A stretch of 49,940 bases of DNA. Source: Burkholderiales bacterium (GTDB taxonomy: Bacteria; Pseudomonadota; Gammaproteobacteria; Burkholderiales; SG8-41). Where the stretch lies: positions 1 through 49,940 of the forward strand of contig JALHRQ010000021.1 of NCBI GenBank assembly GCA_022841375.1. Direction: 5' to 3'. The number at the start of each line of letters is the position of its first letter. Within the stretch, counting starts at the first letter, position 1. Positions 1 through 49,940 of the stretch are shown one piece after another. The notes under the pieces were generated by a model. The model did not search any database. It saw only the letters and a list, made by a program, of their open reading frames with translations, and had not been told where the DNA came from. The position numbers were made by a program, and so were the translations under genes.

Positions 1-2345
1 GGATTGCTCACCGCATCTGCGATGGTGGCGCCGTTCAACACAATGCCGTTGGCCGTGGCATCAATACCGTTGATGTCCGTCAGTCCTGCCTCGATCACAT
101 AGCTGAAGGTGAGCGTGTTTGTGCCGCTGCCGCCCGTGAGGGTCGCCAGCTTGGCCGCGCCGCCTACGTCGAGCGCCAGGGTCGGCGTACCGCCCGCGAC
201 AGTCACCGCTTCATTGAACAACACGGCTACGTTCACCGTCTCGCCCAGAGAATACGGTCCGTTGGCAACGGTTACCGAGGACACCGTTGGCGTCACCGTA
301 TCTACCGCCTGCACCGATTGCGTGGCAATCGTGCTTGGATTATTCACCGCATCAAAGGCCACGCCCGCTGCTACATCCACCGTGATGTTGGCCGTGGAGC
401 TCGCCGTCGGCGTCACCGCCAGCGTATAAACCGTGCCGCTCACCGGCGTGAACGTACCTTTGGTGCCGCCCGTCACCACGATGTCAGTCGCATCAAATCC
501 CGTGACGGTCTCATTGAAGGTGAAGGTGTAAATCACATCACCACCCGCAATGTTCGCCGCGCTCGCTTCGTCATCAGTGATCACCACCGTCGGCGCTAAG
601 GTGTCCACTGCTTGCACCGATTGCGCAGCTATCGTGTTCGGGTTTCCCGCTGCATCAATGGCCACGCCCGCTGCTACATCAACCGTGATGTTGGCCGTCG
701 AGCTCGCTGTCGGCGTCACCGCCAGCGTATAAGTCGTGCCGCTCACCGACGTGAACGTGCCCTTGGTGCCGCCCGTCACCACAACATCCGCAGCATTAAA
801 TCCTGTGACGGTCTCACTGAAATTGAAGGTGTACAGCACATCACCACCGGCAATGCTCGCAATGCCCGTCTCGTCTTCGGTGATCACCACCGTCGGAAGC
901 ACCGTGTCGACCGTGATATTGCGGGTGGCTGTGCCAGCCCCCGCGAGGGTGGCAGTCGCTGTAAGAGTCTCCGGCCCTTCACCCATGGCGGTGATGTCTG
1001 CCGGCACCAGCGTATAGCTCCAAGTATTGCCTGTGACAGTAGTCGCTCGGGTATTTCCGCCTAAATCCAGCGTAACTGTTGCTCCCAGGGTGTTGAAGCC
1101 CGTAATAACGCCACCCGCTTCGGCCGCATTGATGATGTTGTCAGTCGCCACAGCATCGATCAGAATAGTCGATACCGTATCCACCGTGATGTTGCGCGTC
1201 GCGGTGGCGGTGTTGCCTATCGCATCGGTGGCTGTTGCGGTGATGGCCTCCGCACCTTCACCCATGGCTGTGATATCAGCGGGTAAAAGGTTATAGCTCC
1301 AGTTCGTGCCGGTGACGGTTGCAGCACGGGTATTGCCACCAATGCTCAGGGTAACTGTGGCACCTGTATCGTTAGTACCGGTAATGGTGCTGGCCACTTC
1401 CACGGGATTGATAAAGTCATCGGTGGCTATGACATCCATGGTCACCGTGGTCAGCGTATCGTAGGACTGGGTAACCTGGACCGCCGCCGTATTGGCGTTG
1501 CCCGCCGCATCGGTCGCCACAGCTGCAGCTACATCGACAGTTATCGTGCCGGACTGCACCCCTGCCGTCGGTGTCACCACCAGGGTGTAAACGCTGCTAC
1601 TTACTGCTGTAAACGTGCCCTTGGCGCCCCCAACTACAACGATATCGGTAGCGTCAAAACCCGTCACTGCTTCACTGAATGTAAAGGTGAAAGTCACCGG
1701 ACTGTTGGTGATGGCCGTTGCTATGTTGTCCGTGATGGTTAGCGTTGGCGCAGTAGTATCCGGAGGCCCCGCCGGCGTCACTGGCGGCGCTGCTGCTGGC
1801 GTATCCCCACCACCACCCGCTGCCACGCCGGCAACAACCAAACCACCCACCACGAGCGCACCGGCACCCAGGCCACCTAAAGCGCCGGCTGCAGCTCCGG
1901 CACCTGCCCCGGCTCCAGCAGCACCAGCGCCCGCTGCTCCGGCGCCACCTGCACCACCTGCACCTGCACCAGCCCCACCTGCACCAGCTCCAGCTCCAGC
2001 CCCACCGGCACCGCCACCAGCCCCAGTACCCGCGCCAGTACCAGCGCCGGCACCACCACCACCGCCTCCAGCGCCACCGCCGCCACCCGCTGGGGCTTGT
2101 GCCAGCTGAATACTTTCCACATCAGCAACACTGACGTCATCGGCACTCAGCAATGCAGAGAGCTCGTTCTCCAACAAATCCTTTGCGTCTTTGCCTCGCA
2201 GTGCCGCGTTACCTCGCTTACCCGGCGTTGGATTCAGCGCCACTCCTTCGGGTCCCAATGACAGCGCCATCTGTGCCGGTCCTGAAACACCAGCCAGCTC
2301 AGTTGTTTGGCCTGCAGTTTTGGAGGAAGTAATTTTTTTCGACAT
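1..2345 (-). CDS. Large Ig-like repeat surface protein/adhesin, N-terminal part
   Basis: This reading frame is open on the minus strand from an ATG at 2345, preceded by AGGGG, to the left edge, so the C-terminus is missing. The N-terminus (MSKKITSSKTAGQ...) has no classical signal peptide. Residues about 85-165 are almost pure Gly/Ala with runs of glycine. A hydrophobic Gly/Ala/Val/Leu stretch follows, and then Ig-like domains of about 95-101 residues. Two domain types are visible. One carries TGFDATDIVV and FDAVNNPSTI-like motifs; the other carries WSYNLLPADITAMGEG, as in Bap/LapA-type bacterial Ig repeats. Such proteins are usually exported by a type I system and bind cells or surfaces in biofilms. 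That role is inferred, because any secretion signal or RTX region would lie outside the window. Proximity to yjb and EPS genes fits a matrix function. Confidence 0.8.
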   Translation of the reverse strand, partial: MSKKITSSKTAGQTTELAGVSGPAQMALSLGPEGVALNPTPGKRGNAALRGKDAKDLLENELSALLSADDVSVADVESIQLAQAPAGGGGGAGGGGGGAGAGTGAGTGAGGGAGGAGAGAGAGGAGAGAGGAGGAGAAGAGAAGAGAGAGAAAGALGGLGAGALVVGGLVVAGVAAGGGGDTPAAAPPVTPAGPPDTTAPTLTITDNIATAITNSPVTFTFTFSEAVTGFDATDIVVVGGAKGTFTAVSSSVYTLVVTPTAGVQSGTITVDVAAAVATDAAGNANTAAVQVTQSYDTLTTVTMDVIATDDFINPVEVASTITGTNDTGATVTLSIGGNTRAATVTGTNWSYNLLPADITAMGEGAEAITATATDAIGNTATATRNITVDTVSTILIDAVATDNIINAAEAGGVITGFNTLGATVTLDLGGNTRATTVTGNTWSYTLVPADITAMGEGPETLTATATLAGAGTATRNITVDTVLPTVVITEDETGIASIAGGDVLYTFNFSETVTGFNAADVVVTGGTKGTFTSVSGTTYTLAVTPTASSTANITVDVAAGVAIDAAGNPNTIAAQSVQAVDTLAPTVVITDDEASAANIAGGDVIYTFTFNETVTGFDATDIVVTGGTKGTFTPVSGTVYTLAVTPTASSTANITVDVAAGVAFDAVNNPSTIATQSVQAVDTVTPTVSSVTVANGPYSLGETVNVAVLFNEAVTVAGGTPTLALDVGGAAKLATLTGGSGTNTLTFSYVIEAGLTDINGIDATANGIVLNGATIADAVSN
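301..905 (-). repeat. Tandem ~303-bp Ig-domain repeat units
   Basis: Two near-identical DNA units lie in the adhesin gene, offset by 303 bp (101 codons). The segment starting at 358 (gccacgcccgctgctacatc) recurs at 661 with only scattered synonymous changes. A further related pair of the other domain type lies at about 905-1470. The high DNA identity points to recent duplication or homogenisation within the gene. Confidence 0.75.
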
Positions 2346-2783
2346 GATGGCGACCCCTAGTTAAGACGACTGAATTAGATCTTTGAAAGGTATTCGGCGT
2401 GAAGACCACTTACGCCCATATGACCTGAGCAAAGCGATAGCAATTTCTGAATTAGAAGCCTTAACCGCATTGAGCGGCTCGGCCAATAGGCACGACTGGG
2501 ATTGGTTGCCACCTGAATGCAACTTGTAATCCCCATGATCACAACTCGTAATTCAAAATAAAATTCGGAACTTTGGTCCCTGAAAAAACAACAAGGGAAA
2601 ATTTAATAAAAATCAATATAATCATATAGTTGCATATTTTTACGATTATTTGTTTTATATGTTAAGAAGCGCACGGTGATGGCCATACACATCATATAGG
2701 TTTTAAAGGGTTTTGGTAATTGCTCCCAGGCCGTCCTCCTAAAGACATCAAGCCCTTGATCCTACGAGAAAATACATAATTCC
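2346..2783. other. Gene-free stretch upstream of the adhesin
   Basis: I find no convincing gene here. The part from about 2555 to 2670 is strikingly AT-rich compared with both flanks (runs of a/t such as aaatttaataaaaatc). It may contain the adhesin's upstream control region or an insertion scar, but I cannot assign a promoter with confidence. Confidence 0.4.
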
Positions 2784-2860
2784 TTGCCGACAGCAAGGAT
2801 TTCCCCAGATGGTTCTACCCGCCACAACTTGGACGTTGTGCCCGTCGATGACGTGCCCCC

Positions 2861-3082
2861 ACCCCACCCGAATGCCGCATCACCCTACCAATTAGCAAGG
2901 TGCCTACAGAACTTCGCCAAAGTCTTCGGGCTTGGGTGGGCATTAAGGGCGATGACCGAAAAGCTCTGCAGGCCGTTTAACAGCGGGATGTCCGTGAATG
3001 GGCACTGAGTATGCGGGCGATCCATCGCACGCTAAAAAAACAACAGCAGGATCGCGAGGAGCTGTGGAGTAAGGCTGGCTAA
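2861..3082 (+). pseudogene. Remnant of a small gene with an in-frame stop
   Basis: In one plus-strand frame a protein-like string runs ...ITLPISKVPTELRQSL, RAWVGIKGDDRKALQAV, stop (TAA at 2978-2980), QRDVREWALSMRAIHRTLK..., ending at a TAA at 3080-3082. The charged, helical-looking C-terminus on both sides of the stop suggests one small protein of about 75 residues broken by a nonsense change. I do not recognise the family. It could instead be chance. The overlapping frame at 2784-3008 looks like a shadow. Confidence 0.3.
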
Positions 3083-3113
3083 TGAAAACCGATAGGCAAG
3101 CAGCTGCGTTGAA

Positions 3114-3854
3114 CTACCTGCACACCATCCATCGATCCAGGTAATCAGACAGCTCCATCCCCGCCTTCACCGTCCGACCGTCGAGTTCCCCGCCAAGTTT
3201 GCCCGGGCGTTCGATGCGAACCCTGAGGAGATCGCCTTCTGCGGCCAGCACGGTAGCGGTAATCGTATCCATCTCGCTGATGCCCACCGGCACGCTGCGG
3301 CAGATTTTGGCGCCGGGTACGCTCACGCGCACCATCTGCTCGGCATAGACCCGGATCGTGGTCTGCATCTGCGCGGCGAGCATCGGGGACGGCAGATCGG
3401 CCTGCCATTGCCCGCTCAGTTTGCGACCATCGGGCCACTCATAACTGCCCAAGCCTTCGCGACGGTCCGCTACATACGCACCCACGTAACGCTGGCCTGC
3501 CCACGCGGAACCGGCACCCCAGCGATAAGCCCCCTGGCCCTGCTTCATGTCATCGACAAAAGCGCCCTCGTACCGGTCGCCATTGGGCCACACCTTGAGG
3601 CCCATACCGTGTTTGCGGCCGGCCACAAAATCGCCGGTGTATCGCGCCGTGCCCGCGGCAACCCCATTGCCCTGCGCCAATCCAGCGACACAAGGTCCCG
3701 TGTATTGCCCCTGCAGCTCCGGATCCATCACCCGGCAAGCTTCGGCGGCCACTGCAGCGCCCCCCAAGGGCAGCGCGCACAACAGCAGCACACAGCTGCA
3801 GCGGACCCACACCCGCAGACAATGCGATAAGGTCATCATCAGTAATACGTCCAT
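3114..3854 (-). CDS. Exported MORN-repeat protein
   Basis: The predicted protein has 246 residues. It starts with a charged/hydrophobic leader ending near VAAEAC, so a signal peptide or, less likely, a lipoprotein signal is plausible. Residues about 70-155 contain three to four MORN repeats, each with the YxGxFxxGxxHGxGxxxxxxG pattern (YTGDFVAGRKHGMG, YEGAFVDDMKQGQG, YVGAYVADRREGLG). The C-terminal 90 residues carry no motif I know. MORN repeats usually mediate protein or lipid contacts. The gene overlaps the end of the yjbGH-PAP2 gene by 16 bp and has GGGGTGA before its ATG, so it is probably the last gene of that operon. Its role in polysaccharide export is inferred from position only. Confidence 0.75.
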   Translation of the reverse strand: MDVLLMMTLSHCLRVWVRCSCVLLLCALPLGGAAVAAEACRVMDPELQGQYTGPCVAGLAQGNGVAAGTARYTGDFVAGRKHGMGLKVWPNGDRYEGAFVDDMKQGQGAYRWGAGSAWAGQRYVGAYVADRREGLGSYEWPDGRKLSGQWQADLPSPMLAAQMQTTIRVYAEQMVRVSVPGAKICRSVPVGISEMDTITATVLAAEGDLLRVRIERPGKLGGELDGRTVKAGMELSDYLDRWMVCR

Positions 3855-6800
3855 GACATCGTCACCCCGGACGGATCAACCATCACCTGCGGCAGCGTTG
3901 AATTCGCTCGCGATGATTCCCAGAACAAGCGGCCGATGCCGTAACCCAGCAGACTGCCAGCGACCGTATCGGACACCCAGTGCTCCTGCTTGCCGATCCG
4001 CGCCAGATTGGTGATCGCCGCCACGCCATACAACCACGGCGCTCTGTATTCTTCGGCAAAGGGTGTCGCGACCGCCCACGCCACCGCCGTGTGCCGCGAA
4101 GGCATCGAGCCCCGTGTCGAATCGCCGCTGAAGAAATCGAAATCATTCTTCGACAATCCCGTGTTCGGCCGCGCACGGCCAAACACATACTTGAGCCCGG
4201 TCGCTGCCACTGCCGCCGTAACCCCCGCCTCCGCCGCCGAGAAACCGGTGCGCGCACGGCGCGGATCGCTGCCATCAAGCGCCAGCACCCCTGCTCCCGC
4301 CAGCCCCAGCCAAGGCAAAGCATTACCGATACGGTTGATGCCCTTCAGCCAGGTGCTATTGGCGTGATCCTTGGCGAACTGCAGGCCGCGGCTGTCGAGC
4401 AGCGAACTGGCCCCCACGGCAAGCAACCCGACGCCGGTTGCCTTGCCCCAGTCGATACGCCCCAGTTCCTTCGCCGCCAAACTGAAATCATCCATCACCC
4501 GACGGGGTTCATAAAACACCGCGCCCGGCAGCACATTCTTCAACGGCGGCGCTGCTGGTGTGCTGGCGATATCCGCCAACTGCGCCAGCGGATCAGTCTC
4601 GCGCGCCCCCTGATGCAGATAACGCACGGCCACAAAATTCTTCAGTTCCGCAGCCGGTAACTCACCGGCCAGATGCGCGCGCAAGCGCCGCAAATCAAAA
4701 AAATCGTATTCAACCAGCGGATCATTGACTTCGGCCAACTGGATGCGGATTTCACGCGCATCGGCCGGGGCCAGATTGAGTGCGGTGCGCGCGGCACGGC
4801 CCACCGCCCTGTTCAGCGGCTTCAGACGATCATGCGCCAGTTTCAGGTTCAAGCGGTGCGACCCATCGTAATCAACGACAACATTGCGGAAGCCCTGACG
4901 ATCCAGCGCCTCGATCAGTTTCAACGTCGGCCCCGCATCGGCACGCCATACCGGATCAGCCACCGGCGCCATGGCAGCGGTATACGCAGGCTTTGCTTCC
5001 GCCGGCGGCTGCCAGCGCGGCTGGTGATCGACGGCGGCTGCATTTTCATTGGCGGGTGGCGCCGCTTTGATTTCCAGCGTACGCAGGTCGCGCGTGCGCG
5101 TGATGTCATACAACCACTCCTGCCGCCACAACTTGGCGCCACCGTCACGCGTCAGCGGCTTCCAGTTGAAAAAGCCTATGGTTCCACTCGACCGAGTGAA
5201 CATCGCATCAAAAGGAATGCCGATAAACAGCCCTTTATCGAAACTGCCCTCGCCGAACTGCTCGGCCGACACATTGGTCTTGGTGGCATAGGCGCCGAAA
5301 ATCACCCCGTTACTGAAGCGGCGCGCCACCTCCAGCGTCCCGCCGAAATCTTTGGCCAGATAACGCCCGGCACTGGCGCGCACGTCCACGCCGTGCCAGC
5401 CGGTGTCCCAATACAACGTGGCATGCCCAGTCGCAACATCGTAAGAGGGCTTGAGCATCTCGAAGTTCTGCTCAAAACCACGTTGTCGCACCATGTTGGC
5501 ATCAATGCCAAAGGCCACGCGCGACGCAAACGGCCGGTACAACCATTCACCGCCAAACCCCGCGAACATTTCCTCCAGATAGCCTGCATAAGCGCTGACA
5601 TACTGGTTATCGGCAATTTTGCGGACATGGGTGACTTGCAGATTCGGCATCGTCAGATCCGAAGTCGTCAGGTACTCCCGCATAAAGGTGCGCACCCGCG
5701 GCAGATTACTGGGGGCGGTGTATTTGAAATTATCGTAGTTGTTCAGCAGGCTGTAGCGCAGCGCCCCGCTGAGCCAGGTATCCTGACGACCGAACAGCCG
5801 CAGTTTCGCGAATTGTTCGGCGTAAATCTGATACAGGATCGCGGAATCCGGGCCGCCAACGCTCTGTGAATAACCGATCCGGAAATCCGTGTTCCACGGC
5901 TCCCGCTGTCCCTCGAATAACGGTTTGGTTTCAGACGCCACGCTGCGCGCATCACGCACCAGCGTGGTTTCATGTTGCTGCGACGGCGGTAAAGGCCGGG
6001 TTTTCGAGATCACCCAGTCTTCGCGATCCACCACCTGCTCTGACATCGGTATGCCGCGCGACTGATAACGCAATACAAACCGGTCAACTTCAGCGGGCGC
6101 ATCCCGATGCAGCACGCTCGCGGCGCGATCCACCCGGTCCTGCCAATACACGGCGAGCGGCTCATCCACCGTCAATGCGATCTGGTTGCCCTCCTTCTGT
6201 AACCGGGACACCGGCCAGCCGGTCTGCACGCCGAGATCACGGGTGGTGCGGTTCCAGTCAGGCGCACCGGTAGGCCGCGATGCGACCACCGGTACCCGCG
6301 CCGGATCGCTGAGTTTGGGCATGGTCAATTTGCTGAGATCGGTATTGACGCTGATACCCAGCATCAACTGATTGCCACGCTCCACACCCAAGGTCAGGTC
6401 CAGCCAAGGGTTTTGCCGATATACCAACCCGAAGTTGAGTTTGGAAGTCTGATCAAAACGATTACCCAGCGGTTCGTTCTGATACGTGTTCGCGTCGTAT
6501 TCTGCCTTCAGCAGCAGCGGCTGCCAGGGCATCATCCATTGCAAGCTGCCAAAAGGCTTCGGGGTGCCTGAAAAATATTCACCAAAGCTGAAACTGCCGC
6601 CAGTACCGCTGATAAATTGAGTCCTTGATGCACCCGCCATATAACCCCAAGCCAGTCCCAGACTGACATCGAAATTATTGAAGCGTTTGCTAGCCACAAC
6701 GTATTCTGAAGAAAACAATCCCGTGCCTGCAAAATCCAAAAAACCGATTGATATTTCCGGTGTAAAAGTGGACTCTGACCACAATCCCAGTTTGAGGTCA

Positions 6801-7966
6801 AAGCCCTTGTCTTTATATGATTGCACTGTATCAAGAGTGCCAAGACCATATTGCCGATTTGTGATGTCTGTATACCTAAACCCCGCCTCCATCCAGCTGA
6901 ACGGCTGCGCGATCACATTCCAACGGGTGTACGGGTCAACGCGATTGGACGTAAAAGCAAAGTGACCGGCACTGCGCATGCGCGCACTGGGTGTCTGCAA
7001 CGCACCGACCAAACCCCAGTCGTTATTAGTCAGCATCGCATCGCGCCCGCGCTGCATTTGCATATCCGTCGGCGCCATCGGCAGCGTCGTTTCCGATAAC
7101 TGCATCGACGCTGCAACCGGTTCCACCATGTCCTGCGTCACCGCCGACCAGCGAAGACCCGTAGCGCTGCCCCCACGGGTTGCCGGTTTCAATAAAGTTT
7201 TAGGCTCACCGGCGATCTGCGGCTCTGCATCCGGCGCCGGCCCCTGCGTCGCCAGAAAACGGATCATTAGATCCGAGAACTGTTCCGGAATCCCTAAGTT
7301 GCGCGGCGGCGCCCAGATCCAGGCGCCCGGCGCCGGCTGATCCTGTGCCGTTTGATTCCAGTGCGCAATGCCGAACCGTTCATAACGGCCATCCGGCTGC
7401 GCCACCCAGGCCCAGTCGGCCCCGGAGCCGTTCAATGCCGCACAGCGGCGGACATAGGCCAGCGCCTCCTGCCCGGGAACATGGTCGACGCGACATAACG
7501 CACCGCCCGGCGTCAGCACCGTCACCGTCAGCGGACGCACCGGCAAATCGACACGGTGCCCCGGCAGCAGCAACGGATCGCGCAGCGGTCTGCCCTCCAG
7601 CCAGCGGGCGTCACCTGAGGCCACCGGTACGCGCCCGGTGACCGGCATTGCCGCCAATCGCGCCGCAAGGTCATCGCCGCGGAACGCCCCCGGAACGGCA
7701 CTTTGCGCGGACCGATGCCCCAGCAAGCGCAACAGCTCCAGTTTCAGTGCCAGCTGTGCCGGTTGCTCCTCGGGCACGCGCCAGCTGAGACCCGTGGAAT
7801 AAGAAAGGCCTTGTGCATCCTGCTCCAGCAGCCAACTGCTCAGTCGCTGCGGCGTGCGCACCGCCGGCGAAGACTGCGATTGCGCGCTGCCTTGCATCGA
7901 CCATGCCGACAGCGCCAGCAAGACGGCAGCGACAGACAATCGCATCGGTAAAGCCGGGGATTTCAA
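3839..7966 (-). CDS. yjbH: YjbG/GfcC-like + YjbH/GfcD-like barrel + PAP2 phosphatase fusion
   Basis: This is a protein of 1375 residues built from three parts. Residues 1-30 form a signal peptide; the frame opens at a TTG that overlaps the yjbF stop, and an ATG at 7945 is an alternative start. Residues about 40-245 resemble GfcC/YjbG, with a C-terminal motif WAPPRNLGIPEQFSDLMIRF. Residues about 290-1050 resemble YjbH/GfcD, an outer-membrane beta-barrel lipoprotein-type family, with many alternating aromatic strands. Residues about 1190-1360 form a PAP2 domain with all three signature motifs: KYVFGRARP (K1259), PSRH (1289-1292) and RIGKQEHWVSD (R1323, H1329, D1333). In E. coli YjbG and YjbH are separate and no phosphatase is attached. 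The fusion probably acts at the outer membrane or periplasm in EPS secretion. The substrate of the PAP2 part is unknown; undecaprenyl diphosphate is one candidate. Confidence 0.8.
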   Translation of the reverse strand: MKSPALPMRLSVAAVLLALSAWSMQGSAQSQSSPAVRTPQRLSSWLLEQDAQGLSYSTGLSWRVPEEQPAQLALKLELLRLLGHRSAQSAVPGAFRGDDLAARLAAMPVTGRVPVASGDARWLEGRPLRDPLLLPGHRVDLPVRPLTVTVLTPGGALCRVDHVPGQEALAYVRRCAALNGSGADWAWVAQPDGRYERFGIAHWNQTAQDQPAPGAWIWAPPRNLGIPEQFSDLMIRFLATQGPAPDAEPQIAGEPKTLLKPATRGGSATGLRWSAVTQDMVEPVAASMQLSETTLPMAPTDMQMQRGRDAMLTNNDWGLVGALQTPSARMRSAGHFAFTSNRVDPYTRWNVIAQPFSWMEAGFRYTDITNRQYGLGTLDTVQSYKDKGFDLKLGLWSESTFTPEISIGFLDFAGTGLFSSEYVVASKRFNNFDVSLGLAWGYMAGASRTQFISGTGGSFSFGEYFSGTPKPFGSLQWMMPWQPLLLKAEYDANTYQNEPLGNRFDQTSKLNFGLVYRQNPWLDLTLGVERGNQLMLGISVNTDLSKLTMPKLSDPARVPVVASRPTGAPDWNRTTRDLGVQTGWPVSRLQKEGNQIALTVDEPLAVYWQDRVDRAASVLHRDAPAEVDRFVLRYQSRGIPMSEQVVDREDWVISKTRPLPPSQQHETTLVRDARSVASETKPLFEGQREPWNTDFRIGYSQSVGGPDSAILYQIYAEQFAKLRLFGRQDTWLSGALRYSLLNNYDNFKYTAPSNLPRVRTFMREYLTTSDLTMPNLQVTHVRKIADNQYVSAYAGYLEEMFAGFGGEWLYRPFASRVAFGIDANMVRQRGFEQNFEMLKPSYDVATGHATLYWDTGWHGVDVRASAGRYLAKDFGGTLEVARRFSNGVIFGAYATKTNVSAEQFGEGSFDKGLFIGIPFDAMFTRSSGTIGFFNWKPLTRDGGAKLWRQEWLYDITRTRDLRTLEIKAAPPANENAAAVDHQPRWQPPAEAKPAYTAAMAPVADPVWRADAGPTLKLIEALDRQGFRNVVVDYDGSHRLNLKLAHDRLKPLNRAVGRAARTALNLAPADAREIRIQLAEVNDPLVEYDFFDLRRLRAHLAGELPAAELKNFVAVRYLHQGARETDPLAQLADIASTPAAPPLKNVLPGAVFYEPRRVMDDFSLAAKELGRIDWGKATGVGLLAVGASSLLDSRGLQFAKDHANSTWLKGINRIGNALPWLGLAGAGVLALDGSDPRRARTGFSAAEAGVTAAVAATGLKYVFGRARPNTGLSKNDFDFFSGDSTRGSMPSRHTAVAWAVATPFAEEYRAPWLYGVAAITNLARIGKQEHWVSDTVAGSLLGYGIGRLFWESSRANSTLPQVMVDPSGVTMSWTYY

Positions 7967-8637
7967 GGTAGCGGCTTCCAGCGTTGCCAGGTGATGCAGA
8001 AATCAGTGCTGATGCACTGTTCGCCATAAACCACTACGGCTTCACTATTACCCGGGCTCACCTGCAATGCATAACGCGCAGCCGGTAATACATCTGCGCC
8101 GGCGGACGTCGCCACCATGCGCTCTTCAAACCAGCGCAGGCCCGCCGCCTCCAGACCGAACAGGGACGATTTGCCGGGGGCAGGAATCGCCTGCAACTGC
8201 AGTTGATCGAGCAGATTGAACCGATAGCCGGGCATCACATCGCGGGTGCGCTCCCAGCGCAACGGCTCTTCACGGGCCAGCAACGCTGCCCAGGAAGGCA
8301 GCACCGACAGACGCACCTGGCGCCATTCCGTTAACGTGCCCGATAGTCCGATAACACGCCCGTTCTGCAGTCGGAGGGTTTCCCACTCCCCGCTATACCA
8401 GACCTCGATAGCGCCCTGCGGATGCGGATCGACAGAACCCAGCGCAAAAAACAATACCCGTTGCCGCCCCGTCACCCGCAAATAAGAAAACCGCGGATTG
8501 AGTCCGGCACCGCTGGGCTGCGCCGGAAAAAAAGCGGCGCGCAACATCTCCACCGTGGGATTGGGCCCGGACTGGCAGCCGGCCAGGCACAGCGGCACCA
8601 GGACCATCAGCACAACAGACCATATCCGTGGAATCAA
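7963..8637 (-). CDS. yjbF: YjbF/GfcB-family outer-membrane lipoprotein
   Basis: The predicted protein has 224 residues. The N-terminus carries a lipoprotein signal with lipobox LAGC, so Cys20 is the likely lipidated residue if the TTG start at 8637 is used; GAGG lies just upstream. The rest fits the YjbF/GfcB family in size and features, for example FSYLRVTGRQRVLFFALG and QVRLSVLPSWAAL. The family belongs to the yjbEFGH/gfcABCDE exopolysaccharide group, whose exact biochemical job is not known. The stop overlaps the TTG start of the yjbGH-PAP2 gene by 4 bp, which indicates translational coupling. Confidence 0.8.
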   Translation of the reverse strand: MIPRIWSVVLMVLVPLCLAGCQSGPNPTVEMLRAAFFPAQPSGAGLNPRFSYLRVTGRQRVLFFALGSVDPHPQGAIEVWYSGEWETLRLQNGRVIGLSGTLTEWRQVRLSVLPSWAALLAREEPLRWERTRDVMPGYRFNLLDQLQLQAIPAPGKSSLFGLEAAGLRWFEERMVATSAGADVLPAARYALQVSPGNSEAVVVYGEQCISTDFCITWQRWKPLP

Positions 8638-8720
8638 ACGACGACCTCAAATGAACACGAACATGCCGAGGAAATCAGGGCACAACACTGTATGCCAGAC
8701 ACGATCCCTGAAGGCAATAA

Positions 8721-8748
8721 AAAAAGCCCCGCAAATACGGGGCTTTTT
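8721..8748. terminator. Bidirectional Rho-independent terminator between yjbE and yjbF
   Basis: A perfect 11-bp dyad (aaaaagccccg / cggggcttttt) surrounds the 6-nt loop caaata. Read on the minus strand it is a GC stem followed by a run of T. It lies between the yjbE stop and the yjbF start in the same transcription direction, so it probably acts as an attenuator that makes much more yjbE than yjbFGH mRNA. Confidence 0.85.
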
Positions 8749-8765
8749 CATACCGGGCGTGGCGT

Positions 8766-9203
8766 TTATTGGGTGCCCGTCGTGCCCGTCGTGCCCGTCG
8801 TGCCCGTCGTGGATTGGGTCGTTGTGGTGGTCGCCGCAGCAATCGCTGCCGCAGCAACCGCGGCACCGATGGCGAGCATACCAGTGGTCAAGCCACCGGC
8901 AACGGCACCGCCTGCTATACCAGCACCAGCACCGGCTGCACCAGCACCACCAACGGCTCCGCCACCCACGGCTCCACCACCAACGGTGCCTCCAGTACCA
9001 GCGGCTCCACCACCACCTACACCACCAGCGGCACCACCACCACCTCCAGCGGCACCACCACCACCACCACCACCACCACCAGCGGCACCACCACCACCAC
9101 CTGGTGCTGCATGCGCAGACGAAACACCAATCTTGATGAAGGAATCCACTGCCAAACCACCCACCAACATCACAGCCGATATTGCGACCAAAGTGCGTTT
9201 CAT
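8766..9203 (-). CDS. yjbE: YjbE/GfcA-like Gly/Ala/Thr-rich exported protein
   Basis: The predicted protein has 145 residues. A clear signal peptide (MKRTLVAISAVMLVGGLAV... cleaved near SAHAA) is followed by long glycine runs interspersed with Ala. A hydrophobic Ala/Ile stretch comes next, then a Thr-rich tail (TTTTTQSTTGTTGTTGTTG). YjbE and GfcA of E. coli have the same plan of signal peptide, small-residue body and Thr-rich tail, and they open the same operon type, so the assignment rests on architecture plus position. The ATG at 9203 has AGGGG about 8 nt upstream. Function is unknown; such proteins may be secreted matrix components. A terminator follows directly. Confidence 0.75.
   Translation of the reverse strand: MKRTLVAISAVMLVGGLAVDSFIKIGVSSAHAAPGGGGGAAGGGGGGGGGAAGGGGGAAGGVGGGGAAGTGGTVGGGAVGGGAVGGAGAAGAGAGIAGGAVAGGLTTGMLAIGAAVAAAAIAAATTTTTQSTTGTTGTTGTTGTQ
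8773..8808 (-). repeat. Four perfect 9-bp tandem repeats in yjbE
   Basis: The unit gtgcccgtc occurs four times in a row and encodes the Thr-Gly-Thr-type tail of YjbE. Slippage could change tail length in steps of three residues without breaking the frame. Confidence 0.8.
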
Positions 9204-9284
9204 AGCTTCATCCCCTGCAATCAGAATAATTTTAATGGTGATAAGAAATCTTTACGTCTGTACAATAACGCACATATAACGCGT

Positions 9285-9301
9285 CCACAATTACATTGTG
9301 G
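9285..9301. promoter_or_regulatory. Perfect dyad upstream of yjbE, possible operator
   Basis: CCACAATTACATTGTGG is a perfect 7-bp inverted repeat with a 3-nt spacer, about 80 bp upstream of the yjbE start. On the minus strand a weak promoter-like pair (TTGTGG, 17 nt, TATTGT) would overlap its right arm, so a bound regulator could block or activate yjbE. The binding protein is not identifiable from the sequence. Confidence 0.4.
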
Positions 9302-9427
9302 TTAAAATTCTACATGTTCAATGGCTTAGGAATTTATTTTTCGGCCGTCGCAGAACATGAACAGTCGTCAGTCTTTAACAAATATCTTTTTAAATCAATG
9401 ATTTAAAAGCAATTATCCTTCACTGAC

Positions 9428-10438
9428 TCAAGGGGCAAGCAGCGGCCCCGATAAATCATCCCCCATCCGATCCCGCAAAATCTGGCCATTCACAGCGACC
9501 ACGTTGGCATCCAGCCAAGCTTGCTCCACATACCGCCCCAGGTCGTAGCGAAACAACGGCGGCTGCGCGATCGCACGGGCGCGCGCGGCGAGTTCTGCCT
9601 GCGTCAAGCGCAGAGATCGCGGCAAGCCGAAGACCAGGACATTGCCGTCATTGGGCGTATACACGATTTGCAGCGCGTCAAAGACCGCGCGATGGGTGCT
9701 CAACATATCGCGATACACCGCATTGATATTGGGCCCCCAGATATTGCTCACCGCCACGCCGTCAGTTCGCAAGGCTTGCCGCACCGCACGCAAGAATTCG
9801 AACGTGGTCAGATGGCGCGGCACGGAGCCCACACCATAGGCGTCAAGAATGATGATGTCGTAGCTTCCCGGCGGCACGCTTTCGACAAAGGCCCGCCCGT
9901 CCCCCACGTGCACATGCAGCCGCTCATCCTGCCGAACATCAAAATACGTCTCCGCAACCCACACGACGGCGGGATCAATCTCGACTACGTCAATCCGTGC
10001 GTCCGGATAAGCCAGCCTTAAAAACTGTGGCATGGAGCCCCCACCCAGGCCTACCACAAGCACACGCTGCGGCGGATTGCGCGCGAGGCCCAAGGCGATC
10101 ATGGCAATGCGTGCGTATTCGAGTTCGAGATGAGTGGGATCGCCACGTTTAACAACCGACTGGCGGGAAAAACGGCTTCCGAACGCCAGCCCACGCAAAC
10201 CCTTGGCATCGTCATAGACGAAGATGTCGCCAAACAGCCCCTTGCCCACGTAAACATCGCGAGCGCCCTGCGCGCAGGCGGCCAGCCCCGAAGCCAGAAG
10301 AACAATACAAATAAAACGCAATACAGGACTGAATCGGGGGAATGTGGTGCGGGCGCTCAAGACCAATGACCCCCAATAAAATAAATTCAGTGCGTAGTTG
10401 CAGAGGCGGTCATCCCGGCTGCTAATTTTGAACCCCAT
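9428..10438 (-). CDS. Spermidine-synthase-like protein, possibly a lipoprotein
   Basis: The predicted protein has 336 residues. Residues about 120-260 form a Rossmann-type methyltransferase/aminopropyltransferase fold of the spermidine synthase family. It has the loop VLVVGLGGGSMPQFL, the acidic residue in VVEIDP, a GDGRAF motif and IIILDAYG in place of the catalytic Asp region. Residues 40-55 are hydrophobic and end in LAAC, a lipobox. If translation starts at one of the TTG codons near 10360 (GGGGG lies just upstream) the protein would have a normal lipoprotein signal peptide of about 28 residues. The ATG at 10438 has no clear ribosome site. Many proteins of this branch are not true spermidine synthases, so substrate and reaction are open. 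It is transcribed divergently from the WecA-like gene. Confidence 0.7.
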   Translation of the reverse strand: MGFKISSRDDRLCNYALNLFYWGSLVLSARTTFPRFSPVLRFICIVLLASGLAACAQGARDVYVGKGLFGDIFVYDDAKGLRGLAFGSRFSRQSVVKRGDPTHLELEYARIAMIALGLARNPPQRVLVVGLGGGSMPQFLRLAYPDARIDVVEIDPAVVWVAETYFDVRQDERLHVHVGDGRAFVESVPPGSYDIIILDAYGVGSVPRHLTTFEFLRAVRQALRTDGVAVSNIWGPNINAVYRDMLSTHRAVFDALQIVYTPNDGNVLVFGLPRSLRLTQAELAARARAIAQPPLFRYDLGRYVEQAWLDANVVAVNGQILRDRMGDDLSGPLLAP

Positions 10439-10539
10439 CCGAAGTCACAATAAAAAAGTTTGACCTGAATCAATTAATGTGGACATGCCGGCCTCGAAAA
10501 CCGCCGCGCCTAGCGTAAAGTTTAGGGGTAATAATCAAA

Positions 10540-10588
10540 CTCAAAAAAATCGATGGTTCATTATTTATAAAAATAATCACTTTTTGAG
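10540..10588. repeat. Nested AT-rich inverted repeats in a divergent intergenic region
   Basis: CTCAAAAA (10540-10547) and TTTTTGAG (10581-10588) form an outer dyad. Between them ATTATTT and AAATAAT (10560-10577) form an inner one. The structure sits in the 256-bp gap between the divergent spermidine-synthase-like and WecA-like genes. It could be a cruciform, an mRNA 5' structure or a regulator site; I cannot decide which. Confidence 0.45.
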
Positions 10589-10694
10589 CATCAATCCAGT
10601 ACTGTTACCTGTCATTTGATCGCCGCACTCTAACTAACAACATAACAACTGCGCCAACTCGTCCACCACCATTATAATTTTAATCCCCCCCCCA

Positions 10695-12341
10695 ATGAGC
10701 AACACTTCCACAATGGTTGATCGCGGTAAACGAAACCGGAAACGTCTGCAACCGGCCTTGTGGATTTTAAGCACCATCCTTGCCGTACTCACGGCTGCAG
10801 CCTTCCTTCTCCATAAACCCCGCGTCCACCACCCCGAAGTCGTGACACAAATGGGCGATGTTATCCGCATCGGCATTCTGCTGCAGTCCCACCCTCAAGC
10901 CAGTCGATGCGAAGCGGTGGTGCGCAAGGTTGCCGATGCCATGAAAAACATCTGCCCGGAATGCACCATCGTGCACCAACGCTGTATCCATAAACTGAGC
11001 CCACGACAAAAACTGTTTCTGGATAGCGCATCCGTCGATGTGCCGGTGATACGCTTACCGAATGGCGTGGTCACTTTCGAAGCAACAGACCCCGTCATCG
11101 CTCAGCAGACTTGTACCGCCTCTGAAAAGCAAGTGGGCGGCAATAACAAATGCGCCAACCCGGACCCTTCGGGATTGGCCATGGCGCTTGCCGCAGTCAG
11201 TCATACGCAAATGGAATTCAAACTTTCGGCGGGCACTCTTGCCAAGCTGACAGCATTGGCCGCACTAACTTCATTCCTGATCTGCGCCTTCATCATCAGG
11301 TCAGAGCGTTGGCATGGCCGTTTTAGTCATGACGCGGTCGAATCGGGGCCGCAAAAATTCCATGCAGTTGCAGTGCCGCGGATCGGTGGATTTGCTCTGG
11401 CCTGCGCGATCGGCGCATCCATTGTCGGGCTAAACGCAGCCGGACTGCGTGAAGCCTATTCGGTGGAAGGGTTTGCCCTGCTGGCACTTGCTGCCTTGCC
11501 GGCGTTTGGCGGCGGGTTCGCGGAGGATCTGACAAAAAAAGTAGGGGTATTAGCAAGACTGCTGTTGACGATAAGCGCCGGGGGGCTGGCCTCGATACTT
11601 GTAGGCGCAACACTCATCCGCCTGGATATACCAGGCTTGGACGACCTGCTGCAATACTGGCCGCTTTTCGCTATTGCGTTCACCGCTTTTGCGGTGGGCG
11701 GTGTAGCCAACGCGATGAATATCATCGATGGTTACAACGGTCTCGCCGCCGCCTACTCAATCATTGCATTGGCAGCGCTGACATGGGTTTCATTACAAGT
11801 CGGTGATCAGGTGGTGTTGCTCGCCAGCCTAACCATGCTGGGGGCCTTGGTGGGATTCTTAGTGTGGAACTGGCCGGGGGGGCGGATCTTTCTGGGTGAC
11901 GGTGGCGCTTACCTCGTGGGCTTTTGGCTGGCCGAACTGGGGGTGCTGCTGGTAGTGCGAAATCCGGAGGTGTCGCCGTGGTTCCCGCTGGTAATTATGG
12001 CCTACCCAATCATGGAGACAGTGTTTTCAATGTACAGGCGAAAAATCGTGCGCCGGCGTCAGGTCGGTCAGCCGGATGCGATGCACTTGCATCAACTGGT
12101 TTACAGTCGATTGATCCGTCGTAGCGTTGGTTCAAAAAAATCCGTTGACCAGCATCGCCGCAACAGTGCAGTGGCACCGTACCTGATCCCGCTCATTGCC
12201 CTGCTGATGCTGCCTGCATTGCTGGTATGGGACCGGACTGATGGGTTGTTGGTCTGTGCAGGGTTGTTTGGTGTGGCTTATGTATGGCTTTACCGCCGTA
12301 TAACAAGCCGACGTACCTTGAAATGGATGATCAAGACTTAA
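10695..12341 (+). CDS. WecA/MraY-family undecaprenyl-phosphate sugar-1-phosphate transferase with N-terminal insert
   Basis: The predicted protein has 548 residues. From about residue 180 it is a multi-spanning WecA-type enzyme with the family signatures NAMNIIDGYNGLA (catalytic Asp region), FLGDGGAYLVGF and the His-rich cytoplasmic loop MHLHQL. It would move GlcNAc-1-P or a related sugar phosphate onto undecaprenyl phosphate and so start the EPS repeat unit. Unusually, residues 1-180 add a basic N-terminus (RGKRNRKR), a membrane segment (about 20-40) and a soluble, probably periplasmic, domain with six cysteines (72, 87, 90, 97, 140, 153). Typical WecA has about 360 residues. The ATG follows a run of C without a clear ribosome site, so the start is uncertain; ATG at 10713 is an alternative. 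It converges on wecC. Confidence 0.85.
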   Translation: MSNTSTMVDRGKRNRKRLQPALWILSTILAVLTAAAFLLHKPRVHHPEVVTQMGDVIRIGILLQSHPQASRCEAVVRKVADAMKNICPECTIVHQRCIHKLSPRQKLFLDSASVDVPVIRLPNGVVTFEATDPVIAQQTCTASEKQVGGNNKCANPDPSGLAMALAAVSHTQMEFKLSAGTLAKLTALAALTSFLICAFIIRSERWHGRFSHDAVESGPQKFHAVAVPRIGGFALACAIGASIVGLNAAGLREAYSVEGFALLALAALPAFGGGFAEDLTKKVGVLARLLLTISAGGLASILVGATLIRLDIPGLDDLLQYWPLFAIAFTAFAVGGVANAMNIIDGYNGLAAAYSIIALAALTWVSLQVGDQVVLLASLTMLGALVGFLVWNWPGGRIFLGDGGAYLVGFWLAELGVLLVVRNPEVSPWFPLVIMAYPIMETVFSMYRRKIVRRRQVGQPDAMHLHQLVYSRLIRRSVGSKKSVDQHRRNSAVAPYLIPLIALLMLPALLVWDRTDGLLVCAGLFGVAYVWLYRRITSRRTLKWMIKT

Positions 12342-12380
12342 GCAGCTTTGAACTGAGGATGCGAATCCAATACAAAATAA

Positions 12381-13598
12381 TCAGTTCATCGCGCCGCAAA
12401 AATCTAAGGCGTTTAGTTTGGCTAGGCTCTTTTTGACAATATTTTCTGAAAACTGACGATGTTTAACTAATAGGGCAAAAACATCAGCTGTTGCGATTGC
12501 GTCTTCCAATGTCTGCAATTGAAACACCGGGTGAGTTTCAATGTTGGGCTCGACTGCAATAACGTCATACCCCTGTGCCAGCAGTGATTCAGCAATATGG
12601 ACAGCCGGCGATTCACGCAGATCGTCAATATCTGGTTTAAATGCAAGACCCAGACAAGCCACCTTTGGCTTGCGCCCCGTCCGCGCAGAAACATCGGCTA
12701 CCGCAATCTTGATTCGGTCAATAGCCCAAACCGTTTTAAAGTTATTCACTTCGCGCGCAGTCCGTATCAAACGCGAATTCTCAGGATCCCGGGCCACGAT
12801 GAACCATGGATCCACAGCAATGCAATGCCCTCCCACGCCCGCACCTGGCTGCAAAATATTTACACGCGGGTGGCGGTTGGCGAGCTGGATCAGGTTCCAG
12901 ATATTAATGCCTTCCTTGGCGCAGATGAGCGAAAGCTCGTTGGCAAAAGCAATGTTCACGTCACGAAAGCTGTTTTCCGTGAGTTTGCACATCTCGGCAG
13001 TTTTGGCGTCCGTCTCGAGCACATCACCACGCACGAATGTTCTGTAAAAATTGCTAACTGCCTTGGTCGCCTCGGGAGTCAAACCACCGACCACTCGATC
13101 GTTCTCGACCAACTCAGTCATTATTTTTCCGGGCAAGACGCGCTCCGGGCAATACGCAATATGAATTCTGGATACATCCACACCGGCCTGCCTGATTACG
13201 TCTGAAACCTGCAGCGTTGTACCCACGGGCGAAGTGGACTCCAGGATAACCATATCGCCAGTCTTAATGAAACCCGCGATGCTACGAGTCGCCGCCAACA
13301 CATAATCAACATTGGGTTGCGGAATACCATCGCCTTCGTGAAACGGCGTCGGCACACAGATCATATATATGCCGCTTGGCTGAGGTGTGGTGTATGCCTT
13401 CAACCGCCCAGCAGCTACAGCCGAACGCACATAGGCATCTAAATCCGGCTCAACAATATGGATGCGGCCCTGGTTAATAGTTTCCACCGCCTGCTCATTT
13501 ACGTCGACACCGACCACCTGATAGCCATTCCCGGCCAGCAGTGCTGCGGTTGGCAGTCCGATATAACCCAGCCCCAAGATACAAACAGTCTTTTGCAT
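12381..13598 (-). CDS. wecC: UDP-N-acetyl-D-mannosamine dehydrogenase
   Basis: The predicted protein has 405 residues, normal for the UDP-sugar dehydrogenase family. It starts with the NAD-binding loop GLGYIGLPTA. It also has the family central region (NANDs-type ENSFRDVNIAFANEL) and the catalytic cysteine in GAGVGGHCIAVDPWF. The enzyme oxidises UDP-ManNAc twice to UDP-ManNAcA in the cytoplasm. The wecB-type epimerase lies directly upstream with no gap, and the pair makes UDP-ManNAcA from UDP-GlcNAc. This is the best evidence that the polymer contains an N-acetyl-mannosaminuronic acid. It is the last gene of the EPS locus on this strand. Confidence 0.9.
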   Translation of the reverse strand: MQKTVCILGLGYIGLPTAALLAGNGYQVVGVDVNEQAVETINQGRIHIVEPDLDAYVRSAVAAGRLKAYTTPQPSGIYMICVPTPFHEGDGIPQPNVDYVLAATRSIAGFIKTGDMVILESTSPVGTTLQVSDVIRQAGVDVSRIHIAYCPERVLPGKIMTELVENDRVVGGLTPEATKAVSNFYRTFVRGDVLETDAKTAEMCKLTENSFRDVNIAFANELSLICAKEGINIWNLIQLANRHPRVNILQPGAGVGGHCIAVDPWFIVARDPENSRLIRTAREVNNFKTVWAIDRIKIAVADVSARTGRKPKVACLGLAFKPDIDDLRESPAVHIAESLLAQGYDVIAVEPNIETHPVFQLQTLEDAIATADVFALLVKHRQFSENIVKKSLAKLNALDFCGAMN

Positions 13599-14765
13599 TT
13601 AAATCAACCTCAATGTATCTACAATTCTTTGACATGCTTTACCGTCGCCGTACGGATTGTGTGCTCGCGCCATTACCCGGTAACTTGATTCGTCGTCCAG
13701 TAACTCGGCGACCGATGTCACAATGCGCTCCCGATCAGCCCCGACCAACCGGACAGTCCCTGCCGCAATAGCCTCAGGTCTCTCGGTCACTTCGCGCATC
13801 ACGAGTACCGGCTTGCCAAGGCTAGGCGCTTCTTCCTGAATACCACCGCTATCGGTCAGGACCAAATGACAATGTTTCAATAAGTACACAAATGGCTCGT
13901 AATCCAGTGGCTCTGTGAGGTGGACATTCGACACGTTTGCAAGAATATCCATCACCGGCTTTTGCACATTGGGATTCAAGTGGACTGGGTATACAAACCG
14001 AACACTGGGATACTGTCCAGCCAAAATCTTGAGCGCTTCACAAATTTGGAGAAATCCATCACCGAAATTCTCGCGACGGTGCCCGGTAATCAGCACGAAG
14101 CGCTCCCTCTTCCAATCAAAAGGGAGTTTCTGGTCCAGAAATAACGACACAGATGCCTGTCGTGCGGAATCCGACTCAATCCTCCCCAATACCCAGAACA
14201 GCGAGTCAATCACGGTATTCCCAGTTACGATGATCTGCGACTCCGGCACGCGTTCAGCCAGCAGGTTCTGACGGCTGACTTCAGTTGGCGCAAAATGCCA
14301 GCGCGTGACCCGACTTGCCACCTGGCGATTAAATTCCTCGGGGAAAGGCGCCGTCAAATCATAAGTGCGCAGCCCGGCTTCTACGTGCCCTATCGGAACG
14401 CCCAGATAAAACGCCGCCATCGAAGCAGACAACGTGGTCGTGGTATCGCCATGGACCAGAAGTACATCCGGACGATGCTCGCGTAATACATCCCGCATGC
14501 CCAGCAAAACGGAGGCTGTCACATCGAAAAGATCCTGCCCCGGCCGCATCAAGTTGAGGTCTATGTCCGGCACAATGTCAAAAACCTTGAGCACCTGGTC
14601 GAGCATCTCCCGGTGTTGTGCAGTTACACAAACCTGCACATCGAATTGCTCAGGCTTTGCGGCAAGTGCATGAACCAGCGGTGCTATTTTGATCGCCTCG
14701 GGCCGGGTGCCGAATGCCAGCATCACCCGTTTTTTTATTTTTCCCTCATCGCCGCTCAATGACAT
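13599..14765 (-). CDS. wecB: UDP-N-acetylglucosamine 2-epimerase (non-hydrolysing)
   Basis: The predicted protein has about 388 residues and the complete set of family motifs: [13 protein letters not shown] near the start, [47 protein letters not shown] and REVTERPEA. It converts UDP-GlcNAc to UDP-ManNAc, the substrate of the neighbouring dehydrogenase. I choose the ATG at 14765; a TTG two codons upstream is less likely. The stop directly abuts the wecC start codon. Confidence 0.9.
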
Positions 14766-14792
14766 AATCAAACTATAAGTTGTTGTTTTAAA

Positions 14793-16004
14793 TTATTTTT
14801 TAAACTCTTCCAGCATACGCACGGCTAATTCATTGCGATCAAAGCGCATCTGAACAAACTCCCGACCACGTGCGCCTAATTCCCGCACCAGCTCTGGATC
14901 ATCCGCCAGGAGCACCAGTGCATCGACAAGTGCCGAAGCGCTCTCTGGCGGAATGGTTATACCAGAACCGGCCTTGGCGAGGAGATCTGCGCTCTCGCCT
15001 TGCACCCCCAACACAATCGGACGCGCCATACCCATGGCTTCAAACATTTTTGACGGGAGTACATGGCGAAATAACGGCGAATCGCGCAACAGCACGATCG
15101 CAGCATCACAGAGACGCCAATAGTCGCGAACCTCCAGTTTGCTGACTGCCCCCACAAAAGTAACATTGGACAAACCGTCTCGTCGCGCCTGATTGGCCAG
15201 CGCCTCCTGTTGAGCGCCCGTACCTACGATGACGAATGCGATGTCTGATCGGCCCTGCAATAATCTCGCGGCCTCCAGTAATGTTCCGATACCGTGCGCC
15301 ATGCCAACCGTACCGACATATGCCGCAACGAATTTCCCCTCCACACCCATGCGTAGTGCCAGATCCTGTGGCTTCGGACCTGGTATATAAGTTTCAAGGT
15401 CAACGCCATTCGGGACTACGGCAATTTTTTCAGGATCAATGCCGTTGGCGGTGAGTATTCTACGAAAGGACTGCGTCACGCAAATGATGCGTGTCGCCCG
15501 ACGATACAGGAAGTATTCCAATCGCCGCAGCCAACCGATCACCCGCGTCTCTCGCATGGCGCCAACTGCCACAATAGAATCCGGCCAAAGGTCACGCAAT
15601 TCAAAAACAAACGGGCGCCGCCGCAGCAACGACACCACCCAACCCGCACATGGCGTAAAGAACTGCGGTGATGTCGCCACAATGATATCCGGGCGCTTAA
15701 CAAACGGTGCCGCTAGCGTCGCAGTTACCATGAAGCTGATGTAATCCAGAGACCTGCGAACGAAACCCTCATTTGCTGTGATATACGTCCACACCCTAAG
15801 GACAGCAATTCCATCCATTTTTTCTCGCGACCAAAGACAATTGCGGTAACCCGCATGAACTTTTCCACTGGGGAAATTTGGAGCCCCTGTAATGACCGTT
15901 ACATGATGCCCGGCCGCAACCCATCTGCGAGCATGCTCATAGGTGCGCGAAGCCGGTGCATTGGTTTCCGGTGGAAAATTATCGCTCAGGAACAGAATGT
16001 GCAC
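14793..16004 (-). CDS. GT4 glycosyltransferase, WbuB-like
   Basis: The predicted protein has 403 residues and starts at GTG. The N-terminus MHILFLSDNFPPETNAPASR is typical of WbuB-type GT4 enzymes of O-antigen and EPS loci. A GT-B fold is expected, with the donor-binding half at about 200-380 (VPNGVDLETYIPG, FVAAYVGTVGMAHGIGTLLEA, VLPSKMFEAMGMARPIV). It transfers a sugar from a nucleotide donor to the lipid-linked intermediate at the inner face of the membrane. The sugar is unknown; given wecB/wecC next door, ManNAcA is possible. Thirteen bases separate it from the heparinase-like gene upstream. Confidence 0.8.
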   Translation of the reverse strand: MHILFLSDNFPPETNAPASRTYEHARRWVAAGHHVTVITGAPNFPSGKVHAGYRNCLWSREKMDGIAVLRVWTYITANEGFVRRSLDYISFMVTATLAAPFVKRPDIIVATSPQFFTPCAGWVVSLLRRRPFVFELRDLWPDSIVAVGAMRETRVIGWLRRLEYFLYRRATRIICVTQSFRRILTANGIDPEKIAVVPNGVDLETYIPGPKPQDLALRMGVEGKFVAAYVGTVGMAHGIGTLLEAARLLQGRSDIAFVIVGTGAQQEALANQARRDGLSNVTFVGAVSKLEVRDYWRLCDAAIVLLRDSPLFRHVLPSKMFEAMGMARPIVLGVQGESADLLAKAGSGITIPPESASALVDALVLLADDPELVRELGARGREFVQMRFDRNELAVRMLEEFKK

Positions 16005-16017
16005 CGAAAGGCCCCTA

Positions 16018-17673
16018 CTACCATTCCAGCGTTATGGCGGCTGACTCACCGTCGAGCGCAATGGAAATGCATTGTGTTGGCTCGCGGCGACCGAACTCAG
16101 GACAATAAAAGCTCGGCTCCAATTGCACGGCGCCACCAGTCGCTCTCCAGCGAATCTCATGCCCATCAGACAAGCCAAGTTGGCCTGAGTCACCTGATGC
16201 ATCGACAGTGCAAATCACATTCGGATGCAAGTGAAATCGCGCCACAGCGGACTCAAAAGCGCCTTCCACATGGTCTTTAATCTGCAAGCAGTTCGAGGAC
16301 AAGTTCCAAGTCCGGCGATGTACGGGTTGGCCTGGCAAGCGCTTGTAACCATCATGGGCACACGATATACGCAGCGTCTCCTGATCTTGCGTTACTGACA
16401 GGTCAAACGGTCGAGCGCGCCGCGCAACGCGAAAACCCGCCCAGACTTCGGATGAGTTTTCCCCGTTGACGGTAACCGTGCTATGCGCTGGCGTACCGCG
16501 CTCGGCGTCGCGCGCAGAGCCTTTCCCGTATTGAGAAATGCCGCCGTTAACTATAACCCTTTGTTTATAAATAGATAATTCAAAAGACAAGGTGTCTGCA
16601 TGTGCGTGCCCCGGAAGATAATCGGGTCCAATCGGCGCCACATCGACGATCAGCGCTGCCTCCGAAGTATCCGCACGGATATAGCCGCTCGGTCGCAAAT
16701 GCACAACGCGGAGGGCATCACCGGTTGCCAAGCTTTGCGGCCTGATTCCGGCCACTGCCAAAGCATGGCGGCGCAACTCTACTGGTGCTGGAGCAACACC
16801 AAAAGCAGCATCGTTGAACAGCGCGATTTCGCCATCCGGATGACACATACATTCAAGCCATGCGGACATACGCTGCGCCTGTTCAGGCAACACTTCTACG
16901 AGGCGTCGCCACCGCTCGGGTATGGCATCGGAATAGACTCTTGTGACGTTGATCAGATCCAACAAGTCTTCGAATGCGAGCGCGTGATACATGGTGCTGC
17001 GCTCGAATTGTGCGCCATCATCGAGTATCTGTTCGGGCAATTCACGCGCCAAAATAGTCATCCCCTGGTGGATCCAAGCATCCGCCTCAGGACTGTCAAA
17101 AAATAATCCAGCAAACACCAGAGCCTTGGCATTGGAGAACAAGTGGTTGCCCAAGAGATGAAATTCCAGCCGCCGCCCTAACCAACGCACCTGCACAGCA
17201 AGACTGTGTAAGCATGCGTCTGTCAACACGTTACCGGCCAAAGCCCACTTTACCCAGTTAACGACCCGTAACGAAGTCGGGTATGGTTCCCATGCAGTTC
17301 CCTGGCCCGGAGGATTACGCGCCACCCATTCCGCCAACAACGCCTTATGCCAATCCACCCGATCTGGTGCCTGCGCGGCATTAAGGTCATCAAAATAATG
17401 CTGATTGTAGCGCCACAATTTTTCCCGTTGCGGACCATCCCAACCTATCTCGTGCAACTGCCCTCGTTTCCCCAGAAACTGGAACTCTGATTTATCGATC
17501 AGTTTGATATTGCGCTGGGCCGACACAGTCCAGAGCCCACTGCACGCCCGTGTTGCTGGCGCGGGCGCCAGATCTGGACGTGGTGTCACCAAACGAAACC
17601 AGGCGCGCCCATAGAACTGGACTGCCTTTAGATGTCTTAGTGTTTCCCAATACAAGACCGCTTTATTTCTCAT
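16018..17673 (-). CDS. Heparinase II/III-family protein (first copy)
   Basis: The predicted protein has 551 residues. Residues about 100-320 form the alpha-toroid half (FHLLGNHLFSNAKALVFAGL). Residues about 350-540 form the beta-sandwich half, with the conserved GHAHADTLSFELSIYKQRVIVN region of the Hepar_II_III domain. There is no signal peptide. Proteins of this family inside EPS loci are thought to act as lyases or epimerase-like modifiers of uronic-acid polymers, but few have been tested. A second family member is encoded at 26488-28506 in the same locus. It lies 15 bp from the methyltransferase gene. Confidence 0.75.
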   Translation of the reverse strand: MRNKAVLYWETLRHLKAVQFYGRAWFRLVTPRPDLAPAPATRACSGLWTVSAQRNIKLIDKSEFQFLGKRGQLHEIGWDGPQREKLWRYNQHYFDDLNAAQAPDRVDWHKALLAEWVARNPPGQGTAWEPYPTSLRVVNWVKWALAGNVLTDACLHSLAVQVRWLGRRLEFHLLGNHLFSNAKALVFAGLFFDSPEADAWIHQGMTILARELPEQILDDGAQFERSTMYHALAFEDLLDLINVTRVYSDAIPERWRRLVEVLPEQAQRMSAWLECMCHPDGEIALFNDAAFGVAPAPVELRRHALAVAGIRPQSLATGDALRVVHLRPSGYIRADTSEAALIVDVAPIGPDYLPGHAHADTLSFELSIYKQRVIVNGGISQYGKGSARDAERGTPAHSTVTVNGENSSEVWAGFRVARRARPFDLSVTQDQETLRISCAHDGYKRLPGQPVHRRTWNLSSNCLQIKDHVEGAFESAVARFHLHPNVICTVDASGDSGQLGLSDGHEIRWRATGGAVQLEPSFYCPEFGRREPTQCISIALDGESAAITLEW

Positions 17674-17688
17674 AAATCGATAAAGGGT

Positions 17689-18408
17689 CTAGTTTTGTGA
17701 TTTTCTTAGTATTCCGATAAGTAAGACACGAAATACTTCAAAAACAGAGCTTGTATTAACCAACCGCTCATAGGCAGCACCCATCAAATAGGTAAAGCCA
17801 GTCATTCGCAAATATTCAGGGCGCCCTTCTATTCTCTCGAGGGATTCCAACATGAACCCTGTCTGTAGCGCTAACCGCCGAATATCCGACTTTGAATTGG
17901 CACGATACTGAGTCGGAAACGTATCCACCACGGCTCTGCCGCGAATTTTATTCACAAATTGATGAAACCCATGAGGGGTAAATCGGGCAATTGTAGGCAT
18001 GTAATGCCATCTATTTGGTGTCTTGAACAAGAACACGCCTCCTGGTTTCAAAACACGTTCTATTTCCATGAATACATGCAGCGGATGCTCCAGATGCTCA
18101 AGAACATTGTCCGAAAAGACAATGTCAAACTGACTGTCGCTAAAGGGGATTGCACCGGCGTCAGAAATTCGACCTTCATCCAGAAAAGGGTTGGAAACAA
18201 CCCTAGGATCCAAATCAACACCATACACTTTCGATGCAAGACCTTTGAAATTCATCTCCGTCACAATACCCGCCCCTGCGCCCAGATCCAGCACGATATG
18301 ATCCGGCCTAATACGGCTGAGTATTCTCTGACGAAAAATGGCATCGTCCCAGTTGCGGACAACCCCCGGATACCACTTGCGATCCATCCATTCAGTAAGG
18401 AAGCTCAT
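17689..18408 (-). CDS. Class I SAM-dependent methyltransferase
   Basis: The predicted protein has 239 residues and a class I fold: motif I VLDLGAGAGIVTE, the acidic end of strand 2 in VYGVDLDP, and DNVLEHLEHPLHVF with LKPGGVFLFKTPN further on. It probably methylates a sugar hydroxyl or the lipid-linked glycan; no substrate can be read from the sequence. Its ATG overlaps the stop of the bi-domain oxidoreductase by 4 bp. Confidence 0.75.
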   Translation of the reverse strand: MSFLTEWMDRKWYPGVVRNWDDAIFRQRILSRIRPDHIVLDLGAGAGIVTEMNFKGLASKVYGVDLDPRVVSNPFLDEGRISDAGAIPFSDSQFDIVFSDNVLEHLEHPLHVFMEIERVLKPGGVFLFKTPNRWHYMPTIARFTPHGFHQFVNKIRGRAVVDTFPTQYRANSKSDIRRLALQTGFMLESLERIEGRPEYLRMTGFTYLMGAAYERLVNTSSVFEVFRVLLIGILRKSQN

Positions 18409-20555
18409 GCCGCAGTTTGACCGCGAAGAATTTCAGCTATGCGCAAAGTTACCTCCGAAACCTCAAAAATCTCGTCAACTGGGATTGCCGGCTCACCGGT
18501 TTCTATCGACCTCAGGAAAGCCGCTGCGCAATTATTCTGCCCCTTGTCCTGTCGCCACAATTTCAACTCGCTGAAACCCGGCCAACCATAGCCGGTGAGG
18601 TTCCGGAAGTTATCAAGCTGCAATACGCGCCCCGTCGCAAAGACCTCGATACGCTCCTTCGGGAAACGTGGAGACCCGTTGGCAAGATAAAGTATTGTTC
18701 CAAACGAACCATCGCGAAAACCCAGCGTAATCGCAGCCTTGTCTTCGGTAATGCCCCCTGTCCCGCCCAGGCATCGCGCCTGCACGGAAGTGACCGGATT
18801 ACCAGCGAGAAATCGCAACAGATCAACGAAATGGCAACCCTCTCCGATAATTCGGCCGCCGCCGATCAGGTTGTCCTGAGTCCAGTGATTATCCGGAATT
18901 TCCCCGGCATTGACGGTGACAACGAATGATTTCGCGGTATTTATCGAACCCAGCAGTTCTTTAATTTTCAACGCATGCGGCGAAAATCTGCGATTGAAAC
19001 CGACCATCAACTGCGGAGCGCCATTGCCATCAGATGCCTTTGCCGAAAGGAATGTCCGTCTTACATCTTCAAGACCGCCAAAATCAATGGCCAGCGGCTT
19101 CTCAACAAACACATGCTTCCGTGAAGCCAACGCACTGCTAACCAACTTCGAATGAGAATCGTGTCGGGTAACGATAACCACCGTATTAATCGCCTGATTA
19201 CCCAGCATTCCAGCCACGTCCGTAGAGGCTTCCGCGAATCCGGCCGTGTTCCCGTGAATCACACCATTAATTCCGCCGTTAGTAACGATGGTATGGAATT
19301 GGGCTCCAGCCTTTTTGAAAGCAGGAATAAGCATGCGTGAGGCATAGTTTCCGGCACCGATGAAGCCGACAACCGCCTCATCCTTCCTGAAAGGCGCTTT
19401 CGAATCGGCGCTCAAGGCAACCCTGTCGACAACCCTTTGTGCGTGTGGCGAGTTGTATTTCAGCAAAGTACCCAAGCCCGTTTTATCGTTCATCAAAGAA
19501 TCGTAGGCTTTGGTCGCCTCCTCGAAGTCAAACCGGTGAGACACCAGAGGCTTAACGTCAAGCTGTCCGGAAGCCATCATGTCGAGAACTGCTTCAAAAT
19601 TCCTCTGCTCGGTCCAACGAACAAATCCTAAGGGATAGTCATGCCCGCCCCCCTCATAGCTCGGGTCGTAGCGGCCGGGGCCATAAGAACAACTGACCTG
19701 AAACGTAAGCTCCTTTTCGTAAAAATCTGACCGATTGATCTCCAATCCTGCTACACCGACAAGAATAATTCGCCCGCGCTTTCTGCACATCCGTGCCGCC
19801 TGCGTCACAGGCTCGGAGGACTGGGTGCTTGCAGTAATGAGTACGCCATCAACACCCCTCCCGCGGCTGAATTCCGCTGCAGCTACCAAGGGATCATCAC
19901 CGGAACCAATATTGCAGATTTGCGCCCCGAACCGTTTTGCAAGTTCCAGTTTTGAGTCATCATAGTCGATTGCGAGGACACGGCACCCATGCGCCCGCAA
20001 CAGCTGGACCGTCAGTAACCCGATAAGTCCGGCCCCGGTTACTACAAACGCCTCTCCCAATGTGGGGGCCGCCAGACGTATTCCCTGCAGCCCGATACTC
20101 GCCAAGACGGTGAACACAGCCTCCTCGTCACCCACAGAATCGGGTACGCGGGCGCAAAGATTTTTGGGCACTTTCACCACGTCGGCATGAGGCCCGTTTG
20201 AGACCACGCGGTCTCCAGGCCGATACCCGGAAACGCCCTCGCCCGCCTCGGCCACAACACCAACATTGCAATATCCCAGCGGCACCGGCTGCGCGAGTTT
20301 GGATTGCACCGTCTCGATTGTCGCCAGCAGCCCATCGGACCGGATTTTGTCCAACACCATTCGAACCTTCTCAGGCTGTTGCCTTGCCTTCTCCAGGTAT
20401 GACGCTTTACCGAATCCGACCAGCATGCGCTCGGTTCCGGACGAAATCAGGGAAACCGACGAAAGAACGAGGAGTTCCCCTTTACCGGCATGCGACGTAG
20501 GAGAATTAACAAGCATGGTCTTTCCATGCTTCATGTCCTGCAACAGTTGCTTCAT
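18405..20555 (-). CDS. Bi-domain oxidoreductase: zinc-type dehydrogenase + Gfo/Idh/MocA
   Basis: The predicted protein has 716 residues. Residues 1 to about 350 are a medium-chain dehydrogenase with NAD loop GAGLIGLLTVQLLRAHG and CRVLAIDYDDSKLELAKRFG. Residues about 385-700 are a Gfo/Idh/MocA oxidoreductase with a second Rossmann start (VVGFIGAGNYASRMLIPAFK) and the EKPLAIDFGG signature with the catalytic-region lysine. This fused family recurs in EPS and O-antigen loci next to heparinase-like genes and presumably makes or edits a nucleotide sugar. The actual reaction is unknown. It is followed, with a 4-bp overlap, by the methyltransferase. Confidence 0.85.
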   Translation of the reverse strand: MKQLLQDMKHGKTMLVNSPTSHAGKGELLVLSSVSLISSGTERMLVGFGKASYLEKARQQPEKVRMVLDKIRSDGLLATIETVQSKLAQPVPLGYCNVGVVAEAGEGVSGYRPGDRVVSNGPHADVVKVPKNLCARVPDSVGDEEAVFTVLASIGLQGIRLAAPTLGEAFVVTGAGLIGLLTVQLLRAHGCRVLAIDYDDSKLELAKRFGAQICNIGSGDDPLVAAAEFSRGRGVDGVLITASTQSSEPVTQAARMCRKRGRIILVGVAGLEINRSDFYEKELTFQVSCSYGPGRYDPSYEGGGHDYPLGFVRWTEQRNFEAVLDMMASGQLDVKPLVSHRFDFEEATKAYDSLMNDKTGLGTLLKYNSPHAQRVVDRVALSADSKAPFRKDEAVVGFIGAGNYASRMLIPAFKKAGAQFHTIVTNGGINGVIHGNTAGFAEASTDVAGMLGNQAINTVVIVTRHDSHSKLVSSALASRKHVFVEKPLAIDFGGLEDVRRTFLSAKASDGNGAPQLMVGFNRRFSPHALKIKELLGSINTAKSFVVTVNAGEIPDNHWTQDNLIGGGRIIGEGCHFVDLLRFLAGNPVTSVQARCLGGTGGITEDKAAITLGFRDGSFGTILYLANGSPRFPKERIEVFATGRVLQLDNFRNLTGYGWPGFSELKLWRQDKGQNNCAAAFLRSIETGEPAIPVDEIFEVSEVTLRIAEILRGQTAA

Positions 20556-20602
20556 GGCGATTCTTTGTCTTTCTAGTTACTGATTTGCTTTTATCCGGGA
20601 GT

Positions 20603-21471
20603 TCAATCGGCCCGAAGGATCTTGTACACCCACGGTCGCAGCGCATTCAGGACAGGACGTTCCCACATATATGTTAATGCACAGGACATGAGAAAAACCG
20701 TCACTACGCATAACGGAATGATCAGATATTCGTTCGCATCATCAAGGAATCGATCCAGAAAAACATAACCGATAAGTGCGTGCAAGAGATGCAGGGGATA
20801 ACTAACCAGCCCCAAAGCCGTCGCAACAGCCCCGAATTTTCCCAATGGTATCGTCTTGAAGAGCACGCAGAAAAACCCCATCACAACGATTGAGTTGAAC
20901 AGAATCAACCATTCAGCGGAATGCGGGAGCCCGGCACTGGACTCTATTCTTGATGCTTCAAGTACCCCCTGAAAATGCATCATGAAAATCGAGAACATAA
21001 CGAGGGCCCCTCTGGCCCGGGTGAATCCGTGTCTGAGCACAAAATATACTGATGTCCCAAATGAAAAATACCCGCTGTAATCGGCATTTAATGAATAAAT
21101 GATGTATTTGTTCACCTCATAAAAGATCAACAACGCACTGGCTGCCAACCATATCCTGACGAACTTTTCAAACATCCTGATTTTATTGGGTATCAGAAAA
21201 CAAAAATCATTCCATAAAATATCAACTCACGCGCAAGGGTCCAGTAAACCCCATCTACAATTTTCAACCGGAAAACTGCTGGAACAGAGACTCATTAACA
21301 ATCATCTCCCCGAATGTCATCTGGACAGACGACTTCAAATGCAGTTGCAAAAAACTCGCCTCGCTACCAGCCACGAAACAAATAGTGATAAAACATGACC
21401 ATACAAGCCGCGCAAACTCTTACGAGGTCAATTAATTCGTAGCGGTCACCGCCCGCCTTCATCGACACCAT
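20603..21471 (-). pseudogene. Decayed acyltransferase-3 (OafA-type) gene
   Basis: The only long frame left (20603-21175, 190 residues) is the C-terminal membrane half of an acyltransferase-3 protein (GLVSYPLHLLHALIGYVFLD, then a closing ALTYMWERP). Upstream on the same strand I find the rest in pieces. From the ATG at 21471 one frame reads YELIDLVRVCAACMVMFYHY then LFRGW, which is the family N-terminus, and stops. Another frame reads VASEASFLQLHL-like text up to a stop. A third reads VDGVYWTLARELIFYGMIFV, the W-T-L-x-x-E-x-x-F-Y motif, and stops just before 21175. About 80 residues between FRGW and VDGVYWTL seem to be missing. So this is a pseudogene with an internal deletion and at least two frame breaks. 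The intact protein would have O-acetylated the glycan. Confidence 0.8.
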
Positions 21472-21547
21472 TTGTTTCGTGCCCTGTCGGATTGCGGGAG
21501 CATATGTGCTACACCGGAAACAGTTCGACCACTTGATCAAAGTTGGA

Positions 21548-22678
21548 TCAGGTCACGGTTATTTTTCGCTGCTCAAAAAGTGCCTGCTTTGCCGCCAGAA
21601 ACAGCTTTGCGGTCATTTCTACTTCGCGTAACGGAACTGATGGCATGCCGAGAATGCTTCTCAAAACGCTGCGCTTGTGACCATGATCCCGAAAAAACGA
21701 TTTATACGAACTCCGTTTACTCCCCCGGTCAATGGCAAGTTCATGAAAATCCCGCATTGAAAGCAACGTGTTGCCTTTATGGACGTTCAAATACTCCCTG
21801 ACCCCTTCGAAAGTGTGTCCCTTGGCCGAAAATGTGATTGAACAAACTGATCCATCTGCAAAATTGAAGGTAAGCGCAAAATCGGATTTCGCGTTTGCAG
21901 GACTTCCCGGTGTCACCTGGATTGGAAAAGCCGCTTCAAATCCAACCATCCGTAGCGACAGGTCAGTCCAGTGACACAGGTTTCCCAGTACTCGCCCCCC
22001 CTCAGATTCCTTGAAATACCAGTGATCATCATCGATCTGATGTCCTGCAATAAACCAGTTAATCATCAGCGGGCCGCTTTCCAAATTGAGCGCCTCTTGA
22101 ATTCTCAGAAAATGATTGCTGAACGGACGATTGAATCCAAGATAAATCGGTGACTTTTCAAACCTGCGTGCGGCCCCCATGAGCGCATCAAGATCGTCCG
22201 TATTAACGACATGCGGCTTCTCAATATGAACAATCTTTCCCGACTCAATCGCATTGACAGCATACTTCGCATGAGAGGCGTGATTAGAAGCTATAAACAC
22301 AATTGAGACGCCGGGATCAGCAAAGATTTCTTCAGGACGGGACGCCGCATACAAGCCCTTGTATGCCCGGCAAAGAGATACCGCTCTGGCACCATTGGTG
22401 TCATAAACCGCCCTGAGTGCAGAACCGGAGTTCTTGGTGGCGTAATAGGCGATGTTGGAAAAAGAAAAGTTTCCGCATCCTACGATGGCGATGTTCTTGC
22501 TTTTTGAATCACCAACGCCGCTGTTCACCCAGGTCTCGGTTAATCTCTCCCCTTCCTGCCGCATGTGCAGTTGGGCGATAATTTTTACATAAGTGCGCGC
22601 AGGACCGTATAAACGACAATACCTCAATACTTTTGCAATCTTGTAAAGCGGCGGGGACCTCAGATAGTCAATACTCAT
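21548..22678 (-). CDS. Gfo/Idh/MocA-family oxidoreductase
   Basis: The predicted protein has 376 residues. After a basic start of about 45 residues comes the Rossmann loop NIAIVGCGNFSFSNIAYYA, then the family signature GKIVHIEKPHVVNTDDLDAL with the conserved EKP lysine. The second half has the substrate-domain motif GGRVLGNLCHWTDLSLRM, comparable to GxxxxxxGxHxxD with a His. It is probably an NAD-dependent sugar oxidoreductase or a partner of the bi-domain enzyme. The start overlaps the stop of the preceding glycosyltransferase by 4 bp. Confidence 0.8.
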   Translation of the reverse strand: MSIDYLRSPPLYKIAKVLRYCRLYGPARTYVKIIAQLHMRQEGERLTETWVNSGVGDSKSKNIAIVGCGNFSFSNIAYYATKNSGSALRAVYDTNGARAVSLCRAYKGLYAASRPEEIFADPGVSIVFIASNHASHAKYAVNAIESGKIVHIEKPHVVNTDDLDALMGAARRFEKSPIYLGFNRPFSNHFLRIQEALNLESGPLMINWFIAGHQIDDDHWYFKESEGGRVLGNLCHWTDLSLRMVGFEAAFPIQVTPGSPANAKSDFALTFNFADGSVCSITFSAKGHTFEGVREYLNVHKGNTLLSMRDFHELAIDRGSKRSSYKSFFRDHGHKRSVLRSILGMPSVPLREVEMTAKLFLAAKQALFEQRKITVT

Positions 22679-23826
22679 TCTGAAATGCCTATTGCGTGGT
22701 AAACGGAAAGCATGGATTTTCTAACCATCCCCCAATCGTACTCCCTCTCATACAAGCGCCTCGCATTGGCGCACATTTCATGATACCGCCCCTCTGAGCC
22801 AACCGATTGCCTTATGTGTTCCGTCAGATTAGACAACTCAGGGTAAGGCAAAAGGACAGCACAATCCGCAGATTTCAGGATGCCCGAAATCTCCATTTCC
22901 ACATTGACCAGAATCGGCATTCCCAAAGCCAGGGCTTCAGCGATTTTATTGGATGCAGCTAATCGGTTAATTGGCCTGACCGGATCATAAAACGCAGCGA
23001 CGAAATTGCATTTTCGGGTTTCTTCCATGACATCGTCATGCCCCAAGAAACCCAGATACTCCACTCCATGCGCCGATTGCAGTTCAGCAATAAGCCGGGA
23101 ATCCCCTTCTCCAGCGACGATCAAATCAATCGTTCCTGCTAATGCCAGCTTGATCAACTCCCCCAAACCCCGGCCGCGGTCAAGCCATCCCGCGAACATT
23201 ATTCTGGGCCTTCCGGTGTAAGGAACAGGTTGCTGAACTCCGGGATCAACCGGGCTGTTCCTGACGATAATGACGCTTCCTTGCGCCCATTTCGGCAACA
23301 GCTTCTTGCGGAACTGCTCCGGAACAACCGTGACATCACTTGACGCAGCCAAAACGCCCTCGAAAATGTTCAACAATCCGGCGACCGCAACTCCCAGGGA
23401 GTATCTCGCGGCAAGATTGTCGTGAATATTGAAGACTACCTTACGCCTCCATAAAAAGCCGTATATGACACATGGAACCGCCGCCTCAAAATCCGATGCA
23501 TGCACGAAAGACGGATTCAGCCTGGGCAATTCACGAATTACCGAAATCCAGAAACGTAAAACCGACGTCACATAAAGAAAAAGGCGACGACCGTTCAACA
23601 GCGGAAAATATGGTCCTACCCGGACAATAGGCATGCCACTCCAGCCATCATTAACGGGCAGCCCTTTCTCCCTGAATGCTCCGACAAAAATGCAGTTGAA
23701 CCCCATGTCCCGGGCCACCTGCATCATCCGTGTAACCCGGGGGATCGGCCTGGCAGCCATCCTGACAAATACACCCGTACCACGCATCCGACCCGGCTCA
23801 TCACATTTCTTTTCGATTTCTCTCAA
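22675..23826 (-). CDS. GT4-like glycosyltransferase
   Basis: The predicted protein has 383 residues and a GT-B plan: an N-terminal acceptor half with VVFNIHDNLAARYSLG, and a C-terminal donor half with RIMFAGWLDRGRGLGELIKL, IDLIVAGEGDSRLI and NKIAEALALGMPILVN. It would add a sugar to the lipid-linked repeat unit. The frame opens at a TTG overlapping the stop of the flippase gene (TTGA) after GAGAAG; an ATG 13 codons downstream is an alternative start. With the WbuB-like enzyme it is one of only two ordinary glycosyltransferases in the locus. Confidence 0.75.
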   Translation of the reverse strand: MREIEKKCDEPGRMRGTGVFVRMAARPIPRVTRMMQVARDMGFNCIFVGAFREKGLPVNDGWSGMPIVRVGPYFPLLNGRRLFLYVTSVLRFWISVIRELPRLNPSFVHASDFEAAVPCVIYGFLWRRKVVFNIHDNLAARYSLGVAVAGLLNIFEGVLAASSDVTVVPEQFRKKLLPKWAQGSVIIVRNSPVDPGVQQPVPYTGRPRIMFAGWLDRGRGLGELIKLALAGTIDLIVAGEGDSRLIAELQSAHGVEYLGFLGHDDVMEETRKCNFVAAFYDPVRPINRLAASNKIAEALALGMPILVNVEMEISGILKSADCAVLLPYPELSNLTEHIRQSVGSEGRYHEMCANARRLYEREYDWGMVRKSMLSVYHAIGISE

Positions 23827-25100
23827 ATTCTTCTCTCAGGATATCTATTTTTAAGAGTCAACGCCAAATAATGATGAGCCGAATAAAACTGCACGATCAC
23901 CACAGCGAGCACCATTCCCGAGACTGAATGAACCCACTTCCCGGGAAACGTAAAATCGATAATTGAATAAACTGAAAGTCCGAAAAAAAGCGCCAGAACG
24001 AGTATTCTGAATTCCATCCATGGACCTCCGGTGAATTTAAGCAAATCCCGGTAACCACTGATCACGTGCTGGGATCCAAGCAACAGGAACATACCGGGGA
24101 ACAGGAATTGACTTTCCAATGGCACATTGAATACATGCAGAATAGGCTTATGAACCAGCAATATCAGAACACTCAATGCAAAAAGTAGACCGAAAAATAA
24201 GAACGTCAGGGAGCGCATCAAGCGAATCGCATCACCGAGATTGTCGGCACGAATCCTCCGCAATACTTCACCGACTTTCCCGAGCCAGATCGCATTGAAA
24301 AGTATCCCGGAGAATGCGACAGAAACATGGGCTAGACCGAATGTCGCCTGCTCCGTATCGGTCATGGCCACCTCACTTACCAGGCGCGGCAGTCCGATCA
24401 GGAATGCGAGCAGTGCACCGGACAAAGTCATCGGCAAGGAGGTGCCGTAAATTCTTGACGTCGAAAGCATGAAATGCTGTCGATGCCAAGAAAACAACCT
24501 CCACTTCGGGATAGCCAGAAGAAAATAAAAACTTAAAAATACGCTCACGGCACCATTCAGAACCAGTAGTGCAACCAGACCCTTTTTTAACAGCAGTATT
24601 GAAATCCAACAGGCCAACTGTGCTGCAGCGAATCTAAGGAATTCGATCCGGAAATAGGTTTTACCTCTCCCTGATTCCTTTTTTAAAAGTGCAAAATGCG
24701 TGGTAACCGGCTCAATCAAGATCTCCCCGACCTTGATCATCCACAATCCGAAAATCACATTGCTTTGCGTAGAAAAGAACATGAGCGGCACAATCGCCAC
24801 CAGAGCCAAACTCAAAAGCGCTGTCATTACACGCCAGTAAAAAAAAGCTCCACTGAAGGCGTGCGCGCTCATTAGCGACATCAAGTAGTAACCGGCGCTG
24901 TAGTTGAACAAAAAATAAAGGGGTGCGCAGACCACAAGCGCATATGTGTAGTCCGCTATTGCGAGAACGCCAAAATAATGGCCGATAACCAAAAACATGA
25001 TGACACTTTGGGTTGGTGCAAAAAATCTGGCGAGCGCGAAAAGCGATCGGTCCCAAACCGCCTCGCGTTCAGATTCTCGGATGTCAGAAAAAATGGACAT
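23823..25100 (-). CDS. Wzx-like oligosaccharide flippase
   Basis: The predicted protein has 425 residues and is very hydrophobic, with about 12 membrane segments spread over the whole length, as in the MOP/Wzx group (for example SVIMFLVIGHYFGVLAIADY, TLSGALLAFLIGLPRLVSE). It would turn the finished lipid-linked repeat unit to the periplasmic face. Identification rests on length, topology and position between the glycosyltransferase and the polymerase, since Wzx sequences are poorly conserved. Confidence 0.75.
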   Translation of the reverse strand: MSIFSDIRESEREAVWDRSLFALARFFAPTQSVIMFLVIGHYFGVLAIADYTYALVVCAPLYFLFNYSAGYYLMSLMSAHAFSGAFFYWRVMTALLSLALVAIVPLMFFSTQSNVIFGLWMIKVGEILIEPVTTHFALLKKESGRGKTYFRIEFLRFAAAQLACWISILLLKKGLVALLVLNGAVSVFLSFYFLLAIPKWRLFSWHRQHFMLSTSRIYGTSLPMTLSGALLAFLIGLPRLVSEVAMTDTEQATFGLAHVSVAFSGILFNAIWLGKVGEVLRRIRADNLGDAIRLMRSLTFLFFGLLFALSVLILLVHKPILHVFNVPLESQFLFPGMFLLLGSQHVISGYRDLLKFTGGPWMEFRILVLALFFGLSVYSIIDFTFPGKWVHSVSGMVLAVVIVQFYSAHHYLALTLKNRYPERRI

Positions 25101-25179
25101 GATCCGCGGCTTGCCTAGCTAAACCCGAAAAAGGTAAGCGACAAGGATTTCCCGGAAAACGCAAGCGAACGGAAATGCA

Positions 25180-26472
25180 TTACTTACTCGATGCATGGCC
25201 GCCCCCGGTCCACCAAGCCAGCAGAATAAGCAGGCTGGAGAGCACAAAAGGCCCGTAAAGCAGGAACGCAAATGGGGAAATGACCCACAGCATGCAAATC
25301 GAAATCCACAACCCGCACAAATCGCATGCCGGAGAAACCGCTCTAGTTATATTTACCCAGTGATTAAAAAACGCCAACAATACCCCGAGGATGACTGATA
25401 CCACACCACCCGTGACCCATCCAAAATTGTAATAAACGTCGATCCACAGTCCGAGAACAGAGTTGCCTACTCCACCCCCAAGAAACTCATGGATGATTCC
25501 GCTAAGAGTAACCTGAGTTCCCGGCACAACAGACATCAACTCCGAAAACCATCCTGCACCAGGGTAAGGAGCACCGTGACTCCATACATCAATACCAAGC
25601 AGGTTTTCCTCTGGTGCACGCGTAACAATACGCTCAATGAATATCCAGATAAAAGATTGATCACCGTATCCCCTGCTGACAAATGAAGCAGTCAATGAAG
25701 CAAACACCGCAGAGGCTAATGCGACCAAAATCAACGTTTGCACGATTCCGGAATTTTTGCTCATGTATCCCGATACGCTGGCTCGCCGGGCAGCATGAAT
25801 CAGGGCAATCGTGAGCAGAACAATTGGTGCACGCTCACCTGAAGAAAGCATCAACAGGAAAACCGACGGAATCAGAAAAAATGACAATAGAATCGTCTTA
25901 ATTCCGCTGCGTGGAACCGAATAAATCAGAAGCAGCAGCGATAATGGCAAAAGGATGTCGCGAAGCTGCTTCATATAGCCCGGCCCCACCCATCTTTCCT
26001 CGCCGGACGCAAATGCGGTCCTCAACTCGCCTACAGAGACCTCGATATCACCTACTACCAGAAAGTTGTACAAAGCCAGAATCAGATTTAGACCGCCGCT
26101 CCAAATCACCGCGGCGCCGACCAGCAGCACGAAAAACAGGAAAAACATCCAAACCTTAATGGCATAAGCCGTTCTTTCTTCTCCCATCGGTTTCCAATCG
26201 AGCTTGAGCGGCCTTATACGAAGATCAAGCGCAACTGAGGTGAAAAAGTAGGCCAATATGTACAGGAAAAAAAATAGCCCGCACGCAGACGCCATGAAGG
26301 CAGCCCCGCCGCCTACGGTCCAGACCAGAACCGCACATCCGGCCAAATACAAGAACGACATCAGGATTACCGCATTGCCCGGGCCGGGATTTGTCACGGC
26401 CTCAACCAAATGTCGCCGAAGCACAATTCCGCCCGTTAAAACGGCCAAACTGATGGTTAAACTGACCTCCAT
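25180..26472 (-). CDS. Wzy-like polysaccharide polymerase
   Basis: The predicted protein has 430 residues and about 10-12 membrane segments, with one large extracytoplasmic loop in the second half (about residues 270-330, with GYGDQSFIWIFIERIV, SHGAPYPGAGWFSELMSVVP and HEFLGGGVGNSVLGLWIDVY). That topology and the P-G-G/H-E-F-L loop pattern fit oligosaccharide-repeat polymerases, which join repeat units at the outer face of the inner membrane. The name follows from topology and context rather than a strict motif. It is separated from the flippase by 79 bp. Confidence 0.7.
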   Translation of the reverse strand: MEVSLTISLAVLTGGIVLRRHLVEAVTNPGPGNAVILMSFLYLAGCAVLVWTVGGGAAFMASACGLFFFLYILAYFFTSVALDLRIRPLKLDWKPMGEERTAYAIKVWMFFLFFVLLVGAAVIWSGGLNLILALYNFLVVGDIEVSVGELRTAFASGEERWVGPGYMKQLRDILLPLSLLLLIYSVPRSGIKTILLSFFLIPSVFLLMLSSGERAPIVLLTIALIHAARRASVSGYMSKNSGIVQTLILVALASAVFASLTASFVSRGYGDQSFIWIFIERIVTRAPEENLLGIDVWSHGAPYPGAGWFSELMSVVPGTQVTLSGIIHEFLGGGVGNSVLGLWIDVYYNFGWVTGGVVSVILGVLLAFFNHWVNITRAVSPACDLCGLWISICMLWVISPFAFLLYGPFVLSSLLILLAWWTGGGHASSK

Positions 26473-26487
26473 TAACGTCTTCTCGAA

Positions 26488-28506
26488 TCAGTCAGGATGT
26501 GAGCGGGTCGCCCGGACTGACAGATCTCGCGATCTGCAGATGATGTTGGTCGTAAGCACGGCAGAATCTGCCCCATCAAATGGGAACCGGATCGCATAAC
26601 CACGGCAAACCTTTCCGTACTCTGGAGAGTATTCCTCCTCCTCAATGACTGGCGTGCCGGCTGCACCAGATGATTCTATCTCAACGAGAACAGCATCTTT
26701 GCTCAGACTCGTCCGCCCCTCCTCTTTGGAATTGACTATGCTCCAGCCGAAAGGGACGAAGAATGTCGCTTCACAAGAAAATCGGCCACTTTTCGCCTCG
26801 CAACTAACCCTGTCCTCTATTAGGAAACGGCACTCCAAATCAGAATTGACTGTCGCAGAGATCTTTCGCGTATGGACGCCGTTATGAAAGCTGTTGGCGG
26901 ATTGAATAACCCGCCCTTCAAAAACCGCAGCTTCCCCCTCGCAACAAAAACGACTGCATTCACCACCGGATGAGCGAACTGTGTATGTTGTTGACCCAAT
27001 AAGTATTGGGCGCTGCTCTTCCCGTTGAATCATCACCGTGTTGTGCCTGCGAGTTGTTAGATCAAGCACATGCCTGTCGATATCACGCGTGTAATTGTGA
27101 GTTCCCGGATCAATAAAGAGCGGTAAACCGAAAACTTCCAGAAAAAAGCTCAGTTGGTCGTTGTGATCATGACTTCCACGACCACGCAAACCACTTTTTC
27201 CGCTTTTAATACAAGCGAACAAAGCCCTGGATCGCATTACGTAATAGCCACCCTCCCCAAACGGCATCAATCCGATCTTCTTCGCATCTTGGTGCGCGGA
27301 AACAGTGGCCGGGCTTTCCTGAAATACATCCTGATTGGTGAAATCGGATAAAAACTGCTGAAGTCTGCCAGCCGAATTTCCGAAATCACCGGACATTTGA
27401 AAAACATTACCGCTGTCGGAATCCCCGAACAGTGGAATGACATCGTCATGACTGCGAACAGCCTGAAGAAAAGCGACGCTCAATCCTACGACCCGTAAAC
27501 AACGCTCAGGCAGTTGGATGCCTCGCTCTTTGCAATACGCAACAAAAAATAGCACCGCCTCCACAATAAGCCTTTGATAGCCGGTGGCATTCTCGAGATG
27601 GACTCCATCGGGCTGGAACTGGCCTCCGATTTCCTCGCACAACTTCCTGACATGCCGGACTGCCGGCGCGCTGTCTTTACCAAAAATTTCACACGCAATC
27701 ACCGCCAGCCCAAGGCGGTCAAACAGCAGATGGTTTCCGTTTACATCACTTATTTCCAGATTGAAATCCATATGCAAATAGTGCTCAAACAGCATATCCG
27801 CCACCAATACCTTGAACTCCTCGGATGCCGGCTCCCGCACTATCGAGAAGCAACAAAGGACATTTAGCGCCCTGATTGCAACCTCCATCGAGCATGTCCA
27901 ATTCACGCCATATCCAAACGAATTCTTTAAACGCCAATCACGAAGGATCAGGAAAATGGAATCGACGTATTCCTTTTTCCCGGTAGATCTCCAGGCTTGT
28001 GCAAGCCAGGTCAGACAGTGCAATCGACTCAGTTCCCAAGGAACCTTTACATCGCAACGCACATTTAACCGGACATAGTCAACCTGCTTGTGGAACTTTC
28101 CGTCCCAAGCAGAGCCGGAAATGAAATCCCGGTTCCAGCAAGGCGGATAGCCACAATCAAGCAATCCCAACCCCAGGATCTCAACCTCTCCACGCACAAA
28201 GTTGTCCGCTCGTTCAACAGAGTCTCCCGCACCGTAACGTTCGCTGAATACGCTCATAAACCGCAGTTCAACAGGAGCCACCCTCGCGGCAAATGGCACT
28301 CCAGTGACGGTGAAAAGCAAAAATGAATACGTTTTCCCCAGTGCTCGAATAACCGCAGAGTGACGGGATGAACTGTTCGTGAGCGCTCTCTCCAGTGCAC
28401 AGTATGGCCAGAGCAGATAGCCGGACAACCTGGCTCGAAGAATCTGAAGCGTTGCTTGCGGGCCTGCCTCAAGAGTTCTGCTGAGATATCTCCGGATGCG
28501 ACGCAT
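26488..28506 (-). CDS. Heparinase II/III-family protein (second copy)
   Basis: The predicted protein has 672 residues from the ATG at 28506, which overlaps the asnB stop as TGATG; a TTG seven codons upstream is less likely. The alpha half includes ISDVNGNHLLFDRLGLAVIA and the beta half includes RGRGSHDHNDQLSFFLEVFG and PLFIDPGTHNYTRDIDRH, characteristic of the Hepar_II_III family. It lacks a signal peptide. It is clearly diverged from the first copy at 16018-17673. A role in trimming or modifying the polymer is inferred. Confidence 0.8.
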   Translation of the reverse strand: MRRIRRYLSRTLEAGPQATLQILRARLSGYLLWPYCALERALTNSSSRHSAVIRALGKTYSFLLFTVTGVPFAARVAPVELRFMSVFSERYGAGDSVERADNFVRGEVEILGLGLLDCGYPPCWNRDFISGSAWDGKFHKQVDYVRLNVRCDVKVPWELSRLHCLTWLAQAWRSTGKKEYVDSIFLILRDWRLKNSFGYGVNWTCSMEVAIRALNVLCCFSIVREPASEEFKVLVADMLFEHYLHMDFNLEISDVNGNHLLFDRLGLAVIACEIFGKDSAPAVRHVRKLCEEIGGQFQPDGVHLENATGYQRLIVEAVLFFVAYCKERGIQLPERCLRVVGLSVAFLQAVRSHDDVIPLFGDSDSGNVFQMSGDFGNSAGRLQQFLSDFTNQDVFQESPATVSAHQDAKKIGLMPFGEGGYYVMRSRALFACIKSGKSGLRGRGSHDHNDQLSFFLEVFGLPLFIDPGTHNYTRDIDRHVLDLTTRRHNTVMIQREEQRPILIGSTTYTVRSSGGECSRFCCEGEAAVFEGRVIQSANSFHNGVHTRKISATVNSDLECRFLIEDRVSCEAKSGRFSCEATFFVPFGWSIVNSKEEGRTSLSKDAVLVEIESSGAAGTPVIEEEEYSPEYGKVCRGYAIRFPFDGADSAVLTTNIICRSRDLSVRATRSHPD

Positions 28507-30461
28507 CAACGTTGCTCGAACCAGCAATCATGCCATTTGACAAGATTGAACAGCACCCAGATAAGCATTGCCCGGTTTACGCCCGATCTGTGTTGACGAA
28601 AAATTGTCTTTACAAAATCCGCACAAAACAAACCGTCACGAACAAAATACGAGTTAAGTATTTCCGACTCTGCACGGCGGCCGAAATCGCCACGCAACCA
28701 CGTCGCCATAGGAACATTAAAACCCATCTTCTTTCGCTGAATCACTGAGTCCGGGATCAATCCGTGTACCGCTTTTTTTAGAATGTATTTCGGAACCCCT
28801 CCTCTTACTTTTAGTTTTGCTGGAATATCCATCGCCAACTCCACGAGGGACTTGTCAAGGTAGGGGACACGTGCCTCAACAGAGTTGGACATCGTAATCT
28901 TGTCAACACGCATCAGCAGAAGTTCGGGGAGACGGAGCTTAAACTCCAGATAAATCATCCGATTCAGGAAATCCTGCCCGTCTGCGATCTTGGGATAAGT
29001 TGAAAAAAGCGAATCGACAATTCCCGCCGACTTGCCCTCAAAATGAATCGATTTTTCGGCTGCGGCGGTCATCAGCATTCGTTTGTAGTTATCCCAATAG
29101 ATCACCGAGCCGCCCCAAAACATCTCGCCGCCTCCCGCAGCACGTTCGAGGAAGTCCGACATCCGCTCGAAACTCGGATCACGGCGTGCCGCAACGCCTG
29201 CCATCCGGGCAGTCAAATCCTTCAACCAAGCCGGCATGGCCTGAAACGGGCGCCATAAGTTCCTGTTCATCGTCGAATATTTCAAGTAGTGCCCGTAACC
29301 GGAAAATTCTTCGTCAGCACCCTCACCGACCTGAACGACCTTGACTCCGTTTTCCCTGGCGAGTTTGGAAACGAAATAAAGCGGAACGCATACCCAGTCG
29401 GCAAGAGGCTCGTCTTGTGTCCTGACGAGCTGGTCCAGGTATCCCTCCATATCTCCTTTAGTGATGGATATCTCGTGGTGATCCGTACCGAACTGCCGCG
29501 AAACAAATCGTGAATACTCAAACTCGTTATATTCACTCTCCCCCTCAAAGCCAACAGTGAATGTTCTGACAGGCTGACTGGAAGCCTCGGACATCAACGC
29601 CACGTTTGCAGAAGAATCAATGCCACCTGACAGCAGGACTCCCATCGGCACGTCAGACATCATTCGCTTAGAAATTGCCCCCCGGAGCTTTGAATTAACA
29701 AGCGAAACGCACTGCCCTTCTTCATGCGAGGTGCCCTCACGGGAGAGCTCGGATTGCCCTGGAAGCGCGTCCCAGTAGCGGTACAGGCGGGGTTGGCGGG
29801 GTTGGCCGGATTTCCGGACCGACAGGTAATGACCTGATGGAAGCTTCTGAATTCCCCTGAACATCGTCGTCGGAGCAGGGGTGGTTAGAAATGTCAAATA
29901 ATTCTGCATGGACTCCAGATCAAGGGCGCGCGGGCAATCCGGATGTTTCAATAATGCCTTGATCTCCGAAGCAAAAATCATTACTCCGTTTTGATCGGAA
30001 AAGTAGACCGGCTTCACCCCGATCTGGTCTCTTGCCAGGAAGAGGGTTTCAGTTTTTCCATCCCATAAGCCGAACGCAAAATCACCGTCCAACCGCGCAA
30101 GCAGGCCCTCAATTCCCCATTGCTCGTATCCGTGAACAATAACTTCCGTATCGCAATGCCCAGATCTGAATCGATGCCCTGCACCCTGGAGGTCAATGCG
30201 AAGCGCGGCATGGTTGTAAATTTCCCCGTTGAATGTCACCCAGACGAGACCATCCTCGTTGCTCATGGGCTGACGACCGGATTCACTCAGATCAACTATC
30301 GCAAGGCGCCGGTGGGCCAAACCAATTCGCGAATCGGCAGCCATCCACAATCCCGCTCCATCTGGCCCACGATGGATCATGGCCTCACGCATAGCTAGGA
30401 GGCTTTCCTCACGGACCGGCCTCGAAGATGCATATGAAAACACCCCTGCAATGCCGCACAT
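28506..30461 (-). CDS. asnB: Glutamine-dependent asparagine-synthase-type amidotransferase
   Basis: The predicted protein has 651 residues. It begins MCGIAGVFSY, so Cys2 is the glutaminase nucleophile. The glutaminase domain (about 1-210) has RGPDGAG, NGEIYNH and ARDQIGVKPVYF. The synthetase domain has the ATP-pyrophosphatase loop LLSGGIDSSANVAL and EGADEEFSGY. As a family the enzyme makes Asn from Asp. In polysaccharide loci homologues amidate uronic acids, so amidation of ManNAcA or another uronic acid is a reasonable inference. It is translationally coupled to the heparinase-like gene. Confidence 0.85.
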   Translation of the reverse strand: MCGIAGVFSYASSRPVREESLLAMREAMIHRGPDGAGLWMAADSRIGLAHRRLAIVDLSESGRQPMSNEDGLVWVTFNGEIYNHAALRIDLQGAGHRFRSGHCDTEVIVHGYEQWGIEGLLARLDGDFAFGLWDGKTETLFLARDQIGVKPVYFSDQNGVMIFASEIKALLKHPDCPRALDLESMQNYLTFLTTPAPTTMFRGIQKLPSGHYLSVRKSGQPRQPRLYRYWDALPGQSELSREGTSHEEGQCVSLVNSKLRGAISKRMMSDVPMGVLLSGGIDSSANVALMSEASSQPVRTFTVGFEGESEYNEFEYSRFVSRQFGTDHHEISITKGDMEGYLDQLVRTQDEPLADWVCVPLYFVSKLARENGVKVVQVGEGADEEFSGYGHYLKYSTMNRNLWRPFQAMPAWLKDLTARMAGVAARRDPSFERMSDFLERAAGGGEMFWGGSVIYWDNYKRMLMTAAAEKSIHFEGKSAGIVDSLFSTYPKIADGQDFLNRMIYLEFKLRLPELLLMRVDKITMSNSVEARVPYLDKSLVELAMDIPAKLKVRGGVPKYILKKAVHGLIPDSVIQRKKMGFNVPMATWLRGDFGRRAESEILNSYFVRDGLFCADFVKTIFRQHRSGVNRAMLIWVLFNLVKWHDCWFEQR

Positions 30462-30579
30462 ACACGCCCTTATAAAATAAAGTCAAAACCAGTTTTATAA
30501 CCGCCCAAGGACATGACTTTTCAACCGAACCATAGAATTTATGGAATGCGAATGCCGCGCAGCCGGCGTGTCATCGGTA

Positions 30580-30614
30580 CAAAAAATCGCAACAGGCGAT
30601 GCATTTGTTGCGAT
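30580..30614 (-). terminator. Rho-independent terminator between chain-length gene and asnB
   Basis: On the minus strand ATCGCAAC and GTTGCGAT form a perfect 8-bp stem around a 13-nt loop, followed directly by six T. It lies 20 bp after the chain-length determinant stop and upstream of asnB, so it probably divides the locus into a wza/wzz unit and a downstream biosynthesis unit, or dampens readthrough. Confidence 0.65.
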
Positions 30615-30633
30615 GTTTGTTCTTATGGAAGAT

Positions 30634-31833
30634 TTAGGAAGTTCGACCCACGAAACTTAGCCAAGCTTCCTTTGTATTTTCCGACATACTGATGCGATTG
30701 ACCCACTCACGACCGACCAAATAAAAAATAACGGCGAAGAGACCAACCACCAAGCCCAGCAAAGCCACAATAATGCGTTTCGGACTGGACCGCTTGTCTG
30801 GCACAACAGCGACATCAATGACTTGTAATACCGCCCCTTCCTTGGCCTCATCAATCCGCGCAAGCTCGTATTGCTTGAGCATCAAATCAAAAAGCGTTTC
30901 GCTATACTTAACTTCCTTCAGTAAAGAAAGGCTTCTAAAGCCTTCAGCTTGATTTGAATTTCCAGTTTTTTCAATATGTTTTACTGCGACATCGCCCTCT
31001 AACTTCGAAAGCTGATTCTTCAATGAAGAGACTTCTTGTCGTAATCGAACAATCTCTGGATTGCGATCAGTGGCATACCCTTGCATGGATGCAATCTGCA
31101 CTTCTTTTAATGTAATTTGCCCACGGATCATAACTGAAGCCTCGATCATTGCTTTGCCCTGCCCGTCAACAATCGCAATCCCATTATCGGTAAGCGCCTC
31201 CCGTGCCGCAATTTGCGCTTTTGCGAGAGATTCTTTGGCATCTTTAAGTTGCTTTTCGAAAAACAAACGGCGCTGTGCAGCTTCGGTGATTGCCAACTCA
31301 CTGGATAGTTTTATAAGTTCAGCAACATACGCATTTGCCATATCAGCTGCCAAATTCGGATCCTCTGCTTCAACCTCAACATTGACGATGCCGTCACGTC
31401 CACTTGAAAAGAATGAATCTGAAGCCAGAATCTTTCGGGCATCAGTCATCGTACTTACATCATATTTTTTCAGCAGATCAAATCCAGTAATAAGCTGATC
31501 AGCGATTTTCCTGCTTTTCAGCATACCAACATACAAATCAGACATGCTCTTCAACCCGATAGCACCGCCGATGTTAGCGCCTGGCGCACCAGCAATCTGT
31601 GCCAGCATTGCTGCTGGACTGGATTGATTTTGCTGTGGGGGCAGAAACCGCGATGATGCTGTGTAATTATTGGGAATAGCAAAGCTGAAACAAAAAAATA
31701 TTGCGGTTGCCGCCAATGGGACAACAATCAGTATTCGTTTGTTTTTTTTCAATAAAGTAGCAAACTCGAGAATCGAGTTAACTGCTTGGCCACTTTTTTG
31801 AACCTCCATATTTCGATCAACGTCAGTATTCAT
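30634..31833 (-). CDS. Wzz/KpsE-like chain-length determinant (PCP) without kinase
   Basis: The predicted protein has 399 residues. One membrane segment near residues 34-52 (ILIVVPLAATAIFFCFSFA) and one near 350-370 (IIVALLGLVVGLFAVIFYLV) enclose a periplasmic, partly coiled-coil region (about 180-290), as in polysaccharide co-polymerases. No Walker motifs or tyrosine-rich tail are present, so it is not a Wzc-type kinase. It sets polymer length and works with the exporter encoded just upstream, 23 bp away. Confidence 0.85.
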   Translation of the reverse strand: MNTDVDRNMEVQKSGQAVNSILEFATLLKKNKRILIVVPLAATAIFFCFSFAIPNNYTASSRFLPPQQNQSSPAAMLAQIAGAPGANIGGAIGLKSMSDLYVGMLKSRKIADQLITGFDLLKKYDVSTMTDARKILASDSFFSSGRDGIVNVEVEAEDPNLAADMANAYVAELIKLSSELAITEAAQRRLFFEKQLKDAKESLAKAQIAAREALTDNGIAIVDGQGKAMIEASVMIRGQITLKEVQIASMQGYATDRNPEIVRLRQEVSSLKNQLSKLEGDVAVKHIEKTGNSNQAEGFRSLSLLKEVKYSETLFDLMLKQYELARIDEAKEGAVLQVIDVAVVPDKRSSPKRIIVALLGLVVGLFAVIFYLVGREWVNRISMSENTKEAWLSFVGRTS

Positions 31834-31856
31834 TTTTCTGTAAATCCACAGGTCAT

Positions 31857-34151
31857 TTAAAGATCTTTCAGGACTTTCAGCCCTGCCACACCCAGCGCAA
31901 ACTGGTAGAAGATCTGCGACCAGTCTTTCAGTTCCTTGGTCAGGCGGAAGCGGTCCAGCGTCTCAGGCACAACAACCGTATCGCCCGGCATCAGCTGATC
32001 CGATTCGAATCCGCTGATCAGCCAGCCACTCTGGCGGCGGCTCGCCACCGTGCCGTCGGCTTTAACCACGTAGATGGATCCGGTATCCGCATCCTTGGTC
32101 GGGCCGCCGGCGCGGGCCATGTAATCCGATAGGCGCTGTCCGGGCCGATGGATGAAGGCGTTCTGATTGAACACTGCCCCCACCACGCTCACCGTTGACG
32201 GTTTCGCGGGGATCAACAACCGGTCGCCGTCGTCCAGCACCAGATCTGGAAAATCTCTGGCTTGCACTTGCTCCCGCGGCAGTTCCAGCACAATGCGGCC
32301 CGTGGCCTTCACTTGCCGCAGTTTCATCGCTAACTGGCGCTGCGTCTCGGCTTGAATCTTCAGACTTTCCACTTCTTCTTTGGACAGCGCACTGGCAGAG
32401 CCGGAAGATGCCTGCCGCTGGATTTCACGCTCCATCTGGTCAACTGCTTCGTCCAGGCGCTTTTGCTGGAACTTTCGGGTCGACTCACGGGTGAATTCAG
32501 CCCCGTAAAGGTAAGCATTGGGCGATATTCCGCCGACGCGGGCCACCAGTTGCCGCAGCGTTTCACCGGGCAGGATCTGGTAAATGCCGGGCACCGCAAA
32601 TTCGCCTTCAAGCCTGACGTATTTGGTCTGCTTGGCGGTCGGCACGGTCAGGTCCAGCTTGGAGAACACCGTCAGCACGTCGCCCGCCCGCAGCGGCAGG
32701 TTGTTCGTCGGGTCGCCTTCCAGGATGGCCTTGCCCAGATTGAACGGGATCAGCTGCGTGCTAAGGTCTTCGTTATTGAGTCGCTCGATGACTGCGTAAT
32801 CCCAGTTGATCTCGTCAAAGCTGCGCTTGACGTCCACCCGCAAACGATCCTGCCCCACGCTGCGTGTCGCCGGCGCAGCATTCTGGCGCTGCCAGTATTC
32901 CGGGCTGATCAGCGCATCCTTGTTAGGGATGATGTCCCGCACCCTCAGGCCGTCGCGCCACGGGAAGCGGCCCGGTCTCGCCACGCTGCCACGCAAGGTA
33001 ACGGCGTTGTCAAATTTGGGGATCAGCGCATAAATGCGCACCAGATCACCATCGCGCAAAGGGCGCGCCATGCCGGCTTTGTCGAGGGTGAATTCTTCAA
33101 CTTGGCGTGTCTTACGGTCGGCGATGCGTTCCACCGTGGCTTTGTTGCCTTCGGCGGTAGTTGTGAATCCGCCTGCAAACTCAATCATCGCACTCAATGA
33201 CGCGCCTGACTTGATCTCATACACCGCCGGTTCATTAACGCTGCCGGTCATTGCCACCAGTCCGCCCACCGGCGGGATGTAGATCACATCACCGGGCAGC
33301 AGCTTGGCGTCTTTGGATTTGTCGCCCTTCAACAGCAGGTCGTAAAAGTCGAACTCGGTGACCACCTTGTCGCCGCGTTTGAGCTGGATCGCGCGCATCG
33401 AGCCGCGCGGGGTCGGTCCGCCCGAAGCAAACAGCGCATTGACCAGCGTGCTCAGCGAACTCACGGTGTAACTGCCCGGCCGCCGCGCCTGCCCCACTAC
33501 AAACACCTGGATTGAGCGCAACTGCCCCAGCGTCACATTCATTTCAAAGTTGCGGAACACCCGGCCTACCGCCGTGCGCAGAAAACCTTCAAGGTCTTTA
33601 TATTGAATGCCCGCCACGTTGACGTTGCCCACGCGCGGAATATTGATCGCGCCATTGCGGTCTATGGTGGCGCGGTAATCGATATCCACCTGCCCCCAGG
33701 CACGGATCACCACTTCGTCACCGGGCCCGACCACATAATCCGGGGTGACCGGCACCCGGTCCACCGGCGCAAAGGTCGACGGCACACCACTGAAAAGGTT
33801 ATGACCGAACATCGGCAGCGGGCGGCCCAGCGACTGAAAAACAAATTCCTGGAATTCGTTACTTTCTGCGCCCGCGGATGGAGGTGCTGCGGAAGGTGCT
33901 GTGCTCTGCGCTGCAGCATCCCGGGCTCGCTCTTGCGCTTCGCGCGGGTCGGTCGGGGCGTTGGTGATGCTGGGGATCGTCGATCCCGGCATCCGCAGCG
34001 GCGGCACACCCTGCATACCGGCGGGCATGCCGGTGGTGTCTACGGGCATGCCGCCGTCCGTTCGCACCTGGGATTGGAGTTGAGCTTGTGACCACAGCGG
34101 GTTCCCCGCAAGCATCAACCCTAGAATTGCACAAATAAATAGTCGCGACAT
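31857..34151 (-). CDS. Wza-like polysaccharide export protein with multiple SLBB domains
   Basis: The predicted protein has 764 residues. A signal peptide (MSRLFICAILGLMLAG..., no lipobox cysteine) is followed by a Pro/Ala-rich linker. The poly_export domain lies at about 135-225 (YVVGPGDEVVIRAWGQVDID). Several SLBB repeats come next (IQVFVVGQARRPGSYTV, VAMTGSVNEPAVYEI, VTLRGSVARPGRFPW, VRLEGEFAVPGIYQI, VSVVGAVFNQNAFIH). It forms the outer-membrane or periplasmic conduit for the polymer. It is longer than E. coli Wza (about 380 residues) and resembles the extended type. It is the first gene of the minus-strand EPS locus. Confidence 0.9.
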   Translation of the reverse strand: MSRLFICAILGLMLAGNPLWSQAQLQSQVRTDGGMPVDTTGMPAGMQGVPPLRMPGSTIPSITNAPTDPREAQERARDAAAQSTAPSAAPPSAGAESNEFQEFVFQSLGRPLPMFGHNLFSGVPSTFAPVDRVPVTPDYVVGPGDEVVIRAWGQVDIDYRATIDRNGAINIPRVGNVNVAGIQYKDLEGFLRTAVGRVFRNFEMNVTLGQLRSIQVFVVGQARRPGSYTVSSLSTLVNALFASGGPTPRGSMRAIQLKRGDKVVTEFDFYDLLLKGDKSKDAKLLPGDVIYIPPVGGLVAMTGSVNEPAVYEIKSGASLSAMIEFAGGFTTTAEGNKATVERIADRKTRQVEEFTLDKAGMARPLRDGDLVRIYALIPKFDNAVTLRGSVARPGRFPWRDGLRVRDIIPNKDALISPEYWQRQNAAPATRSVGQDRLRVDVKRSFDEINWDYAVIERLNNEDLSTQLIPFNLGKAILEGDPTNNLPLRAGDVLTVFSKLDLTVPTAKQTKYVRLEGEFAVPGIYQILPGETLRQLVARVGGISPNAYLYGAEFTRESTRKFQQKRLDEAVDQMEREIQRQASSGSASALSKEEVESLKIQAETQRQLAMKLRQVKATGRIVLELPREQVQARDFPDLVLDDGDRLLIPAKPSTVSVVGAVFNQNAFIHRPGQRLSDYMARAGGPTKDADTGSIYVVKADGTVASRRQSGWLISGFESDQLMPGDTVVVPETLDRFRLTKELKDWSQIFYQFALGVAGLKVLKDL

Positions 34152-34311
34152 ACGTTTTTTCTAATGAATGAGAGTTACCGCGGACGTTTCAGATGCTATC
34201 ACAAGCCCATGATGCGGCTACGGGTTTTACCTGCCGGAATATTTCAAAACCACGGCTGCTTCATCCTGGCAACTCAAATCAAAAGCCCCTCGTAGCTCCG
34301 ATGGAGCGCAC

Positions 34312-34438
34312 TTGTAGCCCGGATGAAGCGAAGCGCGCCCCGAAGGAAGTCCCCTTGGGGGGAAATCCGGGGAGACCCCTCGGGGGACGGCCTTTAGCCT
34401 TCCACCCAAGGTGACTTCCTTCGGGGGCAGGTCAAGGG
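34312..34438. repeat. Nested GC-rich intergenic repeats
   Basis: A common proteobacterial intergenic repeat of the type gtagcccggatgaagcgaag...aatccgggg appears here split. The left part lies at about 34313-34336 and the right part (aaatccgggg) at 34373-34382. Between them is another element (gccccgaaggaagtcccc). A partial reverse copy of that element follows at about 34405-34435 (aggtgacttccttcggggg). Similar text occurs at 37150-37262. Confidence 0.5.
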
Positions 34439-34462
34439 TTACAAAATCTGCTGACCCAAAAG

Positions 34463-34493
34463 AAAAGGCCCGCGAAATAATCGCGGACCTTTT
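34463..34493 (-). terminator. Terminator of the left tRNA-Arg fragment
   Basis: aaaaggcccgcga and tcgcggaccttt form a stem with one mismatch around aataa. It lies directly 3' of the tRNA-Arg fragment on the minus strand, as a tRNA terminator would. Confidence 0.6.
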
Positions 34494-34500
34494 GTGCAAC

Positions 34501-34546
34501 TGGCGCGGCCGGAGGGATTCGCCCCTCTACCCCTTGGTTCATAGCC
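34501..34546 (-). pseudogene. tRNA-Arg 3' half, decayed
   Basis: Read on the minus strand this is the anticodon loop to CCA end of a tRNA-Arg (ACG-type in the other copy). The anticodon loop here reads CTATGAA and the T-arm has lost the standard TTCGAAT loop (gcgaatcc with a deletion). The 5' half is absent. It fits a decayed attachment-site copy. Confidence 0.65.
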
Positions 34547-34798
34547 ACGGAAAAACTGTATCTTATTGTTTTTATTTAATTAATGTTAACGCCGACCCTT
34601 GCTGATTTTGAACCACTGCTCTTTATGGCGCATCACAGTTCCGTTGCAAAAGCGTTGCAGGTTTTGTATGTCACGCCACTACTTTTAATGCAGATTCAAT
34701 CCGCATTTACTGCACCAAGTTGTAAACCCGTATCCGTGGGCGCCGTTCCGCTCGGCCAAGGCCGCCATCAAGCTGCATAAGCGCGCTTGGTGTCCTCG

Positions 34799-35169
34799 TC
34801 ATTGACCCAAGCGTACCGGGGTCTGAACAACTTTGCCGGCAGGCACGCCTTTCCCCGCCAGTACAAGCGGTATGGCGACCGACTCCTCGTACATGGTTGA
34901 TTTTCCCCACAGTCCCCGCGCCCCCAGATTGTCGCCGTGATCGCTGGTGTAGATGATCAGCGTATCCTCCGCTGCACCGCTGGCTTCCAACGCCGACAGC
35001 ACCCGGCCCACATTGCTGTCCAGGAACGAGACAAGGCCATAGTAAGCGGCGATCGCGATACGCCGCGTCTCGTCCGTGAAAAACTTGTCGGTTAGGACTG
35101 CGCCGCCGCCCCTGTTGCAAGCCAAAATGCCGCCAGCACGGCGGTGACGATGCAAGTTTTTTGCGTCAT
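34799..35169 (-). pseudogene. Sulfatase with internal deletion of the catalytic region
   Basis: From the ATG at 35169 (CGGAG upstream) a signal peptide is encoded (MTQKTCIVTAVLAAFWLATG, then AAAQS), followed by a stop. In the overlapping frame the text resumes deep inside a sulfatase: RRIAIAAYYGLVSFLDSNVG, then DTLIIYTSDHGDNLG, and GLWGKSTMYEESVAIPLVLA, ending at 34799. The DHGDxLG and W-K-x-x-x-Y-E-E-S motifs are diagnostic of type I sulfatases. The N-terminal catalytic C/S-x-P-x-R region, expected between the signal peptide and this part, is gone, and so is the C-terminus. So it cannot be active. The matching maturase gene lies directly upstream on the same strand. Confidence 0.8.
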
Positions 35170-35211
35170 GATTTCAATTCTCCGGAAAGGGATTGATGCG
35201 CAATTTGAGCC

Positions 35212-36492
35212 TCAGTCATTTTGCAGTTCCGCCAGCAGCGGAGCACAGCAGCGCTTGAACTTTTCGCCGCTGCCACAGGTGCACACCTCGTTCCGCCCCG
35301 GCCATTCCCGCCCGCTGCGTGTGTAGTCGATCAGCCACTGCGTGCGCAGGCGCCGGGCGAACAGCGTGAGGCGTTCGTGTGCGTGGTCGAAAAACTGGCG
35401 GTATGCACTGCAAAAGTAATCAGGTTCGGTCGCGTGTCCACTGCCGTCCCAGGTACGGCTGCGCGGGCAGCCGCCGTGACACAGGTTGAGGTGGTTGCAG
35501 CGCCGGCATTGCTCGGGCAGTTGCTCCTTGAGGCGCTTAAATCGGCGGTATGCCGGGCTGCCGAAGATCTCGTGCAGAGAATCGCTGCCGATATTGCCCA
35601 GACGGTGGTCGGCGCTCAGGTAGAAATCGCACGGATAGGCGTCGCCATTCTGCTCGAGGACCAGCGTCGGAGAGCACGTCCGCGCGTATTTGCACGTCTC
35701 CGCTTTGCGACCAGCGAAGACGCTGAGCGCATGGTCAAAAAAACGCTCCGACATCGTCGGTGCGCCGTTGTTGTACCAAAGGTCGAAACTCGCGCAGAGA
35801 AACCTGCCATATTGCTCGGCGGTGATCAGATAGCGCGGCGGCATGTCCGGGGACTGGGCGCGGAAGTCCATCCCGGGAATAAACTGTACGTAATTGAAGC
35901 CTTCGCGCTGGTAGAACGTCCACAACTCGCGCGGCTTGTCCACGTTGCCCTGGTGCAGGACTGTAAGGATATTGAAGTCGACATTGTGATTGCGCAGGTG
36001 CTTGATCTTGCGCATTACCAAATCGAAGCTGCCCTTGCCGGTGGTCGTGACGCGGTGCTCATCATGAATTTCGCGCGGTCCATCGATGCTTACGCCGACC
36101 AGGAAATTGTATTTTCGGAAGAACCGCGCCCACTCGTCCGTGATGAGAGTGCCGTTGGTCTGGAGCGCGTTGCCGATGGTGGTGCCGGGCGGCGCGTGCT
36201 TCGCCTGCAGCGCGACAACTTGCTCGAAGAATTCGAGGCCGGCGAGCAGCGGCTCGCCGCCCTGCCATGCGAAACCCGCGGCACCCCGGGCGAGCGACAT
36301 GTATTCGCAGATCGCTTTCTCAAGCAGCGCAGAGTCTATCTGCCTGCGCCGCGGACCCGGCCGCCCCCCGCAGCTGCTGTAGTAGCAATAGTCACAGGCG
36401 AGATTGCAATCCTCCGACACCGTTTTCCACATCACTCCCAGCGCGCCGGGCGGAATTGGGCCAGCAGACAAAACGGCTGATTGCCTGTTCAT
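35212..36492 (-). CDS. Anaerobic sulfatase-maturating radical SAM enzyme (anSME) with SEC-C tail
   Basis: The predicted protein has about 426 residues from the ATG at 36492; the frame extends to a GTG at 36573, which would add 27 unconserved residues. It has the radical SAM motif CNLACDYCYY, then GGEPLLAGLEFFEQVV, the SPASM cysteines in the second half (CKYARTCSP, YPCDFYL, CRRCNHLNLCHGGCP) and a C-terminal SEC-C zinc motif (GRNEVCTCGSGEKFKRCC). anSMEs convert the active-site Cys or Ser of sulfatases to formylglycine. It sits 43 bp from the sulfatase remnant, its natural partner. The frame appears intact although the only visible substrate is dead. Confidence 0.85.
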   Translation of the reverse strand: MNRQSAVLSAGPIPPGALGVMWKTVSEDCNLACDYCYYSSCGGRPGPRRRQIDSALLEKAICEYMSLARGAAGFAWQGGEPLLAGLEFFEQVVALQAKHAPPGTTIGNALQTNGTLITDEWARFFRKYNFLVGVSIDGPREIHDEHRVTTTGKGSFDLVMRKIKHLRNHNVDFNILTVLHQGNVDKPRELWTFYQREGFNYVQFIPGMDFRAQSPDMPPRYLITAEQYGRFLCASFDLWYNNGAPTMSERFFDHALSVFAGRKAETCKYARTCSPTLVLEQNGDAYPCDFYLSADHRLGNIGSDSLHEIFGSPAYRRFKRLKEQLPEQCRRCNHLNLCHGGCPRSRTWDGSGHATEPDYFCSAYRQFFDHAHERLTLFARRLRTQWLIDYTRSGREWPGRNEVCTCGSGEKFKRCCAPLLAELQND

Positions 36493-36970
36493 CGGCTTAC
36501 CGGTCTGCACCGGCCTCCGCGGCGAACGGCAGCACTTCGCCACCGGTGGCAGTAGGCGCTCAGATATTCGCACTTCAAATTATTGATAACAAACAATAAT
36601 ATACTTTCGCCCGAAAGGGAGATCGGACTCATGCTGGGCACGATCTCGCCTTCTGACGGGCCTTCAGCAATACCATTGGCACCGAACGCAAAATGGTACC
36701 TCATGAGGAGAAAGTAGAAAAAGTGAGCCATTTTTTTGCCGCCCGGAGATCCGGTTCCACGCCAAGTCCTGTCGGGTTTTCCTCAAACATTGCTCGATTC
36801 GATTACGCGGGGAACACTGAATCGACTGTGACTGCTCGAACAGGCGGCACAGAATGCCTGAACTCAGGTTTTCCGCATCTTGCTTTGGATTGAAAGCGAC
36901 CGCAAGGGTTGAACACAGCGCCCTCCCCATTTTGGCGCGTTTCGCTGCCTGGCACCCGGCCGGGCGCCAG
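36493..36970. other. Stretch without a supportable gene
   Basis: Small frames occur on both strands but none looks like a protein I know. A GC-rich dyad (ctggcacccggccgggcgccag) lies just before the first brnT fragment. The stretch is likely debris of the same rearrangements. Confidence 0.4.
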
Positions 36971-37079
36971 GTTCTTTGCGACGTATACCGTGCGCAGTTC
37001 CGTGATTCGAATCATCTCAGCCCGTAAAGCCAATCAACGGGAGGTAAAGGAATATGAAGACCATTCGCGTGAAGCTTGA
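36971..37079 (+). pseudogene. brnT 3' fragment (duplicate)
   Basis: The sequence encodes the last 35 or so residues of a BrnT-type toxin (RIISARKANQREVKEYEDHS...), almost identical to the end of the intact brnT at 37879-38160. The 5' two-thirds is missing. The repeated DNA spans 36971-37147 and 38052-38228, offset by 1081 bp. Confidence 0.8.
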
Positions 37080-37149
37080 TCCAGCTCGTATTGGAAAGTC
37101 AGCCAAGGGCAGAGTCAATCTGCGGATGCTGGATGCCACGACAGATGCA
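37054..37149 (+). pseudogene. Truncated antitoxin gene start (duplicate)
   Basis: The first 31 codons match the intact antitoxin at 38135-38470 (MKTIRVKLDPARIGKSAKGR...). After TTDA the frame runs into a GC-rich repeat and out to 37407, so the DNA-binding half is lost. Confidence 0.8.
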
Positions 37150-37262
37150 GGCCGTCCCCCAAGAGGACTTCCGTTGGGCGGAATCCGGGAAGAAGCACCG
37201 CCATCATTTTTCTCAACGCCCCCCCCGGATTTCGGCCTAGCCCCAAGGGGAAAATTCCGGGA
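37150..37262. repeat. GC-rich repeat that interrupts two antitoxin genes
   Basis: The sequence ggccgtcccccaagaggac ... ccccaaggggaaaattccgg resembles the element at 34312-34438. On its left it truncates the duplicated antitoxin gene. On its right it replaces the natural end of higA on the opposite strand. Confidence 0.55.
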
Positions 37263-37650
37263 AAAAACCAATGCACAACGCCGCACTCAGCTCATCCGGC
37301 TGTCGAATCAGGCTCTCTGCGGGAATATCCAGCCCATGATGCAGCTTCCAGATCATTCTCAGAGTCAGCGGGCGCTTATGGTTAAAGATTTCGTAAACCC
37401 GATTTAAGCGTCCGATCATCGGTTCCAAATCCTTGGGGGTCAGGCCCTTTTGCTCCATCTGGAATTTGATGGCCTCTACCGGATCGGGCAGTTCAAGCGG
37501 AAAGTGCTTCCTCTCGTAGGCCTCAATCAGCGTCACCAATACGTCAAGGCGTTCACCATCGGCGGTATTCGCTTTAGCGCCCATCAGCGCCTCGACATCC
37601 TTCAAAGCCGCGCGATGGTCAGCCTTGGTCTTGATCGGTTTGATATTCAT
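37237..37650 (-). CDS. higA: HigA-family antitoxin with a foreign C-terminal tail
   Basis: The predicted protein has 137 residues from the ATG at 37650, with AAGGAG 6 nt upstream. It has the HigA plan: MNIKPIKTKADHRAALKDVE, GERLDVLVTLIEAYERKHFP, then the helix-turn-helix region MEQKGLTPKDLEPMIGRLNR and FNHKRPLTLRMIWKLHHGL. HigA binds its own operator and neutralises HigB. The last 10 or so residues (FFPEFSPWG) are encoded by the GC-rich repeat rather than by a normal higA end. Its toxin gene is reduced to a fragment, so this is an orphan antitoxin that may still bind DNA. Confidence 0.8.
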   Translation of the reverse strand: MNIKPIKTKADHRAALKDVEALMGAKANTADGERLDVLVTLIEAYERKHFPLELPDPVEAIKFQMEQKGLTPKDLEPMIGRLNRVYEIFNHKRPLTLRMIWKLHHGLDIPAESLIRQPDELSAALCIGFFPEFSPWG

Positions 37651-37661
37651 CGTCATCTCCT

Positions 37662-37715
37662 TCATATTGTCTGCGCGTCAATCTCATCGTATTGGGCGTG
37701 CGTACCGATAAAACG
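37662..37715 (-). pseudogene. higB 3' fragment
   Basis: Seventeen codons plus stop (RFIGTHAQYDEIDAQTI) match the C-terminus of HigB-type mRNA interferases and lie in the normal higB-higA order and spacing. The rest of the toxin gene is replaced by an intergenic repeat starting near 37716. Confidence 0.75.
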
Positions 37716-37727
37716 GATGGGGGCTGG

Positions 37728-37747
37728 GTCCCGGCTTTCGCCGGGAC
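37728..37747. repeat. REP-like hairpin
   Basis: gtcccggctttcgccgggac is a perfect 8-bp stem with a 4-nt loop, the form of a widespread proteobacterial REP-type repeat. It lies exactly where higB is broken. Confidence 0.65.
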
Positions 37748-37878
37748 GACGACAGCAATTAAAGTGGTAGTCACAAAATATGGTAAGCCCTGGCAAGGGT
37801 GCAGAACGATTGTTTTACCTGTTAAAAACAAGCTTTGTCTTTCTTTGACAAAAGTAGTTCATTGAACTACTCTAAACC

Positions 37879-38160
37879 ATGAAGTTCGAATGGGACCCAG
37901 CTAAAAGCAATGCCTGCTTTTCGCAAAGAGGATTCGATTTTGCCTATGTCATTTACGCCTTCCTCGATGCCAATCGCCAGATTAAACAAGATCACCGTTG
38001 GGACTACGGTGAAGATCGATATCAGATGCTGGGGCAGATCGACGGTCGCTTGTTCTTTGTAACTTACACCGTGCGTAGCTCCGTTATTCGAATCATCTCA
38101 GCCCGTAAAGCCAATCAACGGGAGGTAAAGGAATATGAAGACCATTCGCGTGAAGCTTGA
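37879..38160 (+). CDS. brnT: BrnT-family toxin
   Basis: The predicted protein has 93 residues and normal BrnT form: MKFEWDPAKSNACFSQRGFD at the start, RYQMLGQIDGRLFFVTYTVR in the middle and IRIISARKANQREVKEYE at the end. BrnT is a RelE-fold ribonuclease that blocks translation. The gene overlaps the following antitoxin gene by 26 bp, the usual order for this module. It appears intact. Confidence 0.85.
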   Translation: MKFEWDPAKSNACFSQRGFDFAYVIYAFLDANRQIKQDHRWDYGEDRYQMLGQIDGRLFFVTYTVRSSVIRIISARKANQREVKEYEDHSREA

Positions 38161-38470
38161 TCCAGCTCGTATTGGAAAGTCAGCCAAGGGCAGAGTCAAT
38201 CTGCGGATGCTGGATGCCACGACAGACGCTGACATTCTGATGCAGCAAAAAACTGACGATGCCGAGGCTCTGCAGGATGCTGCCAAATTCGCGCGCAGGG
38301 TGCGCAAACGACTGGGTTTGACCCAATTGGAGTTCTCTCAGCGGATCGATGTATCGCTCGACACCATTCGTAATTGGGAACAAGGCAAGCGTTGCCCGAC
38401 AGGGGCTGCCAAGGCGCTTCTTAAAATACTGGATAAGGCCCCTGAGTCTGCATTGTTGGCACTGAGTTAA
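38135..38470 (+). CDS. XRE-type antitoxin partner of BrnT
   Basis: The predicted protein has 111 residues. Residues about 60-105 form an XRE helix-turn-helix (LGLTQLEFSQRIDVSLDTIR, NWEQGKRCPTGAAKALLKIL). BrnA proper is usually a ribbon-helix-helix protein; the HTH form is a known alternative partner. It overlaps brnT and probably represses the operon. A GGGAGG ribosome site lies about 8 bases before the ATG. Confidence 0.8.
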   Translation: MKTIRVKLDPARIGKSAKGRVNLRMLDATTDADILMQQKTDDAEALQDAAKFARRVRKRLGLTQLEFSQRIDVSLDTIRNWEQGKRCPTGAAKALLKILDKAPESALLALS

Positions 38471-38548
38471 GCCCCGCGGCTCAGATAATGCAAAGCCCCC
38501 GTAGCCCAGTAGCCCTCATAGAATCTACAAAATCGGATAGCCCAAAAG

Positions 38549-38580
38549 AAAAGGCCCGCGACGTTAATCGCGGGCCTTTT
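38549..38580. terminator. Terminator of the right tRNA-Arg fragment
   Basis: aaaaggcccgcga and tcgcgggcctttt form a perfect 13-bp dyad around cgttaa. With T runs on both sides it could stop the tRNA-directed minus strand and also the brnT/antitoxin operon coming from the left. Confidence 0.85.
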
Positions 38581-38587
38581 ATGCAAC

Positions 38588-38634
38588 TGGCGCGGCCGGA
38601 GGGATTCGAACCCCCTACCCCTTGGTTCGTAGCC
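38588..38634 (-). pseudogene. tRNA-Arg(ACG) 3' half
   Basis: On the minus strand this reads GGCTACGAACCAAG (anticodon ACG in the loop CTACGAA), then a T-arm with standard loop TTCGAAT, then CGGCCGCG and CCA. The stem and loop order is that of tRNA-Arg(ACG) from the anticodon loop to the end. The 5' half is missing: the sequence before it is AT-rich and unrelated. This is the usual footprint of tyrosine-recombinase integration into a tRNA gene. Confidence 0.75.
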
Positions 38635-38794
38635 ATTGTTTTATTTTCAAGCGATTGTTTTTATTAATGTAATTAAACGCCGACCGTTGCCCATTTTGCT
38701 CTACCACGCTGTATGGCGCATAACAGCACCGTTGCAAAAGCGTTGCAGGTTTTTGTATGTCACGCCACTACTTTAAATGCAGATTCAATCTGCA

Positions 38795-39672
38795 AAGATC
38801 GAGGCGCAACTAGGAGCCGAGGTGAAGGAGATGTTCGCACGTGCGGAGGCAGCCGATCAGGAGCCCTGCCCAAGGGCTTGAGCATCCCGAAGGAACTCGC
38901 TCTTCGCGAAGCGCGTCTGGCGGCGATCCGGCAGGCCAAGGCGCAAATCGAGGCGCGCGCCGCCGAGCGGGACGCGCGCGAGAAAGCCGACTTTGAGGCG
39001 AAGATGACAGCGCGCGAGGAGAAGACCACGCGCACGGGAAAGAAACCTCGCGGCAAACCGCCGACCCCGCCCAGTCCCGAGGTATGCCCGAGCGACCAGA
39101 TCAAACTCACCGATGCGGATTCGCGCATCATGCCCGCCACCGGCAAGGGCTTCGAGCAGAGCTACAACGCGCAAGCCGCGGTCGATACCGAGAGCATGCT
39201 GATCGTCGCCACCGGCATGGCGCAGGTGGCCACCGACAAGCAACAGGTCGAGTCGATGCTCGAAGCACTCGCCGAGCTTCCCGAAGAACTGGGCCGTGTG
39301 AAGCATTTGTTGGCCGACACCGGCTACTTCAGTGCGGCCAACGTCGAGAGTTGCGGGGCGGCAAAGATCGAGCCGCTGCTTGCCGGAGGGCGCGATAAAC
39401 ATCACCCGCACTGGGATGACCGATTCACCGAGCCGCCGCCACTGGCCGAGCCTGCCAGCGCGGAGGCGCGCATGAAGCATCGGCGTCAAGACGCGCAAGG
39501 GGCGGGCGCGCTACGCGCTTCGCAAGCAAACGGTCGGCCGGTGTTTGGCATCATCAAGTCGGTGATGAGCTTCCGGCAGTTCCTACTGCGCGGTCTTGAG
39601 GCGGTGCGTGGGGAGTGTTCGTTGGTCACGATGGCTCGGAACATCAAAAGAATGACGGCAATGGCAGCATGA
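38795..39672 (+). pseudogene. IS1182-type transposase remnant
   Basis: Homology to the middle and C-terminal part of IS1182-family transposases starts at 38795 (KIEAQLGAEVKEMFARAEAA). It shifts frame near 38868 and continues with SIPKELALREARLAAIRQAK, DSRIMPATGKGFEQSYNAQA, HLLADTGYFSAANV and FGIIKSVMSFRQFLLRGLEA. Between about 39478 and 39538 the original frame (KTRKGRARYALRKQT) is read only after a shift that is later compensated. The N-terminal DNA-binding part is lost. So it is inactive. Confidence 0.8.
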
Positions 39673-39789
39673 ACGAGCAGGCACCCGTGCGCTCACGAAT
39701 CATTCGCAGCGCATAGCGCCCGTTTCACTGTTCCACTGGATTACCATGACCACTATCGCTCATATCATCAACGCAAGACCGACAGGCTG

Positions 39790-40887
39790 CTAGTTTTTGG
39801 TTAATGTCGCCCACAATTCGCCGGCCCCGCGCGCGTGTATTGCGCGGCCGAGCGCCATGGCCCACTTGGCTTCGTTGCCGAATTCCTCGCGCCATGCCCA
39901 CAGCCTGAGCGTGCTGTGATGAAGAGCGTATTCGTCGGTAACACCGATCGCGCCGTGCACCTGGTGTGCAATCAGGGCGCCTTCATGCGCCGCCTGTGCC
40001 ACACGGATTTTTGCGGTTGCAACGGCAAGCATGACATCCTCGTGCCCGGCTTTTCCCACCGCGTGGCGCTCGAGCACGCCGGCTGTCGACAACGCGGCGG
40101 CGACCGCCGCTGCCACTTCGCCCGCAAAGCGCGCAAGCTCCTGCTGAATCGCCTGAAATTGGCCTATTTTGCGTCCAAATTGTACCCGCTGCTGTGCATA
40201 GGCCACCGAAAGCTCGAGCGCGCGTTCCAGTGCGCCAGCCATGGCGATGGACCGGGCAAGCGCGCCGCGATAGCACAGCATCTCGCGCGTGACGCCCGCA
40301 CCCGCTGGCGCGGCATCCGCATCAGGCAGCACCACATCCTCGAGTACGACCTCATCGCGCGGTTCATCGTCGAGATTGCGTCCCGGCGTGATTTTACACT
40401 GTGCGGGATCGACGCTAGCGACGAGATCGCGGTCGCCATCGCGCGCCAGCAGCACCAGTCGGCCGGCCATGCGTGCCCAGGGCACGCGCGCGAGCTTGCC
40501 CGAAATAATCCAGCGCCCGCCGTCCTTGCGCGCTGTTAGCGTTTCGTCGTGCACCGGCCCTACAGCCAGAGGGCCGCGCGGGACCGCAAGACCGGAGCAA
40601 GCAAGCATCCAGCCGGCGAGCATGCCAGTTTCTGCCAGCGGCACCGGCGCGCAATAGCGCCCGGCGACGCGCAGCACCGCTGCCGCATCGGATAGCGTGC
40701 CACCGGCGCCGCCCAGCTCCTCGGGGATCGACACGCGCGGCAACTCGGCCTGTTCGAGCACCTGCCACAGTTTTTGCGACCAGCCGTCGTGCTTGGCGGC
40801 ATCCAGCATTTTCTGATCGACGTGATCGGTGAATAACCGCGTCGCCGATTCGACCAGCATCAGGCGCGCTTCATCGGGAACATTCAT
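39790..40887 (-). CDS. Acyl-CoA dehydrogenase subunit (smaller partner)
   Basis: The predicted protein has 365 residues and an acyl-CoA dehydrogenase fold. The middle domain is poorly conserved, while the C-terminal helices are typical (YAQQRVQFGRKIGQFQAIQQ, AHQVHGAIGVTDEYALHHST). The ATG at 40887 overlaps the stop of the other dehydrogenase gene by 4 bp. Such adjacent unequal pairs form heteromeric enzymes, known from steroid and aromatic side-chain degradation. The substrate here is unknown. Confidence 0.85.
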   Translation of the reverse strand: MNVPDEARLMLVESATRLFTDHVDQKMLDAAKHDGWSQKLWQVLEQAELPRVSIPEELGGAGGTLSDAAAVLRVAGRYCAPVPLAETGMLAGWMLACSGLAVPRGPLAVGPVHDETLTARKDGGRWIISGKLARVPWARMAGRLVLLARDGDRDLVASVDPAQCKITPGRNLDDEPRDEVVLEDVVLPDADAAPAGAGVTREMLCYRGALARSIAMAGALERALELSVAYAQQRVQFGRKIGQFQAIQQELARFAGEVAAAVAAALSTAGVLERHAVGKAGHEDVMLAVATAKIRVAQAAHEGALIAHQVHGAIGVTDEYALHHSTLRLWAWREEFGNEAKWAMALGRAIHARGAGELWATLTKN

Positions 40888-42059
40888 TTGAGAGACCCCA
40901 GCAACCGGCGCGCGATCAGGGTGCGTAACACCTGGGTCGTGCCGCCGCGGATAGTCGAGATCGGAGCAAAAACGATCGTTTCAGCCAGATAGCGCTCAAA
41001 GCTGTCCGTTGCGTCGGGCGTCGGTTCGACGACGGTCAGCAGCCGCGCGGCATCGGTAATCTCGCGTTCGTAGAACGTGCCCATATCCTTCACTAGCGCC
41101 GCCTCGGTGGCGAGGTCGATTGCGCCACCGTCAGCGCTCGCAGGTTCCAGCGTGAGCGCGATCGCCAGCGACATGCGACGCAGTGTCCACAGCCGGGCGG
41201 TCAGCCGCCCGACCATTTCCTGCGCGCGCTCATCCGGCGCCTGCCCCAGCCGCCGGGTGAGTTCCACCAGCAGCGCGAACGTCGTCATGTAACGCTCGGG
41301 GCCACTGCGCTCGAACGCAAGCTCGGAAGTTATCTGTTTCCAGCCCTGTCCGGCTTCGCCAACTACCATATCATCGGGGATGAACACATTGTCGAGGAAC
41401 ACCTCGTTGAAATGATGGTGGCCGTTCATGAAGCGGATCGGCCGCACCGTCACCCCCGGCGCGTCGAGTTCGACGATGAGTTGCGACAACCCATCGTGCC
41501 GCTTGCCGATATCGGGCACGGTGCGACACAGCACGAAAAACGCATGTGCCTTGTGCGCCCAGCTCGTCCAGACTTTCTGGCCAGTCACGCGCCAGCCACC
41601 GGGCACGCGCTCAGCGCGTGTCCTGACCGAGGCGAGATCGGAACCCGAGTTGGGCTCGCTCATGCCCAGCGCGAAGTAACATTCACCACGCGCGATCACC
41701 GGCAAATATTTGTTTTTGAGATGCTCGGAACCGTAGCGCAGCAGGCTGGGGCCGGTCTGGCGGTCGCCGAACCAGTGCGCGGCGCAGGGTGCTGCCGCCG
41801 CCAGCATCTCTTCGGTCACCACGAAGCGTTCGAGGTAGGAGCGCTCTTGGCCTCCGTAAGCCCGCGGCCAGGTCATACCGATCCAGCCACGCTCGGCTAC
41901 CCGACGGGTGAAGTCGGCGTCGAACTCGGTGTGGCCGAGGTGCGGGATAAAAGTGCCCGCGGCAACTTCGGCCTTGAGGAAGGCACGCACTTCCTCACGC
42001 AGCCTGAGGGCAGCGGGCGGCAGCTCCAAACCGGAAAAGTCGACATTCTCAAAAAACAT
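40884..42059 (-). CDS. Acyl-CoA dehydrogenase subunit (larger partner)
   Basis: The predicted protein has about 391 residues. I choose the ATG at 42059, with AGGA 5-6 nt upstream, over a TTG 12 codons earlier. Family signatures are present: GWIGMTWPRAYGGQERSYLE, CYFALGMSEPNSGSDLASVR (flavin region), RVTGQKVWTSWAHKAHAFFV and FAPISTIRGGTTQVLRTLIA near the end. It oxidises an acyl-CoA to the enoyl-CoA with FAD, probably as a complex with the product of the coupled downstream gene. Confidence 0.85.
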   Translation of the reverse strand: MFFENVDFSGLELPPAALRLREEVRAFLKAEVAAGTFIPHLGHTEFDADFTRRVAERGWIGMTWPRAYGGQERSYLERFVVTEEMLAAAAPCAAHWFGDRQTGPSLLRYGSEHLKNKYLPVIARGECYFALGMSEPNSGSDLASVRTRAERVPGGWRVTGQKVWTSWAHKAHAFFVLCRTVPDIGKRHDGLSQLIVELDAPGVTVRPIRFMNGHHHFNEVFLDNVFIPDDMVVGEAGQGWKQITSELAFERSGPERYMTTFALLVELTRRLGQAPDERAQEMVGRLTARLWTLRRMSLAIALTLEPASADGGAIDLATEAALVKDMGTFYEREITDAARLLTVVEPTPDATDSFERYLAETIVFAPISTIRGGTTQVLRTLIARRLLGSLK

Positions 42060-42186
42060 TTTTTCCTGCACATCGGCGCCGTGCGCCGAAATCAAGAGGG
42101 TATTGAAAATACCCCTTTATGGCTAAAGCATTTAAGAGTTGACCTTGATCTTATCGGCGTTCAGTAACAGTTATTCTATCGCGTCC

Positions 42187-44352
42187 TCATGCGCGCAGCA
42201 CAACCAGCGCATCGGCGGCAACCACGCTGTCGGCGCCGACGAACAGCGGGTTGATATCGATTTCGGCGATACGTGCGGCGTGATCGGCGACGAGCAACGA
42301 CACGCGCACCAGTGCGTCGGCCAGCGCGTCTATGGCGAGCGCGGGTTTGCCGCGGTAGCCGGTGAGTACCGGGTGCGCGGGCATGGCGTGGATCATGGCG
42401 CGCGCGGTGTCGATGTCAAACGGCGCGAAACGGTAGCTCACTGCCTGCAGCAGCTCGGTGAACACGCCGCCCAGCCCAAGCATCACCACCGGCCCGAAGA
42501 AGCGATCGTTGACCGCACCGACGATTACTTCCGTACCCTGCGCCATCTCGCCCAGCAGCACGCCGTTGATGCGGGCATCCGGCTTGTAGCGCCGCGCAGC
42601 TCCCATGACGTCGTGTGCAGCCTGCTTGAGTGCCCGAAGATTGCGCACGCTGAGCCGCACCGCGCCCGCTTCGGTCTTGTGCACGATGTCCGGAGAATCG
42701 ATCTTGACCGCGAGCGGGTAGGCGAGCGGCACACGCTTGAGTCTGTCGATTGCGTCCGGTGCGATGAGCTGTGTTCGCGTCACCGGGATCCCGTACGCGG
42801 CGAGTAGCCAGTGTGACTCATGTTCGGAGAGCGTTCCCGCACCCGGCGCCAGCTCGAGCGGCTGCGGCGCAACAGGCCGGTCGCCACGGCGGGCAAGCTG
42901 CGCCTGCAGACGCTCGCGACGCCGCGCGAAGCGGTAAAGCGCCCCGGCAGCATGTGCGGTGCGCGTCGGCGTGAGCAGCCACGGGATGCGATGGCGCTCG
43001 AGCACCTGCATCGAGACTTCCGCGCGGTCCGGCACGCGGCACCATGCCACCAACACCGGCTTGTCCGATCCCTCGACGACTGCCGCGAGACCGTTTGCCC
43101 ACGCCGCACCGCGCGCGCCCTGCACGCCGCCGTAGCGCACGATCAGCTGGTCAATGCCGGGATCGGCAAGCAGGTGCGCGCAGACGCGATTGACGCGCTC
43201 GTGGTCGGCGGTGACCTGCGCGGTCAGGTCGACCGGGTTGGCAAGCGTAGCGTACTTCGGCGCAAGGGCCTCGATCGCGCGAACCGTATCGGGCGCAAGC
43301 CGCGGCAGTTCGAGGCCTTGCCGGTCGCAGGCGTCGGCGATCAGCACGCCCGAGCCGCCGGAAGTCGTCACTACCGCGACCCCCGGGCCATGCGGTAGCC
43401 GGTGCGAGCTGAAAGCGCGCGCGGCATCCACCAGGTCGTGCACGTCCTCGATCTCGATGAAGCCGCCCTCGTCGAATGCGGTCCGATAGAGCGCATAGCC
43501 CGCGGTCATGCTGGCAGTGTGTGATTCCGCTGCCGCACGCCCGATGTCCGAATTGCCGACTTTCCACACTAGCACCGGTTTGCCGAGTTCGAGCGCGCGG
43601 CGGCCGATCGCGCGCAGCCGCGCCCCGTCGGTTATGCCCTCGATATAGCTCGCCACCACCTTGACGTCATCGCGTTCGAGGAAGTAGGCGATCAAGTCGA
43701 GGGTGCCGATGTTCGCCTCGTTGCCGGCGGAGACCACGTAGTTGAAACCAATGCCCTCGTAATCGGCAAGTCCGACGACGCTGAACGCGAAACCACCGCT
43801 CTGCGACACGAATGCGACCGGCCCGGCCTTGAGGCGTGAATTCGCGAAACCCGCGCCGAAGCCGCAGTAGACGCGGTCCTTCAGGTTCATGGTGCCGATG
43901 CAGTTAGGCCCGATGAAGCGTACGTTCGCTTCGCGCGCGGCGGTCTTCAGCTCTTCTTCAAGCGCTGCCCCCGCGTCGCCCGCCTCGCGAAAGCCCGCGG
44001 AAAAGATGATCGCGAACGGAATTCCCGCCGCGCCGCAATCGCGAATCGCCTGCGGCACGACTACCGCGTTAACCACAATAATCGCGAGGTCGCAGGGCCG
44101 CGGTACGGACCGGAGGTCGGGATAGCAGACGAGCCCCGAGATTTCGGGATACTTGGGATTGACCGGGTAGATCGCGCCGAGGTAGCCGGTGTCGCGCAGG
44201 ATCGGGATTGACTGGCCGCCGATGCGCTGCAGATCGCCCGACGCTCCGACGACCGCGATCGCGCGCGGGTTGAACAGCCGCTCGAAATCCGCGGCGGGAG
44301 CATCCGGGCTCACAGCGGTTTGATGCCCGATGCCTTGATTACTTTCTCGCAT
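42187..44352 (-). CDS. NDP-forming acyl-CoA synthetase (acetate-CoA ligase family)
   Basis: The predicted protein has 721 residues. It starts with a CoA-binding domain (IAVVGASGDLQRIGGQSIPI, NPKYPEISGLVCYPDL) and a succinyl-CoA-synthetase-like part with the likely phospho-His in AAESHTASMTAGYAL. It ends with an ATP-grasp domain (about 500-720, with YPLAVKIDSPDIVHKTEAGA and IAEIDINPLFVGAD). It activates a carboxylic acid to its CoA thioester, or works in reverse. With the two downstream dehydrogenase genes it makes a plausible acid-degradation unit. The GC content is clearly above that of the EPS locus. Confidence 0.85.
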   Translation of the reverse strand: MRESNQGIGHQTAVSPDAPAADFERLFNPRAIAVVGASGDLQRIGGQSIPILRDTGYLGAIYPVNPKYPEISGLVCYPDLRSVPRPCDLAIIVVNAVVVPQAIRDCGAAGIPFAIIFSAGFREAGDAGAALEEELKTAAREANVRFIGPNCIGTMNLKDRVYCGFGAGFANSRLKAGPVAFVSQSGGFAFSVVGLADYEGIGFNYVVSAGNEANIGTLDLIAYFLERDDVKVVASYIEGITDGARLRAIGRRALELGKPVLVWKVGNSDIGRAAAESHTASMTAGYALYRTAFDEGGFIEIEDVHDLVDAARAFSSHRLPHGPGVAVVTTSGGSGVLIADACDRQGLELPRLAPDTVRAIEALAPKYATLANPVDLTAQVTADHERVNRVCAHLLADPGIDQLIVRYGGVQGARGAAWANGLAAVVEGSDKPVLVAWCRVPDRAEVSMQVLERHRIPWLLTPTRTAHAAGALYRFARRRERLQAQLARRGDRPVAPQPLELAPGAGTLSEHESHWLLAAYGIPVTRTQLIAPDAIDRLKRVPLAYPLAVKIDSPDIVHKTEAGAVRLSVRNLRALKQAAHDVMGAARRYKPDARINGVLLGEMAQGTEVIVGAVNDRFFGPVVMLGLGGVFTELLQAVSYRFAPFDIDTARAMIHAMPAHPVLTGYRGKPALAIDALADALVRVSLLVADHAARIAEIDINPLFVGADSVVAADALVVLRA

Positions 44353-44541
44353 TTGTCGATTTTATCCTATTTGAATTTCCCGAATTCCTGCTGCGTGCTG
44401 TCGATCGGCTCCAAGCCGCCGTTGGTGAAACGGTTCTTAAGATCGAAGAATAGCGATCTCGAATCTCTTCTTCCCAGAGGGAGAGGGACGGGTGTGAGAG
44501 TTGACGGCAAGTAACAGTACTCATAAGAAATTCGTGACTGT

Positions 44542-45270
44542 TCACCCTGATTCAGGCGAAGGCGGATGCCCCATGAAAGTCAGGCGTAGCACCTCGAGCA
44601 GATTATGGCCCTGCTTGTGCATGGTATCGAGGTAAGAGCGGATGGTGCAGAAATCCTGCGCACCCTTAAGCGTGCGAAAACAGCCGGAGATTTTCTGCTT
44701 CACCTTGGGCATGCGGATGGCGCGCTCGCCCAGGTTGTTGGTAAACAGCACGCGCAGATCCGTCACGAAACGCAGCACCTCGGGGGCATGCTCGCGCATA
44801 CGGCTGATGAGATTGAACGCCACGGTTTGTTTAACCCGGCCGCGGCGCTTGGCCTGCCGCGTGGCCCGCGGATTACGGGCTTGAGCTTGGGCCAGAATCG
44901 CCTCGTAGTGCGTAAAAATCCGCCGTATCCGCCGTTCGCTCAACGCTGCTTGATCGCGCCGTCGCGCCGCCTCGCTGTGGTCACGGGCGCAGATCAAAAG
45001 GTCGATCATGCGTTTGGGCCATCGCTGGCCGGTGGTTTCGCGCAGAAACATCAATTCGCGCAGTAAGTGCGCATTGCACAAGGCATGCTCGCAATCGAGT
45101 TGCCAATACGGCTTCCAGCAGTCATGCATCAGCACCGCTATCCGTTTGGGCAGGATGCCGTGTTCTTGGATGGCGAGCATGCAGCGCTTGTCGTGCATCC
45201 CATACCAGGTGCAGATGTCGCTCGCCACCGTATGCAGCCAATGCAGGCGGGAGGCCACGCGACTTGGCAT
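44542..45270 (-). pseudogene. IS66-type transposase (TnpC), C-terminal half
   Basis: The remaining 242 residues cover the second half of an IS66 transposase: SRLHWLHTVASDICTWYGMH, VLMHDCWKPYWQLDCEHALC, NAHLLREL, NNLGERAIRMPKVKQKISGC and FRTLKGAQDFCTIRSYLDTM. The first catalytic Asp region and the N-terminal half are absent. The break point coincides with the start of the integrase fragment. Confidence 0.85.
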
Positions 45271-45451
45271 TGCTCCGGAGGTGATCGAGCATCAATTGGC
45301 GCACCGCGTCCCTGATATGCATGGCACCACCTATCACCGCACCAAGTTTCTACCGGCACGGCAGGCGATGATGCAAAAATGGGCCAACTACCTGGATAAG
45401 CTGAAGCTTGGAGCCAAAGTGATACCTATGCACCGCAAGACGGCGAAATAG
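45263..45451 (+). pseudogene. P4-type tyrosine integrase, C-terminal fragment
   Basis: Sixty-two residues survive: LGIAPEVIEHQLAHRVPDMH, then GTTYHRTKFLPARQAMMQKW, then ANYLDKLKLGAKVIPM. This includes the H of the QLAH box and the nucleophilic Tyr in TYHR, which are diagnostic of P4-like integrases. The N-terminal five-sixths is gone, cut by the IS66 fragment. Confidence 0.8.
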
Positions 45452-45480
45452 CTCGGCGATGAATTGGCAAATATGTCAAG

Positions 45481-45511
45481 GGCGGAATCGAACCACCGAC
45501 ACAAGGATTTT
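45481..45511 (-). pseudogene. tRNA-Phe 3' fragment (probable att site)
   Basis: On the minus strand it reads AAAATCCTTGTGTCGGTGG then TTCGATTCCGCC. This matches the anticodon-stem to T-arm segment of tRNA-Phe. The acceptor end and 5' half are missing. It lies 29 bp after the integrase stop, where an attachment site is expected. Confidence 0.6.
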
Positions 45512-45568
45512 AGCTTCGGCCGCGCCTTCCGGCGCTTAACATTAACGGCGTTGCGCAGTGAATGTAGG

Positions 45569-46615
45569 CTAGCTTTGGCGAATTTGCCTGCTAACCGCCC
45601 GCGTCCCGCCACCCCATGTCGGCACATACGCTGCCTTTACACCTACACCGCCGGCAACCGCGATGAGCACATCCGAGGGCCGCTCTGCAACGCGCAATTC
45701 TGCAAGCGCATCACTACTGCCCTCAGAAGCCGACAATGCCATCAGGTGTTCCCGCACTGCCGGCGACAGACGCTCAACTGGCATCACAGCACGCTCGAAA
45801 ATCCCTCGTTGCACTTCCGCTTTGCCCCAACCGCCTTGGACAAACACCTGCGCCAGCTCGGGCGGCAAGATGATTAACGGCTCACCACCACCAAGAAGCC
45901 CTTTGCTCCCGATACTACCGGCAATCAGCATCGACTCTGCGAACGTTTGAATCAACTCCTGAGGCCGATTGCTGCATGAATCTACCACCTCCACGATCCC
46001 AGACGCACCAACCACCGTCACAACGCTCGCGTCCGGCACGAAGCCGCGGTCCACGTGCAAACCTGGCCATGGACTGTCTGCTTCGTTTTCGGCAAAACAG
46101 AACGTGTATTTCGCGGGCTGGCCAATTGTTGCCATGTCGAATTCGCCGGGTCTTGCACCACCAACGTTGCGCAACAACAGGCTGACCGCCCTTCCTATCG
46201 TGGCATTTGCGCAGTTTCCCGGTCCGAGAGCATTGCCTGCCGCATTCATTCCGATTTTGGCCACAATCGGTCCATTCACGATAACGAGCGGAGCAACCGA
46301 GCCAGTCGTGGTTGCAATTCCCATGAGATTGAATTCGTCGGCCGTTAATGCCTCGACTATCGCGCCCAACACTGGCAGATACTCCGGCCGGCAGCCCGCC
46401 ATAACTGCGTTTATGGCGATGTCCCGCCAAGTTGCCTCGCCAAATGATGGCGGTAGTTCAGCAACAAGCTCATTGGCCTCAAAGCTATGTAATTTCAGCA
46501 TCCGCTCGACGCGCGCCAGTGTCGGCGGCACGACCGGTAGCCCGTCGGTCAACCCCTCTGCCGCCAGTTCTTCCTGCGCGGTTTCCCAGTGCTCAGTCCC
46601 GTTCCACAAATTCAT
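45569..46615 (-). CDS. UGSC-associated protein of the TDGLPVVP family, copy 1
   Basis: The predicted protein has 348 residues. It carries GLTDGLPVVPPTLARVERML near the start, NAVMAGCRPEYLPVLGAIVE, GNALGPGNCANATIGRAVSL, NEADSPWPGLHVDRGF and a C-terminal DVLIAVAGGVGVKAAYVP. The same landmarks in the same order occur in the protein encoded at 48631-49647, so the two are paralogues. There is no signal peptide and no membrane segment. I do not know the function; the conserved Gly-Cys (MAGC) and acidic/aromatic motifs suggest an enzyme. Its ATG overlaps, as ATGA, the stop of a fragment of a third paralogue. Confidence 0.75.
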   Translation of the reverse strand: MNLWNGTEHWETAQEELAAEGLTDGLPVVPPTLARVERMLKLHSFEANELVAELPPSFGEATWRDIAINAVMAGCRPEYLPVLGAIVEALTADEFNLMGIATTTGSVAPLVIVNGPIVAKIGMNAAGNALGPGNCANATIGRAVSLLLRNVGGARPGEFDMATIGQPAKYTFCFAENEADSPWPGLHVDRGFVPDASVVTVVGASGIVEVVDSCSNRPQELIQTFAESMLIAGSIGSKGLLGGGEPLIILPPELAQVFVQGGWGKAEVQRGIFERAVMPVERLSPAVREHLMALSASEGSSDALAELRVAERPSDVLIAVAGGVGVKAAYVPTWGGGTRAVSRQIRQS

Positions 46616-46767
46616 TTCGCGTTCTCACCTTGCAATGAATATGCCACCACAACCTTGCGGGTCTGCGGCATTCCAGCAGCGATATAAACGTCTTGCAGGA
46701 CTAGTCCGCCTGCCACGACAATTCTGATCTCATCCGGGCTGCACTTACGCCATATGGGTTCCTGCAT
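46612..46767 (-). pseudogene. C-terminal fragment of a third TDGLPVVP-family paralogue
   Basis: The fragment has 51 codons: MQEPIWRKCSPDEIRIVVAG, then LQDVYIAAGMPQTRKVVV. It matches the last 40 residues of the protein at 48631-49647 (ARSPDEIYIAVAGG, NVYIGAGMPQTRLV). The body of the gene is missing. It indicates that two paralogues once stood in tandem here and that a deletion removed most of one. It could also be a functional small protein, which I think less likely. Confidence 0.65.
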
Positions 46768-46883
46768 CTCTTAGTCCGCTCTCGCGCTGCGTGCCGGCGG
46801 AAGATGCGGCGAAAATTCAGGCACAAGCGAACACCGCAGGCATTACGGTTACTTCGTCCAATTTGCCGTGCACCCATTTCACT

Positions 46884-47864
46884 TTAGGCGAATGCGGCCA
46901 CCGGTGCCTCGTTTGTCAACCTACCATGATCGATATCGCCTCCATCAATGGCCCTGAGAATCAGGTCGGCGTCGAGGTGAGGCGCGAACAAAGACACGAA
47001 GGTCAGCGCCTGCCGACTAAGATAAGCGTGACGCCGCATCACCAGATTGAGAATGCTCGGCCGGAACAGGTGCCCAGCGTCTATCCCAACGAGTCCACGG
47101 TCGCGTGCCGGATCGAACGCAATACTGGCGAGTACCGCGATGCCCATGCCAATCTCGACATAAGTCTTGCTGATATCAGCGTCGATTGCGCTGCAGACGA
47201 TGCGAGGCTTGAGACCCGCGCGCGCAAACGCCTCATCCACAATCCGACGTCCACTGTAAGGCGCAGAATAGGCGACAATCGGGAAAGCGACGAGCTTTTT
47301 TAGTGTGAGATTAGTTTCGCGCGCGAGCGGATGCCCGCGCGGGACAATTATGCAACGCGTGAGGCGGTAGGCGGGAAGTGTAACGATTTCGCTCGTGGCC
47401 TTTTCGCCAATCGTGGTGATGCCGATGTTGGCCTCGCCACCAGCCACAAGTTCACAGCAGCTTACCGGATCGCCTTGCCGTAGCGTCAAAATCACGCCCG
47501 GAAAGCGCGTTGCAAACGTCTTCATCAAGAGGGGCAGCGCGTAGCGCGCGTGCAGATGGGTTGTTGCAATCTTGAGTTCACCGCTATCGTCAGAGGAGTC
47601 GGCGCGCCCGACCTCAGTCAAGTTTTTCGTGTCGCGCATGATGCGCAGGCCGATCCGCAAGATCTCCTCGCCTTTCGGCGTCAGTGCGGCGACTTTGTTG
47701 CGGGTACGCACAAATACGCGTACGCCTAGCGCGCGTTCCAAGTCCTGTACCTGACGGCTCAACGTCGGCTGGGAGCGGTTGAGCGCAACTGCAGCCGCTG
47801 AGATATTGAAGTCGTTGCGCACGACTGCGCAGATCGCTTCGATCTGAGCGATGTTTAGCGACAT
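46884..47864 (-). CDS. LysR-type regulator, CysB-like
   Basis: The predicted protein has 326 residues. The winged HTH lies at about 1-65 (AAVALNRSQPTLSRQVQDLE, VFVRTRNKVAALTPKGEEIL), close to the CysB/Cbl branch of LysR regulators. The effector domain lies at about 90-300. CysB-type proteins control sulfur and thiol metabolism genes, and that link is inference for this protein. It is divergent from the selenoprotein gene, with 105 bp between the starts, the usual arrangement for a LysR regulator and its target. Confidence 0.85.
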   Translation of the reverse strand: MSLNIAQIEAICAVVRNDFNISAAAVALNRSQPTLSRQVQDLERALGVRVFVRTRNKVAALTPKGEEILRIGLRIMRDTKNLTEVGRADSSDDSGELKIATTHLHARYALPLLMKTFATRFPGVILTLRQGDPVSCCELVAGGEANIGITTIGEKATSEIVTLPAYRLTRCIIVPRGHPLARETNLTLKKLVAFPIVAYSAPYSGRRIVDEAFARAGLKPRIVCSAIDADISKTYVEIGMGIAVLASIAFDPARDRGLVGIDAGHLFRPSILNLVMRRHAYLSRQALTFVSLFAPHLDADLILRAIDGGDIDHGRLTNEAPVAAFA

Positions 47865-47893
47865 GTTGCCACCGCCATGTGAATATCGAATAG

Positions 47894-47908
47894 TGCTATG
47901 TTAACGCA
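47894..47908. promoter_or_regulatory. Dyad TGC-N9-GCA, candidate LysR site
   Basis: TGCTATGTTAACGCA is an inverted repeat of TGC around an AT-rich centre. It ends four bases before the -35 box of the selenoprotein gene promoter, where an activating LysR protein would bind. The match to a strict T-N11-A box is imperfect. Confidence 0.35.
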
Positions 47909-47912
47909 TGTA

Positions 47913-47941
47913 TTGACTAAATGCCGAACGCTTTCTAGGAT
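47913..47941 (+). promoter_or_regulatory. Sigma-70-type promoter of the UGSC gene
   Basis: TTGACT (47913-47918) and TAGGAT (47936-47941) are spaced by exactly 17 nt. The -35 matches consensus at five of six positions and the -10 at four of six. The ATG at 47970 lies 28 nt after the -10. The promoter excludes the upstream in-frame start codon near 47898. Confidence 0.6.
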
Positions 47942-47969
47942 GAAATACTTTCTTCAAAAAGGAACACGC

Positions 47970-48617
47970 ATGTCTATCCTCGATTTGACGATGGTTTCGC
48001 CGCTAGCGGTTTATCTCGACGAAATTTCTAGCGCGAGCAGGCTAGCACCTCGGCCCACCACCCTTGACGGCAAGGTGCTTGGCCTGTTGCCGAACTGGCG
48101 GCCCTCTGCCATTCATATTCTGAAGTCGCTCAGCGAATTGCTGCAGGAGCGCTACAAATTGAAGGCCATCGAGATGGCGCAGCCGATGCGCGAACTGCCG
48201 TTGCGCACCGGCAAATTGCTCGATCCCATGAAGGAGCAACTCGACTCGATGGTAGGACGCGTCGACGTCGTTCTTGTTGCCAGCGGCGATTGAGGGTCGT
48301 GCACGACGTGGTGTAGCCACGTCACACCGGCCCTTGAGCTGCGCGGCATCCCTGCGGTGATGGTCGTCACTGACACGTTTTCGTTATTCGCGCGCCGCAT
48401 GTCATCGACCCAAAATTTTCCGTACGTCGTCATCGCTGAGACGCCGAACCCGATTCGCCAGCTCGAAAAAGACGCGCTGCGAGTGCGCGCCGACGCGATG
48501 ATCCAGACGGTAATCGACGGCCTCACGCTGCCGCCCATGGAAATCGAAAAACGCACCGCGCACCTTGTCAAACAGATTAATCCAGCGGGCGTCGCACGCT
48601 CCTCGGTACCGGTATAA
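47970..48617 (+). CDS. UGSC-family selenoprotein (in-frame TGA read as selenocysteine)
   Basis: The reading frame runs from the ATG at 47970 (AAAAGGA 6 nt upstream) to the TAA at 48615-48617, with one in-frame TGA at 48291-48293 (residue 108 of 215). The residues around it are VVLVASGD-[TGA]-GSCTTWCSH, the hallmark of the UGSC (seleno)protein family. The motif U-G-S-C places selenocysteine two residues before a Cys, like a redox CxxC. Downstream the frame stays protein-like (LELRGIPAVMVVTDTFSLFA, FPYVVIAETPNPIRQLEKDA) for 108 codons. A hairpin starts 11 nt after the TGA. The enzyme activity of the family is not known to me. The gene would be misannotated as two short frames by ordinary gene finders. 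A plain nonsense mutation is the alternative, but position and hairpin argue against it. Confidence 0.85.
48305..48323 (+). promoter_or_regulatory. Bacterial SECIS-like hairpin
   Basis: GACGTGG, loop TGTAG, CCACGTC: a perfect 7-bp stem with a 5-nt apical loop that has a G at its second position. It starts 11 nt after the in-frame TGA, the spacing described for the E. coli fdhF SECIS. It lies within the coding sequence, as bacterial SECIS elements do, and would recruit SelB with selenocysteyl-tRNA. Confidence 0.75.
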
Positions 48618-48630
48618 AGGAGCCACAGTG

Positions 48631-49647
48631 ATGCAAGCCGAAGTCAAACTAAAAGGCGAGTCGATCGCCGAGCTTCTCATGCGCGGCTACGATTACGCGT
48701 ACGAGCAGGGCTGGACCGACGGTCTGCCGGTCATTCCGGCCACGCCCGAGGCCGTAAGACAATTTGTCGCCGCCTCCGGCCGCAAGGCCGATGATCTCGT
48801 CGCTGTACTGCCTCCGCGAAAGGGCCAGGCAACGATCGAGGCCCTCGCGGTCAATGCGATCATGGCGGGCTGCAAGCCCGAATACATGCCTGTAATAATC
48901 GCCGCGATCGAGGGCATCAGCGATCCGACCTATCCACTGGAGCTCATGCAGGTCACCACCAACCCGATGACGCCGTTCTTTCTCGTCAATGGTCCGGTGC
49001 GTGACGAACTTGAAATCAACTACGGCACCGGCTGTCTCGGCCCCGGCTGGCGCGCAAATTCCACGATCGGACGCGCAGTACGGCTCGCACTAATTAACGT
49101 CGGTGGAGCACTGCCAGGCGTGTATTCGAAAACGAGTTTCGGTTCTCCACTGCGTTATTCATACATCTGTGCCGAGAACGAAGCGGCAAACCCGTGGACG
49201 CCGTTTCACGTCGATCGCGGCTTTAAGCGAGAGGAAAGTACGGTCACCGCATTCAAGGCGTCGAATTTCTGCAACATCTCAGGTGGTGAAGGCGTCGGCC
49301 CCGAGGAAATCCTGCGCCAGATCGCCACCAACATGCCGCCGATGTACGGCGGCGGCGACGGCGTGCTGCTGCTGCTGGGCGTGAATCACGCTCAATCGTT
49401 GCACGAAGCCGGGTTTAGTAAGCATGACATCCAGAAGCGGCTTTGGGAACTCGCAAGACTGCCTATTTCACATTTCGCCGAAGCGTTTTCGTCGACGGAA
49501 CGCCAGGCCGGACGAGGTGATGCCGAAACCGTGTGGCGTGCGCGTAGCCCCGACGAAATTTACATCGCGGTCGCCGGCGGTCCCGGCCCGCAGAATGTTT
49601 ATATAGGCGCCGGTATGCCACAAACGCGATTGGTCAAGCGGGAATAG
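48631..49647 (+). CDS. UGSC-associated protein of the TDGLPVVP family, copy 2
   Basis: The predicted protein has 338 residues from the ATG at 48631, with AAAGGAG about 8 nt upstream; it follows the selenoprotein stop by 13 bp, so the two are one operon. Landmarks are QGWTDGLPVIPATPEAVRQF, NAIMAGCKPEYMPVIIAAIE, YGTGCLGPGWRANSTIGRAV, CAENEAANPWTPFHVDRGF and SPDEIYIAVAGG at the end. It is paralogous to the product of 45569-46615. The function is unknown. Coupling to the selenoprotein suggests that the two act as subunits or successive enzymes. Confidence 0.8.
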   Translation: MQAEVKLKGESIAELLMRGYDYAYEQGWTDGLPVIPATPEAVRQFVAASGRKADDLVAVLPPRKGQATIEALAVNAIMAGCKPEYMPVIIAAIEGISDPTYPLELMQVTTNPMTPFFLVNGPVRDELEINYGTGCLGPGWRANSTIGRAVRLALINVGGALPGVYSKTSFGSPLRYSYICAENEAANPWTPFHVDRGFKREESTVTAFKASNFCNISGGEGVGPEEILRQIATNMPPMYGGGDGVLLLLGVNHAQSLHEAGFSKHDIQKRLWELARLPISHFAEAFSSTERQAGRGDAETVWRARSPDEIYIAVAGGPGPQNVYIGAGMPQTRLVKRE

Positions 49648-49894
49648 TCGGTAGACGGTCGTGGTTTCACGAAAATACCCACGGCGACCTGGCGCCGCTA
49701 ATTTCTTGGTGTTTGGTGATTAGATTCTCAACGCTTGCTGCAAGGACCTTGTCTGACGCGTCGGCAGTCTGTTGTGAGACTGGCACTCCCTGAAAAACCG
49801 AAGAATTCGGTCTAGGTGGTAGATGTCATCTACCATTTGACTCACGTGCCGATTAAATTTTAATCAGAAAATCTCTGTAAGTCATTGATTTATT
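49648..49894. other. Gene-free stretch before tRNA-Pro
   Basis: No supportable gene is present. It contains a short dyad (ggtagatgtcatctacc) at about 49819-49835, which could be part of a terminator or regulator site, and an AT-rich end. Confidence 0.4.
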
Positions 49895-49940
49895 TGGTCG
49901 GGGCGAGAGGATTTTAACCTCCGACCACCTGCACCCCATG
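49895..49940 (-). tRNA. tRNA-Pro(GGG), partial at window edge, T-loop substituted
   Basis: On the minus strand the sequence reads CATGGGGTG (anticodon GGG), a variable region, GGTCGGAGG, T-loop TTAAAAT, CCTCTCGCCCCGA and CCA. It matches the 3' half of tRNA-Pro(GGG), where TTCAAAT or TTCGAAT is expected. The change hits the near-universal C56, so this may be a decayed copy or attachment-site remnant rather than a working gene. The 5' half lies outside the window. Confidence 0.65.

Follow-up and report, generated by a model that had tools for sequence, protein, structure and literature searches.

UGSC is an already known selenoprotein family. It was the fifth most numerous one in the 2008 ocean survey (255 of 3,506; PMC2398784 Table 2) and the most used selenoprotein family in the non-marine samples of that survey, whose passages on UGSC also report fusions to a domain named 'Unknown_1' (PMC2398784). 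A 2026 review lists UGSC among the selenoproteins whose functions 'remain largely uncharacterized' (PMC13188914). The passages of this review on amino acid reductases state that GrdB binds glycine and releases ammonia and that PrdB is part of D-proline reductase (PMC13188914). A link between UGSC and the selenocysteine (Sec) domain of GrdB and PrdB was not found in passages of open-access papers that contain both names; the size of the UGSC expansion was likewise not found described in open-access passages covering UGSC. The gene presented here resembles the known UGSC selenoproteins (PF24696, NF041046; PMC2398784 as far as its UGSC passages go) in family, in the UGSC motif, in the TGA with a SECIS element and in the second conserved domain. 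Unlike them, it is a divergent member below the NCBIfam cut-off and resides in a genome with 11 copies.

The window, i.e. the whole analysed stretch of 49,940 bases, contains the gene together with the features of Table 1. The frame opens with an ATG preceded by AGGA at 47960-47963 and ends with the TAA at 48615-48617, the TGA being its sole internal stop. The pattern TGA-GGN-Ser-TGY has this single occurrence on both strands of the window. Read with the standard code, the sequence downstream of the TGA presents a short frame of 86 residues from GTG 48357. The original prediction of a UGSC protein with a TGA in the context SGD-TGA-GSC was borne out: the read-through product of 215 residues matched the Pfam family UGSC (PF24696) over residues 20-186 with 120.7 bits, for a cut-off of 25, and this was its only Pfam match. 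A continuation of 108 codons after the TGA had been claimed; the continuation exists, but comprises 107 sense codons, and 108 are reached only with the stop. The gene had also been called hidden, which holds only in part. Against the NCBIfam equivalog model NF041046, 'UGSC family (seleno)protein', the product obtained 95.5 bits and stayed below the cut-off of 125, thus automatic naming could miss the gene, whereas the Pfam model readily finds the read-through product.

Table 1. Positions of the UGSC gene, its predicted decoding elements and neighbouring features in the window
Feature	Positions	Strand	Remarks
Second, lone partner copy	45569..46615	-	36-37% identity; adjacent UGSC not found
Remnant of a third partner gene	46651..46761	-	37 residues near the C-terminus, 67.6% identical
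Divergent LysR-type regulator, CysB kind	46884..47864	-	best model PRK12684, 325.8 bits, under the cut-off of 402
Sigma-70-like promoter TTGACT-17-TAGGAT	47913..47941	+	9 of 12 matches; weak evidence
UGSC gene, predicted selenoprotein with Sec108	47970..48617	+	215 residues with the TGA read through; PF24696, orthologues
In-frame TGA, predicted to be decoded as selenocysteine	48291..48293	+	kept in the orthologues L138, L139, L311
Predicted bacterial SECIS hairpin	48305..48323	+	stem of 8 pairs, the outermost 7 perfect and the apical one U-G; GUA loop with its apical G at 48313
Partner gene	48631..49647	+	GTG 48628 or ATG 48631; probably one operon with UGSC; family A2

An alignment of the family (A1) was built from 48 UGSC proteins out of a set of 62 made non-redundant at 75 % identity; the other 14 were omitted for size. 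The window protein is 20-32 % identical to the other 47, and its SGD-U-GSC motif falls into the same U/C-G-S-C column as the motifs of these relatives. It departs from near-invariant positions such as D118, G149 and H160, where it has V, N and N. The invariance of the motif cysteine in A1 is partly a product of selection, because the search pattern for the 96 UGSC frames required the Sec position, where TGA, TGT or TGC was allowed, to be followed by Gly, Ser and Cys. The pattern was fitted by 98 frames; all 96 retained ones had TGA, but the profile used as filter came from TGA frames. Without the motif pattern, 157 of 161 UGSC domains carried the TGA. Sixteen of these 157 had an extra stop upstream, outside the gene or at its edge, and the domain of L080 an additional stop near its end. 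The four TGA-free domains were two cut pieces (L155 and L173), L184 and L196. The second cysteine of the motif is absent in some relatives: L124 reads U-G-T-S, and natural Sec-free relatives with cysteine, L305, L306 and L308, read C-G-T-S. Neither Sec nor Cys occupies the motif position in L309 and L310. The middle residue varies as well, with U-G-G-C in L080 and L140, U-G-A-C in L150 and U-G-N-C in L158. The window gene is a divergent new member of the known selenoprotein family UGSC.

Bacterial SECIS elements are described by a loop of 3-9 nt, a stem of 4-16 bp, a G in the first two loop positions, a spacing of 16-37 nt from UGA to loop and a minimum free energy of at most -7.5 kcal/mol, as given in the SECIS passages of the 2026 review (PMC13188914). 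The hairpin GACGUGGU-GUA-GCCACGUC begins 11 nt past the TGA and has a loop of 3 nt, a stem of 8 pairs, the G in loop position 1, a spacing of 19 nt and a minimum free energy of -11.2 kcal/mol; counted without the apical U-G pair, these become a loop of 5, a stem of 7, G in position 2 and a spacing of 18 nt. None of 200 dinucleotide shuffles was as stable. Since the stretch is coding, synonymous recodings served as a further control: the 42 nt after the TGA fold with -23.6 kcal/mol, the recodings with -11.8 on average, and 0 of 300 were as stable. The perfect 7-bp hairpin with a G in the apical loop, 11 nt downstream, is thus exactly as originally described.

Its likeness to bacterial SECIS elements, asserted at the outset, is supported by the published rules, all of which agree, and by compensatory changes in other family members. 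A comparison of 65 UGSC genes (63 distinct) showed the eight-pair helix, equally far from the TGA in each, to be paired in 94.4 % of 504 cells. Both sides had changed in 43 cells, a number reached by none of 500 shuffles (mean 11.9), and such changes concerned six of the eight pairs, which 2 of 500 shuffles reached. Sliding the partner strand by 1-3 columns reduced the pairing to 16-51 % (maximum 51.2 %). The second pair is A-U in the window gene and its two orthologues, U-A in most of the family. The folding of individual genes was mixed, with a mean z of -1.85, 62 of 64 below zero and 47 of 64 below -1. The fusion in L066, one of the 11 UGSC genes of the own genome, folded more weakly than its recodings (z +1.8). 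A scan with Rfam gave no SECIS match here and one chance hit.

The genome of origin (G000, 4.08 Mb, 99 % complete) has the complete Sec machinery, and the original expectation of selA, selB, selC and selD in the same genome held for all four genes. SelA (577 bits) is encoded beside selB (G000:C3, 421 bits) and a tRNA-Sec of 75.9 bits with the anticodon TCA; selD (419 bits) itself has one in-frame TGA. At the locus L057 a thioredoxin-reductase-like gene (4431-5339, minus strand; TIGR01292 with 224 bits, cut-off 343) lies directly after selB and before tRNA-Sec, a candidate electron donor of selenoproteins. UGSC matches in G000 numbered 13 at E <= 1, and 11 of them were above the Pfam cut-off. 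All 11 have one TGA as sole stop; the two matches below the cut-off differ.

Among the own genome and 60 relatives, 40 of 61 contained UGSC. Four related genomes together had 140 UGSC matches, 128 with a single TGA as the only stop; of the other 12, three had a further TAG or TAA and nine were free of stops, several of them fragments. The highest number among the genomes searched here was observed in G021 (5.7 Mb, 98 % complete) with 58 matches; 51 have a single TGA as the only stop, and a few of these 51 are partial. This bin consists of about 330 contigs, so strain mixing may contribute to its count. Many of its open frames have 540-640 residues, a length that suggests fusion with the partner domain. 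In its passages on whole bacterial selenoproteomes, the 2026 review gives 57 and 63 genes for the largest ones (PMC13188914), a size approached by the 51 single-TGA UGSC genes of this one bin.

Three genomes contain orthologues of the window gene, 87 % (L138), 64 % (L139) and 60 % (L311) identical, and all keep the TGA. L138 and L139 were found by the search with the partner; they have the TGA at the same codon and, like the window gene, lie upstream of a partner gene. L311 belongs to a different genus within the same taxonomic family; its stop is in the same place and is a TGA according to the overlapping locus L100. Between the window gene and L138, the part before the TGA gave a dN of 0.077 and a dS of 1.04, the part after it 0.083 and 0.76. 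For L139, the dN/dS values were 0.32/1.05 before and 0.23/1.45 after. With dN much smaller than dS in both parts, the downstream half is under much the same constraint at the protein level as the upstream half. In the alignment A5, the L139 reference begins 3 bases late and was gapped by MAFFT. The window and L138 agree in all 35 nt that follow the TGA, although roughly half of the gene's synonymous sites differ between them; this would be expected of an RNA element overlapping the code.

The TGA could also be a true stop or a decay mutation in a broken gene, with the frame from GTG 48357 separate or meaningless. The standard code does yield a truncated and a short frame, and a search of 20 other genomes of the same genus gave no close orthologue (best identity 39 %), yet we regard this reading as highly improbable. 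A close homologue ending at the TGA had been named as a possible refutation; the three orthologues found all continue through it, with dN well below dS behind the TGA and a frame otherwise intact. The covarying SECIS helix, the complete Sec machinery and ten further single-TGA UGSC genes in the same genome stand against a stop as well. Family, machinery, compensated hairpin, TGA in the orthologues and purifying selection behind it are agreeing lines that support a UGSC selenoprotein and, as a prediction from comparative evidence, the insertion of Sec at UGA 48291.

The partner gene starts 13 bases after the UGSC stop. It was on the same strand and adjoining or fused in 91 of 96 UGSC genes; the five exceptions include some at the ends of contigs. 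Among loci about 3.4 kb long, 39 of 40 with UGSC had the partner against 0 of 50 controls, counted with a profile built from UGSC-linked loci. With the partner as query in named genomes, 80 loci were obtained, and UGSC was within the fetched stretch in 71 of them. The near-constant pairing and the fusions support the prediction that UGSC and the protein of the next gene act as one complex. The partner probably is the 'Unknown_1' domain of the 2008 literature.

No Pfam or NCBIfam model matched the two partner copies of the window at E <= 10. The family A2 comprises 31 partner proteins from a set of 32 made non-redundant at 65 %; against Pfam these 31 gave three unrelated weak matches only, and in the absence of a relevant family among them no pyruvoyl-type subunit was seen. 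Compared with the N-terminal part of GrdB-like proteins, the partner reached 0.1 % and had no relation to it, so it did not come out as a B-type subunit. The best Foldseek match of the partner was a class I fumarase subunit, but a poor one (TM 0.28). What is left of a third partner gene, a decayed duplicate, lies between the genes of the LysR-type regulator and the lone partner copy. Adjoining the lone copy is a frame of 242 residues (44542-45270, minus strand), which we take to be a fragment of an IS66-kind transposase.

Similarity of UGSC to amino acid reductases emerged from the NCBIfam models. At E <= 5, 29 of the 48 UGSC proteins matched GrdB (TIGR01917, best 3.1e-6), 17 GrdF, 16 TIGR01918, 14 GrdH and 11 PrdB (best 0.0014); the window protein alone obtained an E of 0.028 for PrdB (TIGR04483) and 0.12 for GrdB (TIGR01917). 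The Pfam model GRDB (PF07355) had no match in G000 at E 1e-3, the window protein included. In 20 of 26 partner-carrying genomes a PF07355 match was above the cut-off, GrdB-like ones included. We labelled full-length matches to PF07355 as 'GrdB-like' and C-terminal matches as 'PrdB-like'. Of 29 full-length matches eight were obtained as loci, two near contig edges could not be resolved, and six GrdB-like sequences formed the set A3. The set A4 held 20 of 22 PrdB-like loci; one at an edge and one near-duplicate were omitted. Among the 30 GrdB-like and PrdB-like loci, 27 were readable, and all 27 had a TGA at or just past the end of the Pfam match. In these loci the GRDB model ends at the Sec position, so it seems to derive from proteins truncated at the TGA. 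The GrdB-like L227 reads U-G-T-S, L228 U-G-T-G. The PrdB-like loci L230-L254 have a TGA and mostly U-P-x-C motifs and are common in partner-carrying genomes; they occur in both bins with close UGSC orthologues, and G000 is without any.

A comparison of profiles with hhalign placed Sec on Sec in both cases, with 95.7 % (E 9.7e-9) for UGSC against the six GrdB-like Sec domains, over 93 aligned columns with 19 % identity and with six GrdB-like sequences only, and 64 % (E 6.5e-5) against 20 PrdB-like proteins, a value not decisive alone. The GrdB-like and PrdB-like sets matched each other with 99.8 %. After masking of six columns around Sec on both sides, GrdB-like still gave 89.6 % (E 1.9e-6) and PrdB-like 67 %. 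Controls were low: 1.7 and 0.3 % for reversed profiles, at most 0.3 % for six column shuffles, 0.3 % for the partner family, 3.1 % for 23 Asp/Glu racemases and 2.6 % for 21 thioredoxins. The masked alignments and the low controls thus mark UGSC, as judged from profile comparisons, as a remote relative of the C-terminal Sec domain that GrdB and PrdB contribute to glycine-type and D-proline reductases. Like these proteins (PF07355, TIGR01917, TIGR04483), UGSC presents a strand, Sec and a helix, with Sec on Sec. Unlike GrdB, it has no long N-terminal part and no PF07355 match, and the partner is unrelated to that part. No known subunit of glycine or proline reductase turned up in the scanned part of the neighbourhood.

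An AlphaFold2 model of the window protein, based on 48 sequences (pLDDT 88.6, pTM 0.83), has five main strands alternating with helices and Sec108 between the strand 100-106 and the helix 109-124. Foldseek returned generic alpha/beta proteins, led by FtsZ and flavin reductases, with query-normalised TM values of 0.20-0.44 among the 50 of 1,641 matches listed. A sequence search of solved structures with the UGSC and partner families yielded nothing convincing. The 'likely Trx-like fold' given for UGSC in the passages of the 2008 survey (PMC2398784) is not supported by these data.

The in-frame UGA 48291 would be decoded when the ribosome arrives and the hairpin holds SelB with Sec-tRNA(Sec); Sec would be inserted at residue 108, and translation would proceed to the TAA at 48617, giving a selenoprotein of 215 residues. 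UGSC is predicted to fold into one alpha/beta domain, in which Sec follows a strand and opens a helix. The partner may hold an organic-acid substrate, which the selenol would attack so that a bond is cleaved reductively or by elimination. The numerous UGSC copies, which often lie next to TctC-type receptors, may serve different imported carboxylates. Sec would then act as the nucleophile in a family of reductases or lyases whose substrates are organic acids taken up by the cell. The overall explanation, from Sec insertion through the GrdB-type domain and the partner complex to organic-acid chemistry, appears moderately probable to us.

As an alternative to the selenol nucleophile, UGSC could be a thioredoxin- or peroxidase-like redox selenoprotein; a selenenyl-sulfide would then join Sec to the Cys of UxxC, with the partner as redox client. 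The UxxC at the start of a helix does resemble thioredoxin-like selenoproteins, and the literature, in its passages on UGSC, places the family with Trx-like families (PMC2398784). We consider this unlikely, since UGSC differs from those selenoproteins in lacking profile similarity (2.6 %) and in its predicted fold of five strands alternating with helices, with no thioredoxin among the 50 of 1,641 Foldseek matches listed. The second Cys is also missing in some relatives, as in the U-G-T-S of L124, the C-G-T-S of the three Cys forms and the motifs of the GrdB-like L227 and L228, which favours a selenol nucleophile over thioredoxin-like exchange. The same preference follows from the Sec subunits of the detected relatives, which act on bound substrate according to the passages on them in the review (PMC13188914). 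A GrdB-like Sec domain could instead catalyse a non-reductive reaction on carboxylates, i.e. racemisation, isomerisation or elimination. An alpha/beta fold whose nucleophile sits where a helix begins would suit such chemistry, as would the neighbouring genes of organic-acid and CoA metabolism (MmgE/PrpD, CoA transferase, acyl-CoA genes) and the lyase nature of the partner's best, if poor, fold match, a class I fumarase subunit. This alternative is rather doubtful in view of the missing profile relation to Asp/Glu racemases (3.1 %), and the detected relatives GrdB and PrdB are reductase subunits.

The window neighbours include an acyl-CoA dehydrogenase and an acyl-CoA synthetase, and genes for MmgE/PrpD, CoA transferase and enoyl-CoA hydratase lie near other UGSC copies. 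A TctC receptor was present in 17 of 40 loci with UGSC and in 3 of 50 controls, a count that is not independent evidence because many of the 40 loci are orthologous. The profile used for it was built from UGSC-linked loci. This context points to organic acids. The divergent LysR-type regulator has a counterpart of 76 % identity in the same place at L138; a CysB-type regulator could hint at organosulfur substrates, which is a guess. Of the sigma-70-like promoter ascribed to the gene, a match remained of which the part TTGACTAAAT is kept in L138; it is weak and ordinary, two such sites occurring in 901 bases against a shuffle mean of 0.5.

A tie to glycine and proline reductase would give UGSC a definite, testable chemistry instead of a vague redox label, and the partner gene names the protein to co-express with it. 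More tentatively, UGSC and partner may constitute a new large class of Sec enzymes, GrdB-type domains outside Stickland fermentation that work with a new substrate-holding protein. They would occur in dozens of copies in lineages other than the classic anaerobes that ferment amino acids, and every copy would cleave an imported carboxylate of its own. If this new class proved real, selenium in these bacteria would be a catabolic tool for dissolved organic acids and not mainly an antioxidant device.
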